Shown piece by piece: positions 1 through 64,000 of a DNA stretch of 64,000 nucleotides. This DNA comes from Campylobacterota bacterium. Its GTDB lineage: Bacteria; Bdellovibrionota; Bacteriovoracia; Bacteriovoracales; Bacteriovoracaceae. The notes under the pieces were generated by a model that worked only from the letters and a program-made list of their open reading frames with translations, ran no database searches and was not told the DNA's origin. Location: NCBI GenBank assembly GCA_003650125.1, contig QNFX01000003.1:1-64000 (forward strand). Direction: 5' to 3'. How positions within the stretch are numbered: the first letter of the stretch is position 1; each line of letters starts with the position of its first letter. A program made the position numbers and the translations under genes.

Positions 1-822
1 AATCTGCTTGGAGCGAAAATTAAATCAAGCTTCTCTTGTTCGGGAGGGTGTGTTAGTGACGCGTATTCTCTGGAAACTGAAACCGGAAAGACATATTTTG
101 TTAAATTAGGGGGGGGCGCTTCCCATATGTTTTTTCGCGAAGAGGAAGGCCTTAAAGAACTATCTAAAGCACAGGCCTTCAGAATTCCTAAAGTAATCCA
201 CGCTGAAAAAGATTTTATATTGATGGAATATATTACTCCCGGTCAACGAGGTGTTGAGACTCACAGGAATTTTGGACGTGCAATCGCTAAACTTCACAAA
301 TATCAAGGTGCAAAATTTGGTCTAAAATACGATAATTACATCGGAAGCACCCCACAAATTAATGCTCAGAGTGATAATTGGATAGAATTTTACCTTCAAA
401 ACAGATTTCTTTTTCAATTAAAACTTGCTGAAAAAAATAAACTTGGAGGTATTGAACTCACAAAAAGTTTTCTACTTTTAGAGAAAAATATTGCTAAAAT
501 TCTAGGCCCCATAGAAGAACCACCCTCTCTACTTCATGGAGATCTATGGAGTGGAAACTATTTAGTAGACGAGAATAAAAATGCCTGCTTAATCGATCCG
601 GCCATTTACTATGGAAATCGGGAAGCAGAATTTGGCATGATCATGCTCTTTGGGGGATTCAATCAAGATTTCTTTGCGGGTTATCAAGAAGTTTATCCAT
701 TACAAGAGGATTGGCAGTATAGAAATAAGGTTTATCAACTCTATCATTTGATGAATCATTTAAATCTTTTTGGAAGTTCTTACATGCAGCAAGTTATGGA
801 TGCAGTGGGTTTTTATCTTTAA
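1..822 (+). CDS. Fructosamine/ketosamine-3-kinase family protein (5' end cut by window)
   Basis: The reading frame is open from base 1, so the first residues lie outside the window. The upstream in-frame stretch (GGCVSDAYSLET, then KTYFVKLGGG) is the usual N-terminal nucleotide-binding part of this family, so the ATG at 127 is internal. LLHGDLWSGN near bases 530-560, followed by LIDPAIYYGNREAEFGM, is the aminoglycoside-phosphotransferase-like catalytic loop and metal-binding Asp of fructosamine-3-kinases (YniA type). The family phosphorylates ketosamines on glycated proteins or small molecules, which destabilises the adduct. It is a cytosolic, stand-alone enzyme. Its stop overlaps by 4 bases the end of the convergent next gene. 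Confidence 0.9.
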   Translation, partial: NLLGAKIKSSFSCSGGCVSDAYSLETETGKTYFVKLGGGASHMFFREEEGLKELSKAQAFRIPKVIHAEKDFILMEYITPGQRGVETHRNFGRAIAKLHKYQGAKFGLKYDNYIGSTPQINAQSDNWIEFYLQNRFLFQLKLAEKNKLGGIELTKSFLLLEKNIAKILGPIEEPPSLLHGDLWSGNYLVDENKNACLIDPAIYYGNREAEFGMIMLFGGFNQDFFAGYQEVYPLQEDWQYRNKVYQLYHLMNHLNLFGSSYMQQVMDAVGFYL

Positions 823-1106
823 TGTAGGTTGATTTGGTGTTCCATGGGCTCAATCTGTTGGTTAAAGCTGTTTTCAACTTTATCTTTGGCCAAAAGATCT
901 TTTAATTCGATAGGGATTTCTAGTGCCTTGTATTTTTTTCCATTGGATAAACGGATCCAATAACCCTTAATAACATCTCCTTTAATTAAGATGTTGATGG
1001 GTTTTACACTAACAATATGATTGAGATTAAAAACAATAGGAATCGTATTCTCTTTAATAGGAGCATTCTCTTCAATGTTTAAAATTTTAAATTTTCTAAA
1101 CTTCAT
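819..1106 (-). CDS. Hypothetical protein, 95 aa
   Basis: I do not recognise this small protein. It is Lys- and Ile-rich, without signal peptide, membrane segment or cysteine. The central part (VFNLNHIVSVKP through GYWIRLSNGKKYKALEI) alternates in a way that suggests a small beta-rich domain. It ends inside the convergent kinase gene and has its own ATG at 1106, but the nearest purine-rich stretch is rather far upstream (about 12 bases), so the start is not certain. The divergent neighbour at 1254 leaves 147 bases for two promoters. Coding is moderately likely because the frame fills the gap exactly. Confidence 0.55.
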   Translation of the reverse strand: MKFRKFKILNIEENAPIKENTIPIVFNLNHIVSVKPINILIKGDVIKGYWIRLSNGKKYKALEIPIELKDLLAKDKVENSFNQQIEPMEHQINLH

Positions 1107-1177
1107 AAAATGGAAATATCCTAAAATTAGACTATTGCCAAGTCAGTTCTGAAGAGATTTCATGATAATGCGACAGG

Positions 1178-1191
1178 CTAGGCGATCCTAG
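1178..1191. repeat. Short perfect inverted repeat in divergent promoter region
   Basis: CTAGG-CGAT-CCTAG lies between two divergent genes, about 60 bases upstream of the secreted protein start at 1254. A second short inverted repeat (TAGTC/GACTA, 1209-1226) follows. Either could be an operator, but both are short enough to occur by chance. Confidence 0.25.
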
Positions 1192-1253
1192 ACAAAATAA
1201 CCAAATTATAGTCAAATATCCGACTATTTTAATAACTTCCAGGAGAAGTCGCT

Positions 1254-2768
1254 ATGAAGATAAAATTTTTGGCCCTAATTATAGGGATTTTTTCACTTAT
1301 CTCACCCACCACTTTTGCATTTTTTGGAGGCAATTCAGCCGCCTTCACAGATGAGGCCTTATTTTTAGATATTAATAAAGATGGTTTTGAGGCCTTAGGA
1401 GACATAGCTCAAGATCAGCTTTTAGGTAATTTACAGGACCAAGCAATGGAGGATATAAATTTAGATATTCCCCTTATTGCCAAAATTAAAGTTAAAAATA
1501 TTTCTTTTTCCGCTAAGTTTGAAAAGATTGAAATTATTCCAGAAAAAGATGGGCTCGATGTAAGATTGGCCATTAGAGATCTTTCTATCAAAATTGGAGA
1601 GGTCAGGGTTTCTAACTGGTTTTTACCGGGAATGGGAACAAGTTGTTTTAATACCAAGATAACCTTAGGGGATGGTAATTTAATACCTATTAGGGCCAGA
1701 TTAGGACTTCGTCTTAAAAATGGTTCGGTTCAATTTCGAGATAGGGGGACTAAATTACATTTAAATTCTCGTCAATATGTAACATCTGGGCCAACGAGTT
1801 GTAAGGGCATGTTTGGGGTTACGGATGCGATAACAGAATTTGTAGTTAGAAATGTAATAGCAATGGCCAGGCCGGCAATTAATGCGGGAGTTAAACTTGG
1901 GGTCAATGTTTTATCCTCGAAAATAGGAGATCTTCTATTTACTCAACTTGATAAGGTCAGAATACCTCTCACAATTCCAAATATTTTAATTACTCCAGAA
2001 ACTAAGATCCTTATGGGTATTAGAATAAATGATCTTAAAATTACCAAAGATAAAATGAGATTGATCCTTGGTGTGGCAGTTGAGAAAAACTATAATAAGG
2101 GAATGGTAGAGACTGAACTACCAGAGCTTCTTAGCTATGGAACTTTAGGACTAAATCCTGTTTTTATTAATAAGTTGATTGCAACAGTAATGCCTGAAGA
2201 GGGAACAAACCCAGTTGAAATCACTCCAGATTTTCATGAAATGTTAAAAGAAATGCTTCGTACGAGTGAGTTTGCTAACTTTATTCCTGATTTAGATGAG
2301 GTTGAAACTGATACTGATGAACTAAAAATGTTTTTAACTTTTTTAAAACCACCAAAGCTAGCTTTAAAAGATAACAGTTTAGATATGAGTCTAAAGGATG
2401 TGGAACTTAAATTAAAAATTAAAAAAGATGGAACATGGATAGATTATTTCTTTATTAATTTAGGTACTGACCTGAATGTAAAGGGCGAAATCTCTGATGG
2501 GAAGCTCAAGCTTTTTCCCGAGCTTTCATCTTTTGATGTTGATGGACAATTTGCCGATAATTATACACCGATAAATAATACCTTTTTGGCCGATGATCTT
2601 AAGGAAACTCTTGAAGTCATTTTAGAGATCTTTACTGAAGGTGAAGAAGGATTGGCCATCGATATACCACTTTTTACTCTTGGGACTAGGCAAATAGGAT
2701 TTGATAAATTGGAAATAAAAGCACCTTATCTATTTCTTGATCTTGTCGGACGGAATTTGGCACAATAA
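1254..2768 (+). CDS. Secreted BPI/TULIP-like lipid-binding protein (putative), 504 aa
   Basis: The protein starts with a signal peptide (residues 1-22, ending TTFAFFGG) after a good Shine-Dalgarno (AGGAGA). I see no catalytic motif. The order of elements resembles bactericidal/permeability-increasing protein: an N-terminal LDINKDGFEAL helix entry; alternating strands through residue 120; exactly two cysteines in the mature chain (C131 and C183), spaced like the single BPI disulfide pair; a long helix after the second Cys; and a second repeat ending in a hydrophobic FDKLEIKAPYLFLDLV strand like the BPI C-terminus. TULIP domains bind lipids or LPS in a tubular cavity. The assignment is by pattern, not by a search. 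It is a single gene followed by a strong terminator. Confidence 0.6.
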   Translation: MKIKFLALIIGIFSLISPTTFAFFGGNSAAFTDEALFLDINKDGFEALGDIAQDQLLGNLQDQAMEDINLDIPLIAKIKVKNISFSAKFEKIEIIPEKDGLDVRLAIRDLSIKIGEVRVSNWFLPGMGTSCFNTKITLGDGNLIPIRARLGLRLKNGSVQFRDRGTKLHLNSRQYVTSGPTSCKGMFGVTDAITEFVVRNVIAMARPAINAGVKLGVNVLSSKIGDLLFTQLDKVRIPLTIPNILITPETKILMGIRINDLKITKDKMRLILGVAVEKNYNKGMVETELPELLSYGTLGLNPVFINKLIATVMPEEGTNPVEITPDFHEMLKEMLRTSEFANFIPDLDEVETDTDELKMFLTFLKPPKLALKDNSLDMSLKDVELKLKIKKDGTWIDYFFINLGTDLNVKGEISDGKLKLFPELSSFDVDGQFADNYTPINNTFLADDLKETLEVILEIFTEGEEGLAIDIPLFTLGTRQIGFDKLEIKAPYLFLDLVGRNLAQ

Positions 2769-2774
2769 TTTAAT

Positions 2775-2811
2775 AGAAAGGGAGGCCTATAATCCTCCCT
2801 TTCTTAATTTT
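2775..2811 (+). terminator. Rho-independent terminator
   Basis: An 11-bp perfect stem (AGAAAGGGAGG / CCTCCCTTTCT) with an 8-base loop is followed by TAATTTTT. It closes the BPI-like gene and separates it from the response regulator. Confidence 0.85.
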
Positions 2812-2836
2812 TGATTTTCTGTCATAATATTCTTTA

Positions 2837-3589
2837 ATGGCACATAAAATTCTCTCTACAAAAAATATAAAAATTGATCTTGAAGAGTTATTTTCAGGGA
2901 AAGATGTTGAAGTAATTTTTGAAAAAGATGGTCTAACTGCTTTTTCTCGACTGATAAAAGAGCGTTTTGATTTTGTCATTGTTTCCGAACATGATGAAGG
3001 GCTCGATGGATCCTCCTTAATTGCTGCTATGAGGGCGATAAATTCTCCTAATAAGGACTCAGCATTCATTTTCATTGGTGAAAGTGATGGGCCCGAAGAT
3101 TGTTATACTTTTTTACCGAGTGAATTAGATGAGATAAAGGATTTATTTGAATTGCTTTTAAAAAGTAAGACAAAGGACAATATGACGACAGGCTTTTCGT
3201 TGTCTTCAAGAGGTAGACTTAGGAAAATTCTCTTTGTAGATGATGATAAGGAGATGCATCCACTTATTCAAAAAGGTCTTAAGTCTATTTACAATATTGA
3301 ATCTTTAATTTGCTCCTCCGGACAAGAGGCCTTAGACAAGCTGCTTTTATTTGGGCCAGATTTAATAATCTTAGATGTTATGATGCCATATATCTCTGGA
3401 ACTGAGCTTGTTAAAAAGCTTAAAGAAAAAGAAGAAACTAAGGATATTCCGGTTATATTTTTTACTGCTAAAGAAAAGATTAAAGAATTAGAAGAACTTT
3501 TAGAAATGGGGCCTATTGGTCTTATTTTAAAGCCAGTTAATCCAAAAACAATGTCTTATGAAATTCAAGAAATATGGAATGAGGCCTAA
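2837..3589 (+). CDS. Tandem receiver-domain protein (response regulator without output domain), 250 aa
   Basis: Residues about 130-250 form a complete CheY-like receiver: acidic pocket in ILFVDDDKEMHP, phosphoacceptor Asp in LIILDVMMPYISG, Thr in IFFTAKEK and Lys in LILKPVNP. Residues 1-115 resemble a second, degenerate receiver: the phosphoacceptor strand reads FDFVIVSEHDEGLDG, with no Asp at the expected place. No DNA-binding or enzymatic output domain is present, so it probably signals by protein contact, as in a phosphorelay or motility control. The gene has no clear Shine-Dalgarno and overlaps by 4 bases the end of the convergent protease gene. No histidine kinase lies nearby. Confidence 0.85.
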   Translation: MAHKILSTKNIKIDLEELFSGKDVEVIFEKDGLTAFSRLIKERFDFVIVSEHDEGLDGSSLIAAMRAINSPNKDSAFIFIGESDGPEDCYTFLPSELDEIKDLFELLLKSKTKDNMTTGFSLSSRGRLRKILFVDDDKEMHPLIQKGLKSIYNIESLICSSGQEALDKLLLFGPDLIILDVMMPYISGTELVKKLKEKEETKDIPVIFFTAKEKIKELEELLEMGPIGLILKPVNPKTMSYEIQEIWNEA

Positions 3590-4623
3590 TCCTCGTCGCA
3601 ATTATCATTATCGCTAAAGTAGCAATCCCAATCAATGTTTTCGTCGTCGTCAGAAAAATCACTATAGGAATCAGTTCCATCATAGACCTCATCAAAAGGA
3701 TCTGCTTCAATAGGTTCTGTTGGGGTCATTCCAGGAGCTAGCTCAGGTATAACTGTAATCCTGGTAATATCTTCGCCCTTACAGCCTTCACCGTTTTCTG
3801 GGCATACTTTTACAATTTCGCAATCATCTTCATCATGAGAATCAAAGTCTAATTCTCCTCTAACTAAAATACCTTCAACGATTCCAGTTTTTTTGTTAAA
3901 AACAGCGGAACCTGAATTGCCAAGGAATGAATCTAAATTGGTTTTAAAGAAAAAGGGGCTTTCATTTTTTAGAATATTTGCCTGGTAAGAAATTTTTGAA
4001 CTAAGACCTAGAGGGTGTCCGATCATTACGAGCTCACTGTCATTTTCAATTTTCCCTTCTGTTCTAAATTTTAAAGGAAGTCTGTCAACGACAGGTCTAT
4101 CAAGTCTTATTAAAGCAAAATCATTTTTAGATATAGTAGAATATTTTCTATTGATAATTTCACTACATCCGTAGACGTTATTACTACCCACATAAACAGA
4201 GTCTTCTTCGCCGGAGCTTAAAATAAGATCATTTCTATAATCAAAAATCCATTTATTGTACTTACAGCTTGATTCCCCAGTAATACAGTGTCCGGCGGTA
4301 ACGAGCAGGTCAGGAGCTACTAAAAAACCAGAGCATTTTCCGGCAATAATATCTTGATAATATTTTTCTTCGGAACATAGATAGTAAGCAGGACCTAATT
4401 TTTCGGTATAAATTTTTGTTAAAACTCCATCGAAGGCAGATTCAATTTTATCTTCATGAATCATCATGGCAGTAGAAAGAGATAGAATTTTAAAGTTGGG
4501 AGCGGGAGAATCTTCAATATGGTGGCGGTTATCTGCGCCGTATAAAACCTCCAGTTGAACCTCTGAGAAGACCATTTGGGGTAAAAAGCTGAATAGACCT
4601 ATGAGGACAAAAAGAAGTTTCAC
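3586..4623 (-). CDS. Secreted trypsin-like (S1) serine protease, 345 aa
   Basis: Signal peptide residues 1-20. The catalytic triad is visible: His112 in VTAGHC, Asp168 in NDFALIRLD and Ser237 in GNSGSAV. Cysteine pairs suit an exported protease. The C-terminal 80 residues carry CPENGEGCKG and then a very acidic Asp/Ser/Glu tail, which may bind cations or be cleaved. The start is GTG, preceded by AAAGGAA at proper spacing. The GNSGSAV and GHPLG segments suggest a member of the V8/glutamyl-endopeptidase-like or trypsin group; I cannot fix the specificity. It is one of several exported proteases in the window, in line with an organism that digests protein outside the cytoplasm. Confidence 0.88.
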   Translation of the reverse strand: MKLLFVLIGLFSFLPQMVFSEVQLEVLYGADNRHHIEDSPAPNFKILSLSTAMMIHEDKIESAFDGVLTKIYTEKLGPAYYLCSEEKYYQDIIAGKCSGFLVAPDLLVTAGHCITGESSCKYNKWIFDYRNDLILSSGEEDSVYVGSNNVYGCSEIINRKYSTISKNDFALIRLDRPVVDRLPLKFRTEGKIENDSELVMIGHPLGLSSKISYQANILKNESPFFFKTNLDSFLGNSGSAVFNKKTGIVEGILVRGELDFDSHDEDDCEIVKVCPENGEGCKGEDITRITVIPELAPGMTPTEPIEADPFDEVYDGTDSYSDFSDDDENIDWDCYFSDNDNCDED

Positions 4624-4692
4624 TTTAAATTCCTTTACTGTATAAACAGAAACGCTTGTTTTTTATAAATCAAACAGAGGGACGGCGCAACA

Positions 4693-4747
4693 TAGTGTGA
4701 AAAAAATTACCTTAGTGTGACTGCCTAAGCACTTGAAATTACTTAGG
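4693..4747. promoter_or_regulatory. Direct and inverted repeats upstream of gshA
   Basis: TAGTGTGA occurs at 4693-4700 and again at 4713-4720, exactly 20 bases (about two helical turns) apart. It is followed by a 6-bp perfect inverted repeat, CCTAAG (4724-4729) / CTTAGG (4742-4747). The cluster ends 17 bases before the gshA start, in the divergent gap with the protease gene. It may be an operator for either gene. No regulator is known here. Confidence 0.35.
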
Positions 4748-4764
4748 TGAAGCAATAGATATCC

Positions 4765-6333
4765 ATGGAATTTAAAAAAAACATTAGGGCCTTGAAAGGT
4801 CTAGGTGGGGCGCCTCTTAAGGGACTTACCCGAGGAATTGAAAGAGAAACTCTAAGGGCAGATCTTAAAGGGTATCTTTCTGCCAAGCAACACCAAAAAG
4901 GTCTAGGTTCGGCCCTTACTAATCCCTATATCACTACTGATTTTTCTGAATCCCAAATAGAATTTGTCACCCCAGCTTTTTCTAAATCAAACGAAGCATT
5001 GGATTTTTTGCGAGATTTGCACCAATTTAGTTATGATCAAATTACCGATGAGCTTTTGTGGCCATCAAGCATGCCTTGTTTGTTAGATGAAAAACAAGGT
5101 ATTCCTGTTGCAAAATATGGGAGTTCAAACCTAGCGAAATTTAAGCATGTCTATCGATTAGGACTTAAGAATCGCTATGGTACTTATATGCAGGCCATTT
5201 CCGGGATCCATTATAATTTATCTTTTCCAAGTGAACTGTGGTCACTATTAAAAAAGCAGGAAGAGTATGAAGGCAGTGAAAAAGATTTTATCTCCCATGC
5301 CTATTTCTCTCTTATAAGAAACTTTCATCGCTATGGTTGGGTGCTGCTCTATTTTTTTGGCAGCTCTCCTGTTTTGGATAAGTCCTTTTTTACCTCTGGT
5401 GGCAAAGATCATAACTTAGATAAATTTGATGATAAGGGAACACTTTTTCTTCCTCATGCTACTTCTCTTCGTATGAGTGATCTTGGTTATCATAACAAAA
5501 AGCAAAAAAATTTAGAGTTTTGTTTTAACTCCATGGAAAGTTATTTAATGGGGCTTGAAAGAGCAATACGTACTGAAGATGTTGATTATAAAAAAATTGG
5601 AATTAAAAAAGATGGTGAGTATAAACAACTCAACACCAATGTCTTACAAATTGAAAACGAGTATTATGGCCAAATTAGGCCAAAGCGATCGCCATCAGGA
5701 GATACAAAAAGAGCAAACCATCTTCTTCGTGATGAAGGAGTGGAATACGTTGAACTTCGTATAATGGATTCAAATCCTTTTTCCCCCATTGGACTTAATT
5801 TAGATCAAATGAGGTTCATTGATGCTTTTTTAACCTATTGTCTTTTAAAAGAAAGTCCCCCTTGCTCATTTAAAACCACCCAGGCCTACAAAGGAAACTG
5901 GCAGAAGGTGGCCACTGAAGGTCGAAAGGATAATCTAAGACTTAAAAATGGTGAAAAAGATATAGGCCTAAAACTTTGGGGACTTTCCATCTACGAAGAG
6001 CTTAAAGAAGTTGCTGAATTGCTCGATCTTGCAGAAGGTATTACCGAATACACTGATGTAGTAGAGAAATTTAGAAGCTCTCTTATAGATTCTAATTATA
6101 CTATCTCAGGATATCTCTTAAATGAGCTAAAGCTTAACGATCAATCCTTTTTTGAATTCTCTATGGCAAAGGCGCAAGAATTTAAAAATGAAATTACAAA
6201 AGTCCCTATGAGTGATCTCAAACTTTCTAAGTTAAAAGAAGATGCCAAAAATTCTCTCATTTCTCAAAAGGAAATAGAGCAGTCAGATAAAACTACCTTT
6301 AATGAATATTTAGAAAACTATATTAAGACTTAA
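4765..6333 (+). CDS. gshA: Glutamate-cysteine ligase (gamma-proteobacterial type), 522 aa
   Basis: First enzyme of glutathione synthesis: ATP-dependent joining of L-glutamate to L-cysteine through the gamma-carboxyl, in the cytoplasm. The N-terminal GLTRGIERETLR motif, FSESQIEFVTP, GIHYNLSF and VLQIENEYYGQIRPKR are characteristic of the E. coli-type GshA family, and the length (522) is close to the usual about 518. The upstream Shine-Dalgarno is weak. No gshB lies next to it; the second enzyme must be elsewhere or be absent. It converges with the DUF1460 gene, with a 4-base overlap of the ends. A repeat cluster just upstream may regulate it. Confidence 0.95.
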   Translation: MEFKKNIRALKGLGGAPLKGLTRGIERETLRADLKGYLSAKQHQKGLGSALTNPYITTDFSESQIEFVTPAFSKSNEALDFLRDLHQFSYDQITDELLWPSSMPCLLDEKQGIPVAKYGSSNLAKFKHVYRLGLKNRYGTYMQAISGIHYNLSFPSELWSLLKKQEEYEGSEKDFISHAYFSLIRNFHRYGWVLLYFFGSSPVLDKSFFTSGGKDHNLDKFDDKGTLFLPHATSLRMSDLGYHNKKQKNLEFCFNSMESYLMGLERAIRTEDVDYKKIGIKKDGEYKQLNTNVLQIENEYYGQIRPKRSPSGDTKRANHLLRDEGVEYVELRIMDSNPFSPIGLNLDQMRFIDAFLTYCLLKESPPCSFKTTQAYKGNWQKVATEGRKDNLRLKNGEKDIGLKLWGLSIYEELKEVAELLDLAEGITEYTDVVEKFRSSLIDSNYTISGYLLNELKLNDQSFFEFSMAKAQEFKNEITKVPMSDLKLSKLKEDAKNSLISQKEIEQSDKTTFNEYLENYIKT

Positions 6334-7175
6334 TTCAATTCTTGAATATTTATACCTTTTAAAGTTTTAGAATTTAGGTACTTTGAAAAATATTCTTTGA
6401 AAGGAGTATCCTTGACGGTTTTATCCGGGAAGGATGAGGCGTGACGGTAGAAAAGTTTTCCTTTTTTCCAGATTGCGATCCCTTGGTGGGAGACATTTAA
6501 AAAGGTTCCAATGGAGTCTCTTAGATCCCAGTTAGGTCTAACTACATTGATGATAGATCCATGAGGAATTGATTTTAAAATGGTAGGGCCTTTTAAAAGA
6601 GCTTTCAGACTTAAATAGGGAATTTCTGCTAATTGGGGGGAGGAACTTTGACTTTTAAACATCTGTTCTATTATCTTTGAAGCGAATTTTTTCTTGTACC
6701 AATTTTTTTTGTCTATTATCGCCTTGGCAAAGATTACATCTCCAATAGAGGAAGTAATATCGCTTAAAACAGAGGCGTTATTTGGGATCCAGTCTAGAGA
6801 GATGAAGTGATTTCTCCTTTGATAAGAAATAATGCCGTCGAGGTATCTAATATCAACAATTTTTCTTTTAAAGTGCTTTAGATCTTGAGCTAGAGAAAGT
6901 GCCATTACTGTTTCAACGTAGGTGGTACAGTCAAAAACTTCAAAACTATAAAGTGGGTCTTGATCAAATCTTCCTTTTGTTCCTTCGCCTAAAGGCCCTA
7001 TTTTGGTCTTACTTCCAAGAAAAGAGGCACTGCTTTTTTCAATTTTTAAAGATGTCGGTAAGTTTTTAATATTTTTGATAAGTTCTTCTACTTGGGAGTG
7101 TGAGCGAGCATGAACTTGTCCTAAAGAAGTGAGGATTAAGATATTTAGCAAAGAATTTTTAAAGATATTTATCAT
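6330..7175 (-). CDS. Exported DUF1460 (N-acetylmuramoyl-L-alanine amidase-like) protein, 281 aa
   Basis: The middle of the protein has FDCTTYVETVMALSLA and then RRNHFISLDWIPNN, the pattern of the DUF1460 family (NlpC/P60-like fold) with likely catalytic Cys and His. Family members are placed in cell-wall peptide or muropeptide cleavage. I chose the ATG at 7175, not the upstream TTG at 7193, because the signal peptide (MINIFKNSLLNILILTSLG, cleavage after VHA) then starts correctly. It acts in the periplasm or outside the cell. It stands alone, convergent with gshA and divergent from the solute-binding lipoprotein gene. Confidence 0.8.
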   Translation of the reverse strand: MINIFKNSLLNILILTSLGQVHARSHSQVEELIKNIKNLPTSLKIEKSSASFLGSKTKIGPLGEGTKGRFDQDPLYSFEVFDCTTYVETVMALSLAQDLKHFKRKIVDIRYLDGIISYQRRNHFISLDWIPNNASVLSDITSSIGDVIFAKAIIDKKNWYKKKFASKIIEQMFKSQSSSPQLAEIPYLSLKALLKGPTILKSIPHGSIINVVRPNWDLRDSIGTFLNVSHQGIAIWKKGKLFYRHASSFPDKTVKDTPFKEYFSKYLNSKTLKGINIQELN

Positions 7176-7318
7176 GTGATGCTCGCCGCACAATATACGT
7201 CAATGGGGAGACCTGATCAATAAAGAAATAATTACACCTGAAGACTTTTCAGTGGTGACATTTTGGCCCCTTAACTCGTTGATTTGTCTAGATAATATCT
7301 GGATGGTAATAAGGACTT

Positions 7319-8947
7319 ATGAAATTTATTCACTACTTAATGATCACGGTTCTTTTGTTTTCTTGTACGGGCAAAAAAGAGGATGGTGTTCTCACTTTAG
7401 GAATTATTAAAGGAGTCTCTTCTCTGGATCCGGCCAAAGCATTTGATGGAAAATCATTAAAGCTTATAGGACAGAGTTATGAGCCTTTATATCAATACCA
7501 TTATCAAATTAGACCATTTAAAATAATTCCTCTCTTGGCAGATGGAATGCCTGAATGGAATGGAGATGGTACCGTCCTTACTATTAAAATAAAAAAAGGG
7601 GTTAGGTATCATGATCATCCGGTTTTTAAAGGAAAACCTCGCTACGTCAAGGCCTTGGATTTTATTAATCAGCTAGAGCGAATAAAATTGGGGCCTGGTA
7701 AAAGTTATTTCAATGTCATTAAAAAGGTTAAAATACTAGATGATCATACCTTGAGATTTGATCTTAAAAAGAAAATGCCTAATTTTTCTTATTACTTGAC
7801 CATGAATTTCCTCGTTCCTCTCCCCTTAGAAGTTATAGAAAATGTCGATTTAGAAAAAGAAGTAGTAGGGACAGGGCCTTTTTATTTCAGTGAAATAAAT
7901 AAGGGCGTTAGGTTTGTTCTTAAAAAGTTTAAATATTTCAGGAAAGAACTTTATCCTGAGAGGGGTGATCGCTTCGCCAATATGAATAAGCTTTTAACAT
8001 CTGCAAATAAACCTCTGCCATTTTTAAATAAAATAGTTTTTTTAGGCTTTGATAATGGTGATCAGATTTGGAAAAAATTTATTGCTGGGGAATTAGATGT
8101 TGTAGAGGACATACCTTTTGATCGGATTGATTCAATTTTGAAAAAAGATGGAAGCTTAGTTGATGAATTAGAACAAAAGGGTCTGAGGTTAAAACGCTAT
8201 TCTGTGCTCATTAATCGTTGGCTTGGAATGAATATGAGAGACCCACTTCTTGGAAAAAATAAAAATCTTAGAATGGCCATTGCTCACGCTATTGATATTA
8301 CAGCTTATAATAAGTTGGTACGAAGAAACTCTTCTCTTCAGGCGAACTCTATCTTAACTCCAGGGATTGGCGGTTATAATCCCAGTCATCAATTACCTTA
8401 TGAATACAATATAAAAAAGGCCAAAGAATTTTTAGCAAAGGCCGGTTATCCAGAAGGTAGAGGTCTTCCCCGTTTTACTTATTACACCCGCAATAAAATT
8501 AAAACTGGTTTGATGGAAGGAAAGTTTTTTAAAGAGCAACTTGCAAGCATAGGCATCAAATTAAGTATATACCCTTTAGATTTTTCTGAATTCTTACAAA
8601 AGGGGAGGAATGGTGAATTGCAACTATGGACAGATAATTGGATCTATGATTTTCCCGAGGCCTCAAACATTTTTCAATTGCTTAGTTCTAAAAATACTCC
8701 TGGCATCAATAAATCTGGGATGAAAAATAGGGAATATGACCAAAAATTTAGCGAATTAGAAGGCATGCAGGATGGAAGAGAGAAAAATAAAAAAATTAGA
8801 GAACTTGAACTAATATTTGACCACGAAGTCCCCTGGATCATGCTTTCCTACGAAAGATCATTAGTTTTACTTACTAAAGATATAAAGAATTATCGTAAAT
8901 CAGGTGTTATAAGGAATTACTTCAAATATCTAACAAAGGAAAAGTAA
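7319..8947 (+). CDS. Lipoprotein peptide/oligopeptide ABC transporter solute-binding protein (SBP family 5), 542 aa
   Basis: The signal peptide with lipobox LLFSC makes Cys16 the likely lipidation site. The fold is the large family-5 binding protein (OppA/DppA): LTLGIIKGVSSLDPAKAFD at the start, VVGTGPFYF in the middle, and the helix with LRMAIAHAIDITAYNKLV. No permease or ATPase genes adjoin it, so it is an orphan binding protein, perhaps serving the dpp permeases at 50-52 kb. The stop overlaps by one base (TAATG) the thiolase start, implying co-transcription and translational coupling. The pairing of an OppA-like protein with a thiolase is unusual. Confidence 0.88.
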   Translation: MKFIHYLMITVLLFSCTGKKEDGVLTLGIIKGVSSLDPAKAFDGKSLKLIGQSYEPLYQYHYQIRPFKIIPLLADGMPEWNGDGTVLTIKIKKGVRYHDHPVFKGKPRYVKALDFINQLERIKLGPGKSYFNVIKKVKILDDHTLRFDLKKKMPNFSYYLTMNFLVPLPLEVIENVDLEKEVVGTGPFYFSEINKGVRFVLKKFKYFRKELYPERGDRFANMNKLLTSANKPLPFLNKIVFLGFDNGDQIWKKFIAGELDVVEDIPFDRIDSILKKDGSLVDELEQKGLRLKRYSVLINRWLGMNMRDPLLGKNKNLRMAIAHAIDITAYNKLVRRNSSLQANSILTPGIGGYNPSHQLPYEYNIKKAKEFLAKAGYPEGRGLPRFTYYTRNKIKTGLMEGKFFKEQLASIGIKLSIYPLDFSEFLQKGRNGELQLWTDNWIYDFPEASNIFQLLSSKNTPGINKSGMKNREYDQKFSELEGMQDGREKNKKIRELELIFDHEVPWIMLSYERSLVLLTKDIKNYRKSGVIRNYFKYLTKEK

Positions 8948-10224
8948 TGAGTGGAACCTTAAAGAAAGTGGCCATCATTGGAGGGACGAGAATTCCCTTT
9001 TGTCGTTCTATGACAAGATATTCAAATTTAGGAAATCGTGAAATGATGACGGGTGTTTTAAAAGAACTGGTCATTAAATATAACTTGAATGGAAAAACTT
9101 TAGGTGGAGTGGCGGTTGGAGCAGTAGTTAAAAGCTCACGAGATTTTTCATTGGCCAGAGAGTGCGCCATTGATGCTGGAATCAGCTATGAAACTCCGGC
9201 CTTTGATATTCAGATGGCCTGCGGAACCTCTCTTGAGGCGGCAATTATTTTAGGCCATAAAATTGCCGTAGGAGAAATTGATTCAGGCATTGCCGGCGGA
9301 GTGGATTCTACAAGTGTTGTTCCCATAGAGATGGGCACAAAGCTTTCTGCTAAACTTCAATCATTGGCCAAAGCAAAAACTATTGGAAAAAAATTAAAAG
9401 CTCTTACTAATTTAAAAATTAAAGATGTGACACCAAAACTACCGGCCCTAAAAGAGCCAAGAACGGGTCTTTCCATGGGAGACCACTGTGAATTAATGGC
9501 CAAAGAATGGGGTATTACAAGAGCAGATCAAGATAAATTGGCCTTTAAAAGTCACCAAAACACCGCTAAAGCATATGAGAGTGGATTTTTAGATGATTTA
9601 GTTTTTCCTTTTCACGGTGTGGGGAAAGATAACAATGTTCGACCCGGAACTTCGTTGGAAAAAATGGGCAAGTTAAAACCAGTCTTTGATAGAGAAAAGG
9701 GAACCTTAACTGCTGCCAATAGCTCTCCGACAACCGATGGTGCTTCGGCCTGTTTTTTATGTACGGAAGAGTATGCATTAAAGCATGGACTTGAAATTCA
9801 AAGCTATTTAACTTTTTCTCAAGAAGCGGCGGTCGATTACAAAAATAAAGAAGGTCTTTTGATGGCCCCGGCCTACGCAGTTTCGAGAATGCTGGATCGT
9901 GCTAACTTGAAATTACAAGACTTTGACTTTTATGAAATACATGAGGCCTTTTCGGCCCAAGTTCTTTGTACTCTAGCGGCCTGGAATGATGCTAAGTTCT
10001 GTGAAGAAAGACTTGGTAGAAATGAAGTTCTAGGCACCATCGATCCTTCAAAATTAAATGTTATGGGAGGCTCTGTTGCTATTGGACATCCTTTTGCTGC
10101 AACGGGAACAAGAATTCTTGCAGGTCTTTCAAAGCTTCTATATCAAAAAGGCTCAGGTAGAGGATTGATATCTATTTGTACTGCAGGTGGCATGGGAGTA
10201 ACTGCTATATTAGAGAGGAATTGA
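8947..10224 (+). CDS. Acetyl-CoA acyltransferase (thiolase, FadI-like), 425 aa
   Basis: Thiolase: condensation or cleavage of acyl-CoA, the last step of fatty-acid beta-oxidation. Visible motifs are the nucleophile Cys92 in QMACGTSLEAA, the active-site EIHEAFSAQ, GGSVAIGHPFAATG with the catalytic His, and ICTAGGMG with the second Cys. The length and the loop around residues 140-165 suit the FadI branch rather than biosynthetic AtoB, but the two are hard to separate by eye. No fadJ/hydroxyacyl-CoA dehydrogenase is adjacent. It is translated directly after the solute-binding lipoprotein with a one-base overlap. Confidence 0.9.
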   Translation: MSGTLKKVAIIGGTRIPFCRSMTRYSNLGNREMMTGVLKELVIKYNLNGKTLGGVAVGAVVKSSRDFSLARECAIDAGISYETPAFDIQMACGTSLEAAIILGHKIAVGEIDSGIAGGVDSTSVVPIEMGTKLSAKLQSLAKAKTIGKKLKALTNLKIKDVTPKLPALKEPRTGLSMGDHCELMAKEWGITRADQDKLAFKSHQNTAKAYESGFLDDLVFPFHGVGKDNNVRPGTSLEKMGKLKPVFDREKGTLTAANSSPTTDGASACFLCTEEYALKHGLEIQSYLTFSQEAAVDYKNKEGLLMAPAYAVSRMLDRANLKLQDFDFYEIHEAFSAQVLCTLAAWNDAKFCEERLGRNEVLGTIDPSKLNVMGGSVAIGHPFAATGTRILAGLSKLLYQKGSGRGLISICTAGGMGVTAILERN

Positions 10225-10313
10225 GAAAAATAAACACCTTGACAGTAATTTCTTAAAATGAAAGCCTAGAACGACTGTCTTTTTAAATTAAGCAGTTAAC
10301 TAACGGAGAGGCC

Positions 10314-10781
10314 ATGGATGATCTTAAGATTAATGATATAGTTTTTTCTCCTAATTTTGGTATTGGGAAAGTTCTCGGTTTTGAGGAGATTGATGGTTCT
10401 AAGGATACTTTTGTTGTCATTGAATCAAGAGAAAAAAATTTTAGATCTCTTATTCCTATAAAAGAGGTAAATAATTTTCGAAAACAATCTTCACTCGAAA
10501 TGATAAAAAATCTTTTAGAGAAACTAGGTTCTTCTATAAAAATTGAAGAGTTTGAATCTAAAAAACATAGGATTCTTTACTTTAAAGAAAAGGCCTTAAA
10601 TCAAAACCTAGAAAATGTTAGTGATACAATTTTAGAACTTAGAGCTATCCAAGATAGAGGGAAGATTGAAAATCAGATCCTTGAATCTTTGATTACCTCT
10701 CTTTCTATTGAAATTGGAGTCGTTTTAGACGTGGATAGAAAAAAGGCCGGCGAAATTTTAAATGATTCGTTTAAAGCTTAA
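10314..10781 (+). CDS. CarD/CdnL-TRCF family transcription regulator, 155 aa
   Basis: The N-terminal 60 residues (LKINDIVFSPNFGIGKVLGF, then FVVIESREKNFRSLIPI) match the Tudor-like RNA-polymerase-interaction domain of CarD/CdnL. The remainder is helical, with a terminal LSIEIGVVLDVDRKKAGEIL helix typical of the family. CarD proteins bind the beta subunit and stabilise open promoter complexes, setting rRNA and growth genes. The start has GGAGAGG just upstream. A SlyD-like chaperone follows 12 bases downstream, so the two are probably one operon. A TTGACA lies about 70 bases upstream, but I found no matching -10. Confidence 0.8.
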   Translation: MDDLKINDIVFSPNFGIGKVLGFEEIDGSKDTFVVIESREKNFRSLIPIKEVNNFRKQSSLEMIKNLLEKLGSSIKIEEFESKKHRILYFKEKALNQNLENVSDTILELRAIQDRGKIENQILESLITSLSIEIGVVLDVDRKKAGEILNDSFKA

Positions 10782-10793
10782 AAGGAATGAAAT

Positions 10794-11213
10794 ATGTCTA
10801 TTAAGAGTGGAGATAAAATTTCTATTAATTTCGTGGCCAAGCTTGAAGATGGACAGGTCTTTTCCGATTCTAAAAACGATGGGCCTTTAGACTTTACTGT
10901 AGGTGAATTTGATCTCATCAGTGGCCTAAATCAAGCAGTGATAGGCCTAGATGAAGGTGAAAAGAAAGAAGTGACCTTAAAACCAGAAGAGGCCTTTGGT
11001 AAGTATGATGAAGAGCTTCTAATGTCCTATGCGATAGACCAACTGCCACCAGAAACAATTGTAGGTGTTCAGTTTAAAGACGATCAAACAGAAAAAATCT
11101 GGACTGTTAAAAATATTGATGAAGAGAAAGGTGAGGCCATCTTAGACGGGAATCATATTCTCGCCGGACAGCCTATCATTTTTTCAATTGAAGTAATTAA
11201 GGTTGAGTCCTAG
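10794..11213 (+). CDS. FKBP-type peptidyl-prolyl isomerase, SlyD-like, 139 aa
   Basis: The FKBP half is clear: KISINFVAKLEDGQVFSDS and PLDFTVGEFDLISGLNQAVIG, then EEAFGKYDEELL, with the inserted flap region of SlyD. The family combines prolyl isomerisation with chaperone activity in the cytoplasm. The histidine-rich metal-binding tail of E. coli SlyD is missing: the chain ends at IEVIKVES. It follows the CarD-like gene closely, and its 3' end overlaps by 17 bases the 3' end of the convergent helicase gene. Confidence 0.88.
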   Translation: MSIKSGDKISINFVAKLEDGQVFSDSKNDGPLDFTVGEFDLISGLNQAVIGLDEGEKKEVTLKPEEAFGKYDEELLMSYAIDQLPPETIVGVQFKDDQTEKIWTVKNIDEEKGEAILDGNHILAGQPIIFSIEVIKVES

Positions 11214-13140
11214 GTTTTCTATTCTCACTTCTTTTAGGAATAATTTTTATCTTTTTTAGATTACCATCGCCAATTGACTGAGTCTTAAACTTTGGATCCT
11301 TACTGAAAAATTGATGGATAATAAAACGGTCTTTAGCTGCCATAGGATTTAAAATCACAGGTGATTTCGTTTTTATGGCCTTATCTCGCATCTTTCTGGC
11401 GAGATTTTCCAGACGTTTATCACTTGATCTCCGCATATTTTTAGTTGAGAAATCAATTCTTAATTTGGCATCAATATTTACATATTTGCTGAGAATTCTT
11501 TTAGATAAAAAAGAGATATCATGCAGAAGTTCAGCGTTGTTTTCAAGGAGAACCTTTTCATCTTTTCCAGCAAAAGAAATTCTTAAATAGTTTGGCTTAA
11601 CTTTAGTTATAAAAGAAACTTCAAGTAAGGATTTTTTAATAAAAGTTTCAACTAGATTTTCTAAGATTTCTTTATAATTGGCCTTAAGGTTAAATTCAAA
11701 GGTTTTTGTTTTAGGGCCAAGTCCAAAAAAGGTTCTTTTACCTGTACTGATAACTTTATAATCTAGAGTTTCAATATTGGTAATAGGAAATAAATTAGAT
11801 GCTAGTTTTTTTGCTTTAGAAAGACTCCAAGAAGTAACAAGTTCTGTTCTAATTTTAAAAGGAGTAAGGACTTTTGGTTTTACTTCTCTTGGCCTTCTCG
11901 GTTTCTCTTCTCTAGGACGTTGTTTTGGCCTTTCTTCTCGTCTTTTTTCTTTTGCAGCAGGGCGAGGTCTAGGTCCTACTTTAATCTCAAGCATTTCATC
12001 AGTTACTTCTTCCCTTGGAATTTTCATCTCAAGGAAACTTTCAATGGCATCTAGAAAATCACAATCTTTAAAACCACAAAAACTTATGGCGCGGCCCTCT
12101 TTTCCAGCTCTACCAGTTCTTCCAATTCGGTGAACATAATTTGAGGGGTCTTGAGGAAGGTCGTAGTTAACGACTAGCTTAATATCTTTTATATCTAGGC
12201 CTCTAGCTGCAACATCAGTACAAACCAAAATTTGCGTCTTTTTGGATTTAAAATCTTCTAAAAGTTTAGATCTTTTATTTTGTGGAAGATCTCCGGTAAT
12301 TCCTTGGGCCTTGAAGTCAAGATTTTGCAGCCACTGGGACACAATCATCGTTTCAGATTTAGTATTACAAAAAATCATGGCGTAAGTTTCAGGGTTACTC
12401 TTTAAAATACCAACTAGCATTGACATTTTTTCGTCATCACCTAGGTGGGCCATGGTGTGGTTTATTTTTTCCACAATCATTTTTTCAGTATTTAGTTTGA
12501 TTTCCACAGGAACACTGTGAAATCGATAAGCAATGTTTAATACATCTAAGTGAACGGTGGCAGAAAACATTAGAAATTGTCTGGTTTTTGGAACAGCTCT
12601 TAGGATAAAATTGATCTCTTCCTTAAAGCCCATATCTAAAAGCCTGTCGGCCTCATCAAGGACAATACCTTCTGTTTTAGCAAAGGTTACTACCCCTTGC
12701 TTATATAAATCTTTAAGTCTACCAGGAGTAGCAATAAGGATATGAATACCCTTTTTAAGAATTTCTTTTTGCTTGTCTGCAGATTCACCACCAATAATTA
12801 GGGCGGAGTTGATACCAAGGGCCTCTCCAAAATTTTTGCATACTTCAAAAGTTTGTTGGGCCAGCTCCCGGGTAGGGCTCATAACTACAAAATAAGGAGC
12901 AGCAAGATTTTTACCCTCAGTTTTATGAGGAGATTTTCCTGTTAATTTTTGAAGCATTGGAATGACAAATGCCCCAGTTTTTCCACTTCCAGTTTCTGCT
13001 TGGGCCAAAATATCTTTTCCCTCTAAAATAAGGGGGATGGAGTTTACCTGCACTGGGGTAGGAGTTAAGAAATTATGTTTTTTTAGATTTTCAACAAGAT
13101 CGGGATCGAGGGAAAACTGTTCAAATGTAGGTTCTGTCAT
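11197..13140 (-). CDS. DEAD-box RNA helicase fused to a Jag/KhpB-like RNA-binding module, 647 aa
   Basis: Residues 1-370 are a complete DEAD-box core: Q motif (TPTPVQ), Walker A AETGSGKT at about 48-55, PTRELAQQ, VLDEADRLLDMGF, FSAT and HRIGRTGRAG. A basic Arg/Pro/Lys linker (about 383-425) follows. Residues about 433-486 resemble the Jag N-domain (TFFGLGPKTKTFEF), 490-570 a KH-like domain, and 575-637 an R3H domain (LARKMRDKAIKTKSPVILNP, then DRFIIH with the R-x3-H pair). In Jag the KH loop reads GxxG; here the equivalent is LLENNAELL, so the KH loop is degenerate. The helicase would unwind RNA, perhaps in ribosome or mRNA handling, guided by the R3H part. Confidence 0.85.
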   Translation of the reverse strand: MTEPTFEQFSLDPDLVENLKKHNFLTPTPVQVNSIPLILEGKDILAQAETGSGKTGAFVIPMLQKLTGKSPHKTEGKNLAAPYFVVMSPTRELAQQTFEVCKNFGEALGINSALIIGGESADKQKEILKKGIHILIATPGRLKDLYKQGVVTFAKTEGIVLDEADRLLDMGFKEEINFILRAVPKTRQFLMFSATVHLDVLNIAYRFHSVPVEIKLNTEKMIVEKINHTMAHLGDDEKMSMLVGILKSNPETYAMIFCNTKSETMIVSQWLQNLDFKAQGITGDLPQNKRSKLLEDFKSKKTQILVCTDVAARGLDIKDIKLVVNYDLPQDPSNYVHRIGRTGRAGKEGRAISFCGFKDCDFLDAIESFLEMKIPREEVTDEMLEIKVGPRPRPAAKEKRREERPKQRPREEKPRRPREVKPKVLTPFKIRTELVTSWSLSKAKKLASNLFPITNIETLDYKVISTGKRTFFGLGPKTKTFEFNLKANYKEILENLVETFIKKSLLEVSFITKVKPNYLRISFAGKDEKVLLENNAELLHDISFLSKRILSKYVNIDAKLRIDFSTKNMRRSSDKRLENLARKMRDKAIKTKSPVILNPMAAKDRFIIHQFFSKDPKFKTQSIGDGNLKKIKIIPKRSENRKPRTQP

Positions 13141-13245
13141 AGTAAATGTTTGTAGAATGATTCTAGCATGGAGTCAATGGAATACCCCTAAGAGAGAAAT
13201 ATCTTTACACTACAACGCGGAGTGAAAGAGAGTGATTACAGTGAC

Positions 13246-13848
13246 TTAAATCCTCGTCTCAATATAATCGATAATAAACTTCCTTAGAGAGAGAATATTT
13301 TCATGAGTTAAAAAAGGAGAGAGCTCAGGCCTTCGGGGCATTTCTTTTAAGAGGAGATCATTTAAGGCATAATTTATAGTTTGCATTCCAACGTATAGAT
13401 TTAAAAAGAAATCGATATTTCCGGCCCCCCAGGGCCCTATAAGTTCTGCTACATCAGGATGGAACTTACAAGTATCGCATCCCTGGCAAAATCCTTCATT
13501 TAAAATATAGTTGATGTGATTTAGCGCCTGGATACTGACTTCTTTTTCCCTGATTCTTTCATTCTTTTTAAAATCAGTGATCAATTCATCAAGTGTTTCT
13601 GGAGTATCATGGGTGGCGGACATTACCTGTTCATAAAAAGTGGCATTTAAAGAGAAGATTATTATATCCTCTAGTAAAAAATTGGCCAACTCTTCTTCAT
13701 TTTTTACTGAATCCTCAAGTCTTGTCAGGGAGTTCACGGCCATCTTAAAAGGGAAGTCATCTTGGCCCTCATTGGCCACAAACCAAGTAATTAAAGGGTT
13801 TTTGTGAAACTCTTTTTCCTTTTTTGAAATATCTTTTATTAGTGCCAT
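13246..13848 (-). CDS. Hypothetical protein with CxxCxxCxxH cluster, 200 aa
   Basis: I do not recognise this protein. It is soluble, acidic and mostly helical. Residues 121-130 read CQGCDTCKFH, a compact C-x2-C-x2-C-x2-H arrangement that could bind a metal or an iron-sulphur cluster, followed by IGPWGAGNIDFFLNLYVG, which looks like a helix-packing region. The start has a GGAGA Shine-Dalgarno. It lies 11 bases after the end of a secreted-protein gene on the same strand, so the pair is probably an operon; the two share no similarity. Confidence 0.7.
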   Translation of the reverse strand: MALIKDISKKEKEFHKNPLITWFVANEGQDDFPFKMAVNSLTRLEDSVKNEEELANFLLEDIIIFSLNATFYEQVMSATHDTPETLDELITDFKKNERIREKEVSIQALNHINYILNEGFCQGCDTCKFHPDVAELIGPWGAGNIDFFLNLYVGMQTINYALNDLLLKEMPRRPELSPFLTHENILSLRKFIIDYIETRI

Positions 13849-13859
13849 AATAAGATCTC

Positions 13860-14627
13860 CTATCTAATTATAATCCGATTCTTTATTAAGTTATTCATTG
13901 TTGCTTCATTATTTTCCAAAATATCTAAGGTGATATCTATTGGGTTCTTGTTGGACTTAGAAGAGGCCATTTTATAATTTTCGTTTAAGATTTCTTGAAT
14001 TTTAATTTCTGTTTGATCTTTAAAGTGAACTAAGTAACCTATGAAATCCCTAGGGTAGAAGATTTTTTCGGTATAAAGATCTCCTGTATCAGTTGGGATA
14101 ATCCTTTGGACGATGGTATTTTTTCCTTTTAAGGTTATTTTGTTAACACCTAAACTTTGACCACCTTTTCGTGGCCGATATCTCTGCATTTTTTTATTAA
14201 TAAATTTTTTAAGCTCAGTTACCGGATGTGACCAGTTAGAGGAACAGTTATCCTCAGTTAATAGATGAGGAGGATATTTTCCTTGAATGATCTTTTTTAT
14301 TATGTTGTCTTCTTTTATACTGCATTCATATTTTGTTTTAGGTGCTGTTTCAAAGATAATAGTTTTAGGGCCATTTTCTTCATTAACTAGATAAAAATAT
14401 GCTCTTTGTTTTTTTAAAAAAAGATCTCGAGTGTCAAAAAAGTAATAATTTTGAAATTTTATTTTTCCTGGAACTTCTTTTCTAAAACGGAAAAGATCAT
14501 CTTTATTTTTATATTTTTTTAAAATGGTGTGTTTATCTAAAACAGTTTGGAATTGTGCTTTGGAGAGGTAATTCTGACCTGCAAAAACGACTGGTGAGAA
14601 TATGAACAATAGTATGAATCCTTTCAT
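13860..14627 (-). CDS. Secreted hypothetical protein, 255 aa
   Basis: Signal peptide residues 1-16 (MKGFILLFIFSPVVFA). The mature part is Lys-rich, with two cysteines (in KYECSIKED and TEDNCSSNW) that may form a disulfide. TLKGKNTIVQRIIPTDTGDLYTEKIFYPRDFIGYLVHF reads like extended beta strands, here cited only as a region (about residues 165-205). No enzymatic motif is visible. It is likely periplasmic or surface-exposed. It precedes the CxxCxxCxxH protein in a two-gene operon and lies downstream of the MATE exporter on the same strand. Confidence 0.65.
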   Translation of the reverse strand: MKGFILLFIFSPVVFAGQNYLSKAQFQTVLDKHTILKKYKNKDDLFRFRKEVPGKIKFQNYYFFDTRDLFLKKQRAYFYLVNEENGPKTIIFETAPKTKYECSIKEDNIIKKIIQGKYPPHLLTEDNCSSNWSHPVTELKKFINKKMQRYRPRKGGQSLGVNKITLKGKNTIVQRIIPTDTGDLYTEKIFYPRDFIGYLVHFKDQTEIKIQEILNENYKMASSKSNKNPIDITLDILENNEATMNNLIKNRIIIR

Positions 14628-14696
14628 ATATATATTGTAGCTCTTTCTTTAGGAGAATAAAAATATCTGACGAAACTACCATAGTTTTTTTTGCAT

Positions 14697-16022
14697 TCAT
14701 AAGTTGATTTTTGTCCAAGCACCTTTTTTCCACATCCCCATAAAAATAAAACTTTGTACTCCCCTATAACTGACAAAGATAAGCCAGATGACCAAAAGGC
14801 CGTGACCTAAGAGAGGGCCCAAAAGATAGGCCAGGGGTAAAAAAATCATCCATTGCAAAACAATAGTTACCACCATGACTTTTTTAGAATCACCGGCCCC
14901 TAAAAGAGAATTCATAAAAATCAAACCCACAGCTTCTATCGACATAGATATTCCCGATAAGCGCATAGGCCAGGAAGCAATTTCAATAGTTAGAGGATCT
15001 TGTATGAAAATAGAAATTAAAATTTCTGGAATAAAAATTAAGGGAAGCCCTAAAATACCTAAAAGTATCATACCTATCTTGACTACATCCAATCCCCATT
15101 TTTTTGCGTCCTCAATATCTTCTTTTCCTAGGGCCTGTCCTATAAGACTTGCAGCAGCTATACCAAGTCCCATCCCCGGAAGAATACAAACTAATAAAAC
15201 AGTGATCAATATATGGGCGGCCGCTAATTCGACAGTTCCAATTTTTCCAATAATTAAAAAAAGTACTGTAAAGCCTGTTGCGAAAAAGAGTTGTTGTATT
15301 CCGTTTGGAAGAGAAATCTTTATTAAATCTCTAAAACCATTTTTTGAAGGGAGAGCTTTTAAAAATCCATGGTCACGGGCCTTCAAAATACCCAGGAAAA
15401 AATAAGTTAAGGTGCCAATGCCCATTGATATGGCCGAGCCTATTGCCGCTCCGTCTACTCCAAGGGCCGGAAAACCAAACTTTCCAAAAATAAGACAATA
15501 ATTTAACAAAATATTAGAAACGTGCATGACCACTAAAGTGGTCATATACATTCCGGGTTTGTTGACGGCGTTCCAAAAACCTCTGAAGGAAAAGTTTATA
15601 CCTACAAAGATAATGGCGAGAACTCTAATTTGCAGATAACTGGAGCCAAGCTTAATAACTTCTGGATCTTGATTTAAAAAAGGATAAATGGAAGGCGTAA
15701 GAGAATAAAAAAGAAGAGATAAGAGACTACCAACAATAATGGAGAGAAAGATTCCACCATTTAAAGGGATTGCCGTTTCTGCTTGCTTTCCTTCACCTAG
15801 TCTTCTAGCGGAGGTGGCAAGAACACCTGTGGAAATCCCCAGAATAATTGATTGGGACATAAATAGGGCAAAACCACCGAGTCCTACGGCCGCTAGCGCA
15901 GCGTTTCCCAAAGTTCCCACCATGGCGGTATCCACGAGATTAAAAATATTTTGGGAGACCATCCCTCCAATAATGGGGAGAGATAGTTTTAAGATTCTTT
16001 TTAAGCGATCTTTTTCTATCAA
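14697..16022 (-). CDS. MATE family multidrug/metabolite efflux transporter, 441 aa
   Basis: Twelve hydrophobic segments in two matching halves. The first half opens with LSLPIIGGMVSQNIFNLVDTAMVGTLG and the second with ISLPNGIQQLFFATGFTVLFLIIGKIG, the family's repeated signature. Such proteins export cationic drugs or metabolites using a sodium or proton gradient across the inner membrane. The start is TTG with an upstream AGGGA at good spacing. It is divergent from the astacin gene, with only 32 bases between the starts, so their promoters must overlap. The substrate cannot be read from the sequence. Confidence 0.9.
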   Translation of the reverse strand: MIEKDRLKRILKLSLPIIGGMVSQNIFNLVDTAMVGTLGNAALAAVGLGGFALFMSQSIILGISTGVLATSARRLGEGKQAETAIPLNGGIFLSIIVGSLLSLLFYSLTPSIYPFLNQDPEVIKLGSSYLQIRVLAIIFVGINFSFRGFWNAVNKPGMYMTTLVVMHVSNILLNYCLIFGKFGFPALGVDGAAIGSAISMGIGTLTYFFLGILKARDHGFLKALPSKNGFRDLIKISLPNGIQQLFFATGFTVLFLIIGKIGTVELAAAHILITVLLVCILPGMGLGIAAASLIGQALGKEDIEDAKKWGLDVVKIGMILLGILGLPLIFIPEILISIFIQDPLTIEIASWPMRLSGISMSIEAVGLIFMNSLLGAGDSKKVMVVTIVLQWMIFLPLAYLLGPLLGHGLLVIWLIFVSYRGVQSFIFMGMWKKGAWTKINL

Positions 16023-16054
16023 CTTAAGTATCCCTGGATTAAAATTAGAAGGTC

Positions 16055-16999
16055 ATGAAAAAAATACTTGTAGCGACTTTTATCGGATTTTTAATTTATA
16101 CCTTTTATTTCTTTTATAGGGAAGATATCCGATCTGAAAAGAAAATAGTCATTTTTAAACAAAATCCTATTACCATGACAGAGAAAGTGACAATTCCTAG
16201 AGTTAAAGTCAGGAAAAAAGTATCTAAAATAAAAGCAAAAAAAGTTAAAGAAGAAAAAAGAGGAATCTTAAAAAATTTAGAAAAAGATGAAACTTATGTA
16301 GAGCTGGATAACAAAGGAAATATGCTCGTCACCTCAGTTTTTATTAATGGGAAATATGTAATTTATCAAGGCGATATTTTAATATCTGATAAAGAGACTT
16401 TTTATAAGGAGGGGAGGGATAAAAAACCCCTTACGGTGGGGAGACCTAAACTTTGGCCTGGCGGTGAGGTTCCCTACGTAGTTGAAGATGGGCTTCATAA
16501 TCAAAAAGAAGTAGCTGAGGCCATAGACTATTTAAATCGAAATACTGATATAAAATTTATGCCAAGAAAAGATGAAAAAGGGTATGTCGAGTTTAAGCAA
16601 GGAGAAAGCAATTGCTATGCTAGTTTAGGGTATAAAGAACAAAAACGGCAGGTGGTTTTAGAGAAGGGATGTGGAAAAAAAGAAATTCTACATGAATTGA
16701 TGCATATTCTGGGATTTTTTCATGAACAATGCCGGGAAGACAGGGATAACTACCTCATTGTTATCTGGGATAATATCGATGAAAAATTTCACCCTCAATT
16801 TAAAAAGATACCCATGTCCCTGATGCATATCAAAGGCTCCACATTTGATTTCAATTCCATCATGCTCTACGGCCCCAACTTTTTCGCTATCTATCCAGGA
16901 GAGTATACTATGACCACTACAAGTGGCGATATTTACAAAGGAAATACCAAAGGGGAATTAAGTAGGGATGATATTACTCGAATTAATTCAGTTTATTAG
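16055..16999 (+). CDS. Membrane-anchored astacin-like (M12A) metalloprotease, 314 aa
   Basis: An N-terminal hydrophobic segment (residues 4-20) without a clear cleavage site suggests a membrane anchor or uncleaved signal. A Lys/Arg/Val-rich linker follows (about 40-70). The catalytic domain starts near 130. Zinc motif HELMHILGFFHEQ: His213, Glu214, His217 and His223, with Glu224 as in astacins. A Met-turn SIMLYG (Met270) is followed by the conserved Tyr. Cysteines in NCYA, GCGK and EQCRED may form the family disulfides. The domain before 130 may act as a propeptide. The astacin domain lacks accessory C-terminal modules. Confidence 0.88.
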   Translation: MKKILVATFIGFLIYTFYFFYREDIRSEKKIVIFKQNPITMTEKVTIPRVKVRKKVSKIKAKKVKEEKRGILKNLEKDETYVELDNKGNMLVTSVFINGKYVIYQGDILISDKETFYKEGRDKKPLTVGRPKLWPGGEVPYVVEDGLHNQKEVAEAIDYLNRNTDIKFMPRKDEKGYVEFKQGESNCYASLGYKEQKRQVVLEKGCGKKEILHELMHILGFFHEQCREDRDNYLIVIWDNIDEKFHPQFKKIPMSLMHIKGSTFDFNSIMLYGPNFFAIYPGEYTMTTTSGDIYKGNTKGELSRDDITRINSVY

Positions 17000-17053
17000 A
17001 CAAATAAAAAACACTTTGACGATTAACGCATATAGACAAGGACAAGGAACATT

Positions 17054-17812
17054 ATGATTGAGCAAAACATTCATTATTGGCTAATGATATTTATTTTTAC
17101 CTGGGCCTGCTTCACTTTTATCTCTTTATTCATAACCACGGCACCGTATGGGAAATTCTCTCGCAAAGGTTGGGGATTTTCACTACCGAGTAAATGGGGG
17201 TGGATAATCTATGAGACCCCTTCAGTGGTTCTTTTTGGCTGGGTTTTCTTTATGGGTAGAAGCTGGATGAATCCAGTTCCCTTGATTTTCTTTTTTATGT
17301 GGCAGCTACATTATTTTAATAGAACTTATATCTATCCTTTTAGATTAAATGCCTCGAGCAAAAAAACTCCGTTTACTATTGTGTTGCTGGCCTTTATTTT
17401 TACCGCTATCAATTCTTATATCAATGCAAGATGGATATCGGAATATGGCAACTATCCTACAAGCTGGCTTAGTGATCCCCGGTTCTTGATAGGCCTTACG
17501 ATATTTTTCATTGGTTGGGTGATTAATATTAAATCAGACAATATCCTTTTAAATTTAAGAGGGCCTGGAGAAACAGGATATAAAATACCTTATGGAGGAA
17601 TGTTTAAATATGTTTCCTCTCCAAATTATCTAGGGGAAATTCTAGTATGGACTGGTTGGGCGATTGCCACCTGGTCTATGGCAGGAGCTTCTTTTTTGGT
17701 ATTTACCTTCTGTAATCTTGTCCCTAGGGCCATTTCAGGACATAAGTGGTACCGTACAAAGTTTGACAATTATCCACCTGAAAGAAAGGCCATTTTTCCT
17801 GGCCTGATTTAA
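17054..17812 (+). CDS. Steroid 5-alpha-reductase (SRD5A) homologue, 252 aa
   Basis: A polytopic membrane protein whose motifs follow the eukaryotic 3-oxo-5-alpha-steroid 4-dehydrogenases closely: TTAPYGKFS near 30; YETPS with Glu54, where human SRD5A2 has its catalytic Glu57; QLHYFNRTYIYPFRL with Tyr87, where SRD5A2 has Tyr91; PGETGYKIPYGGMFKYVSSPNYLGEI; and the terminal NYPPERKAIFPGLI. The family uses NADPH to reduce enone double bonds in steroids or polyprenol-like lipids. The substrate in a bacterium without evident sterol synthesis is unknown. It has a good Shine-Dalgarno. Similar bacterial enzymes exist, so this is not unique. Confidence 0.9.
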   Translation: MIEQNIHYWLMIFIFTWACFTFISLFITTAPYGKFSRKGWGFSLPSKWGWIIYETPSVVLFGWVFFMGRSWMNPVPLIFFFMWQLHYFNRTYIYPFRLNASSKKTPFTIVLLAFIFTAINSYINARWISEYGNYPTSWLSDPRFLIGLTIFFIGWVINIKSDNILLNLRGPGETGYKIPYGGMFKYVSSPNYLGEILVWTGWAIATWSMAGASFLVFTFCNLVPRAISGHKWYRTKFDNYPPERKAIFPGLI

Positions 17813-17817
17813 TCAAC

Positions 17818-17875
17818 AATCTCCCTTTTTGACACAAGTTTTAAATGTTTCTAAACTTAGTGTTAAAGGGAGATT
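17818..17875. repeat. 11-bp perfect inverted repeat flanking the ParA-like promoter
   Basis: AATCTCCCTTT (17818-17828) and AAAGGGAGATT (17865-17875) are perfect complements. The right arm contains the Shine-Dalgarno of the ParA-like gene. The arms bracket the promoter at 17829-17857. A read-through transcript from the 5-alpha-reductase gene would fold and hide the ribosome site; a transcript from the internal promoter would lack the left arm and be free. Paired operator half-sites are the alternative reading. Confidence 0.65.
17829..17857 (+). promoter_or_regulatory. Sigma-70-type promoter for the ParA-like gene
   Basis: TTGACA (17829-17834), 17-base spacer, TAAACT (17852-17857). The predicted start of transcription, near 17864, falls just before the AAGGGAG ribosome site, so the leader would be very short. 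Confidence 0.65.
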
Positions 17876-17877
17876 CT

Positions 17878-18948
17878 GTGAAACAAAACTTTTTTCCAAC
17901 AAGAAAGATTGCGGAAATGTTTGGTGGTCTTGAATTAATCGATGAGATTAAAAAATTGGAAGAGTCTGGGGCCATTCCCCCTTCCCATAGATTTCGATAT
18001 GGTGCCCTATTTAAGAAGGGATGGCCTGCTGATGAGCTACCTTTAATAGGGGAAAAACTAGGCTTTTTTAAATCTTTTGATAAACCTATTTCTCTGGCGG
18101 TGTTCACTACTAAAGGTGGAGTTTTAAAAAGTACCCTGGCATTAAATATTGCGAGAACTGCGGCCTTACACAATATAAATACTTGTGTAGTCGGGTTGGA
18201 TATACAGGGAGATATAACTACAACTTTAGGCTTTGAGAGTGGAGTTGAAGAGGATGAAGATCTTAGTAAACTTTTAGACAAGCTAAACAGTACCAAAGGG
18301 CTATCAGACCTATTTAATGGCCAGGCACGGCTTGAAGAGGTCATCGTAGGAACTGATCTTCCTAGTTTATATTTAATTCCCGAGACTCCAGAGCTGGTGG
18401 CCATGAATGACTCTCTTTCCACCATCAATAGAAGAGAATTTTGGATTAAAGAAAAAGTTATCGATAAACTTAAAAAGAATTTCGATCTAATTATCATGGA
18501 CTGCTCGCCGAACTGGAATAAATTGACTACTAACGCGCTCGTTGCTTGCGATGTTTTGGTTTCTCCTCTTGAATGCAAGATAAATAACTTTAGAAATTTT
18601 AAGGTTTTCCGTCACTTCTTGTCCGAGTTTAAAAATGATATGCGGATGAACTTTGAAACCATTTTTATTCCTACGAGATATAGCGCTAATCGAAAGCTTA
18701 GCTTGGAGATAAAAAATTGGTATGAAGAGCATGTAACAGGTTGTACTTCCCTGGGATTAAGAGAGAGTGTTTCCGGAGAGGAAGCGACGGCCTTATATAA
18801 ATCAGTTATTGAGCACGTTCCCACTAAATCAAATGCTAAGGAAATGCAGCGTCTATTACGAGAGGTTAATCAAAGAATAAGGCATGCTATTAGTTCCAAT
18901 AAAACTGATTGGAACGAAGCATATGAAAATCAAAATGCAACTTATTAA
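17878..18948 (+). CDS. Orphan ParA/MinD-type ATPase with N-terminal regulatory domain, 356 aa
   Basis: The start is set at the GTG at 17878, five bases after AAGGGAG; the in-frame ATG at 17845 lies upstream of the predicted transcription start. Residues 1-75 form an extra N-terminal domain (RKIAEMFGGLELIDEIKKLE), as in plasmid ParA proteins. The deviant Walker A is FTTKGGVLKSTLA; further motifs are VVGLDIQGDITTTLGF (A') and LIIMDCSPNWNKLTTNAL (Walker B). Such ATPases position DNA or protein cargo on the nucleoid. No ParB, parS-like repeats or replication gene adjoin it, so it is not a simple partition locus. The small genes at 18961 and 19313 follow within 13 and 11 bases and are probably co-transcribed. 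Confidence 0.88.
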   Translation: MKQNFFPTRKIAEMFGGLELIDEIKKLEESGAIPPSHRFRYGALFKKGWPADELPLIGEKLGFFKSFDKPISLAVFTTKGGVLKSTLALNIARTAALHNINTCVVGLDIQGDITTTLGFESGVEEDEDLSKLLDKLNSTKGLSDLFNGQARLEEVIVGTDLPSLYLIPETPELVAMNDSLSTINRREFWIKEKVIDKLKKNFDLIIMDCSPNWNKLTTNALVACDVLVSPLECKINNFRNFKVFRHFLSEFKNDMRMNFETIFIPTRYSANRKLSLEIKNWYEEHVTGCTSLGLRESVSGEEATALYKSVIEHVPTKSNAKEMQRLLREVNQRIRHAISSNKTDWNEAYENQNATY

Positions 18949-18960
18949 AGGTGACCCTTT

Positions 18961-19302
18961 GTGGCCATAAGCTTAAAAGATGTAAAAAGATCTAAGAAAG
19001 GAAAAAAAGAGGACATTAGTACGCTTAAAGAGAAGGTTCTCAGACCTTGGCAGGGTTATGAGGACCTTGGCAGTCAAACTCGAACACTTATGGCCAGAGA
19101 GGCCGTTAAAAGCGCTAAACTCACAGTGCAAAAAAATAATGTTTGGGTAGAAAATCTAAAGAAAAGAAGTTATAAATCTCTTGATGGAAAAGTTCCGGAG
19201 CTTCAAGAATTTGAAATGAGCTTGAAAGTTTATAAGGTTTATAAATTTAAAAAACTTACGGGACTTTTTTGGTATATCAGACATATCATTGGACGTCTTT
19301 AA
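18961..19302 (+). CDS. Hypothetical small basic protein, 113 aa
   Basis: Not recognised. It starts with GTG after AAGGTGA, 12 bases behind the ParA-like gene. It is very Lys-rich, with an N-terminal LKDVKRSKKGKKEDIS stretch that may bind nucleic acid and a C-terminal hydrophobic patch, LTGLFWYIRHIIGRL, that could be a short amphipathic membrane-binding helix. Its place suggests a cargo or adaptor for the ATPase, but that is only context. Confidence 0.65.
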   Translation: MAISLKDVKRSKKGKKEDISTLKEKVLRPWQGYEDLGSQTRTLMAREAVKSAKLTVQKNNVWVENLKKRSYKSLDGKVPELQEFEMSLKVYKVYKFKKLTGLFWYIRHIIGRL

Positions 19303-19312
19303 GTGAGGGATT

Positions 19313-19507
19313 ATGAAAAAAGATCAGGCAAGAAAACTTAAAAAAGAGAAAAAGAGAAAAGAGCATATTCAAAAAAACAAAATCCTTAGAGTCGCTCAAA
19401 AAAAAGTCACTACTCTAGAGAAAATCGCTGGTAAAAAACATCTTTATATCATTTTATCGATGGCACTCATTACATCAGTCTTTATTTTCTATACACTTAG
19501 AAACTAA
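19313..19507 (+). CDS. Small tail-anchored-like membrane protein, 64 aa
   Basis: Not recognised. The first 45 residues are almost all charged or polar (RKLKKEKKRKEHIQKNK), probably helical; the last 20 (YIILSMALITSVFIFYTL) form one membrane segment. So a basic cytoplasmic helix is tethered to the inner membrane. The start has GAGGGA just upstream. It is the third gene of the ParA-like operon and might recruit DNA or the ATPase to the membrane (inference). Confidence 0.65.
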   Translation: MKKDQARKLKKEKKRKEHIQKNKILRVAQKKVTTLEKIAGKKHLYIILSMALITSVFIFYTLRN

Positions 19508-19557
19508 ACTAAAATTATTTTATTAAGAGAACAAATCTACTTACCGAAAATATAAGT

Positions 19558-20463
19558 GTGTATCAGAAGATAATTACCATTTTTTTTATGCTCTATTCGG
19601 CAGTCCTGTTTTCTACGGATTTTCCTCAGAATCATTTAGGGGAGAGAGAGAGAGAAGAAAAACAAGTCTTTTTAGGTGATCCCGTACTGCTCATGTTGGC
19701 AAAAGATTTAGGAAATGTTCAAGATATTCTAGCTGATTTTTTAAAAGAAGATGAGCATTTTAAAATTCCTTTTGAATCTCCAATTAAATATCCTAGATGG
19801 CAATATGTTTTAGGGCCTATGTCACAGATAGATGGGGGAGCTGATGGAACCTTGTTTGGCGTTAATGCCAAACATAAAGTCTTTAAATACGTGGATAATA
19901 AATTTGCAGGCCTTTTGGGACAAGTCTCCCAGATTTCTGTTGGTGATAAAAATAATGTCTGTGCCTTGGGCCCAGGTAATCATATTTACAAATTAGGTAA
20001 ATTTAAAAAGTGGCGGGCGTTAAAAGGGCGGGCCAAACATATTTCTTGCGGATCTGACGGAACCATTGTGGGAATTTATACTGATGAAGATGCTAAAAAA
20101 TACAAGCTTAAGGTTGGTTCCTTAGTGATGAGAAAAAAAGGAAAATGGATAAATCTTTCAGGGCAATTAAATGTAGTTAGTGTGGGTTCAAAAAATAACA
20201 TTTGGGGTTTGAAATCTTCAGGAAGTGTTTGGTTTTTTAATGGCAAAAAGTGGGAGAGAAAACCAGGTGTTATGGAATATATCTCTGCCGCTAGCGATGG
20301 AACTGTGGCGGCAGTAGGTAAAAATGGTGGTGCCTATCTTTGGGATGGAGTGGATTGGGTTAATGTTTCTGGAGTTAATTTGGTCTTAATATCTGCTCAA
20401 GCGAATGGTAAATATTGGGCGATAACCGCTGATGGTTCTGTATGGAAAAGTATCAAAGAGTAA
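19558..20463 (+). CDS. Secreted six-repeat tectonin beta-propeller protein, 301 aa
   Basis: Starts with GTG. A signal peptide (residues 1-20) is followed by a charged linker and, from about residue 85, six tectonin repeats. They alternate between a DGT form (GGADGTLFGVN, SCGSDGTIVGI, SAASDGTVAAV) and a NN or NG form (SVGDKNNVCALG, SVGSKNNIWGL, SAQANGKYWAI), each ending in W-x-x-x-x-G. The last repeat lacks its closing strand, and an N-terminal RWQYVLG supplies it, the typical closure of a circular propeller. Tectonins, including horseshoe-crab lectin L-6, bind LPS, lipid or sugar. It is likely secreted or periplasmic. The annotation rests on the repeat pattern. Confidence 0.82.
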   Translation: MYQKIITIFFMLYSAVLFSTDFPQNHLGEREREEKQVFLGDPVLLMLAKDLGNVQDILADFLKEDEHFKIPFESPIKYPRWQYVLGPMSQIDGGADGTLFGVNAKHKVFKYVDNKFAGLLGQVSQISVGDKNNVCALGPGNHIYKLGKFKKWRALKGRAKHISCGSDGTIVGIYTDEDAKKYKLKVGSLVMRKKGKWINLSGQLNVVSVGSKNNIWGLKSSGSVWFFNGKKWERKPGVMEYISAASDGTVAAVGKNGGAYLWDGVDWVNVSGVNLVLISAQANGKYWAITADGSVWKSIKE

Positions 20464-20466
20464 AAA

Positions 20467-20589
20467 ATGCTTAGAAAGGCACTTATTGCATCGTGTTTAA
20501 TCGCGATTTTTTCAGGATCCTGGTTTTTTTACAAATATCAGGAATTAAAGAGAAAACCTGCTGCTAGGACGAGAGACGCAGCGCGCTAA
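20467..20589 (+). CDS. Putative 40-aa membrane peptide
   Basis: A short frame starts 4 bases after the tectonin stop, with AAAGAG as a possible ribosome site. It has one hydrophobic segment (KALIASCLIAIFSGSWFFY) followed by a basic tail rich in Lys and Arg. No homologue is recognised. It may be real, because it follows the upstream gene so tightly, or it may be chance. Confidence 0.4.
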   Translation: MLRKALIASCLIAIFSGSWFFYKYQELKRKPAARTRDAAR

Positions 20590-20623
20590 CCCAGCGCAAA
20601 GAAAAGCTTTTATTCCCTTCTAG

Positions 20624-20653
20624 TTGACTTTTATACCACTTTAAAAATAAAAT
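20624..20653 (+). promoter_or_regulatory. Sigma-70-type promoter of the histone gene
   Basis: TTGACT (20624-20629), 18-base spacer, TAAAAT (20648-20653): five of six consensus bases in each box. Initiation near 20660 would leave a leader of about 15 bases with GGAGGA at 20665-20670, consistent with strong expression of an abundant chromosomal protein. Confidence 0.6.
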
Positions 20654-20674
20654 TTTCTCAAATTGGAGGAAATT

Positions 20675-20878
20675 ATGGAAAACACAAGCACCAACAAAGA
20701 CATGCTTTTAGTAGCATCAAAAACCAAAGAAGCGTTAAAAGGTTCAGATTACAATGTATCTGCAGAGGCCCTAGACGCCCTTAACAATTACGTTTACTGG
20801 CTTGTAGAGCAAGCTCAAAGAAAATGTTCGGCCAATGGAAGAAAAACCATTAAGGCCTATGACATTTTAGCAAATTAA
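20675..20878 (+). CDS. Bacterial histone-fold protein, 67 aa
   Basis: The start is the ATG at 20675, right behind GGAGGA; a TTG at 20663 is in frame but has no ribosome site. After nine polar residues comes a single histone fold: helix 1 LLVASKTKEALK (11-22), long helix 2 about 28-52, then NGRKTIKAYDIL (55-65), which carries the RKT...D pairing seen in archaeal histones (AGRKTIKAEDI in HMfB). It resembles the Bdellovibrio bacteriovorus histone (Bd0055/HBb). Such proteins dimerise and bind or coat DNA. Archaeal-type C-terminal extensions are absent. It has its own promoter and terminator, so it is monocistronic. Confidence 0.88.
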   Translation: MENTSTNKDMLLVASKTKEALKGSDYNVSAEALDALNNYVYWLVEQAQRKCSANGRKTIKAYDILAN

Positions 20879-20884
20879 TTAAAG

Positions 20885-20916
20885 AGGGCCTAAGGGTTTC
20901 CTTTAGGCCTTTTTTT
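20885..20916 (+). terminator. Rho-independent terminator of the histone gene
   Basis: A 10-pair stem GGCCTAAGGG / CCTTTAGGCC (one G-T pair) with a TTT loop is followed by seven T. It overlaps the last codons of the convergent DUF2784 gene. Confidence 0.88.
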
Positions 20917-21273
20917 CCAGTCTAAAAAATTAGTTATATAACTACCTATAAGACACCAGATTAATCCTAAAAAAGTTGCCGTATTTATCATATCAACATT
21001 CCCGCTAAGGCCCGTCAGAGTGTCAAAGAGATATTTGATATAAGAGCTAGGTAAGTCGCTTGCTCCTAAGCTGTGTTTCACTAAATAGTGCCAATCGGTT
21101 AAAGGGCAGTATCCAAGTCCATACCAGATGCCTAGAACGAACCAGGAGAAGACGGTAAGGTTTACAGTGATGAAATTTATTTTTCTGGTTTTTTTAAAGC
21201 ACCAACCAAAGAGATTAAAAAAAATCAAGAAGGTGTGAAAAACGGTAAAAAAGATATCTAAAAATTTAAGCAT
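20890..21273 (-). CDS. DUF2784 family membrane protein, 127 aa
   Basis: Three hydrophobic segments; the signature region is WYGLGYCPLTDWHYLVK, then LPSSYIKYLFDTLTG, as in the DUF2784 family of small integral membrane proteins with unknown function. The GTG at 21276 directly precedes the ATG at 21273, which I take as the start. No clear ribosome site is visible. It is convergent with the histone gene and shares the terminator region at its end. Confidence 0.75.
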   Translation of the reverse strand: MLKFLDIFFTVFHTFLIFFNLFGWCFKKTRKINFITVNLTVFSWFVLGIWYGLGYCPLTDWHYLVKHSLGASDLPSSYIKYLFDTLTGLSGNVDMINTATFLGLIWCLIGSYITNFLDWKKRPKGNP

Positions 21274-21391
21274 CACTTTTTTATAAAGGTTAATTTAGTA
21301 TTTAGTAAAGGTGTGAAACTAGGGAAATTTGGCAAAATACTGCCTCATGAGGTTTTTTGGGCCTATTTTCGTTGTCATCCCCTCTTTCTCA

Positions 21392-21413
21392 TAATAACTA
21401 AACCTAGTTATTA
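21392..21413. promoter_or_regulatory. 22-bp perfect palindrome upstream of the HCCA isomerase gene
   Basis: TAATAACTA-AACC-TAGTTATTA, with 9-bp perfect arms, ends 22 bases before the ATG at 21436. Its size and symmetry suit a dimeric regulator (TetR, MarR or LysR type). A hairpin is less likely, because the arms are AT-rich. Confidence 0.55.
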
Positions 21414-21435
21414 GTTATATTTAAGGCAACGCATC

Positions 21436-22074
21436 ATGAAGGACATAGAATTTTATTTTGATTTCCTATCCCCATATTCCTATCTGGCCTGGAATTGGGT
21501 GAAGCAAAATATCGACAAGTATAACTTTTCCTTTTACCCAGTTCCTTTGGCAGGACTTATTAGAAGTTATGAAACCAAAGGGCCTGCTGAGATTGTGCCA
21601 AAAAGAAATTATCTCTTTAAACACTGCTTAAGGTATGCAGAGTTAAATAAAATTTCCTTCCATCCACCTGAGAAGCTTCCCTTTAACCCTCTATATGCTT
21701 TAAGAATGGCGCTTGAGGAAAATGCCGGATCAGACCAGTTTCAAGTTATTGACACCATATTTATGAATGGTTGGGCCAAAGGGCATGATATTGGAGATGA
21801 AAATTTTTTAGTCAAAATTCTTTTACAAGAGGGAATTGATGGGAATAGACTTTTAGACAACGTAGGAACTAAAGAGATTAGAAATGCCCTTAAGCTTAAT
21901 TTAAAAAGGGCGCTTGATAAAAATATCTTTGGGGTACCTACTTTTATAATTGATAACGAACTTTTCTGGGGGAATGATTCCATCGAACATCTAAAGCTCT
22001 ATTTAGATGAAATGGATCCTTTGGATAAAGATAAGTATAAGATATTCTTAGAAAAGGAATTTACAATATTTTAA
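21436..22074 (+). CDS. 2-hydroxychromene-2-carboxylate isomerase family (DsbA-like fold), 212 aa
   Basis: The IEFYFDFLSPYSYLAW start, the middle RNYLFKHCLRYAELNKISF and the terminal GVPTFIIDNELFWGNDSIEHL are diagnostic of the HCCA isomerase/kappa-class glutathione-S-transferase family. Members isomerise aromatic intermediates or use glutathione; gshA in this window would provide it. The thioredoxin-like CxxC is replaced by SPYS. A palindromic operator lies just upstream. A cyclophilin gene follows with 14 bases between them. Confidence 0.88.
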   Translation: MKDIEFYFDFLSPYSYLAWNWVKQNIDKYNFSFYPVPLAGLIRSYETKGPAEIVPKRNYLFKHCLRYAELNKISFHPPEKLPFNPLYALRMALEENAGSDQFQVIDTIFMNGWAKGHDIGDENFLVKILLQEGIDGNRLLDNVGTKEIRNALKLNLKRALDKNIFGVPTFIIDNELFWGNDSIEHLKLYLDEMDPLDKDKYKIFLEKEFTIF

Positions 22075-22088
22075 TCTGGAGGAAAAAC

Positions 22089-22667
22089 ATGGCCAATTTA
22101 ATGAAAACTATTCTATTAATCCCCTTTTTAATGATTAATTTAAGTTTTGCGGGGAAGACTAAGATGGATAAAATTAAAGTTGAATTAGATACCAACTACG
22201 GAAAAATTGTTTTAGAGCTTGATCAGGAAAAAGCACCAATCACAGTTAAGAACTTTTTAAGTTATGTGGATTCAGGTCATTATAATGGAACTATCTTTCA
22301 TCGGGTTATTTCAAATTTCATGATCCAAGGTGGAGGTTTCAAAAAAGACATGTCTCAAAAACAGACTATGGCGCCAATTAAAAATGAGGCCAATAATGGA
22401 CTGACTAACGAAGTTGGAACCGTTGCCATGGCCAGAACTAATGTAGTGGATAGTGCCACCTCTCAGTTTTTTATTAACGTAAAAGAGAATTCTTTCTTAA
22501 ATCATAAGAATGAATCTCCTGCAGGTTATGGATATGCTGTTTTTGGTAAAGTTGTAGAAGGAATGCCAATCGTGAATAAAATCAAAGGCGTTCGTACTAC
22601 AAATATGGGCGGAATGGGAGATGTTCCGGAAACACCCGTTGAGATTACAGCAGTGAGGAAACTTTAG
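22089..22667 (+). CDS. Exported cyclophilin-type peptidyl-prolyl isomerase, 192 aa
   Basis: A signal peptide (about 1-21, ending LSFAG) precedes a short cyclophilin of the bacterial PpiA/PpiB class: IFHRVISNFMIQGGGF, VAMARTNVVDSATSQFFIN and YAVFGKVVEGMPIVNKIK. The catalytic Arg sits in FHRV. It should fold proteins in the periplasm. TGGAGGAA precedes the ATG. It shares an operon with the HCCA isomerase. Its stop overlaps the convergent EgtD-like gene by 4 bases. Confidence 0.9.
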   Translation: MANLMKTILLIPFLMINLSFAGKTKMDKIKVELDTNYGKIVLELDQEKAPITVKNFLSYVDSGHYNGTIFHRVISNFMIQGGGFKKDMSQKQTMAPIKNEANNGLTNEVGTVAMARTNVVDSATSQFFINVKENSFLNHKNESPAGYGYAVFGKVVEGMPIVNKIKGVRTTNMGGMGDVPETPVEITAVRKL

Positions 22668-23659
22668 TTTTTCTTAGCTCGCCAGATTGAATCAACAAAA
22701 TAATTTTTAGAATCTTTAAAGGATGAGACTATTTCAAAACCGGTCTCATCCGCTAGATGCTTAACTTCACGGTTAAGATATTTATAAGAAAATTCCAAAT
22801 GAATTGGTTCAAAAGGTGCAAAGTGAAAATCTTTTTCCAGTGCTTCAATTCTAACTGTTTGATCAGTCATGGAAACGATATAAGACTCCATGGATCCAAG
22901 TAGAGGGTTGTAGGTTCCAAAGTGACGAAAATTGGAGATATTAAAATTCCCTCCGAGTTCATGATTGATCCGAGTTAAAATATTTAAGTTAAAGGCACTG
23001 GTTACACCCTGAGAATCATTATAGGCATGTAACAAGACATCAATTTCTTTTTTAAGATCAAATCCGATCATTAGTAAATCGCCATCATTCATTGAATTCC
23101 AAAGGGTTCGAAGAAAAACAATGGCATCCGGGGTATGAAAGTTTCCAATATTTGACCCTAAAAATAAAATAAAATTTCGTCCCTCATTATTTTCTGTGAG
23201 CCAATTTAGACCAGGGATATATTGCGCTACAACCCCGTGATGTTTAAGTTTTGGGAATTCTTTTTTAAGGGAATTGGAAAGTCCAACAATTGCCTCAGCG
23301 GAAATATCAATTGGTTGATATTCAAAGTCCTTTTTCTGTTTAAACATTTCACTTAAAAGAATTTTAGTTTTTCGGCCGTCTCCAGCTCCGAGTTCAATGA
23401 TGTTAGTTTTATTCCCATCAATAAGCTCTACGATTTCGTTGCCATGGGTATCAAAAATTTCCTGTTCACATTTAGTGGGATAATATTCATCGGTATCTGT
23501 AATTTTGGCAAAAAGCTTTGAGCCTTCATCATCATAAAAAAATTTTGAGGGAAGCCATTTTTGCTCGCTGGAAAAACCAAGGAGTACGGCCAAAGAAAAT
23601 TCTTCTTTTAAAGAATCGTAGCTATGGGTTTCCGTGTTCTCAAGTACTGTATAATCCAT
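22664..23659 (-). CDS. egtD: EgtD-like L-histidine N-alpha-methyltransferase, 331 aa
   Basis: A SAM-dependent methyltransferase of the EgtD/DUF2260 family: YYPTKCEQEIF, the SAM loop IIELGAGDGRKT, FLGSNIGNF, then LNREVKHLADETGFEI. The well-studied member trimethylates histidine to hercynine, the first step to ergothioneine. The start is placed at 23659, 2 bases after cmoB, with GAAAGGA upstream; a longer reading from 23689 would overlap cmoB. No egtB sulfoxide synthase is adjacent, so the product might be hercynine itself, or another amine may be the substrate. Confidence 0.82.
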   Translation of the reverse strand: MDYTVLENTETHSYDSLKEEFSLAVLLGFSSEQKWLPSKFFYDDEGSKLFAKITDTDEYYPTKCEQEIFDTHGNEIVELIDGNKTNIIELGAGDGRKTKILLSEMFKQKKDFEYQPIDISAEAIVGLSNSLKKEFPKLKHHGVVAQYIPGLNWLTENNEGRNFILFLGSNIGNFHTPDAIVFLRTLWNSMNDGDLLMIGFDLKKEIDVLLHAYNDSQGVTSAFNLNILTRINHELGGNFNISNFRHFGTYNPLLGSMESYIVSMTDQTVRIEALEKDFHFAPFEPIHLEFSYKYLNREVKHLADETGFEIVSSFKDSKNYFVDSIWRAKKN

Positions 23660-23661
23660 TT

Positions 23662-24552
23662 CTATCCTTTCTTTTTCATGGAGAGACAAAACCTTCTAGG
23701 TGCTGGGTGTCCCTCAATCGTTTTGGTCGGGTCCTCAGGATCAAGAAAGTCGATTAGCGATTGTTTTCCCGACCACTTAGTGGTTCTTTGCTCTTTTGGT
23801 GTTAGCAGAGTGTCTGCGATCACTTCTATGTCACAAAATTTTGTTTTGTGGGCCCAAGCTATTAAGCAGTTTAAGGTAGGGACAAACCAGATATTTTTCA
23901 TCTTGGCATAGCGATCCATGGGACAGAGTGCAACAGGCGCAACACCTGGAATTCCTATAGTTTCCAAAATAACCTGTCCCCCAGGTCTTAAGGCATTTTT
24001 AATATCTAAAAGTTGTTGGATGGGGTGACGGTGGTGATAGATAATCCCCATGGAAAAAATGGTATCAAAAAATTCATTGAAATGATTTAAATGCTCAACC
24101 CCAAGCATTTCAAAATGAACATTGGGTGCTTTAAAGAAGTTTTGGATAAAATTAAACTGAGTTTGATAGTGAAGGACAGGATCTATACCCAAAACTAAAC
24201 TGGGGCTTTGCTCTGCCATCTTAAACATATAATAGCCATTATTACAGCCAATATCGAGTACTCGCTTTCCCTGCAAAGGAGCAAGATGATTTTTAATTCT
24301 CTCCCATTTCAAATCTGATCTCCACTCTGCATCGAGGGTAAGACCAGGCAAATCAATAGGCCCTTTTCTCCAAGGAATTAAATCCTTCGCAAGAGTTTCT
24401 ATTTCATCAAAGGTATTAGTATCTGGGAGCTTTGCCAAAACATCGGAATAATTTTTTGAACTGGGACGGTTAATCCAAGCATTTCTATCACTGATAATGT
24501 TATTAATAGATTCAAGGTCAATATTTGCATGGCCCTCAAGATATTGGGTCAT
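23662..24552 (-). CDS. cmoB: tRNA U34 carboxymethyltransferase CmoB, 296 aa
   Basis: CmoB transfers the carboxymethyl group from carboxy-SAM to 5-hydroxyuridine at position 34 of tRNAs, completing cmo5U and widening wobble decoding. Motifs are LKWERIKNHLAPLQGKRVLD, IGCNNGYYMF (the Asn-Asn variant that recognises carboxy-SAM), FSMGIIYHHRHP and KSLIDFLDPEDPTKTIEG-like KQSLIDFLDPEDPTKTIEG near the end. The start overlaps the cmoA stop by 4 bases (ATGA). Confidence 0.95.
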   Translation of the reverse strand: MTQYLEGHANIDLESINNIISDRNAWINRPSSKNYSDVLAKLPDTNTFDEIETLAKDLIPWRKGPIDLPGLTLDAEWRSDLKWERIKNHLAPLQGKRVLDIGCNNGYYMFKMAEQSPSLVLGIDPVLHYQTQFNFIQNFFKAPNVHFEMLGVEHLNHFNEFFDTIFSMGIIYHHRHPIQQLLDIKNALRPGGQVILETIGIPGVAPVALCPMDRYAKMKNIWFVPTLNCLIAWAHKTKFCDIEVIADTLLTPKEQRTTKWSGKQSLIDFLDPEDPTKTIEGHPAPRRFCLSMKKKG

Positions 24553-25277
24553 TTGACCCCCAGGTAGCAGGCAAAGTTATACCATCTAAACAGGACCTCC
24601 ACACGGGAGAATCCGGCCATTTTTAAAAGTTCAATTTGATTGTTTGGAGTGATGGGAACTAATACGTTTTCAAGCGCCTCTCGTTTTTGGGCTATTTCAA
24701 GCTCAGAGTAACCATTTCTTCTTTTGAAATCGTAATAGAGATCAATTAGCAAATCATCAATAAAGTTATCTTCGGCCTTTATCTTCTCACTTAAAATAAA
24801 AACGCCACCCGGGCGAAGGGAGTCATAGATCTTATTTAAAAGTTCCGGCCTTTTTATAGGGTTAATAAATTGGAGAGTGTAATTCATGACGGTGAGCCCT
24901 GAAGGCCCAAGCTCTATTTTTTCCAGATCATCACATGTCAGAGTGGCATTTGAGATTCCACTAAGCTTTTTTTGGCAATTATTAAGCATGGCCTGGGAGT
25001 TATCGACACCTACTATCTCAAAATATTGATCGGGGAATTTTTCTTTAATGAAATCATGGAGGATTTTTATGGTGGTTCCTGTAGAGCAACCAAGGTCATA
25101 GATTCGATCCCCTGGCATGAAGGATTTACCTAGAACATCTAGGATGATCTTATGGATCTCCTTGTAAAAGGGGACTGATCTTTCCACCATATCATCGAAC
25201 ACATCAGCGACCTCCTGGTTAAAACTGAAGGGTTCAATGGCCCGCTTTCGCTTAAAGAGATTATCTGTTTCCAACAT
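24549..25277 (-). CDS. cmoA: Carboxy-S-adenosyl-L-methionine synthase CmoA, 242 aa
   Basis: CmoA makes carboxy-SAM from SAM and prephenate for CmoB. The start is placed at ATG 25277 because MLETDNLFKRKRAIEPFSF aligns with the short N-terminus of E. coli CmoA (DTLF motif); an in-frame TTG at 25331 would give 18 unmatched residues. Neither has a strong ribosome site. Motifs: VADVFDDMVERSVPFYKEI, IYDLGCSTGTT and TVMNYTLQFI. It is first of the cmoA-cmoB-egtD operon. Confidence 0.93.
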   Translation of the reverse strand: MLETDNLFKRKRAIEPFSFNQEVADVFDDMVERSVPFYKEIHKIILDVLGKSFMPGDRIYDLGCSTGTTIKILHDFIKEKFPDQYFEIVGVDNSQAMLNNCQKKLSGISNATLTCDDLEKIELGPSGLTVMNYTLQFINPIKRPELLNKIYDSLRPGGVFILSEKIKAEDNFIDDLLIDLYYDFKRRNGYSELEIAQKREALENVLVPITPNNQIELLKMAGFSRVEVLFRWYNFACYLGVK

Positions 25278-25404
25278 AAGGGGATTATGTATAGCATTAA
25301 TCAGTGAAAGTACAATTTTGTAGCGTGTCAAATCCTTTATTATTTGGTCTTAATCTTCTATACTGGGCCATTCTTAAAATGACACAATCTTTCGAGGAAA
25401 AACT

Positions 25405-28068
25405 ATGGATGAATTTAAAAAGACCTTAAAGGTAGGCGATAAGTCTTACTCTTACTATAGTCTGGCCGCGGCCAAAGAAAAAGGCCTAACAGACATTGAT
25501 CGACTTCCAAAAAGTTTAAAGGTTCTTCTTGAAAATCAACTTAGAAATCACGATGGAATAAATGTAACTTTTGAAGACTCAAAGGCCCTAAACGACTGGG
25601 TTAAAAATAAAACATCAGATAGAGAAATTAATTATTATCCCGCTAGAGTCGTCATGCAGGATTTTACCGGAGTTCCTGGTGTTGTAGATCTTGCTGCTTG
25701 TCGTGAGGGAATGGTTGCTTTAGGGGGAATGCCTCAAGACATTAATCCTCTCTCTCAAGTGGACCTAGTTATTGATCACTCAGTTTCTGTCGAAAATTTT
25801 GGAACTAAAGAGGCCTTTGAAGAAAATGTTAAAGTTGAATACGATAGAAATAAAGAAAGATATCAATTTTTAAAGTGGGGCCAGAAGGCATTTAAAAACT
25901 TTAGAGTTGTTCCTCCGGGAACTGGAATTATTCACCAAGTAAACCTTGAATACCTTGCCAATGTGGTCTGGACCAAAGATGAAAATGGTGAAACTTTTGC
26001 TTATCCAGACACTTGTGTCGGTACCGACAGTCACACCACCATGATTAATGGGCTGTCCGTATTAGGTTGGGGTGTTGGAGGAATTGAGGCCGAAGCGGCA
26101 ATGCTAGGTCAGCCAGTAACTATGCTAATCCCCGATGTTGTAGGATTTAAACTAAAAGGAAAACTTCCTGAAGGTTCAACGGCAACAGATTTAGTTCTCT
26201 ACGTTGTTGAACTTCTTCGAGCACATGGCGTGGTCGGGAAATTTGTAGAATTTTTTGGGCCTGGGATGAGAGACCTCTCTCTTGCAGATAGAGCGACTCT
26301 TGCTAATATGGCCCCAGAGTATGGAGCAACTTGTGGCTTTTTTCCCATTGATGAAAAGACCATTGATTATTTAAAACTCTCTAGTAGAGATGAAAAAACT
26401 ATTAAGCTTGTTGAAGCATACGCTAAAGAGCAAGGACTTTGGGCCGATAAAAATGATTCAGACCCTGTCTTCACCTCAGTGGTAGAATTTGATATTTCCA
26501 CTGTTCTCCCCAGTATTTCAGGGCCTAAGAGACCGCAGGATAGAATTCTATTAAGCGACGCGTCCTCTGCTTTTGAAAAAGAGCTAAAAGAGGAATTTGC
26601 GGTAAGTGAAGACAAACCAGTGGCCGTCAAAGGAAAGGATTTTACCATTAACCATGGTGATGTCATGGTTGCTGCCATAACTTCTTGTACCAACACCTCA
26701 AATCCATCAGTTATGCTGGCGGCAGGTATCCTGGCGAAGAAGGCCCATGAAAAAGGGCTCACTGTTAGGCCTTGGGTTAAGACTTCTCTGGCCCCAGGCT
26801 CAAAAGTTGTTACAGATTATTTGGAAAAAGCGGGGCTCCAAGAGCATCTGGATGCTCTTGGATATAACTTAGTCGGTTACGGTTGTACTACCTGTATTGG
26901 AAACTCAGGTCCTCTAGCTCCAGAGCTATCAAAAGCAATTAATGAAAACAAACTTGTGTCCACCTCTGTTCTTTCTGGAAATAGAAACTTTGAAGGAAGG
27001 ATTAGTCCAGATATTCGTGCCAACTACTTGATGTCACCTCCTCTTGTTGTTGCTTATTCAATAGCAGGAACCATGAGACTGGATATTGTTAAAGAGCCTC
27101 TAGGAAAAGATAAAGAGGGGAATGATGTTTACTTAAAAGATATCTGGCCTTCTAGTGAAGAAGTTAACCAGGCCTTACACAATGATTTAAATGCTGAAAT
27201 GTTTAGATCAAGATATGCCAACGTCTTTGATGGAGATGAGCATTGGCAAGCGGTGGAAACCACCACCAGTGAACTCTATAAATGGGACAAGGAAAGTACT
27301 TACGTAAGAAGGCCTACCTTTTTTGATAATATTAATGAAGGAGTAAAAAATACTTTTGAAGTTAAGAAAGCGAGAGTTTTAGCACTGCTTGGTGATTCAG
27401 TTACAACTGATCATATCTCTCCCGCTGGTTCAATACTTAAAGATGGCCCGGCAGGAGTTTATCTCACTGAACATGGGGTAAAACCTTATGACTTTAACTC
27501 TTTTGGATCGAGAAGAGGAAATCATGAAGTGATGATGAGAGGAACTTTTGCCAATATCAGAATTAGAAATGAACTTGTTCCAGGTGTTGAAGGTGGTTAT
27601 ACTCTTCACATTCCATCAAATAAACAGATGAGCATCTATGATGCATCTATGAAGTACCAAGCAGATAATACTCCTTTAGTAATCATCGCGGGAAAAGAGT
27701 ATGGAACTGGCTCTTCTCGAGACTGGGCGGCAAAGGGAACCCTTCTCCAAGGTGTAAAGGCCGTAGTTTGTGAAAGCTTTGAAAGAATTCACCGATCAAA
27801 CTTAATCGGTATGGGAGTTATGCCACTTGAGTTTCCGCAAGGGGTAACAAGAAAGACTCTTAACTTAACAGGAAAAGAATTTATCTCGCTTGAAACTTCT
27901 GGATCCTTAACTCCAGGTTTTAATATGACCATGTTTATCGAAAGAGAAGATGGAACGACAGACTCTGTAGATCTTATATCTCGAGTCGATACTGCAGGAG
28001 AGATGGAATATTTTAAAAACGGCGGGATTTTACAATACGTTTTAAGGCGAATTAATAATGAAAAATAA
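25405..28068 (+). CDS. acnA: Aconitate hydratase A, 887 aa
   Basis: TCA-cycle enzyme interconverting citrate and isocitrate with a [4Fe-4S] cluster. The cluster ligands are in [12 protein letters not shown] and [34 protein letters not shown], and the swivelling-domain [15 protein letters not shown], confirm the AcnA/IRP branch. The length is normal. The start has GAGGAAAAACT upstream. The last 11 bases overlap galE. It complements citrate synthase at 57.7 kb. In other bacteria apo-aconitase also binds mRNA. Confidence 0.97.
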
Positions 28069-29044
28069 AATTCTAGTTGTTGGAGGGGCCGGCTACATTG
28101 GCTCCCACGTGGTCAAGCTTTTAGGAGAAGATGGGTACGAGATCCTAATCTTAGATAATCTTTCGACTGGAAATAAAGAAGCGATAACCTATGGTGAGCT
28201 TATAGTCGGTGAACTGGCCGATGGAAAGCTTCTTGATTCAATTTTCATGGAACACAAGATAGATGCAGTCATGCATTTTGCGGGAAGTATTGTAGTTCCT
28301 GAGTCAGTAGAAAAACCATTAGAGTATTACAAAAATAACACTGCCAATGCCTTGCTACTTCTGCAAAAATGCAAAGAACATAAGGTTGAAAATTTCATTT
28401 TTTCTTCAACCGCTGCAGTTTATGGAGAAGGGGCCAATCGACCTGTTAAGGAAAATGACCCGGTTAACCCTATTAATCCTTATGGAAGATCCAAACTCAT
28501 GGTTGAGTGGATGTTAGAGGATATTTCTAAGGCATGGGAAGATTTTAATTATATTACCTTGAGATATTTTAACGTGGCGGGTGCGGATCCGGATGGACGA
28601 ATTGGCCAATCTTCTCCTATATGTACTCATTTGATAAAAAGAGCAGCTCTGACCGCCTTAGGGAAAATAGATGAACTGCAAGTTTTTGGTACTGATTATG
28701 ATACGACCGATGGAACCTGTATAAGAGATTATATTCATATAACAGATCTATCCCAGGCCCATTTAGATGCTCTCGCATATCTTATTAAGGAAAAAAAATC
28801 ACATGTTCTAAATTGTGGCTATGGTGTTGGTCATTCAGTTAATGAAGTTGTCGCCACCATGAAAGAGGTCTCAGGTGTAGATTTTAAAGCAAATCCAGCA
28901 GATAGAAGAGCTGGTGATCCTCCTTTTTTAATGTCTAACCCAGAAAAGATAAAAAGCTTACTAGGTTGGATTCCAAAATATGATTCCCTTAACTTTATGG
29001 TTGAGTCGGCCCTAAATTGGGAAAAACATCTACATAAAAGGTAG
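28058..29044 (+). CDS. galE: UDP-glucose 4-epimerase, 328 aa
   Basis: Interconverts UDP-glucose and UDP-galactose for envelope polysaccharides. The Rossmann loop [10 protein letters not shown], the Ser/Thr in [10 protein letters not shown], the Tyr-x3-Lys pair YGRSK, and [13 protein letters not shown] are the GalE signatures; the length is normal. The start overlaps acnA by 11 bases, implying coupled translation. A desulfurase gene follows 5 bases later. Confidence 0.95.
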
Positions 29045-29049
29045 GCCTC

Positions 29050-30186
29050 ATGCTTTATCTAGACTATGCTGCCACGGCCCCCGTTAGGGGACAGGCACTT
29101 AAAGTATTAAAAGAAAAATTTACCAATGATTTTGCCAATCCTTCTTCATCTCATAAGTTGGGAAGAAAAATTAATAAAGAGATTGAAGCGATTAGAGAAG
29201 GGTTTATTAAATCTCTAAATGGCGATAAATATCACTTTATATTTACTTCTTCGGCAACCGAATCAAATAATATGGTGATTAAGGGACTCGATTATGTAAA
29301 AGGTGATCAGGTATGGGTTTCATTTGGAGATCATCCCAGTGTTTTGGCACCGGTAAAAACACTAGAGACATTTGGGGTGAAGATTGTTGGTATTCCTACC
29401 GACTCTTATGGGAGAGTCGATGAGGAAAAATTAATTTTTTCATTAAATGAGTCAGTTAAATTAATTATTTTAACTCATGTGAATAATTTAAGCGGTAATT
29501 ATATAGATGTTGTTTCTCTTGCTAGAAAAATTAAAAAAACCAGGCCAGATGTTTTTATTCATGTGGATGCGGTACAAGGTTTTGGCAAGTACCCCCTTGA
29601 TTTAAGTGGAGCAGAAGTGGACTCAATCTCCGTTTCGGCACATAAAATTGGTGGGCCTAAGGGGATTTCAGGCCTTTATATTTTAAAAAATAAAACGATT
29701 AATCCTCTGCTTGATGGTGGCGGGCAGGAGTATGGACTTAGGTCTTCAACCCTTGCCGGCCCTTTAATGTTTTCTTTTTATGAGGCGTACAAAGAGATAT
29801 CGCATGACCAAAAGAAACATTTTGAATATGTAAAAATACTTTATGAAAAAGTTAAAGAAATGCTTGGAGATAATATTCCTGGGGTTTTATTTCCTTTTCC
29901 TTACGGTGGTCCTTTTATCTTAACTATGATTATTCCTGAATTACCTAGTGATGTATTAGTACGACATCTTGAGATGATCGATATCTTTGTCGCAAGTTCT
30001 TCAGCATGCTCTTCCAAAGTGAAAGGTTTTAATCCAACCTTTCAAGCTTTAGGAATAGATGAAAAATATCATAAAAATGTTATCAGAGTGTCTTTTAGTG
30101 AAATAGTTAAACTTGAAAGTATAGACTTTTTTATAGAAAAAGTTTTAGAAATATTAAACGATCTAACCTTCTTAAAGAAAAAATAA
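29050..30186 (+). CDS. Cysteine desulfurase (NifS/IscS family), 378 aa
   Basis: PLP enzyme taking sulfur from cysteine as an enzyme-bound persulfide. LDYAATAPV, the HVDAVQGFGKYPLDL strand and PLP-lysine in VSAHKIGGPKG are visible, and the catalytic Cys is in ASSSACSSKVKG. It directly precedes thiI (2 bases), like the dedicated NifZ-ThiI pair of Bacillus. So it probably feeds 4-thiouridine formation rather than general cluster assembly. No iscU/sufU is adjacent. Confidence 0.92.
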   Translation: MLYLDYAATAPVRGQALKVLKEKFTNDFANPSSSHKLGRKINKEIEAIREGFIKSLNGDKYHFIFTSSATESNNMVIKGLDYVKGDQVWVSFGDHPSVLAPVKTLETFGVKIVGIPTDSYGRVDEEKLIFSLNESVKLIILTHVNNLSGNYIDVVSLARKIKKTRPDVFIHVDAVQGFGKYPLDLSGAEVDSISVSAHKIGGPKGISGLYILKNKTINPLLDGGGQEYGLRSSTLAGPLMFSFYEAYKEISHDQKKHFEYVKILYEKVKEMLGDNIPGVLFPFPYGGPFILTMIIPELPSDVLVRHLEMIDIFVASSSACSSKVKGFNPTFQALGIDEKYHKNVIRVSFSEIVKLESIDFFIEKVLEILNDLTFLKKK

Positions 30187-30188
30187 TT

Positions 30189-31394
30189 ATGTATAATGTA
30201 ATATTAATTAATGTTGATGAATTATGGTTGAAAGGTAAAAACCGAAATGTTTACTTTAAAACTTTAAAAACACATGCAAAAGATGTTCTAAAGAGTTACC
30301 ATCAGGGAAATCTTGATTTTTCTAATATATTGCAAAGACTTGTGATAAAATCTGAAACCAATTTTAGCGACGAGACAATTAAAGCTTTGGAATCCATACC
30401 GGGTATTCATTCTATAAATTTGGCCCGAGAAGTTGAAAAAGATTTAGATAAAGTACTTGCTGAGGCGATAGAAGAGTTTAAGCAAATAAAAAATAAAAAT
30501 TTCACTTTTAAAGTTTTTACTGCCAGGTCAGATAAAACATTTCCTCAAAATTCTATGGAAGTTAATAGATGGCTTGGACATCATCTTTTAGAAAACTTTC
30601 CGGATATAAAAGTTGATGTTCATGATCCAGAAGTAAGCTTGGAAGTAAAAATTCTTCCAGACTCGATTTTTATATCCACTAAGAAATTAATGGGGATTGG
30701 GGGGCAACCTCTAGGTGCTAGTGGCCACCTTGTAACTATGCTATCAGGGGGACTTGATTCACCTGTGGCCAGTTTTCTTATGGCCAAAAGAGGTTGTAAG
30801 CAAACTTTTGCCTTCTTTTATTCTTACCCATTTGTGGGTGAAGAGGTTCTGGATAAAATTTTAAAACTAACCAGTATTATTTCTAAATATCAAAGAAGAT
30901 GTAAGCTCTATATAATTCCCTTTGGGGAATTTCAAAAAATAATAACTAAAGAAGTTCGAGAAGAATATCGCACAGTAATGTTTAGAAAATTTATGATCGA
31001 TTGTTCTAATCTTCTGGCACAAAATGTAGGCGCCCAGGCAATTCTAACAGGAGACGCCTTGGGTCAGGTATCAAGCCAGACTATTGGAAATATCGCATTG
31101 CTTGATCAGGTTTCACAAAGACCCATTTTTAGACCCTTAATAGGATTTAATAAGGCGGAAATTGTTCAAGTCTCAAAAGAAATAGGTACCTACGAGACCT
31201 CAATTATTCCTCACGATGATGCCTGTAGCCTTTTTGCTCCGAAGCACCCGATTATTCGACCCAATGAAAAGTACTGGAATGACTTTACAAGAGATCATCC
31301 CTATACAGAAAACCTGATTAAATGCTTAGAGCAGGCAATGGTCTATGATGTCAATCTTAAGGGGGAAATTAATCCCATTGAGGCCAAAGATTAA
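30189..31394 (+). CDS. thiI: tRNA 4-thiouridine synthase ThiI (without rhodanese domain), 401 aa
   Basis: ThiI adenylates U8 of tRNA and installs sulfur, giving s4U. It shows an N-terminal ferredoxin-like/THUMP region, the PP-loop MLSGGLDSPVASFLMAKRGC, then ILTGDALGQVSSQTIGN and DACSLFAPKHPIIRP. There is no C-terminal rhodanese extension, so the length (401) matches the Bacillus type, which depends on a partner desulfurase; the preceding gene is such a partner. Confidence 0.95.
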   Translation: MYNVILINVDELWLKGKNRNVYFKTLKTHAKDVLKSYHQGNLDFSNILQRLVIKSETNFSDETIKALESIPGIHSINLAREVEKDLDKVLAEAIEEFKQIKNKNFTFKVFTARSDKTFPQNSMEVNRWLGHHLLENFPDIKVDVHDPEVSLEVKILPDSIFISTKKLMGIGGQPLGASGHLVTMLSGGLDSPVASFLMAKRGCKQTFAFFYSYPFVGEEVLDKILKLTSIISKYQRRCKLYIIPFGEFQKIITKEVREEYRTVMFRKFMIDCSNLLAQNVGAQAILTGDALGQVSSQTIGNIALLDQVSQRPIFRPLIGFNKAEIVQVSKEIGTYETSIIPHDDACSLFAPKHPIIRPNEKYWNDFTRDHPYTENLIKCLEQAMVYDVNLKGEINPIEAKD

Positions 31395-31461
31395 TTTTTG
31401 CTTTATCCTTTTTCCTTAGGGACTTATTATAAATAGAGGTTCTTTTCTTTTGGAGATGTTG

Positions 31462-33636
31462 ATGACTAAATTTGCCGTTCTTATTATTTCACTAATTATC
31501 ACAATTCAGGGTTTTGGCTATTCTGATCAGAAAAAGGCCCAGTTAATAGGCAATATTATAAAAAATGCCTTAGAAAATTATCATTATAGAGGACTTAAAA
31601 TTGATGATGATGTTTCTAAGAAGGCCTTCGGGGAATTTATTAAACGGATGGATTATTCCAAAACATTTTTATTAAAAAAAGATATAGCTAAATTAAAGAG
31701 ATACGAAAAAGATTTAGATGATCAATTAATTTCCGGTAAACATTCCTTTTTGAAGGAGGCCAAGAAGGCCATTGTAAAAAGGATTGAAAATATTGAGTCT
31801 TATCGTGAGAAAATTTTCAAAAAAAACTTTAACTTTTCTAAGACTGAATCAATTGAATTAGATCAAGAAAAAAGAACTTTTTTTACTACTGAAAAAGAAC
31901 TTAAAGATTATTGGCGCAAACTCTTTAAGCATGATGTCTTAATCAGATATATGGCCATGGTAGAAGAGAAAAGTGAGAACAAAAAAGATAAAGATAAAAA
32001 GAAAAAGAAAAAGAAAAAGAAAAAAGAAAAGAAATTAACAGATAAAGAAATGAGGGCCAAAGCAAAAGATGGAGTCAGCGAGAAATATGAGAAGTTTTTT
32101 AAAAGACTACTAGAAAGAAAAAATAATGTTTATCTAGAAGAGTTTTTAAATGCTTTCTCTCTAGTATATGACCCGCATACTAATTATCTAGCACCACAGA
32201 AAAAAGAAGATTTCGATATCGATATTTCTGGTAGTCTTGAGGGGATTGGGGCCGTTTTACAAGAAGATGGTGCCTATATAAAAGTTATCGAAATTGTTCC
32301 TGGTGGGGCCGCTTGGAGGCAGAAAGGTTTAGAAGTAGACGATCTAATTATGATGGTTGCCCAAGAAGATGGAGTTAAAAAAGATTTAGTGGGAATGAGA
32401 GTCGGCGAGGCCGTTCGTTATATTAGAGGTAAAAAAGGAACGAGGGTAAAACTTTTTGTTAAAAAAATTGATGGTAGCAGAAAGACTATTGAGATCACTA
32501 GAGATGTTGTCCATATTGCTGCCTCATTTGTTAAATCCTCTGTTTTACAAGATAAAAATCTAAAACTGAAAATAGGTTATATTCTAGTACCTAAGTTCTA
32601 CCGAGACTTTAACGCTAATAAGAGAAATTGCACCGAAGATGTACGGATAGAAATTAATCGTCTGAAAAGAAAAAAAGTAGATGGGATAATTTTAGATCTT
32701 CGAAATAATGGTGGAGGAGCGCTAGAAGATGCCAAGCTAATGTCTGGCCTTTTTATTAAAGATGGTCCCATTGTTCAAATTAGAAATCATAAGGGAGGGG
32801 TTGATGTTCTTGAAGATAATGAACCATCTATTATGTATAAGGGCCCACTTATAGTTATGATGAATAGATTTTCTGCCTCCGCTTCTGAGATTTTGGCCGG
32901 GGCCCTGCAAGATTATAAAAGGGCGCTTATTGTAGGGGGAGAGAATTCTCATGGAAAAGGCACAGTCCAGGCCGTACTCAATCTAAATCAAGGCCCGCTA
33001 CTTAGTATTTTTGGTAAAGATATGGGGGCCTTAAAGGTTACTATCCAGAAATTCTATAGAGTTACGGGGATTTCCACCCAATATAAAGGGGTCACTCCAG
33101 ATATTATCCTGCCTGATCCTTTTGGCTATACAAAGACTCGGGAGCAGGATTTAGATAATTCACTACCATGGGATCGGATTGGGGCCAGACCTTATACCCC
33201 TTGGACTAAGGCAAATTACTCAATAGATATTTTGAAAAAAAGAAGCGATGCAAGAGTAAAAAACAACCCACAATATAAAAAGTTGGTTGACAGTATTAAG
33301 TATTTAGAAAAAAAGATGGATGATACTAATTTTTCTTTAAATATTTCCAAGGCCAGACAGGAAGAGAAAGAGAATAAGAAAAAAATTAAGTCTTTTAAAA
33401 TTGAGAAGGAAAATAAAAATATTCTGATCTCTAATTTTGAAGCTTCTCTAAAACAGGCGATAAAACTTAGGCCTGGAGATGAGGAAAATTGGAAGACAGA
33501 ATTTGATGAGAAGAAGAAAAATTGGGTTAAAAGAATTAGGACGGACCTTAATTTGCAAGAATCTATGAACATTATCTATGACATGATAAATGTGCAGAAA
33601 GGGAAGAAAATTAGCGCTAATTTGCAAGGGAATTAA
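31462..33636 (+). CDS. Tail-specific periplasmic protease Prc/Tsp (S41), 724 aa
   Basis: The start is the ATG at 31462, six bases after GGAG; a TTG at 31450 overlaps the ribosome site. Signal peptide 1-20. Then the N-terminal Tsp domain (YHYRGLKIDDDVSKKAFGEF), a PDZ domain (about 240-335) and the S41 catalytic half: ILDLRNNGGGALEDA, NRFSASASEILAGALQDY with the serine, and SHGKGTVQ with the lysine. It degrades periplasmic proteins from their C-termini and often processes murein hydrolases. A long Lys tract at about 170-190 is inserted before the PDZ. Confidence 0.93.
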   Translation: MTKFAVLIISLIITIQGFGYSDQKKAQLIGNIIKNALENYHYRGLKIDDDVSKKAFGEFIKRMDYSKTFLLKKDIAKLKRYEKDLDDQLISGKHSFLKEAKKAIVKRIENIESYREKIFKKNFNFSKTESIELDQEKRTFFTTEKELKDYWRKLFKHDVLIRYMAMVEEKSENKKDKDKKKKKKKKKKEKKLTDKEMRAKAKDGVSEKYEKFFKRLLERKNNVYLEEFLNAFSLVYDPHTNYLAPQKKEDFDIDISGSLEGIGAVLQEDGAYIKVIEIVPGGAAWRQKGLEVDDLIMMVAQEDGVKKDLVGMRVGEAVRYIRGKKGTRVKLFVKKIDGSRKTIEITRDVVHIAASFVKSSVLQDKNLKLKIGYILVPKFYRDFNANKRNCTEDVRIEINRLKRKKVDGIILDLRNNGGGALEDAKLMSGLFIKDGPIVQIRNHKGGVDVLEDNEPSIMYKGPLIVMMNRFSASASEILAGALQDYKRALIVGGENSHGKGTVQAVLNLNQGPLLSIFGKDMGALKVTIQKFYRVTGISTQYKGVTPDIILPDPFGYTKTREQDLDNSLPWDRIGARPYTPWTKANYSIDILKKRSDARVKNNPQYKKLVDSIKYLEKKMDDTNFSLNISKARQEEKENKKKIKSFKIEKENKNILISNFEASLKQAIKLRPGDEENWKTEFDEKKKNWVKRIRTDLNLQESMNIIYDMINVQKGKKISANLQGN
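31975..32037 (+). repeat. Tandem AAAAAG-type repeat coding a lysine tract
   Basis: A run of near-identical AAAAAG and AAAGAT units codes for an almost pure Lys stretch inside the Tsp protease. Such a track is prone to slippage and ribosome pausing. Confidence 0.7.
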
Positions 33637-33638
33637 AA

Positions 33639-33869
33639 GTGATTGATACGCAGAATACAGATAAGATTTTAGAAATACTTGAAACACTTTCTGATGAAGA
33701 ATTATCAGTAAACCTATTAAAGGAATTTTCAGATAAAAATAAAAACTTTGGAAAATTACTTTTAAATCGTGATTCAAACCTTACCCATGATGAATGGAAG
33801 AAAAGGTGTGATGAGGCCCAAAAGGATATGGATGATTTTTTGGCCAAGATTGAATCATATAATTTTTAA
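33639..33869 (+). CDS. Hypothetical small acidic protein, 76 aa
   Basis: Not recognised. It begins with GTG 2 bases after the protease stop, with AAGGG at 8 bases spacing, and ends directly against the ATG of the following glycosyltransferase. It is acidic and helical, with no membrane segment or cysteine; TLSDEELSVNLLKEF may be an amphipathic helix. The tight packing in an operon supports a real gene. Confidence 0.65.
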   Translation: MIDTQNTDKILEILETLSDEELSVNLLKEFSDKNKNFGKLLLNRDSNLTHDEWKKRCDEAQKDMDDFLAKIESYNF

Positions 33870-34832
33870 ATGCATCCCAAAATTTTAATAATCAGATTTT
33901 CTAGCTTTGGCGATATTATCCAATGTCTAGCTTGTGTAAATCCTCTTAAAACTAGATTTCCCAACTCACAGCTTCACTGGACGACTAAAAGCGACTTTAA
34001 AGACGTTGTATCTTCTCACCCAGGAGTTGATAAGGTTTGGGAACTCGGAGGAGCGAGAGGTCTAATTGAACTTTTTAAATTGGCAAAAAATTTAAGGAAT
34101 GAAAACTTTGATTTCATCTATGATGCTCATTCAAATCTTAGATCAACTCTTTTAACTATTTATTTAAAGCTATTTTCTAAAACTAATTTTTTAAAAAGGC
34201 CTAAAGAGCGGTTAAAGAGATTCGCTTTGTTTTATCTGGGAAAAAACTTTTTTCCGATACCTTATCGAGGAATGAAGTCTTACCTCAAACCTTTAGAGAA
34301 ATGGGGCGTGGAACAAAAAACACTTCCTTGTAAGTTAAAACTCCCCGAAATTAGTCCCAAATTTAAGTCTTTTATTTCTTTGGTCCCCTCTGCCGCCTGG
34401 GAAATGAAAAGGTGGCCGCTAGGTCATTTTAAAAAATTAATTTGCAATCTATCTCATGAAAACTTTGTGGTTCTTGGAGGTCCTGCTGATACTTTTTGTC
34501 AGGAGTTGGAAAATATAGATCCAAGTCGTGTACAAAACATGGCAGGAAAACTGTCTTTGATGGAAAGTATGGCAGTGGTGAAAAACTCAAAAATTATAGT
34601 TTCTGCCGATACCGGAATAATTCACGTAGCTGATCTAATCGGGGTTAAGGGACTTTCCTTAATCGGGCCCACAGCTTTTGGTTTTTCCACTGGAGAACAT
34701 ATTAAAACCTTAGAAGTTAGTCTGCCTTGTAGACCTTGTAGTAAAGATGGAAGAGGTAAATGTTCTCAAAAAGTCTATCAAAAATGTATGGTTGATATTC
34801 GCCCTGAGATGGTGGCAAAAAATATCAAGTGA
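33870..34832 (+). CDS. Glycosyltransferase family 9 (heptosyltransferase-like), 320 aa
   Basis: The start ILIIRFSSFGDIIQCLACVNPLK, then DFIYDAHSNLRS, SLVPSAAWEMKRWPLGHF and SADTGIIHVADLIGVKGLSLIG are the WaaF/WaaC (GT9) pattern. These transfer heptose from ADP-heptose to the LPS inner core. The exact acceptor cannot be told. The ATG follows the preceding stop with no gap. Its 3' end overlaps by 8 bases the convergent J-protein gene. Confidence 0.88.
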   Translation: MHPKILIIRFSSFGDIIQCLACVNPLKTRFPNSQLHWTTKSDFKDVVSSHPGVDKVWELGGARGLIELFKLAKNLRNENFDFIYDAHSNLRSTLLTIYLKLFSKTNFLKRPKERLKRFALFYLGKNFFPIPYRGMKSYLKPLEKWGVEQKTLPCKLKLPEISPKFKSFISLVPSAAWEMKRWPLGHFKKLICNLSHENFVVLGGPADTFCQELENIDPSRVQNMAGKLSLMESMAVVKNSKIIVSADTGIIHVADLIGVKGLSLIGPTAFGFSTGEHIKTLEVSLPCRPCSKDGRGKCSQKVYQKCMVDIRPEMVAKNIK

Positions 34833-35733
34833 TATTTTTCAGTAGCAATTTATAAGAAAGATTGATTTGATTGAAATTTTCATTGGCCTGTTTTAACAGG
34901 TCTGGGGGGACATCCACATCAGATAAAGTATCTGGATGTTGGGCCAGGGCAAGATCTCTATAACGTCTTTTTATCTCTTTTTTGCTGGAATTTTCTTTTA
35001 ACCCCATAATTCTTAAGGCCCCACTCAGGTCGTTCTTAGATTTCAAGGGATTAATTATGGCAAGCTTATCAATAACTTTTATATAAAGTAGTAGTTCTTT
35101 AAAAATATCAGGACCTTTTTTTATTAGCGCCATAAGTCCTTGATCGAATTCTTTTGATGTTAGCTTTTTTTTCTCACCCTGGTTTATTTGAAAAACCAAG
35201 GCCTCTTTTAAATATTTAGCTTTTATCTTTTTCTTCTTAGCAAAACTATTTTGATATTCCTTGATCATTAGGCCTTTATAAAGAGCAACTAGTGAGGTTA
35301 ACTTCACTAGTTCTTGATATTCTGGCAATTTGTCCTGAGTAATTAAAAAATCATGCTTGATCAAAAGCTTAAAAGAATTGGTAATAATTAAAAGGTCATA
35401 ATTTATTCCAAATTCCTTATTTATAAGTTCAATGACCTCTCTTTGAAATGGGCCTTCTCCCCATTGTAGCCCTTTGAAAATTTGCAAAATCTTGTCTCGT
35501 TCTGGTGAGTCTAGTTGATGATAGGCGGTAAAGGTTTTACAGGATTCATTTAGAGTGGTTTTGTCTAAAGTGAGCATTAATAGTTGCTCTTTTTGTTTAA
35601 CTAAATCATCAAAGTCAACTTTAGCATTTTCCCTTTTTAAATTTAAAAAGAAATATTGGAATCCGCGGCCCATAAGATACAAAAGAGGGAGAATAAAGAT
35701 GATATTAAATAGATAATTAATTTTAAAAATCAT
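34825..35733 (-). CDS. Membrane-anchored protein with C-terminal J domain (DjlA-like layout), 302 aa
   Basis: One membrane segment at the N-terminus (INYLFNIIFILPLLYLMG), a helical middle region of about 200 residues, and a J domain over the last 65 residues with the HPD signature in ALAQHPDTLSD and RRYRD helix II. This order matches DjlA-type DnaK cochaperones, although the middle shows no obvious TerB-like motif. It should stimulate DnaK at the inner membrane. It is a single convergent gene. Confidence 0.8.
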   Translation of the reverse strand: MIFKINYLFNIIFILPLLYLMGRGFQYFFLNLKRENAKVDFDDLVKQKEQLLMLTLDKTTLNESCKTFTAYHQLDSPERDKILQIFKGLQWGEGPFQREVIELINKEFGINYDLLIITNSFKLLIKHDFLITQDKLPEYQELVKLTSLVALYKGLMIKEYQNSFAKKKKIKAKYLKEALVFQINQGEKKKLTSKEFDQGLMALIKKGPDIFKELLLYIKVIDKLAIINPLKSKNDLSGALRIMGLKENSSKKEIKRRYRDLALAQHPDTLSDVDVPPDLLKQANENFNQINLSYKLLLKNIT

Positions 35734-35846
35734 ATTTAAAAGATTATCACATCCTTTAAGCTAATTAGACCTTAGGGGATATTTCCGCCTTGAAATGGTT
35801 TCAAATCCCAATAAACTCTAGGTTACAATCATTAAAAGTGAGGCCT

Positions 35847-36914
35847 ATGAGATTAAACCTATTAATTATATTTTTTCTTCTAATTGGGTGTTCATCTGTT
35901 AAGGCCCATAAAAAATCAAACAAAGTAAAACCGGTGACTAAAACGAGGTCGCTTAAAGCTAAAAGCAATTCGCTCGGGTTAAGGTATCATAAGCATCATT
36001 ACAATTATTGGAAAAATTATTTTTTAACTAAACGGAAAAAGGGATTTTTAAGATTCTTAAAAAATGGGGCAAGATTTAAAAGTATCGTGGAAAATATTTT
36101 TAAGATGAATGGACTGCCTAAAGAATTGTATTATGTGGGGATGATAGAAAGTGGTTTCTATCTTAAGGCAAAAAGTGTGGCAAATGCAGTAGGGCCATGG
36201 CAATTCATCAAAGGAACTGGAAAAAGATATGGCCTTAGAATTGATCGGTATGTTGATGAAAGAAAAAGTATATATAAGGCAACATGGGCAGCGGCCCAAT
36301 ACTTTAAGGATCTTTACAATATTTTTGGCAGTTGGGAATTGGCCTTATGTGCTTACAATGCCGGAGAATACAGGATTATTAATGCCATTAGAAAAGGAAA
36401 GACCAGAGATTATCGAGTACTAGTGAAAAAGAAACTTATTCCTAAAGAAACCACCTTATATATTCCGAAAGTAGTGGCGGCCATGGATGTGGCAAAAAGA
36501 TTTAAGAAATATCATAAAAAAGATACCAATATATTTTATAATGCCTACGCTGTTGATATCAAGAGAACTACAAACTTAAAAAAAATCAGACAAAAACTTA
36601 AAATAAATAGGCTCACATTTTTAAAATTAAACCCAGATATAAGAAAAAATGTAGTAAAGGTGGTAGGAAAAAAAACTTTTAAATTATTTATTCCTAAAAG
36701 TAGTAGTAAATATTTATCCCGAATTGCAAGCTCCCTTACCCGTGTAAAACGATCTGCCAGAAGAAAAAGTAAGCACTATCATGTAAAAAAGGGAGATACC
36801 TTATCTCGGCTATCTAGAAAGTTTAAAATTTCGGTAAGAAAACTTTTGGCCTTAAATGATACTAAGAGTACGAAAATAAAAGTAGGGCAGAAGTTATTAA
36901 TTAGAAAATTGTAA
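35847..36914 (+). CDS. MltD-like lytic transglycosylase lipoprotein with LysM, 355 aa
   Basis: The start is ATG 35847, behind GTGAGG, because the chain then begins with a lipoprotein signal ending LIGCSS. A first ATG at 35790 would add 19 residues. The catalytic domain carries YYVGMIESGFYLKAKS (Glu), GPWQFIKGTGKRYGL and ALCAYNAGEYRI, the family-1 lytic transglycosylase motifs. A LysM module (YHVKKGDTLSRLSRKFKI) closes the chain, with a weaker module before it. It cleaves murein to anhydro-muropeptides. Typical MltD proteins have a similar layout. Confidence 0.93.
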   Translation: MRLNLLIIFFLLIGCSSVKAHKKSNKVKPVTKTRSLKAKSNSLGLRYHKHHYNYWKNYFLTKRKKGFLRFLKNGARFKSIVENIFKMNGLPKELYYVGMIESGFYLKAKSVANAVGPWQFIKGTGKRYGLRIDRYVDERKSIYKATWAAAQYFKDLYNIFGSWELALCAYNAGEYRIINAIRKGKTRDYRVLVKKKLIPKETTLYIPKVVAAMDVAKRFKKYHKKDTNIFYNAYAVDIKRTTNLKKIRQKLKINRLTFLKLNPDIRKNVVKVVGKKTFKLFIPKSSSKYLSRIASSLTRVKRSARRKSKHYHVKKGDTLSRLSRKFKISVRKLLALNDTKSTKIKVGQKLLIRKL

Positions 36915-36958
36915 ATTAAATCCTTTTCAAATTATAAACCTTTTTATATCAACACCAC

Positions 36959-38089
36959 ATGAGAATCGGTTTCGATGCAAAAAGAGTTTTTCACAATTTC
37001 AGGGGGCTGGGGAATTATTCCAGAACTCTGATTTCAGGACTCGATAAGTACTACCCCAAGGATGAATTATATCTTTTTACCCCAGATTTTAGTGATAAAA
37101 CCTGGATCAAAAACCATCTCGATTTAAAGGTAATAACCCCAGAAAAGTCGTTTTTTAAGAGGTTTCCAACTCTGTGGAGAAGTATCTTTTTAGGGCAAGA
37201 TCTTTTAAAATATGACTTAGATATTTATCATGGTCTAAGTCATGAAATCCCACCTTTTATAGAGAAGCAAAATATAAAAAAGGTGGTTACGATCCATGAC
37301 CTTTTATTCCTACGCTATCCTGAGAATTTCCCTTGGATTGATCGACAAGTGTATAAATGGAAATTCAGTTCTAGTTGTCATAGAGCAGATTTGATAGTTG
37401 CCATCTGTGAACAAACAAAAAAAGATATCATAGAATTTTTAAATATTCCTCAAGAGAAAATTAAGGTCTTATATCAAAGTTGTAATCCTCTTTTTTATAA
37501 GAAATTAAATGCTAAGACCAAATCCGATTATAGAAAAAAATATTCATTACCAGACAAGTTTATTCTTTATGTAGGGGCCCTAGAAGTGAATAAAAATGTA
37601 ATAAATTTAATCAGGGCCTATAAAAAAACTGATACAGCTATGCCGTTGGTAATTGTTGGCAGAGGAGAGAACTATAAAAAATTATTGGAAAAAGAAATTA
37701 TAGACCTTGGCATAAAGGAAAAAATTTTGTTTCTCGATTTTGTTCCCTTGGCCGACCTTCCAGGCCTTTATCAAAATGCTCACCTATTTGTATTCCCAAG
37801 TTTCTTTGAAGGATTTGGACTTCCCATTGTTGAGGCGATGTTTAGTGGCGTTCCAGTTATCACTACTAAGGGCTCTTGTTTTCCGGAGGCCGGAGGCCCA
37901 AATACGATTTATGTTGACCCCCATGGGCCGGATGAATTGTGCATAGCGATAAAGACGGTGCTAGGCAACGACATGTTGCGCCACGAAATGATTCAAAAAG
38001 GCCTGGAATATGTAACAAAATTTACATCAGAGGCAACAAGTCATAAGCTACGGCAAGTTTACCAAAATTTGTTAAAGACACACAAGTAA
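36959..38089 (+). CDS. Glycosyltransferase family 4 (group 1), 376 aa
   Basis: An N-terminal IGFDAKRVFHNFRGLGNYSR opens the chain; FILYVGALEVNKNVINLI and SFFEGFGLPIVEAMFSGVPV (with the E-x7-E pair) are retaining GT4 signatures. It probably acts on LPS or exopolysaccharide. The exact sugar is unknown. It follows the MltD-like gene after 44 bases and has no other polysaccharide gene next to it. Confidence 0.9.
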   Translation: MRIGFDAKRVFHNFRGLGNYSRTLISGLDKYYPKDELYLFTPDFSDKTWIKNHLDLKVITPEKSFFKRFPTLWRSIFLGQDLLKYDLDIYHGLSHEIPPFIEKQNIKKVVTIHDLLFLRYPENFPWIDRQVYKWKFSSSCHRADLIVAICEQTKKDIIEFLNIPQEKIKVLYQSCNPLFYKKLNAKTKSDYRKKYSLPDKFILYVGALEVNKNVINLIRAYKKTDTAMPLVIVGRGENYKKLLEKEIIDLGIKEKILFLDFVPLADLPGLYQNAHLFVFPSFFEGFGLPIVEAMFSGVPVITTKGSCFPEAGGPNTIYVDPHGPDELCIAIKTVLGNDMLRHEMIQKGLEYVTKFTSEATSHKLRQVYQNLLKTHK

Positions 38090-38212
38090 AACCCTTTGTT
38101 TTCAATAACTTATGGGATTGTAATTTATATTCACTGCTTGCCTTAAAAGATTCCATCAAGTATTTTTAGCTACTTAAATTTAATGGACCATTTTTTATCA
38201 GGAACGATTCTT

Positions 38213-39526
38213 ATGAATAAAATTTTTATTGTTTTATGTTTTCTATTTTTTCAAAACTCCTTTGCAGCGCTTACAGACTCGTTTGGAATTGGTACCAGAA
38301 ATATTTTCTTAGGAGGCGCAGCGGACCTTACCGATGGTGGTGCTTATGCTTCAAAAGGTAATCCTGCTTCTCTAACAAAAATTAAAAAGACTTTGATGGA
38401 TACTTCTATTCAAGTTAATAGTCCAAATCTTGAAGATACCAAGCTTGTGCTTAGTGATCCTGCTGCTTCCGGACTGACTCAAGATACTTACAGTGCTTCA
38501 AATGCCAGTAATATGAATGGGCTGACCTTTGGAATGACTCTGCCACTTGGATCAAGAATTTCCTTTGGGGTTTCTGGGGCAATGCCAGCAGGATCTTTGG
38601 CAAAAGTTTATGCCTACTCAGGAAAAGAATCCAACTATCTACACTACATGGACCGACAGGCCAGACCAGAGATTTATACCGGACTTGGTATCAAATTATG
38701 GGAACCTCTCTCTATTGGTTTAGGGGCCTTCTTTTCGATTAAAGCAGATGGGACTATCCAAAGTGCTATGTCTGATACCGATCAAGAAAATAGGATGCTG
38801 CTTGATTTAAAACCAATTCTCGTTCCTTATGCTGGAATCCTTTGGACACAAAATTTAGCAAAAGATGAAGAGCTTATAATTGGTGCCACTTATCGGGCCG
38901 AACATAATGCTAAGGCCGAACTTAAAGTAGATATTAGGATGGGAGTAGGTAGTATTGGCATGATACCAGTGCAAGCAGAGTCTCAACTTTTAGCATTTTA
39001 TGACCCTGCAAAAATTAGCATGGGACTTGGTTTTAAAAATAAAAAGATTGGAACTTATTTTGGACTTGAAAACATTCAGTACTCAAAATTCAAGGCCAAT
39101 ATTATGCAAATGAATAATGGTATTTTTGACGGTCTTGAAAATGGTGAACTCTCAAGAAATCCTATTGTACTCCAAGATTCTTGGACAGTTAGAACTGGTT
39201 TTGAATTAAAGGAATGGATACCCATTTTTAATGGCAATGTTAATTCTCAAATTGGTTTTGAATACCAAACATCGGCATTACCGAGTGATCCAATATCACT
39301 AGCAATGTTGGATACTGATAAAACTGTAGTTAACTTTGGATCAGGTTTTAGATTTCCTAAAATAGAGGGAATCGTAAAGATGCCACTAACATTTAACCTT
39401 GGTTTTAAATGGACCCATCTATTTGATGAATCATATACCGTAGTTAATTCAGCTGGAGGTATTTCTAGTGCCCAAATTGGTGGGGAAGTTTTTAGTTTCA
39501 TAACTGGAGTTGTCGTTGAAATTTAA
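38213..39526 (+). CDS. FadL/OMPP1-like outer-membrane beta-barrel protein, 437 aa
   Basis: The start is ATG 38213 with AGGAA at fitting distance; a first ATG at 38183 lacks one. A signal peptide (MNKIFIVLCFLFFQNSFA) is followed by the FadL hatch-like start LGGAADLTDGGAYASKGNPA, where FadL has an NPA near the N-terminal lumenal plug. Alternating strands and a C-terminal SFITGVVVEI barrel end follow. FadL proteins carry fatty acids or other hydrophobic molecules through the outer membrane. The thiolase at 8.9 kb could use the substrate. Its end overlaps the giant lipoprotein gene. Confidence 0.85.
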   Translation: MNKIFIVLCFLFFQNSFAALTDSFGIGTRNIFLGGAADLTDGGAYASKGNPASLTKIKKTLMDTSIQVNSPNLEDTKLVLSDPAASGLTQDTYSASNASNMNGLTFGMTLPLGSRISFGVSGAMPAGSLAKVYAYSGKESNYLHYMDRQARPEIYTGLGIKLWEPLSIGLGAFFSIKADGTIQSAMSDTDQENRMLLDLKPILVPYAGILWTQNLAKDEELIIGATYRAEHNAKAELKVDIRMGVGSIGMIPVQAESQLLAFYDPAKISMGLGFKNKKIGTYFGLENIQYSKFKANIMQMNNGIFDGLENGELSRNPIVLQDSWTVRTGFELKEWIPIFNGNVNSQIGFEYQTSALPSDPISLAMLDTDKTVVNFGSGFRFPKIEGIVKMPLTFNLGFKWTHLFDESYTVVNSAGGISSAQIGGEVFSFITGVVVEI

Positions 39527-42500
39527 TTTTATATTTTTAATCATATTATTTCTTCTTGGTTGTGGGAAACCAGATCAGCCGATCTCTACTGATTATAGTC
39601 CTTACAAGACAGAATCTTCTCTTCTCTCCTGTAAAAGTCTAAGATTTCCTAAAGACTTAAAGTTTAATGGAAATCTCCTCTATAATATACCTAAATGTCT
39701 TTCAAATAAAACTGAGTCAGGGGAAGAAACTCTGGCAGGAACAGTTTCGATAATTGAAACCTTAGGGATTGAGGGGCTGGATTCCCTTACTGATCTACTT
39801 AAATTAAACCCCACAAAGGATGAAAATAAATATCCTCTGATAAGGTCTTTTTTAACACTAACTGAAAGAGGTGTGGTTCAAGACGGGGTGATCTCTGAAA
39901 AATTATTAACTGAGAGGTTTGGCTTTTTTCAAGAATATTCTTCAGAACTTAACCCCTATTGGATGGTTACTCTCTTAGTTGAGATGGCGGAGAGTGGCGG
40001 AGCAAAAAATCTGCTAAATTTATTATTTCCGATGGTTGATGAGATAGAAATAAAAAATCTTATGGCCTTAAATCGGGCCCTTTTAGTAGATGAAACATTT
40101 CAAAATGCGGCCCTTACATTGATTAATGGAATCTTAGCAAATCAAGATATATACGATCCCTTAAAAAAAATATTAACTCTTGAAGATTCATACGCCTTTC
40201 CTAAACAACTGGAACAAGATTGTCTTGCTGAATGGCTTGATCCTCTTCCACGAGGAGAAAAGGGGGAGTGTTTAAATGATATTGACCTTAGAGACTTTGA
40301 AGGGGTTGCCTCAAATAACGACCTAGAGGAGCTTAAAGGTTTTGATGAGGTAAAGGATGAGCGAGTTAGAAAACTTGGAAAGATGGTGTCTCAAGTTTCA
40401 AAAAGTTTCTTGACTTTAGAATCAAAGGAAAGACTAGCTGCTTTAAAAAGACTTTCCAGAGGTGGGAAGCAGGCCCTAAATACGCAAGATGGATTTGTTC
40501 GAAATATGGTATCCCTAATTGATTTTTTTCTCGGAGATAAAGGAAAAGAGAGTAAAGTGAAGGTTTCCGATCTTGACTTTATAATGGATGGACTTTTCGA
40601 AAGTATCGATCAGACCGGCCCTGATGCAGTTAAGGCCCTGAATCAAAAAGTTGCCTCATCAAGGTTACACTACCTTGCCGAACAAAAAATATTAGATGGA
40701 GGAAGTTTATCAAGTTGTAATAACTTAAACCTTCCGGCCTTAAGAGAAATTGATCAAAATAATAGAGTCGAACTTTTAAAAGGACTCTCAGTTTACTTTC
40801 TTCCGTACGAAGAATGTCCCTATGGACTTTCACCACTTGCTACTTTTTATTTTGAAAGCATAATTAATAAAATTGGAATTAACACCGACTGCAAGGGAAT
40901 AGATGGAAATCTATATAACGATAGCTGTCTAGATGAAGATCATTTGAAATTAATTGCTAAAGATCTGAAGGCCCTTGATTATGATGAATGGGTAAGATTT
41001 GAAACACCTAATCCGAAAACGTTAAAGGAGTTTGTTTTAGAGGTCCTAACGGAGACTAAAGATCGTCTCAAGGAAGATCCCTACTATCTACATTGGCCAC
41101 ATTTTGCTGAAGGAAAGACTCCAGTTAAGGTTTTAACTCATGTGATAAATAAAGTGATTGCATCAGGTGAGTTAACAGTCGAGAAAATTGCCTTGTTAGA
41201 TATTGAGTTAGAACAAGACTCAGTAACAAAAAAAATCTTAAGGCATGATTTTATAGAAAATCTATTAACTAAAAAAATAGATGACCTGAAGGTTTATGCG
41301 GATACCTTCTCGGGGATTTTTAAAGGCAATAATGTCTCCAATAAAAAGGCATTAAATATTTTTAGTGGGGCGTACTTTTACGGACCTCTTGAAAACTTTA
41401 TATCATCTAATCTATTTCCTCAGAAAATAAATCCTGAAGTTATTAATTTTTTTACAGATGATAGGTTTAGAGTTGAAGAACTAATCGGAAGAGTGAGGAT
41501 GAACGGAGTGTTTTTAAATAATGCTCTTTTGTTTGCCGATGACCTCCCTTTTAACTTCAAATTTTTAGGAGAAAAGAAAAGATCTCTTGATTTCTCGTAT
41601 GACAAAGATGAATCAGGTCAATATGTATTTGATAGAATTGGCATTAGTAAGAACCCCACACAAGGTAGAGACCTATTTAGTGATAGCTATTTAAGGTTTA
41701 ATAGGCTGCTTTTTGAGGACACCTTAATGGGTGTAAACTTAAAAGAATCAAAAGGGGATGAATTTGATTATTGGGCGAAAAATATTCTGTTTAAAGAATT
41801 AAACGAGTATTCCCATTGGGAAAAGAAATTTAAGACTTATAAAAGTGGAAACAATGCAAGCTATAAGTTCTTTAAGACAACACCTTACTCCATAGATCAG
41901 GCAAGAAAAATAGCTTTGTTTTATTCCAGAAATTTTTTGATGGCCGATTCAACTTACCTTGGAGAAGGTGTTGATTTTGAAAAAACAAGGAAGAAAAAAT
42001 TTGCTCCAATTAATTATAAATATTTGAATTTAACAGATCCCAAAAAAGAATATTGGAACTATTTTCAAAAGTTATATCCATCATCACTTAAAAGTGAAGG
42101 GCGGGTTCAAACTTATGGAGAGATCAATCAAAAAATTATGGAGTGGGATGAGGCAGAGTACAGAAATATCCAATGGGATAAATTACCTACTGATAAAAGG
42201 AAAAAAAGGGAATTCAAGCTAAATGATTTTGGCCCATTAGGGATTGAGGTAGTTAAAACCTATACGACACTTAATTTATTTACGACTAATCGAAAGCTAA
42301 AATACATGCCTCTTTTTGGCATTGATACTGAGTGTACACTTTCCAATAGAAAAGAATCTAAATGTCCATTAACCTTTAAAGACATTACGACCGCTGATGG
42401 AAAGGTAATTAATGGGTTTACAAATCTTAAAAAGAACGTATCTGATGCCTTGCTTAGAAAGTTTTGTCCTTATATAGATGAATCTACTTCCAGTTTTTCC

Positions 42501-44135
42501 CCAGAGTTTTTGGCCTCGATGGATAAAACATTGATGATAAAAATCATCGATTCAGAATTTAAGGAAGTATGTCAAAATACTAAAAATCAATTTAATGAAT
42601 TAAATGATAATCTTCCTTCTTGGTATCATGAAAAGGTCCTAACAGATTTATATACTTTAGGGAAAAATCCAAAACTTAAAAAAGGTCTTTCTCACTTAGG
42701 CGCTAATATTAAATATTATAAGCTGAAAAGAAGATATAAAAAATCCCCAGAGTTGATGGCCCGTGAACTAATGAACAGCAAGGGTTTCTTGCCTTCAAAA
42801 TATTTAAAATATTATGTTAGACATACGAGGGATCATCGAGGGTTTTTAACAGTATTTCCTGGTGCTATAAATACTTATCAAAACTATCTATTCAATTTGT
42901 CCTTAGGAATGGGCCCACAAATTGATGATGCCTTGGCCCGATATGGTGCAGGAGTAAAAGTTAATCAAGACCTGAGAAATGGAATTGTTCAAGATTTCCT
43001 AATGAATCACCTAATTAAAAAGCAAAAGGAATTTAAAAATAGAGATGTAGCGGCAATTGAGTTGATTTTAAAAGTTCTTCAAGATGTTGATGAAGTTCAG
43101 ATCAATTCTCTGACAGGATTGTTGGCGTATCCTCAAGACATAGAATCGCTTACCAGTTTTACTGGAACCTATGCTCTCTTTTTGAAATTTTTGATGAACC
43201 AAGTTCCCCATGGGGAATTTTGGAAGCAGCCTGGATCAAAGGCCTTAAAGCAACTTATGAGACAAGAGAATCTTCGTGCTTTAACTGATATCATTGGCAA
43301 ATTTGATTTAGATGAGATTAACCGTGCTTTAAAGGTTTTACAAAAATCTATTATTGATTTGGGAGATTCGCATGAATCTGTAAAAGTCATAAGAATTGTA
43401 AGAGACTTTTTGAAAGATGAATTTTTATCTATTCACAAGAGTAATGGCAAAGGAACGGTCTTTATATTTGAGGATCTTCTTCGAAATTTATATGAAGAGG
43501 TCTTTTTTAAATTATCAAATGAAGATTTAAATAAAGTTTTTGATACCATTGTTAAAGATGGATTGAAGGATTTTAAAGGGGAGGAGGCAAAATCCATCCT
43601 TGAGGATTTTGATTTTCTAAATTACTTCACTTTAAAAAATACTCATAAATTATTAAGAGTTTATCAAAGTCATTTTAATAATAGGCCTGTAGTAAAAGAA
43701 TCTGATGAAAATTTCTTCTTTAATTTAGTAAATAGTTTATTAAAACCATTTAAAATGCCAGGGGCCATATTTGGTTCAAAGATATTGGCCAATATATTAG
43801 AAGATGAAAGGCTTGGGACCTGGGAAGGGCTTTTAAAACCACTTCTTTTTGAAGATAAGTATCAGAGTAATTTTTTAGATGTTTTAGGACGTTTTAACCA
43901 AGTGAGTTTAGACGATGTTGATAAAGGGTTGGTCGAAAGCAATATTTTAATTCCCTCAACTCATCATTCGTTAAAGTTTCTGAGAAAGAATATGATTTGG
44001 AGACCTGATGTGTCAAAAGATATTAAGTATAGTGTTGATTCATTTTTTAGGTTAAGTTTACCAGATGGCCAATTATGGAAGGGGAATTATTCCCTTTTAA
44101 AGAATTGGTTGACGCAAGCTGCAGATGTAAAGTAA
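39516..44135 (+). CDS. Giant outer-membrane lipoprotein, about 1,539 aa, unknown
   Basis: No family recognised. The start is chosen as TTG 39516, with GGAG six bases upstream inside the porin gene; TTG 39510 is too near. The lipobox FLLGC gives lipidation at the cysteine. The rest is long, largely helical, with Leu-rich stretches and repeated acidic/basic segments, some Tyr-rich patches (residues about 770-900), and few cysteines. It has no catalytic motif, no classic tetratricopeptide pattern and no membrane segment. The 11-base overlap with the FadL-like gene implies the two act together, perhaps as a lid, periplasmic bridge or surface scaffold. A secreted START-like gene follows. Confidence 0.7.
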   Translation: MKFNFIFLIILFLLGCGKPDQPISTDYSPYKTESSLLSCKSLRFPKDLKFNGNLLYNIPKCLSNKTESGEETLAGTVSIIETLGIEGLDSLTDLLKLNPTKDENKYPLIRSFLTLTERGVVQDGVISEKLLTERFGFFQEYSSELNPYWMVTLLVEMAESGGAKNLLNLLFPMVDEIEIKNLMALNRALLVDETFQNAALTLINGILANQDIYDPLKKILTLEDSYAFPKQLEQDCLAEWLDPLPRGEKGECLNDIDLRDFEGVASNNDLEELKGFDEVKDERVRKLGKMVSQVSKSFLTLESKERLAALKRLSRGGKQALNTQDGFVRNMVSLIDFFLGDKGKESKVKVSDLDFIMDGLFESIDQTGPDAVKALNQKVASSRLHYLAEQKILDGGSLSSCNNLNLPALREIDQNNRVELLKGLSVYFLPYEECPYGLSPLATFYFESIINKIGINTDCKGIDGNLYNDSCLDEDHLKLIAKDLKALDYDEWVRFETPNPKTLKEFVLEVLTETKDRLKEDPYYLHWPHFAEGKTPVKVLTHVINKVIASGELTVEKIALLDIELEQDSVTKKILRHDFIENLLTKKIDDLKVYADTFSGIFKGNNVSNKKALNIFSGAYFYGPLENFISSNLFPQKINPEVINFFTDDRFRVEELIGRVRMNGVFLNNALLFADDLPFNFKFLGEKKRSLDFSYDKDESGQYVFDRIGISKNPTQGRDLFSDSYLRFNRLLFEDTLMGVNLKESKGDEFDYWAKNILFKELNEYSHWEKKFKTYKSGNNASYKFFKTTPYSIDQARKIALFYSRNFLMADSTYLGEGVDFEKTRKKKFAPINYKYLNLTDPKKEYWNYFQKLYPSSLKSEGRVQTYGEINQKIMEWDEAEYRNIQWDKLPTDKRKKREFKLNDFGPLGIEVVKTYTTLNLFTTNRKLKYMPLFGIDTECTLSNRKESKCPLTFKDITTADGKVINGFTNLKKNVSDALLRKFCPYIDESTSSFSPEFLASMDKTLMIKIIDSEFKEVCQNTKNQFNELNDNLPSWYHEKVLTDLYTLGKNPKLKKGLSHLGANIKYYKLKRRYKKSPELMARELMNSKGFLPSKYLKYYVRHTRDHRGFLTVFPGAINTYQNYLFNLSLGMGPQIDDALARYGAGVKVNQDLRNGIVQDFLMNHLIKKQKEFKNRDVAAIELILKVLQDVDEVQINSLTGLLAYPQDIESLTSFTGTYALFLKFLMNQVPHGEFWKQPGSKALKQLMRQENLRALTDIIGKFDLDEINRALKVLQKSIIDLGDSHESVKVIRIVRDFLKDEFLSIHKSNGKGTVFIFEDLLRNLYEEVFFKLSNEDLNKVFDTIVKDGLKDFKGEEAKSILEDFDFLNYFTLKNTHKLLRVYQSHFNNRPVVKESDENFFFNLVNSLLKPFKMPGAIFGSKILANILEDERLGTWEGLLKPLLFEDKYQSNFLDVLGRFNQVSLDDVDKGLVESNILIPSTHHSLKFLRKNMIWRPDVSKDIKYSVDSFFRLSLPDGQLWKGNYSLLKNWLTQAADVK

Positions 44136-44177
44136 AAGATCGGATAAATTTTGGTCTACATTATAAGGAGAATTTAA

Positions 44178-44861
44178 ATGAAATTATTAATTGGACTTAC
44201 GATAAGTATGACTCTTTGGAGTTCGCTTGCTTTTGGTGGAATGGAAAGTATGGTTCCAGTTCCTGAAGGATGTTATGAAGAGAATTCACTGACTTATTGT
44301 GTGAGAAATAACTGGGAAAAAGTTAGATTACCAGGGGAAAGAAAGAAACAGTTAATCGTATATGTAAATTTCTATGCTCAACTTGGAATGGATGAATATT
44401 CTTCTATCGAAGAATTAGAAGATATATTTACCGATTTCGAAGCTTGGCCAGATTATGTCGTAAACTCTCGAAATGTAAGATATAGATATTCTAGAACTCT
44501 TACGCCAACGGTTATAGCTGGAGGAGAAGTAATTCAGCATAATGTTTCTGATTATGAAATGCGAAGACCTTTTGGTTGGGAAAGAATTATTGAAAAATCA
44601 GATTACATAAAGCTTGAAAACATCGCTGGTTCAGAAGTTAGTTACAAATTCACTTTGGATAAGAGTTTCGACGAAACTAGAGGATTAAAGGATAAAATAG
44701 GCTTTATTCACGTTTCAACTGATGAAGAAAATGGAGTTTATAATATTCAGGTTAACCTTACAGTTAGACCTAATATCAATATTCTTGGAGATGTAACCGC
44801 AAAAGTAACCACTAGAGGGCTTGTGGATATTTTCAAGGGAATGTTTGACCTAGACGATTAA
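44178..44861 (+). CDS. Secreted SRPBCC/START-like protein (putative), 227 aa
   Basis: Signal peptide (residues 1-19, ending LAFG) after AAGGAG. A single disulfide is possible between the cysteines in EGCYEE and LTYCVRN. The core (IEELEDIFTDFEAWPDYV, then alternating strands with a terminal helix VDIFKGMFDL) resembles the START/polyketide-cyclase hydrophobic-ligand fold; that is only a pattern match. It is the third gene after the FadL-like porin and giant lipoprotein, and a terminator ends the unit. A periplasmic lipid carrier would fit. Confidence 0.55.
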   Translation: MKLLIGLTISMTLWSSLAFGGMESMVPVPEGCYEENSLTYCVRNNWEKVRLPGERKKQLIVYVNFYAQLGMDEYSSIEELEDIFTDFEAWPDYVVNSRNVRYRYSRTLTPTVIAGGEVIQHNVSDYEMRRPFGWERIIEKSDYIKLENIAGSEVSYKFTLDKSFDETRGLKDKIGFIHVSTDEENGVYNIQVNLTVRPNINILGDVTAKVTTRGLVDIFKGMFDLDD

Positions 44862-44862
44862 T

Positions 44863-44890
44863 AAAAGGCCTATTTACAGGCCTTTTTTCT
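44863..44890 (+). terminator. Rho-independent terminator
   Basis: AAAAGGCCT, a 6-base loop (ATTTAC), AGGCCTTTT and further T. Ends the FadL/lipoprotein/START unit. Confidence 0.85.
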
Positions 44891-44900
44891 TTTCAATTAA

Positions 44901-44928
44901 AATGGCCTGTACTACACTGCAGGCCATT
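44901..44928 (+). promoter_or_regulatory. Hairpin directly upstream of a start codon
   Basis: AATGGCCTG / CAGGCCATT, a 9-bp perfect stem with a 10-base loop, ends one base before the ATG at 44930. There is no Shine-Dalgarno. It may block or position ribosomes, or lie upstream of a leaderless transcript. Confidence 0.5.
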
Positions 44929-44929
44929 C

Positions 44930-46120
44930 ATGACACAGCAAAAGTACTCCCATTATTCGCATATTCTTAAGGGTCAAAGACTCCCTGCATTAATATTAGA
45001 TTACGATCTTTTAAAAAAGAATGTTGAAGATATCATTAAGCGGGCCGATGGGAAAAAAATTAGACTTGCTTCTAAATCTATTAGATCAGTACCCATTTTA
45101 AAGCGCTTATTAAGTGACTATCCAGAGTTTCAGGGCATTCTCTGCTTCAGTATTGAAGAGGCCGTATTTCTTGCTGAAAAGGGCCTAGACGATCTTCTTG
45201 TCGCCTACCCAAGTGTGCAAGCAAAGGTCATTGAACCTGTTTGTAATCTAACTAAAGAAGGGAAATTTATTACCTTGATGGTAGATAGCTTAGAGCAGGT
45301 TCAAACTATTCAAGCAGTGGCGGCAAAAAAAAATGCTGTGATAAATATTTGCTTTGATATCGATATGTCTATGCACCTGCCCGGATTAAACTTTGGCGTC
45401 TATAGATCCTCGTTAAGATCTCTCAAAAATGTTTTAGATCTTTTTGATAAAATTAAAGATTTTGAAAATGTAAAAGTTGTAGGGATTATGGGCTATGAAG
45501 CACAGATCGCAGGCCTTGGAGATAAAATTCCTGGCAACCCTGTTAAAGCGTGGATTGTAAGGCTTTTAAAAAAAATCTCTATACCAAAACTTCGAAAACT
45601 TAGAAAAGAAGTGGTGGATTCTCTTACTGAACGAGGGGTATCGCTCACCATTAAAAATGGTGGCGGAACAGGAAGTCTAAGGTCTACCTCAGAAGATAGT
45701 TCAGTAAATGAAATTGCCATGGGGTCCGGTCTTTTCTCTCCCACACAATTTGATCACTATAAAGATTTTAAATTTAATCCAGCTATGTTTTTTGCTCTTG
45801 AAATATCTAGAAATAGTGAAGGGCAAGTTTTTACCGCTAATGGTGGAGGCTATATTGCTTCAGGCCCTGTTGGTAAAGAGAAACTTCCAACTCCTTATCT
45901 ACCTGAAGGAATGTCTTTAACCGCTAATGAAGGGGCCGGTGAAGTACAAACTCCAATTAAGATATCAGGTAGCGATATTAAGCTTGGAGATCCAGTCTTT
46001 TTTAGACATTCCAAAGCAGGTGAAGTTTGTGAACGATTTAATGAAATAACTTTAATTTCTGGAAATCAGATAGTGGAAAAAGTTCCAACTTATCGTGGTG
46101 AAGGACAATGCTTTTTTTAA
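44930..46120 (+). CDS. Alanine racemase/D-threonine aldolase-like PLP enzyme, 396 aa
   Basis: The N-terminal barrel of fold-III PLP enzymes: PALILDYDLLKKNV, then the PLP lysine Lys49 in IRLASKSIRSV. The C-terminal region has the D-serine dehydratase-like metal site in FFRHSKAGEVCERFN (His and Cys). The family ('amino acid deaminase/aldolase') splits D-beta-hydroxy amino acids or deaminates D-Ser. No ribosome site is visible; a hairpin sits directly before the ATG. The GMC oxidoreductase starts 3 bases after the stop, so the genes are coupled. Confidence 0.85.
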   Translation: MTQQKYSHYSHILKGQRLPALILDYDLLKKNVEDIIKRADGKKIRLASKSIRSVPILKRLLSDYPEFQGILCFSIEEAVFLAEKGLDDLLVAYPSVQAKVIEPVCNLTKEGKFITLMVDSLEQVQTIQAVAAKKNAVINICFDIDMSMHLPGLNFGVYRSSLRSLKNVLDLFDKIKDFENVKVVGIMGYEAQIAGLGDKIPGNPVKAWIVRLLKKISIPKLRKLRKEVVDSLTERGVSLTIKNGGGTGSLRSTSEDSSVNEIAMGSGLFSPTQFDHYKDFKFNPAMFFALEISRNSEGQVFTANGGGYIASGPVGKEKLPTPYLPEGMSLTANEGAGEVQTPIKISGSDIKLGDPVFFRHSKAGEVCERFNEITLISGNQIVEKVPTYRGEGQCFF

Positions 46121-46123
46121 ATT

Positions 46124-47521
46124 ATGGAAAATAAAATCTACGATGTCATTATTGTTGGGGCCGGGGTTTCCGGTTCTTTTATCGCGGACCAACTTACCAA
46201 AGAGGGAATGAAATGTCTGATGCTTGAGGCAGGGCCTTTTTTAGATAAGGACACTTATCCAACCCATGAAGTTGTGACTTCCTCAAAAATGTATTGGTCT
46301 GGTGGTATCGAGCTCAATAAAAATGCCTCTTTGGCCTTTCTAAGGCCTAAAGTTGTAGGTGGTGGTTCGATTGTTAACCAGGCGCTACTTGATCGTTTTG
46401 ATGAAGAGGCCTTCGGGGATTGGCGATCTAAAAGTTCTATTTCTTATTTAAATAATAAAGATATGGCCTCATGGTATGACCAGGCAGAATCAAAAATATC
46501 CATTCAAACTATTCCCGAAAATGTCAGAAATAGAAATGCTAAAATATTTTTAAAGGGAATGGAGCAAAATGGGTTTAGTGCTAAGGCCTTAACGAGAGCG
46601 CAAAGTGGATGTGAATACGAAAAGGGAAATGACTGTATCGAATGTCTCTCTGGGTGTCGAATTGATAGTAAGCAGAGTATGCCGGTAACGACTTTAAAAA
46701 GCGCTTTAGATCAGGGGCTAAAATTAGTTTCTCTTTTTGAAGTTAAAAATATTAAGACAAGTGGTGATGGTGTAGAGATTTCAGGAATAAGAAATAAAAA
46801 AGATGTGAAAAAATTTAAGGCAAAAAAATTAGTTCTTGCTGCGGGGGCGATTGGTAATTCACTTCTGCTTTTAAGGTCAGGATTTAAAGATTCAAATCCG
46901 TCCATAGGTGAAAATTTTTATACTCATCCTCAGTATATGAGCTTGGGAGTATATAAAGATCCAGTCAATTCTTTTAAAAGTGCTTTTCAGTCAGTAAAAT
47001 CAGATGATCCAAAATTTAGGAAATGGGGGTTTAAACTGGAAAATGTTTTTGCTCCACCGGCCGGTTTATCTATGTTGATTCCAGGACACGGTAAGGCCCA
47101 TGTTGGTGATATGAGAAAAATCCCTTATATGGCCTGTATTGAAGTCGCAGTTAGAGATACTAATCCGGGAAAAATTTCTATTGATAACAAAGGAAGAACA
47201 GTTATCGATAAAAAATTAAACTCAGAAGATAAAAAGAGAAGAGATAAGGGAATCGAAATCATAAATAATATATTTTCGTCTACTGGAGCAGAAAAAATTA
47301 TTAAAGGGAATACAGCAATTGGTCTTCACTTAATGGGTGGTTGTGTCTTAGGAACAGATGCTAATAAGTCTGTTACTAATCCAGAATTTAATCTTCACAG
47401 CAGTAAGAATGTATTTATTGCAGATTCATCCGTGTTTCCATCAGCGCCTGGGATCAATCCTTCATTAACCATTATGGCCTTATCAATAATGGCCTCACAA
47501 AACATAATTAGTGGGTTTTAA
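46124..47521 (+). CDS. FAD-dependent GMC oxidoreductase, 465 aa
   Basis: GMC oxidoreductase: VIIVGAGVSGSFIAD binds FAD, GGGSIVNQALLDRF and the C-terminal NVFIADSSVFPSAPGINPS are the substrate and flavin signatures; the C-terminal catalytic His may be in LHLMGGCVLG. Four cysteines in the middle (GCEYEKGNDCIECLSGCR) recall the Cys-rich loop of GMC enzymes near cholesterol oxidase. It oxidises an alcohol. The next gene resembles the small subunit of gluconate-2-dehydrogenase-type enzymes. Substrate unknown. Confidence 0.87.
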   Translation: MENKIYDVIIVGAGVSGSFIADQLTKEGMKCLMLEAGPFLDKDTYPTHEVVTSSKMYWSGGIELNKNASLAFLRPKVVGGGSIVNQALLDRFDEEAFGDWRSKSSISYLNNKDMASWYDQAESKISIQTIPENVRNRNAKIFLKGMEQNGFSAKALTRAQSGCEYEKGNDCIECLSGCRIDSKQSMPVTTLKSALDQGLKLVSLFEVKNIKTSGDGVEISGIRNKKDVKKFKAKKLVLAAGAIGNSLLLLRSGFKDSNPSIGENFYTHPQYMSLGVYKDPVNSFKSAFQSVKSDDPKFRKWGFKLENVFAPPAGLSMLIPGHGKAHVGDMRKIPYMACIEVAVRDTNPGKISIDNKGRTVIDKKLNSEDKKRRDKGIEIINNIFSSTGAEKIIKGNTAIGLHLMGGCVLGTDANKSVTNPEFNLHSSKNVFIADSSVFPSAPGINPSLTIMALSIMASQNIISGF

Positions 47522-47524
47522 GTT

Positions 47525-47995
47525 ATGACTTCAACATATTTAAACCAAAGAGAGCTTAAAGGATTTTTAAAACTGGCCGATGTTATGATTCCTGGAGAGG
47601 GAGATCTTCCCAGTTTTTCTAGTACTAACTTTGTAAATTTCATTGATTTGGTACTAGAAGAAGTAAATGATACCGATTTAGGAGATCTTAAGTTTTTATT
47701 TGGACTCCTGGCCATCATGCCAAACTTTCTAATTCACTGGTCTATGCTTTTTGTGGAAAACTTCCAGATAGGGCCTGATTTTCTAAAAGGAAATTTAGCT
47801 AAAATTGAGATAGGTCTAAAAGGGATTATCTATTCACTCTATTATTCTCGTCTCCCAGACCATAATGCTGATGGTGATAAGATTTTTAAAGTTCTCGGTT
47901 GGGAAACGAATATTCCAGGACTTCAAAAGCAAAATAACACGCAAAAAGAAAAAGAGCTTTGTAACGGTGGAGAAAGACCGGCCCAGTTTCTTTGA
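47525..47995 (+). CDS. Gluconate 2-dehydrogenase subunit 3-like protein, 156 aa
   Basis: The stretch LKGFLKLADVMIPGEGDLPSF is the typical start of Gluconate_2-dh3 subunits (IP..DLPS), and the rest is helical. No twin-arginine signal is seen, unlike many family members. It begins 3 bases after the GMC gene, which supports the subunit role. A C-terminal Cys in KELCNGGE is unexplained. It may help assemble or stabilise the flavoprotein. Confidence 0.75.
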   Translation: MTSTYLNQRELKGFLKLADVMIPGEGDLPSFSSTNFVNFIDLVLEEVNDTDLGDLKFLFGLLAIMPNFLIHWSMLFVENFQIGPDFLKGNLAKIEIGLKGIIYSLYYSRLPDHNADGDKIFKVLGWETNIPGLQKQNNTQKEKELCNGGERPAQFL

Positions 47996-48038
47996 TTAAA
48001 ACTTTACTAAATATAATCTTTTGGCCTTAATTTATCTA

Positions 48039-49730
48039 ATGAAGGTTTTACTCTATTTATTACTAATATCATCTTGTTCCCATTTAAGGTCTGTTGACCT
48101 GGCCCCGGGAGAAAAAAAGAGTGATCACTACTCTAGGGGTAGAAAAATAATGATTACTACCCAGGGACCTGCATCAACTTTGGCAGGGAAAAAAATATTT
48201 GAGCTGGGGGGGAATATTTATGATGTCGCAGTTGCCATCTCCTTTGCGATCTCCGTTGAAAGGCCCCAATCTACCGGGATTGGTGGGGGAGGTTTTTTAC
48301 TCCATCATCAAAAAGGAAAAACTCCCAAGGCCTTAGATTTTAGAGAGAGGGCCCCTCATAGATCAAGTGAGAAGATGTATCTAGATAAAAGCGGTCAGGA
48401 GATCAAAGGTTTGTCGAGGAAGGGAATCAAGTCTGTTGGGGTACCAGGTTTGGTGGCAGGGCTTATACAAATCCATGAGAGTTATGGGCTGCTTCCCTTA
48501 AAAACAGTTATGAAACCGGCCATTAACTTGGCGCGAAATGGTCTTGAAATTTATCCCGAACTTTTTAGAGCACTTAAAATTAAAGAGTCAGTGCTAAGAA
48601 AATTCCCTGCCAATTTAAAAGTCTTTTTTACTAAGGGAAAATTGAAACAAAAGGGAGATCTTTTAGTTCAAAAGGATCTGGCACGAACACTTGAAATTAT
48701 TGCGCGGAAAGGATCTTCGGGGTTTTATAAAGGAGAGGTCTCTAGAGCGATTATTTTGGAGTCAAAAAGATTAGGTGGTATTCTCTCTCAAAAGGACTTG
48801 GATGGGTACCGGGTAAAGTCTAGAGAACCCATAAAAGGAACTTATAGGAATCATTCAATCTTTTCTATGCCACCTCCAAGTTCTGGTGGTGTACACATCA
48901 TCCAAATCTTAAATATTTTAGAAGGATATGATTTGAAAACACTTGGGGTGCAAAACCCTAAGACTATTCACTTAGTATCTCAGGCCATGCAAGCTGCCTT
49001 TTATGATCGAGCGATGTATCTCGGGGACACTGACTTTGAAAAGGTTCCGGTTACGGGACTAATATCTAAAAAATATGCCAGCAGTATCCGGAAAAAAATA
49101 GATCAAGAAAAGTTTTTGGAATTAAAAGGTGAGGATCCAAATTTTTATGAGTCTTTAGAGACTACCCATTTCAGCGTTATGGATGGAGATGGTAATGTTG
49201 TGGTTTCTACTCAAACAATTAATGGATATTTTGGTTCTGGAGTGATGGTGCCAGGAACGGGGATTATTTTAAACAATGAAATGGATGATTTTGCTACCAA
49301 AGTTGGCAATTTAAACTTGTTTGGAGCTGTGGGAGGGTCTAAAAATTTAATAAGGCCTAAAAAGACCCCCTTATCCAGTATGTCTCCTACTATCGTTTTT
49401 AAAAAGGATAAACCTATTTTGGCCTTAGGGTCTCCTTCTGGAACCAAAATCCTAACTTGTGTGATGAGTACTATTTTGAATTACCTCGAATTTGGGCTCT
49501 CTTTGAGGCAATCACAAGAGCTAGTTCGCTATCACCATCAATGGAAACCAAATTTTCTAAGGATTGAAAAACCTGGATTTAAAAGCAGTACGATGAGAAA
49601 ACTTGAGGATATGGGATATGCTATTAAGGAAAAATCTCTTGGCTGTAAAGTTCAGTCCATTGCCCGTGAGGGCGATGAGCTGATTGGTGTATCTGATCTT
49701 CGAGGCCAAGGCATGGCCTGGGGTATTTAG
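48039..49730 (+). CDS. ggt: Gamma-glutamyltranspeptidase lipoprotein, 563 aa
   Basis: The start is moved to ATG 48039 so that the lipoprotein signal (MKVLLYLLLISSC) is first; a TTG at 48021 is possible. GGT pattern: GGNIYDVAVAISFAISVERPQ, the substrate Arg in LDFRERAP, the cleavage/nucleophile Thr in TTHFSVMDGDGNVV, and LSSMSPTIV. It splits the gamma-glutamyl bond of glutathione or transfers it. Glutathione made via gshA, or taken from other cells, may be the substrate. It should be matured in two subunits. Its stop overlaps by 4 bases the convergent gene. Confidence 0.93.
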   Translation: MKVLLYLLLISSCSHLRSVDLAPGEKKSDHYSRGRKIMITTQGPASTLAGKKIFELGGNIYDVAVAISFAISVERPQSTGIGGGGFLLHHQKGKTPKALDFRERAPHRSSEKMYLDKSGQEIKGLSRKGIKSVGVPGLVAGLIQIHESYGLLPLKTVMKPAINLARNGLEIYPELFRALKIKESVLRKFPANLKVFFTKGKLKQKGDLLVQKDLARTLEIIARKGSSGFYKGEVSRAIILESKRLGGILSQKDLDGYRVKSREPIKGTYRNHSIFSMPPPSSGGVHIIQILNILEGYDLKTLGVQNPKTIHLVSQAMQAAFYDRAMYLGDTDFEKVPVTGLISKKYASSIRKKIDQEKFLELKGEDPNFYESLETTHFSVMDGDGNVVVSTQTINGYFGSGVMVPGTGIILNNEMDDFATKVGNLNLFGAVGGSKNLIRPKKTPLSSMSPTIVFKKDKPILALGSPSGTKILTCVMSTILNYLEFGLSLRQSQELVRYHHQWKPNFLRIEKPGFKSSTMRKLEDMGYAIKEKSLGCKVQSIAREGDELIGVSDLRGQGMAWGI

Positions 49731-49942
49731 TGTTTTTGATTTGAGAGATAGAGCCTAAAAGATTTATCTTTAGACCTTCTAATAATACATTTCCCATTTA
49801 GTTTTTTTTCACAAAGAAAATCGTAAAAATCAGGAAGGGTATCGGCAACTTCTAAAATAGATTTTCCTTCATGTTCGCCAAAATCAATATAGACCTTATC
49901 TTCCTCTAAAATACCAGTTAGGGGACTTTGTGGTATCGCCAT
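49727..49942 (-). CDS. Hypothetical small protein, 71 aa
   Basis: A strong Shine-Dalgarno (AAGGAGGG) sets the ATG at 49942. The chain has VYIDFGEHEGKSILEVAD, like the short GKHKGK motif of DUF3820 or exodeoxyribonuclease-X C-terminal modules, a loose resemblance. Cys in FLCEKK and GKCIIRR could pair. It is followed by a basic RRSKDKSFRLY tail, suggesting nucleic-acid contact. The function is unknown. Confidence 0.7.
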   Translation of the reverse strand: MAIPQSPLTGILEEDKVYIDFGEHEGKSILEVADTLPDFYDFLCEKKLNGKCIIRRSKDKSFRLYLSNQKH

Positions 49943-50047
49943 TATTCCCTCCTTAGAATAAGTGATTTATTTACTGTGCAATGTGTTTATTTTCTAATAA
50001 CGCGCATGCTTTGAAAAGAAATTTAAACTTAAGGAAACTACTTTGCT

Positions 50048-50866
50048 CTATCTTCGCTTGAGTTTTGGATCAAAATAGTCGCGAAGCCCGTCTCCCATTA
50101 GGTTAAATCCAAGAAGAACGAAAAAAATACAAAGTCCTGGAAGGGTTACCATGGAGGGATTGGATTCAATGAAGGGCCTTGCATCTGAGAGCATGATTCC
50201 CCATTCCGGTAGGGGCGGTTGGGCCCCGAGTCCTAAAAAACCGAGTGCTGCCACACTTAGGATGGCCTCACTAAATCCTAGAGTTGCCTGAACTATTAGG
50301 GGGGCCAAAATATTGGGAAATATTTCTTTAAAAATGATTCTTCCGGAGCTGGCACCAGAGGATACTGCTGCCAGGTGGTAGTCTTTATTTTTTTCCACCA
50401 TAACACTTGATCTAACAATTCTGGTGAAGTTTGGGATACCAACTATTGCAACGGCCATCATGGCATTATTAAGGCCAGGCCCTAAAATAGAAATAACCAA
50501 AATGGCCAAAAGAATACTGGGAAAGCTCATCAAGACATCGATGACTCCCATAATAATGGTGTCGACAGTGCCTCTAAAATAACCACTCAAAAGACCAAGG
50601 GTAGTCCCACAAGTTAAAGAGATGGCCACTACGGAAGCGCCGACAAGGAGGGAAATTCTACTTCCAAAGAGAAGCCTGGAGAGGATATCTCTTCCTAGAT
50701 CATCAGTACCTAGAAGAAAGCCTTTCTCTTGAAAAGGGGAGATCCGTAAAAAATCTGTATAGATGGAACTAGGATCATGAGAGCTAATAATCGGGGCAAA
50801 AATGGCCAGTAAGACAAAGATAAAAATGATGAAAAGCCCAAGAGAGAGACCTCTATATTTTATCAT
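50048..50866 (-). CDS. dppC: Peptide ABC transporter permease DppC-like, 272 aa
   Basis: Polytopic; LLGTDDLGRDILSRLLFGSRISL near the N-terminus is the DppC/OppC signature, and EAILSVAALGFLGLGAQPPLPEWG carries the EAA loop that contacts the ATPase. Inner-membrane half of the peptide channel. The start overlaps the dppB stop by 4 bases. It is the last gene of this operon; the expected dppD/dppF ATPases are not downstream. Confidence 0.93.
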   Translation of the reverse strand: MIKYRGLSLGLFIIFIFVLLAIFAPIISSHDPSSIYTDFLRISPFQEKGFLLGTDDLGRDILSRLLFGSRISLLVGASVVAISLTCGTTLGLLSGYFRGTVDTIIMGVIDVLMSFPSILLAILVISILGPGLNNAMMAVAIVGIPNFTRIVRSSVMVEKNKDYHLAAVSSGASSGRIIFKEIFPNILAPLIVQATLGFSEAILSVAALGFLGLGAQPPLPEWGIMLSDARPFIESNPSMVTLPGLCIFFVLLGFNLMGDGLRDYFDPKLKRR

Positions 50867-51888
50867 TTATCCCCCCGAAGCCTGGGGTTGGCCCATAAGT
50901 AGGCCAGGTCCACGAGTCGATTTATAAGGACTACCAACGTACCGATTAATAAAACTCCACCTTGGATTGAGGGGTAATCTCTTTGATTTACTGAATGGAC
51001 AATCCACTTGCCAATTCCAGGCCAAGAAAAAATAGTTTCGGTCAAAATGGCCCCTGTAATTAATCCACCAAGCATAAGTCCGATGATCGTGATGATGGGG
51101 ATGAGGGCATTTTTCAAAGCGTGTTTAAAAATAATATTAAAACTATTTTGTCCCTTGGCCTTGGCCGTTTTTATAAAATCTTCATCGAGAACTTCAAGCA
51201 TTGAAGAGCGGGTCATTCTAGCGATTATTGCCAAAGGAATAGTTCCCATCACAAAAGCAGGAAGGATTAGATGTTTTATGGCCGAAAAAAATGGTGCCAG
51301 GCCATCTTCTGCAATGACTTCTCTTTGCAAAGTATCGATTAGCATAAATCCCGTCCAGGGTTCTACAAAATAAGCGACACTAAGCCTTCCGGAAACAGGA
51401 GTAAGTCCTAGGTGAACAGAAAAGAATAAAATAAGTAAAAGTCCCCACCAAAAAATAGGCATGGAGTATCCCGCAAGAGAGATAGACATTAAGATGTAAT
51501 CTACTGGAGAATTTCTCTTAACGGCAGCGAGAACACCCAGGGGAATTCCCAGAGTCAGCGCAAAAATTAAAGCGGTAAGAGAGAGTTCTATGGTGGCAGG
51601 AAAGCGGGAGAAAAACTCTTCAGCAACACTTGTTCCCGTAATAATCGATTTCCCTAAGTCCCCTTGCATGAGTCCTTTTATATAGACAAAAAATTGTTGA
51701 TGTAGGGGAAGGTCAAGCCCGAGCTTTGTCTTCATCAGGGCATAAACTTCAGGACTATTTCCTCTCTCTCCAAGAAGAGTCATGACAGGATCTCCTGGTA
51801 CAAGTCTTACGACTAAAAAGGCCAGGAGACAGATGCCAAAAAGGGTTGGCAACATTTTGATTAATTTAAAGGAGAACCTTTTAATCAT
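50863..51888 (-). CDS. dppB: Peptide ABC transporter permease DppB-like, 341 aa
   Basis: The start MIKRFSFKLIKMLPTLFGIC and RLVPGDPV, then RMTRSSMLEVLDEDFIKTAKAK and FSWPGIGKW are the DppB/OppB signatures. Forms the channel with DppC. Start and stop each overlap the neighbouring gene by 4 bases. A 20-residue insertion about positions 185-205 (VEPWTGFMLIDTLQR) is usual for dipeptide systems. Confidence 0.93.
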   Translation of the reverse strand: MIKRFSFKLIKMLPTLFGICLLAFLVVRLVPGDPVMTLLGERGNSPEVYALMKTKLGLDLPLHQQFFVYIKGLMQGDLGKSIITGTSVAEEFFSRFPATIELSLTALIFALTLGIPLGVLAAVKRNSPVDYILMSISLAGYSMPIFWWGLLLILFFSVHLGLTPVSGRLSVAYFVEPWTGFMLIDTLQREVIAEDGLAPFFSAIKHLILPAFVMGTIPLAIIARMTRSSMLEVLDEDFIKTAKAKGQNSFNIIFKHALKNALIPIITIIGLMLGGLITGAILTETIFSWPGIGKWIVHSVNQRDYPSIQGGVLLIGTLVVLINRLVDLAYLWANPRLRGDK

Positions 51889-53480
51889 TTTTTACTTTTT
51901 TCAAGTTTTATTGTTGAAAAAATATCATGGCCTAAAGGAGATAATTTGTAACCTTGTACTTCATCAAGCATTGCTCGATAAACAACAGAGTGTGCAATAG
52001 GAACCCACGGCGCTTCTTCTTTAAAGATTTTTTGTGCCTTTTTATACAATATGGATCTTTTTTTCTGATCATTTTCTCTAATGGCCTTAACAATGGCCGA
52101 ATTAAATTTTTTGTCGCACCATCTAGCTAAATTAGAGCCTGTTTTAATAGAGGCACAGCCAAGTAAAATATTAAGAAAGTTATCGGGATCTCCGTTATCT
52201 CCAGTCCAACCCATTTGGATCAAGGAGTGCTCTCCTTTATTTGCCTTTGATAAATAAGTCGCCCAGTCATAGGTAATAAGTTTTGCTTTAATTCCAACCG
52301 CTGCTAAATCAGCTTGCATCATTTCCCCCATTTTCTTTCCATTGGGGTTGTAAGGACGGTTTATAGGGAGGGTCCAAATTTCAGTTTCAAATCCTTGTTC
52401 ATAACCGGCCTTTTTTAAAAGTTCTTTGGCAAGTTTTGGATTGTATTTATAATCTTTAATGGAATCATCGTATGACCAAATTCCCGGAGGAATAGGGTTT
52501 TTTGCTACGATGGCATGGCCCATATAAATGGCCTTAATATAAGCGCTTTTATTTAAGGCATGACTTATCGCCAGTCTTACAAGCTTGTTATTAAAAGGTT
52601 TCTTTTCAGTATTAAATGCTAGGTAGGACACATTAAGTCCTGCACCTTGAACAATTTTTATTTTTTTATTGGCCTTCATGGAAGGCAGATCAGAGGGGGC
52701 CGGATTATAGATGAAATGGCACTCACCAGTTTTAAGCTTTTGATAGCGGACATTTGCATCAGGAGTGATGGAGATGACCAAATTTTTAATCACTGGAACA
52801 GTTCCAAAAAAATCAATATTTTTCTTATACCGAATCTGGCTATCTTTTATGTACCTGATAAAAATAAAAGGTCCAGTACCTACAGGGTAATGATCAATTT
52901 TATCGGCATCTTTTTTTGAGATTAAATGTTGCCCATATTCTTTAGATAAAATACTCATAAAGGGCATGGCCATATTAGCTAAAAAAGGAGCATTGGGATA
53001 AGCGAGCACGATCTTAATTTTATAATCATTGATTTTAACAATATCTTTAATAAGCTTGCCCATCTCCATGGATTGAAAATACTCATAAAGGCCTCCACCT
53101 ATATTGTGAAAGGGGTGCAATACATCTCTCTGACGGTTAAAGGAAAATAAAACATCTTCAGCATTAAATTCCCTCGTGGGTTTGAAGTATTTTGTCTTAT
53201 GAAACTTCACACCTTTTTTGAGATTAAATATATAGGTTAGTTTGTCTTTAGATATTTCCCAGGATTCTGCTAGAGAGGGGATGATCTCAGTGCTTCCGGG
53301 AGCAAAATCTACCAATCGATTGTAGATGGTATAAGAAACGGCATTATTAGAGGTTCCGTCAGTGGTGATTTGGGGATTAAAGGCGACTGGGCTTCCTTCG
53401 GAGCAATAGACAAAAGTCTTGGCATGCAGAGAAAATAAAGGCAAAAAGCTTAAAAAAATTAGGTACTTAAATAGTCTCAT
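51885..53480 (-). CDS. dppA: Dipeptide-binding periplasmic protein DppA-like, 531 aa
   Basis: Signal peptide (residues 1-20, without a lipobox cysteine). FVYCSEGSPVAFNPQITTDG, YPVGTGPFIFIRY, FNKKLVRLAISHALNKSAYI-like FNNKLVRLAISHALNKSAY, and a late LIQMGWTGDNGDPDNFL are the family-5 DppA pattern (binding of the peptide N-terminus by the Asp in GDNGDPDN). First gene of dppABC, with AGGAG seven bases before the ATG. The peptide or haem-type ligand cannot be chosen. Confidence 0.93.
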   Translation of the reverse strand: MRLFKYLIFLSFLPLFSLHAKTFVYCSEGSPVAFNPQITTDGTSNNAVSYTIYNRLVDFAPGSTEIIPSLAESWEISKDKLTYIFNLKKGVKFHKTKYFKPTREFNAEDVLFSFNRQRDVLHPFHNIGGGLYEYFQSMEMGKLIKDIVKINDYKIKIVLAYPNAPFLANMAMPFMSILSKEYGQHLISKKDADKIDHYPVGTGPFIFIRYIKDSQIRYKKNIDFFGTVPVIKNLVISITPDANVRYQKLKTGECHFIYNPAPSDLPSMKANKKIKIVQGAGLNVSYLAFNTEKKPFNNKLVRLAISHALNKSAYIKAIYMGHAIVAKNPIPPGIWSYDDSIKDYKYNPKLAKELLKKAGYEQGFETEIWTLPINRPYNPNGKKMGEMMQADLAAVGIKAKLITYDWATYLSKANKGEHSLIQMGWTGDNGDPDNFLNILLGCASIKTGSNLARWCDKKFNSAIVKAIRENDQKKRSILYKKAQKIFKEEAPWVPIAHSVVYRAMLDEVQGYKLSPLGHDIFSTIKLEKSKK

Positions 53481-53525
53481 CTTTAACTCCTACAGGGGGA
53501 GATATGTTATAATGAACGAGGGCCT

Positions 53526-53699
53526 ATGAAAACAAACAAGAAACAAATTACGAGTAATTTCAAAGGATTAGATTCAAGTAAGAAAAAATCACTGAGTCAG
53601 GAAAAAAAACACCACAAACATCAAAATCAGCAGGAACAGTTAAATCGCTCCAATAAAAAGGGACATAATCTACACGATTTAATTAAGAAGGTAGCTTAA
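53526..53699 (+). CDS. Putative small basic protein, 57 aa
   Basis: A short frame with GAGGGCCT before its ATG. It is extremely hydrophilic: Lys, His and Gln predominate (KKHHKHQNQQEQLNRSNKKG), with no hydrophobic core and so probably disordered. Its last 17 bases overlap the convergent sfsA. The composition of the opposite strand and the start context favour a genuine gene, but without a homologue it is uncertain. Confidence 0.45.
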   Translation: MKTNKKQITSNFKGLDSSKKKSLSQEKKHHKHQNQQEQLNRSNKKGHNLHDLIKKVA

Positions 53700-54384
53700 A
53701 AGGGAGTGCTTTTTTTATTTTAATCCCCTCTTTACTCACTACACATTGATAGACCAGAATTTCTAGTCCTAATTTATGGCCTTCTTTTAGAAGACGACTG
53801 TATTCGGGGTCTATTTCAGTCGCAGGCATGAAACTATTCACATCTTCTCGCTGTACCAGATAAAACATCACGCCCCGATGGCCTTTTTGAATTAAATTTG
53901 TAAGTTCACGAAGATGTTTTTGTCCTCTTTCTGATTTGGCATCAGGAAAGAGTGCTGTTTTTTTATCTCCTAGCAGGGTTACATTTTTAATCTCTACAAA
54001 GCATTGCTCATCACCCTTTGAAAGAAAAATATCAAGGCGACTATCGCCAACTTTGTATTCGGGTTTTATATATTCATAACCTGTAAGCTCTTTAATCTCG
54101 TCGTTTTTAATAGCTTCTAAAACAATTTTGTTAGGAAGGTGAGTATTCACTCCAATCCAGGTCTTTCCATTTGAAGTCATCTCCAGGCCATATTTTAATT
54201 TTCTTTTGGGATTATCATGAAAACTTAAAAGGCATTTCCAACCGGGTTCTAGGCATGTTTTCATGGAGCCAGTATTGGTGGAATGAGCGGTAATAATATC
54301 GCCACTTGGAAGTTCAACATCCACCAAAAAACGCTTGTAGCGCTTTATGATGGTTGCTTCAACGAGTGGGGGGGAGTATTCCAA
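53683..54384 (-). CDS. sfsA: SfsA family protein (sugar fermentation stimulation homologue), 233 aa
   Basis: Starts with TTG immediately after the stop of the upstream protease (AGGAA at six bases). The start MEYSPPLVEATIIKRYKRFL aligns with E. coli SfsA. Further conserved parts are HSTNTGSMKTCLEPG, DIFLSKGDEQCFVEIKNVTL, with the nuclease-like D...EIK acidic set, and PDAKSERGQKHLREL. Reported to bind DNA in E. coli; the fold looks like an endonuclease. It is co-transcribed with the protease gene. Confidence 0.93.
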   Translation of the reverse strand: MEYSPPLVEATIIKRYKRFLVDVELPSGDIITAHSTNTGSMKTCLEPGWKCLLSFHDNPKRKLKYGLEMTSNGKTWIGVNTHLPNKIVLEAIKNDEIKELTGYEYIKPEYKVGDSRLDIFLSKGDEQCFVEIKNVTLLGDKKTALFPDAKSERGQKHLRELTNLIQKGHRGVMFYLVQREDVNSFMPATEIDPEYSRLLKEGHKLGLEILVYQCVVSKEGIKIKKALPFKLPS

Positions 54385-56922
54385 TTAGAATTCCTGCATT
54401 TCCATCATGGTGGACATTCTAAGGATCTTTGGCATGATGGGAAGAAATCTTGCGGCCTCTACCATATACCAATCAAAGACTCCATCATCGAGGTCATCAA
54501 GCTTTCTTCGAGCTATAACTCGGTCTTTCTCAGCAATGTATTTTTTTACTAAAACAGTTGCGATTTTTTTCTTAGTTCTTTTATAACTAGGAGTTTTTGG
54601 ATAAAAATTAGTATTAGAAAACTTTACAACTTGTTTTCTAAGGTCATTAGCTCCTGACTGATATTGGAAGTAGGGTTTGAATATTTTACTTCCCTCTTTA
54701 GAAGAGGTGATAACTTCATCAGTTTGAGTAAATAGCACTTTATCTGAAAATTTAGTTATTAGCTCAACTAAGGATTTATCCTCAATGTTTAGTGACCACC
54801 TTTGGCCAGTTTTTGCAATGTTGAGTAAAAGTTCTTTTTCAAAATATTCAAAGTATTTATTGTAGAATTTTTTTACAGCACTTAAATTCTTCTCTGTTAA
54901 GTCCAATCTTTTAAGGTGGAAATTAAAATCAGACTTCATTTTTTTAACAAGAGGTACTTGGTTATCGTTACCTGGAATTAAGTCTTTGAAAATAATTTGC
55001 GAAACACTTCCCCATCTTGCAAAAGACTCCTCTTGAAACTTTTTAACTTCGGCCTTGTACTCTTCACTTCTAAGGTCACGAATATAAGAGAACTTATCAA
55101 AAATAGAGAAAAATGTTGCTTTTGGTGCCGCGGCCTTAACAATGAGGTCAAGCTTTGAGGCCATCCACTTAGCATTTCCTTCAGGAGAGACCTGAACCTT
55201 TCTTAAAACTTTATTAATCTTTTTTCCTTTAGCTTTTTCTAATTCTTCTTCCAAAGTTAAAAATAAGGAGTAAGCAAGTACGGAGGGCGCCTCCATCCAA
55301 TATTTATGATTTCCAATAATAGGGTTGGCCAGATAGTCCCAAACTTTACAGTCTTGAAACATTCCAATTGCTTTATGATCATCTGTACAAAAGAGTGGGA
55401 AATCCATTTCTTCCCAGTCTTTGTCGTCACTGTAGCCCCATTCAATTGCCTTTTTATCATAGGCCAGTGCTTCTCTTCCAAGTCTTATAAGACCACCCTG
55501 CATAGCAGCTGAAAAGCTTGGTGTGTAATCCATAACAGATGAAGTTGGATAAATTCCTTCAGGTAAAAGACCACTTAAGAAATAAACTTTAGTAAGGTCA
55601 TCCCATTTATCGTGAGTGATATTGGTATAAGTACTAGCTGCAAAATTATGCCTTAGACCTAAAGTATGTCCTACTTCATGGGCCACAACTTCTCTAATAT
55701 AATCCGCAACATATCTATGAATAATAACCTTACTTTCTTCTTCTGAGGTATCTTCAAGTTCTTTTAAAATTACATAAGCATCAGGTGCCATGGAGTGCTC
55801 CATGTGGAATTGACACTTCTGTGCAGACTCAAAACCTTTTAGTCCGAGTGGATTTGGAGTTGTTTCTTCTCCCGGAAATTTTGCCAACATCTTCTTTAAA
55901 AGATTTTTAGCTCTTTTAACTCCGCCAATGGCAAAAGAAGAAGTCATATAAACATGAGTTTGAAGAATTTCACCCGTTAGAGGATCCGATTGAATGTCAG
56001 CATAGGCAAAACCAGCAGTTTTCCAATCCATCCATGCTACGATGTTATAACCTGGCTCGTGAACCCCAATATTTTTTGGAAGGTCGGCAACTTTTAAAAA
56101 CTCTCTTCCAAATGCCTTATTCCAATATAAGATTCCATCTCTTACTGCTTCCTTATACTCTGAAGGAACATTGTCCGAGATGTAGTATGTAACTTGTTTT
56201 TTTGGATCAAATCGTAAAATGTTTACAACGGAACTTTCATCTCTTTCTTCTGCTTCAGGATCAAGCATGGGATAAGCATGAAAGTATCCTACCTTTTGTA
56301 GTTTAGAACTCTTTTTTGGTTTGAAATTTTTATTTTCTTCATAAGAAGAGAAAGTAAACTTAACTCGCCAATCACCATTTCCTGAGGTTCCAGGAATTTG
56401 GTAATGAATGAATTGATCAATGAATAAATAATTTCCTCTATGCTCAACTTTATCAATAAAGCTATGAGTTACTTGAATTGGTATTTCTTTTGAGGAACTG
56501 CCCATTCCACTTTTATAGAAGATGGTGCTCATCCCTGCTTTGAAATCTACCGTAATAGTAAGGTCATCTTCAGCAACGATAGGGAATTCAGAGATGAATT
56601 TTTTAGTATCCAGAGAAGTCGTTGTTAGCTTTCCGTCGAGTACCTCAAACAAAAAAAGTGAGTTACCTCTTTTTTTAAAAAATACCACTTTTGATGCCAT
56701 GGCATTTCCAGTAGGTGCCGGAGCGATGGTGATCCCTGCCGCTGTCATCAGAAGTCTGTGATTTAGTGCCAGGTTTTTATTGAAGGTAATATTGTAGTTA
56801 ACTTGACCTGATTTATCGCCGGAAAATGATTTCGTACCATAAATTAGGTTATTTAGAGGGGCGGAAAACACAGCAGAACTTGATAGAAGGCATAGAACTA
56901 AAAAGAAATTTTTTAATTTCAT
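54385..56922 (-). CDS. Large secreted zinc metalloprotease (metzincin-like), 845 aa
   Basis: Signal peptide (residues 1-20) after GGGAGAAAAA. The zinc site HEVGHTLGLRHNF (bases 55642-55680) is the metzincin HExxHxxGxxH type, followed by a Met-turn region in SSVMDYTPSF. It belongs to the DUF5117/DUF4953-type 'zinc-dependent metalloprotease' group. A beta-rich N-terminal half (about 1-240) precedes the catalytic domain; the C-terminal part is helical. It is likely released or placed in the periplasm. Its role may be digestion of proteins, but the natural substrate is unknown. It precedes sfsA in one transcript. Confidence 0.88.
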   Translation of the reverse strand: MKLKNFFLVLCLLSSSAVFSAPLNNLIYGTKSFSGDKSGQVNYNITFNKNLALNHRLLMTAAGITIAPAPTGNAMASKVVFFKKRGNSLFLFEVLDGKLTTTSLDTKKFISEFPIVAEDDLTITVDFKAGMSTIFYKSGMGSSSKEIPIQVTHSFIDKVEHRGNYLFIDQFIHYQIPGTSGNGDWRVKFTFSSYEENKNFKPKKSSKLQKVGYFHAYPMLDPEAEERDESSVVNILRFDPKKQVTYYISDNVPSEYKEAVRDGILYWNKAFGREFLKVADLPKNIGVHEPGYNIVAWMDWKTAGFAYADIQSDPLTGEILQTHVYMTSSFAIGGVKRAKNLLKKMLAKFPGEETTPNPLGLKGFESAQKCQFHMEHSMAPDAYVILKELEDTSEEESKVIIHRYVADYIREVVAHEVGHTLGLRHNFAASTYTNITHDKWDDLTKVYFLSGLLPEGIYPTSSVMDYTPSFSAAMQGGLIRLGREALAYDKKAIEWGYSDDKDWEEMDFPLFCTDDHKAIGMFQDCKVWDYLANPIIGNHKYWMEAPSVLAYSLFLTLEEELEKAKGKKINKVLRKVQVSPEGNAKWMASKLDLIVKAAAPKATFFSIFDKFSYIRDLRSEEYKAEVKKFQEESFARWGSVSQIIFKDLIPGNDNQVPLVKKMKSDFNFHLKRLDLTEKNLSAVKKFYNKYFEYFEKELLLNIAKTGQRWSLNIEDKSLVELITKFSDKVLFTQTDEVITSSKEGSKIFKPYFQYQSGANDLRKQVVKFSNTNFYPKTPSYKRTKKKIATVLVKKYIAEKDRVIARRKLDDLDDGVFDWYMVEAARFLPIMPKILRMSTMMEMQEF

Positions 56923-56958
56923 TTTTTCTCCCTGAGGTGGTAGAGATTGACAAACTTT

Positions 56959-56993
56959 TTAACATCGTAACACTAACAAATGTTAAGGTTAGT
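56959..56993 (+). promoter_or_regulatory. Interleaved inverted repeats upstream of pyrE
   Basis: TTAACAT (56959-56965) pairs with ATGTTAA (56980-56986), and ACTAAC (56972-56977) pairs with GTTAGT (56988-56993). The two are interleaved, so either exclude each other or form a pseudoknot. The end lies 11 bases before the ATG. It could be an attenuator, a translation switch or overlapping operators. Confidence 0.4.
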
Positions 56994-57004
56994 AGTCAAA
57001 AAAT

Positions 57005-57631
57005 ATGAGTAAAACCATGAAAGAAAGAATGGCCAAAATTTTGCTGTCAACCAACTGTGTACAGGTATCTCCCCAAGAACCTTTCTCTTATGCATCGGGC
57101 CTGAAAGGGCCAATATATTGCGATAATCGCAAGCTGCTTTCCCATGTCTTAGAGAGAAAACAAGTAGTTGAGGGGCTTCTCAAATTGATTGAAGCTTCAG
57201 AGGTTAAGTTTGATTCGGTATGTGGACTCGCCACTGCTGGAATTCCTCACGCCGCTTGGGTGGCCGATAAGCTCGATATTTCAATGATTTATGTACGTGG
57301 AAAGGCCAAAGAACATGGCAAGAAAAATCAAATTGAAGGTGAGTATAAACAAGGGGAGAAGGTCATTTTAATCGAAGATTTAGTCAATCAAGGCTCAAGT
57401 CTCAAGGGTGCGGTAGAAGCTTTAAAAAGTGAGGGACTAGATCCCATCGCCTGTTTTTGTATAGTGAATTATGAAATGAAGGTGGTCGAAGAAATACTTC
57501 CTTCCTTAGGGATTTCTCTCCATTCATTAACCGACTTCTCAACGATTATAAATGTGGCAAATTTGGATGATAAAGAGCTGAAAATACTTAAGAATTGGCA
57601 TAATAATCCGAAGGCCTGGACACCCTCTTAA
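57005..57631 (+). CDS. pyrE: Orotate phosphoribosyltransferase, 208 aa
   Basis: Pyrimidine synthesis: orotate plus PRPP gives OMP. FSYASGLKGPIYCDNRKLLS, CGLATAGIPHAAWVAD, YVRGKAKEHGKKNQIEG and the PRPP loop VILIEDLVNQGSSL identify it; the length is normal. No clear ribosome site before the ATG; a pair of interleaved inverted repeats lies upstream. It is separate from other pyr genes in this window. Confidence 0.94.
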   Translation: MSKTMKERMAKILLSTNCVQVSPQEPFSYASGLKGPIYCDNRKLLSHVLERKQVVEGLLKLIEASEVKFDSVCGLATAGIPHAAWVADKLDISMIYVRGKAKEHGKKNQIEGEYKQGEKVILIEDLVNQGSSLKGAVEALKSEGLDPIACFCIVNYEMKVVEEILPSLGISLHSLTDFSTIINVANLDDKELKILKNWHNNPKAWTPS

Positions 57632-57652
57632 TGGGTTGAATAATTTTATCAT

Positions 57653-57672
57653 TAGGGGTAGTTTCTCCTAAA
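57653..57672 (+). promoter_or_regulatory. Small hairpin in the gltA leader region
   Basis: TTAGGGG-TAGTTT-CTCCTAA forms seven pairs, one being G-T. It lies about 40 bases upstream of gltA. It may regulate gltA or end pyrE transcription; no T run follows, so a terminator is unlikely. Confidence 0.3.
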
Positions 57673-57714
57673 TATTACAATAACTTATAAAAAATAAATC
57701 ACGGGGAGTGATAA

Positions 57715-58983
57715 ATGGTCGATCATATGAAAATTAAATTAAATGGCACTGAAATTGAATTGCCAGTAATTGAGGGAACAGAAAATGAGAAGGCCATTGA
57801 TATTTCAAAATTACGAGCAGAAACAGGCCATATCACTCTAGATAATGGATTTGGAAATACTGGCTCTTGTAAATCTAAGATCACCTTTTTAGATGGTGAA
57901 AAAGGTATTCTACGTTATAGAGGCTATCCCATTGAGCAATTGGCCGATAATTCATCCTTCTTAGAAGTCTCTTATCTATTAAACCATGGAGAGCTTCCTA
58001 ATAAAGTAGAACTAGAAAAATTTGAAAAGACAGTAAAGGAACCTACCCTTCCGGTAGGGATATGTGATCTTTTAGATGATTTTCCAAAAACTGCTCATCC
58101 TATGGGAGTGGCCGCCTCAGCAATTGTTGCTCTCTCTGCATTTGTCCCTCGTGAAAATCTAGATATTACTAAGATTGATAAGGATGAGGTGCTTGGGCAA
58201 TTGATGGAAAGTATTAGCATTATTGCTGCTCGTTTCTTTCGGCACCGGCAAGGGAAAAAAATAATTGGAACTGACCCCAATCTAAGTTACGTAGAAAATC
58301 TTTATAATATGATGTTTGACGAAATTCCTTCTGAGAAAGTTAAAAAAGCTCTCGAGGTCCTTCTCATTCTTCACGCTGACCACGAACAAAACTGTTCGGC
58401 CTCAGCTGTTAGAGTAATCGGTTCTGCCCAGACGAACCCATATGCTTGTATTAGTGGTGGAATAAGCGCTCTTTGGGGAGCTCTTCACGGAGGGGCCAAC
58501 CAAGCAGTGATGGAAATGTTGCAGGATATTCAAGATAATGGTGGTGATTATCGTAAGGCCTTAGACCGCGCTAAAGATAAGGAAGATCCATTCAGACTTA
58601 TGGGATTTGGCCATAGAGTTTATAAAAACTTTGATCCAAGGGCCAAAATTATTAAAAAGGCATGTGACACCGTTCTTGATCAACTAGGAGTTTCTGATCC
58701 ACTACTAGATGTGGCCAAGGGACTTGAAAAAGTTGCTCTAGAGGATCCTTACTTTGTAGATAGAAAACTCTATCCCAATGTTGATTTTTATTCAGGAATT
58801 ATCTACCGAGCACTCGGAATTCCAACAGATATGTTTACTGTCATGTTTGCTATTGGAAGACTTCCCGGTTGGTTTGCCCAGTGGAGAGAGCTGGCCGAGT
58901 TCAAAGGCTCAAAAATAGCTAGGCCCAGACAAGTTTACATGGGTGAAAATGAACGTGATTATATTCCGATGGAAAAAAGATAA
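57715..58983 (+). CDS. gltA: Citrate synthase, 422 aa
   Basis: TCA-cycle entry: oxaloacetate plus acetyl-CoA to citrate. Signatures: GILRYRGYPIEQLAD, HADHEQNCSASAVR with a catalytic His, GALHGGANQAVMEML and GFGHRVYKNFDPRAKI with the second His; the Asp is in the C-terminal DVDFYSG-like NVDFYSGIIY. The length fits the hexameric type. The start is preceded by GGGGAG. rpmE is convergent, with its stop 2 bases away. Confidence 0.97.
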   Translation: MVDHMKIKLNGTEIELPVIEGTENEKAIDISKLRAETGHITLDNGFGNTGSCKSKITFLDGEKGILRYRGYPIEQLADNSSFLEVSYLLNHGELPNKVELEKFEKTVKEPTLPVGICDLLDDFPKTAHPMGVAASAIVALSAFVPRENLDITKIDKDEVLGQLMESISIIAARFFRHRQGKKIIGTDPNLSYVENLYNMMFDEIPSEKVKKALEVLLILHADHEQNCSASAVRVIGSAQTNPYACISGGISALWGALHGGANQAVMEMLQDIQDNGGDYRKALDRAKDKEDPFRLMGFGHRVYKNFDPRAKIIKKACDTVLDQLGVSDPLLDVAKGLEKVALEDPYFVDRKLYPNVDFYSGIIYRALGIPTDMFTVMFAIGRLPGWFAQWRELAEFKGSKIARPRQVYMGENERDYIPMEKR

Positions 58984-58985
58984 GC

Positions 58986-59228
58986 TTATTTTTTAGCTTT
59001 TTCTTTTGCCTTGGCGATTTTATCAGCGAATGAAGAGCCATATTTTTTCTGGAACTTCTCAATTCTACCTTCTGTGTCCATTACCTTTTGCTTACCAGTA
59101 TAAAACGGGTGACAGGCGCCACAGATATCTATTTTTGAAAGTGCAGCAGTGCTTCTCGTGTCGTAAGTAGCTCCGCAAACACAAGTGATAGTTACATTTT
59201 TGTATTCAGGATGGATTCCGTCTTTCAT
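58986..59228 (-). CDS. rpmE: 50S ribosomal protein L31 (zinc-binding form), 80 aa
   Basis: [19 protein letters not shown], then [14 protein letters not shown], is L31. Cys16, Cys18, Cys36 and Cys39 form the zinc-site of the C-plus paralogue. A C-terminal tail of alternating Lys and Ala is longer than in most. The Shine-Dalgarno is AAGGA. Confidence 0.96.
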
Positions 59229-59333
59229 TTTTGGGTCCTTCTAGGCCATTGATTTAATACAACAGCAGGTTTGAAAATAAGGCAGTAATTTCGCTAATTT
59301 TGGTCGCTCTGTCAACTTAGGTCGGAAAAAATA

Positions 59334-59621
59334 TCAGTGAGCGCTACAACTTCCACAACCCGCATCTTCTTCATCAGGAGCTCTTAGATCTGCTAGTGGC
59401 CAGTGGCCATAGCGCTTATTGATATCCTCAAGAGCATGTAAAAGTTCAGGGTACTCAGTTTGAAAAAAATCTTTTTTATCCTCTAGATCAGTACAAGTTA
59501 CATAATAGACAATATCTTGATCTGGAGTTCCTCCAAGAGAGATGAATGCCTTTAATTTTAAAGACTTATATTGGCAAAATGTCCAATTATCGGATGTGAG
59601 GGTATTCCATTTTTCGCTCAC
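59334..59621 (-). CDS. Hypothetical protein, 95 aa
   Basis: Start placed at GTG 59621, five bases after TAGGAG; a TTG at 59660 has no such site. It is soluble, with SLGGTPDQDIVYYVTCTDLE in the middle and a Cys-rich C-terminus EEDAGCGSCSAH. The CxxC next to a His at the very end may bind a metal or act as a redox site. No family recognised. It stands between rpmE and rpmG, on the opposite strand to rpmG. Confidence 0.7.
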   Translation of the reverse strand: MSEKWNTLTSDNWTFCQYKSLKLKAFISLGGTPDQDIVYYVTCTDLEDKKDFFQTEYPELLHALEDINKRYGHWPLADLRAPDEEDAGCGSCSAH

Positions 59622-59731
59622 CAGATCTCCTAATATGGTAATTTGCACAAACCTTAGCAATTTTCAGTTGCCAGAGCAAGCCAAACACTTGTAAGGTGTG
59701 CCACTGAATAATCAATCAATTGGAGTATCCC

Positions 59732-59911
59732 ATGGCCAAGGGACCTAGAGTAATCATACATTTAGAGTGCACAACCTGCAGAACTAGCGGTAAACCTGGA
59801 GTTAGTCGTTATTCAACTACTAAAAACAAGAAAACTACGCCGGATAGAATGGAGCTTAAAAAGCACTGTAGATTCGAAAATAAGCACACTGTTCACAAAG
59901 AAATTAAATAA
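59732..59911 (+). CDS. rpmG: 50S ribosomal protein L33, 59 aa
   Basis: The ATG at 59732 follows GGAG by six bases; a TTG at 59720 is upstream. [17 protein letters not shown] is the L33 N-terminus, and [13 protein letters not shown]-like [19 protein letters not shown] the end. The first CxxC (Cys13, Cys16) is present; in the second pair only Cys46 remains (CRFE). So a complete zinc ribbon is unlikely. Confidence 0.95.
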
Positions 59912-60883
59912 TTAAAAAGATCGATCTCGCTTATTGAATAGCTTTAAGTATTTCTTACTTAATAGGTAGGGATGTTCCCTATTTGAAGCAGTGATAATAA
60001 AGGATTGTTTCCTTTCAATTTTTAGATTGGGAAAGGAATTTATGATAGTTGATATATTATAAGTATACTTTGTACCTACCTCATCTAAAATTTCTAGAGT
60101 GTACAAAGGCCTTGATAGATAGTGGTGGATCCTCTTTCTTACCTTATTTGGCATCTCATCTAAAATAACATCACTTTTTAAATTGGTTAAATTCTCTATA
60201 TATTTTTCAACCTTAGGCATGGCCAAAGCTCGTCCATTTTTTCCTACCCATTGACCTTCTTTTTGATCAATGGACAATTTTATTTTTTTGCCTTGAAAAA
60301 TTTTAACCGAGGTTATTTTCATTGGAGATTGGGAAAATATTCGTGGATTTATAAAATATGTAAGGTCTAATTTTTCTAAGGAGTAATCAAGCATATCAAT
60401 TTGAAAGATGGAGTTTTTATCTGAAACCGTCAAATAGGTAGAGTTTGAAATAGAATCTATCATCCCAAATTTTATTTCATCTTGATCTCCATCTTCGTGG
60501 ATGATTTTAACTTCCATAAGAGGAGTATCTAAAGAGAAACTAGAGAGGGTTAAAGGATCTTTCAGATATAGCTTTTTTATTTTGATATTTTTTAAAGTCT
60601 TAAAAAGAACGGCCAGTGATTTTTCTTCTGCCGGAAGTTTTCTTGGAACAATTAAATTCCATCGCCCTTCTGACTTTTTGAAATGAAATTCTCCTAGTCG
60701 ATTTTTAAGCCAAACTTCTTTTGCAGTATGCATATTTTCTTGAAAGAACAAAGATTTGGGAACAAGTCCTTGATTAGAATTTAATGTGGGCGCCCTAAAG
60801 AGTTCAGTGAACAGGGCACTAATACAAAGCACAAGAGCGAATGACATCAGTATAAGGCGAGATGTGTTAGGTTTTTTTAGCAT
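59912..60883 (-). CDS. DUF4340-like membrane-anchored protein, 323 aa
   Basis: One N-terminal membrane segment (LILMSFALVLCISALFTEL), then periplasmic beta-rich domain of the DUF4340 type: VWLKNRLGEFHFKKSEGRWNL, LFKTLKNIKIKKLYL, and the LTYFINPRIF repeat. DUF4340 genes often go with ABC-type gliding/export genes (GldG-like), but none is here. The function is unknown. AGGGA precedes the ATG. Convergent with rpmG, divergent from exbB. Confidence 0.75.
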   Translation of the reverse strand: MLKKPNTSRLILMSFALVLCISALFTELFRAPTLNSNQGLVPKSLFFQENMHTAKEVWLKNRLGEFHFKKSEGRWNLIVPRKLPAEEKSLAVLFKTLKNIKIKKLYLKDPLTLSSFSLDTPLMEVKIIHEDGDQDEIKFGMIDSISNSTYLTVSDKNSIFQIDMLDYSLEKLDLTYFINPRIFSQSPMKITSVKIFQGKKIKLSIDQKEGQWVGKNGRALAMPKVEKYIENLTNLKSDVILDEMPNKVRKRIHHYLSRPLYTLEILDEVGTKYTYNISTIINSFPNLKIERKQSFIITASNREHPYLLSKKYLKLFNKRDRSF

Positions 60884-60968
60884 TTAATTCCCTAGGTAAA
60901 TTCTTGTTTACTTTTACCCATTTTATAATGAATGTTTACCTTAGTATAGATTATCCCAATGGTGAATT

Positions 60969-61577
60969 ATGAAATTTATTGAGTATTTTAGTGAAGGCGG
61001 CTTTATCATGTACCCCCTGCTGTTTTGTTCAGTTGTGGTTTGGGGCGTATTTATAGAAAAAGTTTGGTTTTTATCCAGATTTAAAAAAGACTTTAAAGGA
61101 CTCCATAATAAGGTCATCAATCTTTTAGAAGACGGTAAAGTACTCGAATGTATAGGCCTTGTTAAAAGCGCTAGGCCTTATTTAGAGACTCCCTTTCTTG
61201 CTGTTTTAGAAGGTAGGAAATTAGAAAAAGAAGAATGGGAAAAAAGTATTTCTCGCAAGCTATCTGAAACCCAATTAGTTTTAAAACGATTTCTTTGGCT
61301 CCTTGGAACCATTGGTAACCTCGCTCCCTTTATAGGCCTATTTGGTACTGTTATGGGGATTATTAAATCTTTTGATTCTATGGCCAAATCAGGAAAAACG
61401 GGCTTCGCTGTTGTTTCCTCAGGTCTTGCTGAGGCCTTGATCGCAACAGCTGCAGGTATCTTAGTCGCTGTAGTCGCTGTGTTATTTTATAATTTTTTCC
61501 AATCACAAATAAACTCTCTTAACTTGCGAATCAAAAATAATCTTGAAGAGCTAGTATTGAAGGTGGAAAAAAATTAA
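60969..61577 (+). CDS. exbB: MotA/TolQ/ExbB proton-channel protein, 202 aa
   Basis: Three membrane segments (about 13-30, 110-130 and 155-175). LLGTIGNLAPFIGLFGTVMGII and GLAEALIATAAGILVAVVAV are the family signature. It powers TonB-like or Tol-like transport with its ExbD partner. I write exbB, but TolQ is possible; no tonB, tolA or pal gene adjoins it. Stop and next start overlap (TAATG). Confidence 0.88.
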   Translation: MKFIEYFSEGGFIMYPLLFCSVVVWGVFIEKVWFLSRFKKDFKGLHNKVINLLEDGKVLECIGLVKSARPYLETPFLAVLEGRKLEKEEWEKSISRKLSETQLVLKRFLWLLGTIGNLAPFIGLFGTVMGIIKSFDSMAKSGKTGFAVVSSGLAEALIATAAGILVAVVAVLFYNFFQSQINSLNLRIKNNLEELVLKVEKN

Positions 61578-61993
61578 TGGGAATTGGCATAAAAAAAGAT
61601 AACGAAGAAGCTGATATTATCGCTGATATCAATATGACTCCTTTTATCGATATTATGCTAGTACTGCTAATAATATTTATGATGACTAGCTCAGTAAATA
61701 TTCAATCAGGTCTTGATATAAATATTCCCTCATCAACCTCTGCGGCAAAAGGCAAACAAAAGGAAGGGGTTTTGATTTCTCTAGATAAAAGTGGGAATTT
61801 ATTTGTAGATGGGAGAAAATCAAGCTTAAAAAATTTAAAGTCCAATATTGCCAAGGCATTAACTAGTGCTGGCAACAAAATAGTTATATTTGAAGGGGAT
61901 AAAAATTCAAGTTTGGAAGAAACTTTGAAAATTATTGATATTGCTAAGAGTGCTGGGGCCCAAAAATTTGCAATTGCTGCCAAAGAAAAATAA
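61577..61993 (+). CDS. exbD: ExbD/TolR biopolymer transport protein, 138 aa
   Basis: A short cytoplasmic tail, then the membrane helix INMTPFIDIMLVLLIIFMM with the proton-carrying Asp25. The periplasmic domain with LDKSGNLFVDGRKSSLKNL is the ExbD/TolR fold. Starts inside the exbB stop, so a stoichiometric complex is likely. Partner of exbB in energising outer-membrane transport, such as the FadL-like or other receptors. Confidence 0.9.
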   Translation: MGIGIKKDNEEADIIADINMTPFIDIMLVLLIIFMMTSSVNIQSGLDINIPSSTSAAKGKQKEGVLISLDKSGNLFVDGRKSSLKNLKSNIAKALTSAGNKIVIFEGDKNSSLEETLKIIDIAKSAGAQKFAIAAKEK

Positions 61994-62623
61994 TTAGGCG
62001 CTTTCTTTTTCAACTTCTGGTTCTGAAGGAATCTCTTCCTCTACTTCAACTTCAACTTCAACTTCTTGTTCGAACTTAGGTCCAATGGCCATGAGGAAAT
62101 TCTTAAATAAGGTTTTTTGCCCCGTCTTAAAAAACTTAAACTCTGCCACGATTCTATAGGGATATTTAAGTTCACTTATTATTTTACTTTCTAGTCCAAA
62201 GGACTTGCAATCTGTAACTACTGCGGCAACATCTAGCGATTTGGGAACATTTAGTTTTAAAAATATAGTGGACCCTATATAAAATTTTTGTTCAGAGAAA
62301 AAGTGAATTTTATCAAAATTTATTTCATATAATACGGCCTGTCCATGTGCCATTTTATCGTCAGGTATTGAAATACTACGCTGATGAAGGGTAAACGGCC
62401 CACCTTCCTTTGCTTCACCACTCTCTTTTGATGGTTCAGGCGATTGATCATCAAAAAGAAATTCTTTTTGTAAGTCTGAAATGTCTTTTATTTTCTCGAT
62501 ATCGCCATCAGAGTTTTTTAAACGAGCTTTCAAGATGGCAATTAGATGATCTTTTAGATGCCATATTCTCATGGATACTTTTTTTAAAACTACTGGGTCT
62601 CTTGTGCTTTTTAAAATACTCAT
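61994..62623 (-). CDS. PilZ-like hypothetical protein with acidic tail, 209 aa
   Basis: Residues about 85-185 (YEINFDKIHFFSEQKFYIG, LKLNVPKSLDVAAVVTDC, YPYRIVAEFKFF) have the layout of PilZ-fold domains, which bind cyclic-di-GMP. The diagnostic RxxxR is not obvious; HQRSIS near 80 is the best candidate, so this is weak. The tail EQEVEVEVEVEEE is coded by a hexanucleotide repeat. The stop is directly after the convergent exbD stop. Confidence 0.5.
   Translation of the reverse strand: MSILKSTRDPVVLKKVSMRIWHLKDHLIAILKARLKNSDGDIEKIKDISDLQKEFLFDDQSPEPSKESGEAKEGGPFTLHQRSISIPDDKMAHGQAVLYEINFDKIHFFSEQKFYIGSTIFLKLNVPKSLDVAAVVTDCKSFGLESKIISELKYPYRIVAEFKFFKTGQKTLFKNFLMAIGPKFEQEVEVEVEVEEEIPSEPEVEKESA
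62043..62065 (-). repeat. ACTTCA hexanucleotide tandem repeat
   Basis: ACTTCA three times plus ACTTC on the + strand codes the alternating Glu-Val tail of the PilZ-like protein. The unit is a multiple of three, so length changes would keep the frame. Confidence 0.75.
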
Positions 62624-62653
62624 AAGAGTATTTTCCCCTAAAAAGTGGTTAGA

Positions 62654-62761
62654 CCTATGAGAGGAATAATTTACCTTGTCAGGAATAATTTACCTGCCTT
62701 TGGAGGGGTACCCTTATAGGCCTTAGACTTTAAGCATATTCAATTTAATTCCCCTCATAGG
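62654..62761. promoter_or_regulatory. Direct and inverted repeats upstream of the subtilisin gene
   Basis: AGGAATAATTTACCT occurs at 62662-62676 and 62681-62695, 19 bases apart. CCTATGAGAGGAAT (62654-62667) is matched, with one mismatch, by the reverse complement of 62748-62761 (ATTCCCCTCATAGG). The second arm includes the ribosome site of the protease gene. This looks like a control region for the secreted protease. Confidence 0.5.
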
Positions 62762-62772
62762 AGACCTCAGGT

Positions 62773-64000
62773 ATGCATTATTTTATAATTATGAGTTTAT
62801 TTTTATCTTCCAGTTTAGCGTTTGCAAAAGATAGCAAAAATCTTGATCAAGAATTTATACCTGGTGAATTTATTGTAAAACTAAAAACAGGAGTATCTTT
62901 AAAATCAATTAAACTTAGTCCCTCAATAAATATAAAAAAATCTATTAATGAGTCCTTTGCAGTCGTAACGGCCTCATCAAATAAGTCAGTAGAAAATATT
63001 ATTAGCGTTTTAGAAAGTAATCCATTAGTCGAATATGCGGAACCAAACTTTATCTGGAGAATTGTAACGCCAATCGATGAAGGAAAGCTAAACTCATCTG
63101 TTTCCCTTGAAGGTAATTTAAACTCCCCAGATGATCCATTCTTTAATACTCAGTGGGGACTTTCAAATACTGGAGAGAATGAGCCAAAGGCAAAGACCAG
63201 TGGGGTAGCAGGAAGTGATATAAATGCAATTCGTGCATGGGCCATCAATAGAGGATCTAAACGAGTTAAAATTGCAGTAATTGATACGGGAGTAGATTAT
63301 AGGCACATAGATTTGAGAGATCAAATGTGGGTGAACAAGAAAGAGCTGTATGGAACAAAAGGCGTTGATGACGATGAAAATGGTTATGTAGATGATATTT
63401 ATGGCCATGATTTTTCAAACGAAGATGGAGATCCAATGGATGGCCACGGACATGGAACTCATTGTGCTGGAGTTATTGGAGCGGCCCACAACAATCAAAC
63501 AGGTATTGCTGGTGTTATGCCAGAGGTAACAATCGTTGCAATTAAATTTTTGTCTGATAGCGGAAGCGGAGGTACTGACCAGGCCATTGCAGCTATTGAA
63601 TATGCTATTAAAGCTGAAGTCGATGTAATGTCTAATTCATGGGGTGGAGGTAAATATTCAGAGGCGCTTAAAGAGACTATTATGAAGGCCTCAAATGCGG
63701 GAATCATATTTGTGGCGGCCTCAGGAAATAAATCAAGTAATACTGATGAAGAACCTCATTACCCTTCAAGCTATGATCTACCAAATGTTGTCTCAGTTGG
63801 TGCCCTAACCGCTCAAAATAAAATTGCCAGTTTTTCTAATTACGGAGCAAATACCGTGGATATTGCTGCTCCTGGGAAAAACATAAATTCAACAGTTCAA
63901 GGTAATAAATATAAAGTTTATTCAGGGACATCTATGGCCGCCCCTCACGTGGCCGGTGCCTTAGGTCTTTTAATATCTCAAACAGGACGTATTCCACATG
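62773..64000 (+). CDS. Secreted subtilisin-like (S8) serine protease, 3' end beyond the window
   Basis: Open to the window end. Signal peptide 1-17 (FLSSSLAFAK), then an inhibitor-I9-like propeptide (FIPGEFIVKLKTG to about residue 110), then the catalytic domain: Asp in IAVIDTGVDYRHIDL, His in GHGHGTHCAGVIGAA, and Ser in YSGTSMAAPHVAGALG near the edge. The oxyanion Asn is in FVAASGN-type IIFVAASGNKSS. The start has AGGAGACC about eight bases before the ATG. Most related proteins have C-terminal modules, which would lie outside. Confidence 0.93.
   Translation, partial: MHYFIIMSLFLSSSLAFAKDSKNLDQEFIPGEFIVKLKTGVSLKSIKLSPSINIKKSINESFAVVTASSNKSVENIISVLESNPLVEYAEPNFIWRIVTPIDEGKLNSSVSLEGNLNSPDDPFFNTQWGLSNTGENEPKAKTSGVAGSDINAIRAWAINRGSKRVKIAVIDTGVDYRHIDLRDQMWVNKKELYGTKGVDDDENGYVDDIYGHDFSNEDGDPMDGHGHGTHCAGVIGAAHNNQTGIAGVMPEVTIVAIKFLSDSGSGGTDQAIAAIEYAIKAEVDVMSNSWGGGKYSEALKETIMKASNAGIIFVAASGNKSSNTDEEPHYPSSYDLPNVVSVGALTAQNKIASFSNYGANTVDIAAPGKNINSTVQGNKYKVYSGTSMAAPHVAGALGLLISQTGRIPH

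Follow-up and report, generated by a model that had tools for sequence, protein, structure and literature searches.

A Jag/KhpB-like module joined to a DEAD-box RNA helicase in the Bacteriovoracia

Architecture of the fused protein

We found that a gene in the window (the whole 64,000-nucleotide stretch of contig QNFX01000003.1 analysed here, from a member of the Bacteriovoracia, a lineage of predators) codes for a complete DEAD-box RNA helicase followed, in the same polypeptide, by a Jag/KhpB-like module. Since the same fusion occurs in 52 genomes of the class, it is real and reflects neither chance nor an assembly artefact. The module is plausibly a targeting arm of the helicase. The open reading frame at 11197-13140 runs along the minus strand (13140→11197), where the frame is open for 647 aa; a plus-strand reading of the same interval was dropped because stops occur all along the frame. 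The features are as follows.

11197..13140, minus strand: whole gene, DEAD-box RNA helicase plus Jag/KhpB-like module (647 aa, ATG start)
12001..13140, minus strand: helicase core, residues 1-380 (Pfam DEAD and Helicase_C; motifs invariant in 8 aligned orthologs)
11857..11955, minus strand: basic disordered linker, residues 396-428 (pLDDT <50 in the full-length AlphaFold2 model)
11683..11850, minus strand: Jag_N-like domain, residues ~431-486 (weak Pfam Jag_N, 3gku profile match, model)
11443..11676, minus strand: KH domain, residues ~489-566 (models and 3gku profile match)
11533..11544, minus strand: ENNA at the place of GxxG, residues 533-536 (aligned to GKRG of 3gku)
11506..11508, minus strand: L545, aligned equivalent of the KhpA contact L239 of pneumococcal EloR (alignment)
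11242..11415, minus strand: R3H domain, residues 576-633, with R605xxxH609 (DRFIIH) (Pfam R3H)

In the helicase core, both Pfam DEAD (residues 28-197, 164 bits) and Helicase_C (residues 237-346, 116 bits) score above their cut-offs, and the motifs are complete (AETGSGKT, PTRELA, TPGR, DEAD, SAT, HRIGRTGR), with motifs I, Ia, Ib, II (DEAD), III (SAT), V and VI present in two RecA-like domains and their residues invariant in alignment A4. The linker is rich in lysine and arginine (a fraction of about 0.38). In the C-terminal part, Pfam R3H covers residues 576-633 with about 40-42 bits (cut-off 26.8), Pfam Jag_N matches residues 443-477 weakly (16.6 bits, under the cut-off of 25), and NCBIfam Jag_EloR spans Jag_N, KH and R3H (residues 456-633) with E=8e-23 for the whole protein and E=1e-23 for the C-terminal part alone, at a score (84 bits) under the equivalog cut-off of 145. 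The Jag_N-like domain is predicted as strand-helix-strand-strand and carries a KRTFFGLGP motif.

The earlier note, made from the letters of this DNA and silent on the strand, had described a DEAD-box helicase followed by Jag_N, KH and R3H parts. Pfam, Jag_EloR, the 3gku profile and AlphaFold2 support this reading, Jag_N by a Pfam match below its cut-off. As outcomes that would speak against the description it had named the absence of a Jag or R3H profile match and a model without the R3H fold. We found R3H at 40 bits and a C-terminal family profile that matches the solved Jag 3gku end to end (E=5e-27), while the last 232 aa, modelled with AlphaFold2 (mean pLDDT 86), retrieve as their first matches among PDB folds 3gku (E=1e-14) and the Thermus KhpB/EloR structures 9lrg/9lri. 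The R3H pair that the note saw as kept is there, R605 and H609 lying within a Pfam R3H match above the cut-off, and the arginine and histidine are conserved in 46/46 fused or contig-cut modules. The GxxG of the KH domain is gone, as it had said, with ENNA in its place at residues 533-536 (window 11544-11533).

A scan for promoters and terminators gave no signal above shuffled sequences, and no conserved neighbourhood or operon around the fusion was found across eight named relatives. An FKBP-type isomerase gene (10794-11213, plus strand) is convergent with the helicase gene, their ends overlapping by 17 bases, and is adjoined by a gene for a CarD-like/RID small domain protein (10314-10781, plus strand). 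The window also codes for a metalloprotease of the astacin type (16055-16999, plus strand; Pfam Astacin, 131 bits).

Distribution of the fusion

The class set comprised 129 genomes, all coded as one family (f1), with Bacteriovoracaceae, Halobacteriovoraceae and similar groups among the named relatives. A profile search detected the module in 196 of the 369 genomes of the phylum and in 56 of the 129 of the class, and a second, independent search, in which the helicase core was the only query and which left a clean E-value gap to the paralogs, found the helicase in 52 of the 129. All 52 belong to the 56, so that the Jag module accompanies every helicase of the clade (52/52; Fisher p 9e-32, kinship not corrected for), which answers the survey that the earlier note had proposed. 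The helicases are open reading frames extending beyond the core (648-778 aa) in 51 of the 52; in the 52nd genome, G098, the frame is cut by a contig end, and in G067 the module end sits on another contig. Where class genomes without the fusion were examined, they had no helicase of this clade either.

In four genomes (G055, G094, G129 and G130) the module occurs but the helicase does not, the copy in G094 being frameshifted. Apparent stand-alone modules in G098 and G009-C2 were rejected, as they are cut by contig ends. The helicase-less modules L172 (G130), L173 (G129), L171 (G055) and L175 (G094) lie outside the yidC locus, and two of the helicase-less modules of the class begin with a basic low-complexity stretch resembling the fusion linker, as if they had been split off.

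More than half of the class has neither helicase nor Jag, which indicates that their function is dispensable. KhpB/Jag is undetectable in 73/129 class genomes (G014, G126 and others), of which 65 still have KhpA. The earlier note had also suggested looking for a separate khpB; the window's genome, which is 93% complete, yielded no R3H/khpB gene apart from the fusion. A scan of genome contigs with patterns typical of the subfamily returned only records of Bdellovibrionota type.

Origin from two separate genes

Outside the class the two halves are separate. The sister families have helicase and Jag as two genes, as does Bdellovibrio, and a separate jag coexists with an unfused helicase in 114 of the 140 jag-bearing genomes outside the class. 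The gene order yidC-jag-mnmE is seen in four genomes of other families; in the window's genome (L164) and in G003, G014 and G126, yidC stands directly before mnmE and jag is missing.

When the helicase cores are placed on a tree, the fused proteins form one clade (support 100/99) whose sister clade consists of the unfused orthologs from other families (100/99), and the two together are set apart from the paralogs (100/100). In the tree of the module, fused and separate members are intermixed, at a resolution too low to show the history alone. Its hint of multiple independent fusions was rejected, because the fused helicase cores form a single clade. The most economical account of these sequences is therefore a single fusion in the ancestor of the class, or of most of it, after which many lineages lost the entire gene and a few only its helicase half. 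For the separate modules in g59, G055 and G094, a later split is the simpler explanation. The separate Jag of most Bdellovibrionota families (L178-L180, L215-L234) seems to be without Jag_N and to have a short tag at its start instead. The fused module, by contrast, keeps a Jag_N-like part.

A shared tag at the ends of the separate partners

The unfused helicase orthologs (500-660 aa) have a basic low-complexity tail ending in GFFKRLFS or similar, and in these families the separate Jags start with M(T/A)GFFSKLFGGKKK or similar. The tag is short and hydrophobic-basic and reads GFFSKLFGG at the Jag N-end. A strict pattern, [FIL][FIL][KSRGD][KRS][LI]F, occurs within the last 20 residues of 15/20 unfused helicases and within the first 14 residues of 19/28 separate Jags, counts to be read with the facts that the pattern was set after both sets of sequences had been seen and that family members are not independent. 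As background we used 1904 open reading frames from 2.0 Mb of one complete Bdellovibrionota genome (G149), in which the tag is found at a single N-end, that of Jag itself, and at three C-ends, among them that of the helicase; six other helicases of this genome have no tag. Of the remaining C-end matches, one is a protein with a hydrophobic, membrane-type end and the other a 121-aa protein with no Pfam match. In the fused proteins the tag is absent from both ends (0/32) and is found in the linker of 1/32, and the tagged ends, the C-end of the helicase and the N-end of Jag, are exactly those joined in the fusion.

By the form GFF[KS][KR]LF, the tag is seen in many Bdellovibrionota, at the helicase C-ends of loci L235-L252 and L255-L256 and at the Jag N-ends of L003, L017, L178-L180, L184 and L215-L234. 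The 121-aa protein of G149 (L344:13224-13589, minus strand) ends in SFFGRLFSGFKKAG, the same tag, and it is possible that it is a third partner of helicase and Jag. Its neighbour (L344:13802-15076) resembles, by eye, an S1-type RNA-binding protein.

The matching tags suggest that helicase and KhpB were a working pair before the fusion took place. The tag probably held helicase and Jag together, or on a shared partner or the membrane, until the covalent fusion, and we read its loss as a consequence of the covalent link, which made it unnecessary. The tag could also be a membrane-binding amphipathic end unconnected with the pairing of helicase and Jag.

Loss of the GxxG loop and selection on the module

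In both AlphaFold2 models, a single helix (residues 528-553) runs without a break through the place of the canonical helix-GxxG-helix of the KH domain. GxxG is absent from all 44 fused members compared, 35 of them having neither glycine and nine only the second. Nor is it seen in the 29 jag genes that stand separately in other families of the phylum, most of which (26/29; DKEG and SKEG are typical) keep only the second glycine, with only the first in two and neither in one, so that the first glycine has been lost in 27/29. The earlier note had tied the broken loop to the fusion; this part of its proposal has to be abandoned, because the separate Jags of the sister families are already without GxxG and the decay is thus older than the fusion.

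The KH domain is not a dead remnant, since the loop-less helix is identical at 24/26 positions between two species of the window's genus, with a dN/dS of about 0.05 (a rough value, as dS is near saturation). Between the same two species, 53/59 residues are identical in R3H (5% non-synonymous difference), 337/380 in the helicase core and 36/48 in the linker.

KhpA as a candidate partner of the KH domain

KhpA is the usual partner of KhpB. In pneumococcus, it binds the KH domain of EloR via I61 and L239, and a GDDG mutant of KhpA retains EloR binding (PMC6403258). The window's genome has a separate KhpA with GKQG, located after ffh-rpsP (both named by eye), and KhpA is present in 116/129 class genomes. 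It is as common without the module (65/73) as with it (51/56, p=0.78), which makes it independent of the fusion, and its presence was dropped as evidence of partnership. KhpA has GKQG in 30/31 sequences, with isoleucine at the position equivalent to I61 in 31/31, and the position equivalent to L239 is aliphatic in all 46 fused or contig-cut KH domains (30 L, 14 I, 2 V). In the separate Jags of other families the contact position is mostly F or Y. An intact KhpA together with an aliphatic contact position fits a KH domain used for docking KhpA, which is probably what the KH domain of the module does, although the aliphatic residue may be kept for the fold instead. Second KhpA-like KH genes were seen at G017:C7:4861-5076 and G047:C242:275-484.

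Proposed function and alternatives

The reading that we favour, with about even confidence, is that the fused protein is an active RhlE/CshA-type DEAD-box helicase with the KhpB (Jag) module as its permanent RNA-targeting arm. It is supported by the complete linkage, all 52 helicases having the module. The R3H domain would grip single-stranded RNA, and the KH domain, without GxxG, would no longer hold RNA and would instead offer the separate KhpA a surface to dock on. Structured targets such as mRNA, sRNA or tRNA precursors would then be delivered by KhpA and R3H to the helicase and unwound by it with ATP, and the flexible linker would let the arm search the RNA nearby; the helicase-KhpB pair of the sister families would thus have been made permanent by fusion. 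In Enterococcus, KhpB binds sRNA, tRNA and 3'UTRs (PMC10117718).

More tentatively, and with rather less than even confidence, we propose that KhpB and one orthologous DEAD-box helicase may form a two-part RNA-remodelling machine throughout the Bdellovibrionota. The separate versions would assemble via their twin terminal tags, binding each other or a common anchor, and the tags would have been lost on fusion in Bacteriovoracia; KhpB would be the specificity subunit of the helicase, its KH domain having docked proteins already before the fusion.

It is unlikely, in our opinion, that the module does the usual work of KhpB alone, the fusion merely fixing the amount and place of the two proteins, in which case the two halves need not have RNA targets in common. 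The long linker (45-106 residues in the fused proteins, disordered in the window's model) and the survival of helicase-free modules in G055, G094, G129 and G130 would agree with such an arrangement, and so would the fact that the module evolves faster than the core, mean column identity being 43% in alignment A1 vs 62% at full length. However, a helicase without the module is found in 0/52 class genomes, and the separate partners both bore the same rare end tag before the fusion.

The chances seem slim that the module serves the protein as an internal brake or clutch, folding back on the helicase core to control its ATPase as HP1451 caps VirB11. The C-terminal model does match HP1451, an ATPase inhibitor, in 2pt7 (Foldseek, E=1e-4), and a KH domain kept after the loss of its loop would suit this role, but the match may rest on common Jag ancestry alone. 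Furthermore, the full-length AlphaFold2 model (pTM 0.43, from an alignment only 8 sequences deep) is of low overall order and gives no sign of a fixed domain arrangement.

R3H domains can bind single-stranded DNA, and R3H families include DNA binders, but DEAD-box cores are RNA-dependent. We consider it highly unlikely that the ligand of the module is single-stranded DNA rather than RNA, or that the module acts close to replication or division; pneumococcal KhpB/EloR is tied to cell elongation (PMC6403258), but the solved KhpB complex 9lri contains RNA and the fusion has no conserved gene neighbourhood. Lastly, a tail that is only a decaying remnant without function would account for the lost GxxG and for the loss of the whole gene from over half of the class, but is scarcely credible given RxxxH in 46/46 modules, the low KH helix dN/dS and R3H non-synonymous difference reported above and a module never lost from the helicase (0/52), so that neutral decay can be regarded, on these sequences, as largely excluded.

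The RNA-binding protein KhpB (Jag, EloR) is widespread, yet its molecular role is unsettled. Its stable fusion to one helicase lineage, with matching tags on the unfused partners of the sister families, provides a concrete and cheap hypothesis, namely that KhpB works with an RNA helicase. The module also provides a naturally occurring KH domain that is under selection though its RNA loop is lost, and in which a putative part in docking proteins can be separated from the binding of RNA.

Comparison with known systems

Both halves belong to known families. In the literature searched, no paper was found on a DEAD-box/Jag fusion, nor on such a combination conserved within one class. The helicase half has the core and all the motifs of RhlE, CshA, DbpA, RhlB and SrmB, none of which, to our knowledge, carries a Jag module. 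The best NCBIfam scores were for CshA (370 bits), DbpA (344) and RhlB and RhlE1 (335), all under the family cut-offs of 507 bits or more (CshA 370/646, DbpA 344/524, RhlB 335/588, SrmB 329/507), and the window's helicase differs from these proteins in forming its own orthologous group in this phylum. The DbpA/YxiN helicases have a C-terminal RNA-binding arm, an RRM-like domain, and the fusion would work like them in placing a folded RNA-binding domain behind a core and a linker; however, its arm is a whole KhpB and not an RRM, and the comparison does not extend to the rRNA target of DbpA. R3H and helicase also meet in one chain in the eukaryotic IGHMBP2 and YTHDC2, where the R3H domain lies within the helicase polypeptide, but these belong to the SF1/DExH families and have no Jag_N/KH module, making them independent combinations. 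The pair HP1451-VirB11 (2pt7) resembles the fusion in having a Jag-like fold acting on an ATPase, but HP1451 is a separate protein, VirB11 is a secretion ATPase and the structural similarity is weak.

The closest comparison for the module is KhpB/Jag/EloR (NF041568; 3gku, 9lrg/9lri), with which it shares the order of a Jag_N-like part, KH and R3H, the RxxxH of R3H, the fold and the presence of KhpA in the same genome. Unlike KhpB, the module is covalently attached behind a helicase, has no GxxG in its KH domain, is not encoded beside yidC and scores below the equivalog cut-off (84 vs 145 bits). Because of the missing GxxG, the different locus and the low equivalog score, we do not claim that it is a member of KhpB, but, by analogy, it may work like a KhpB arm.
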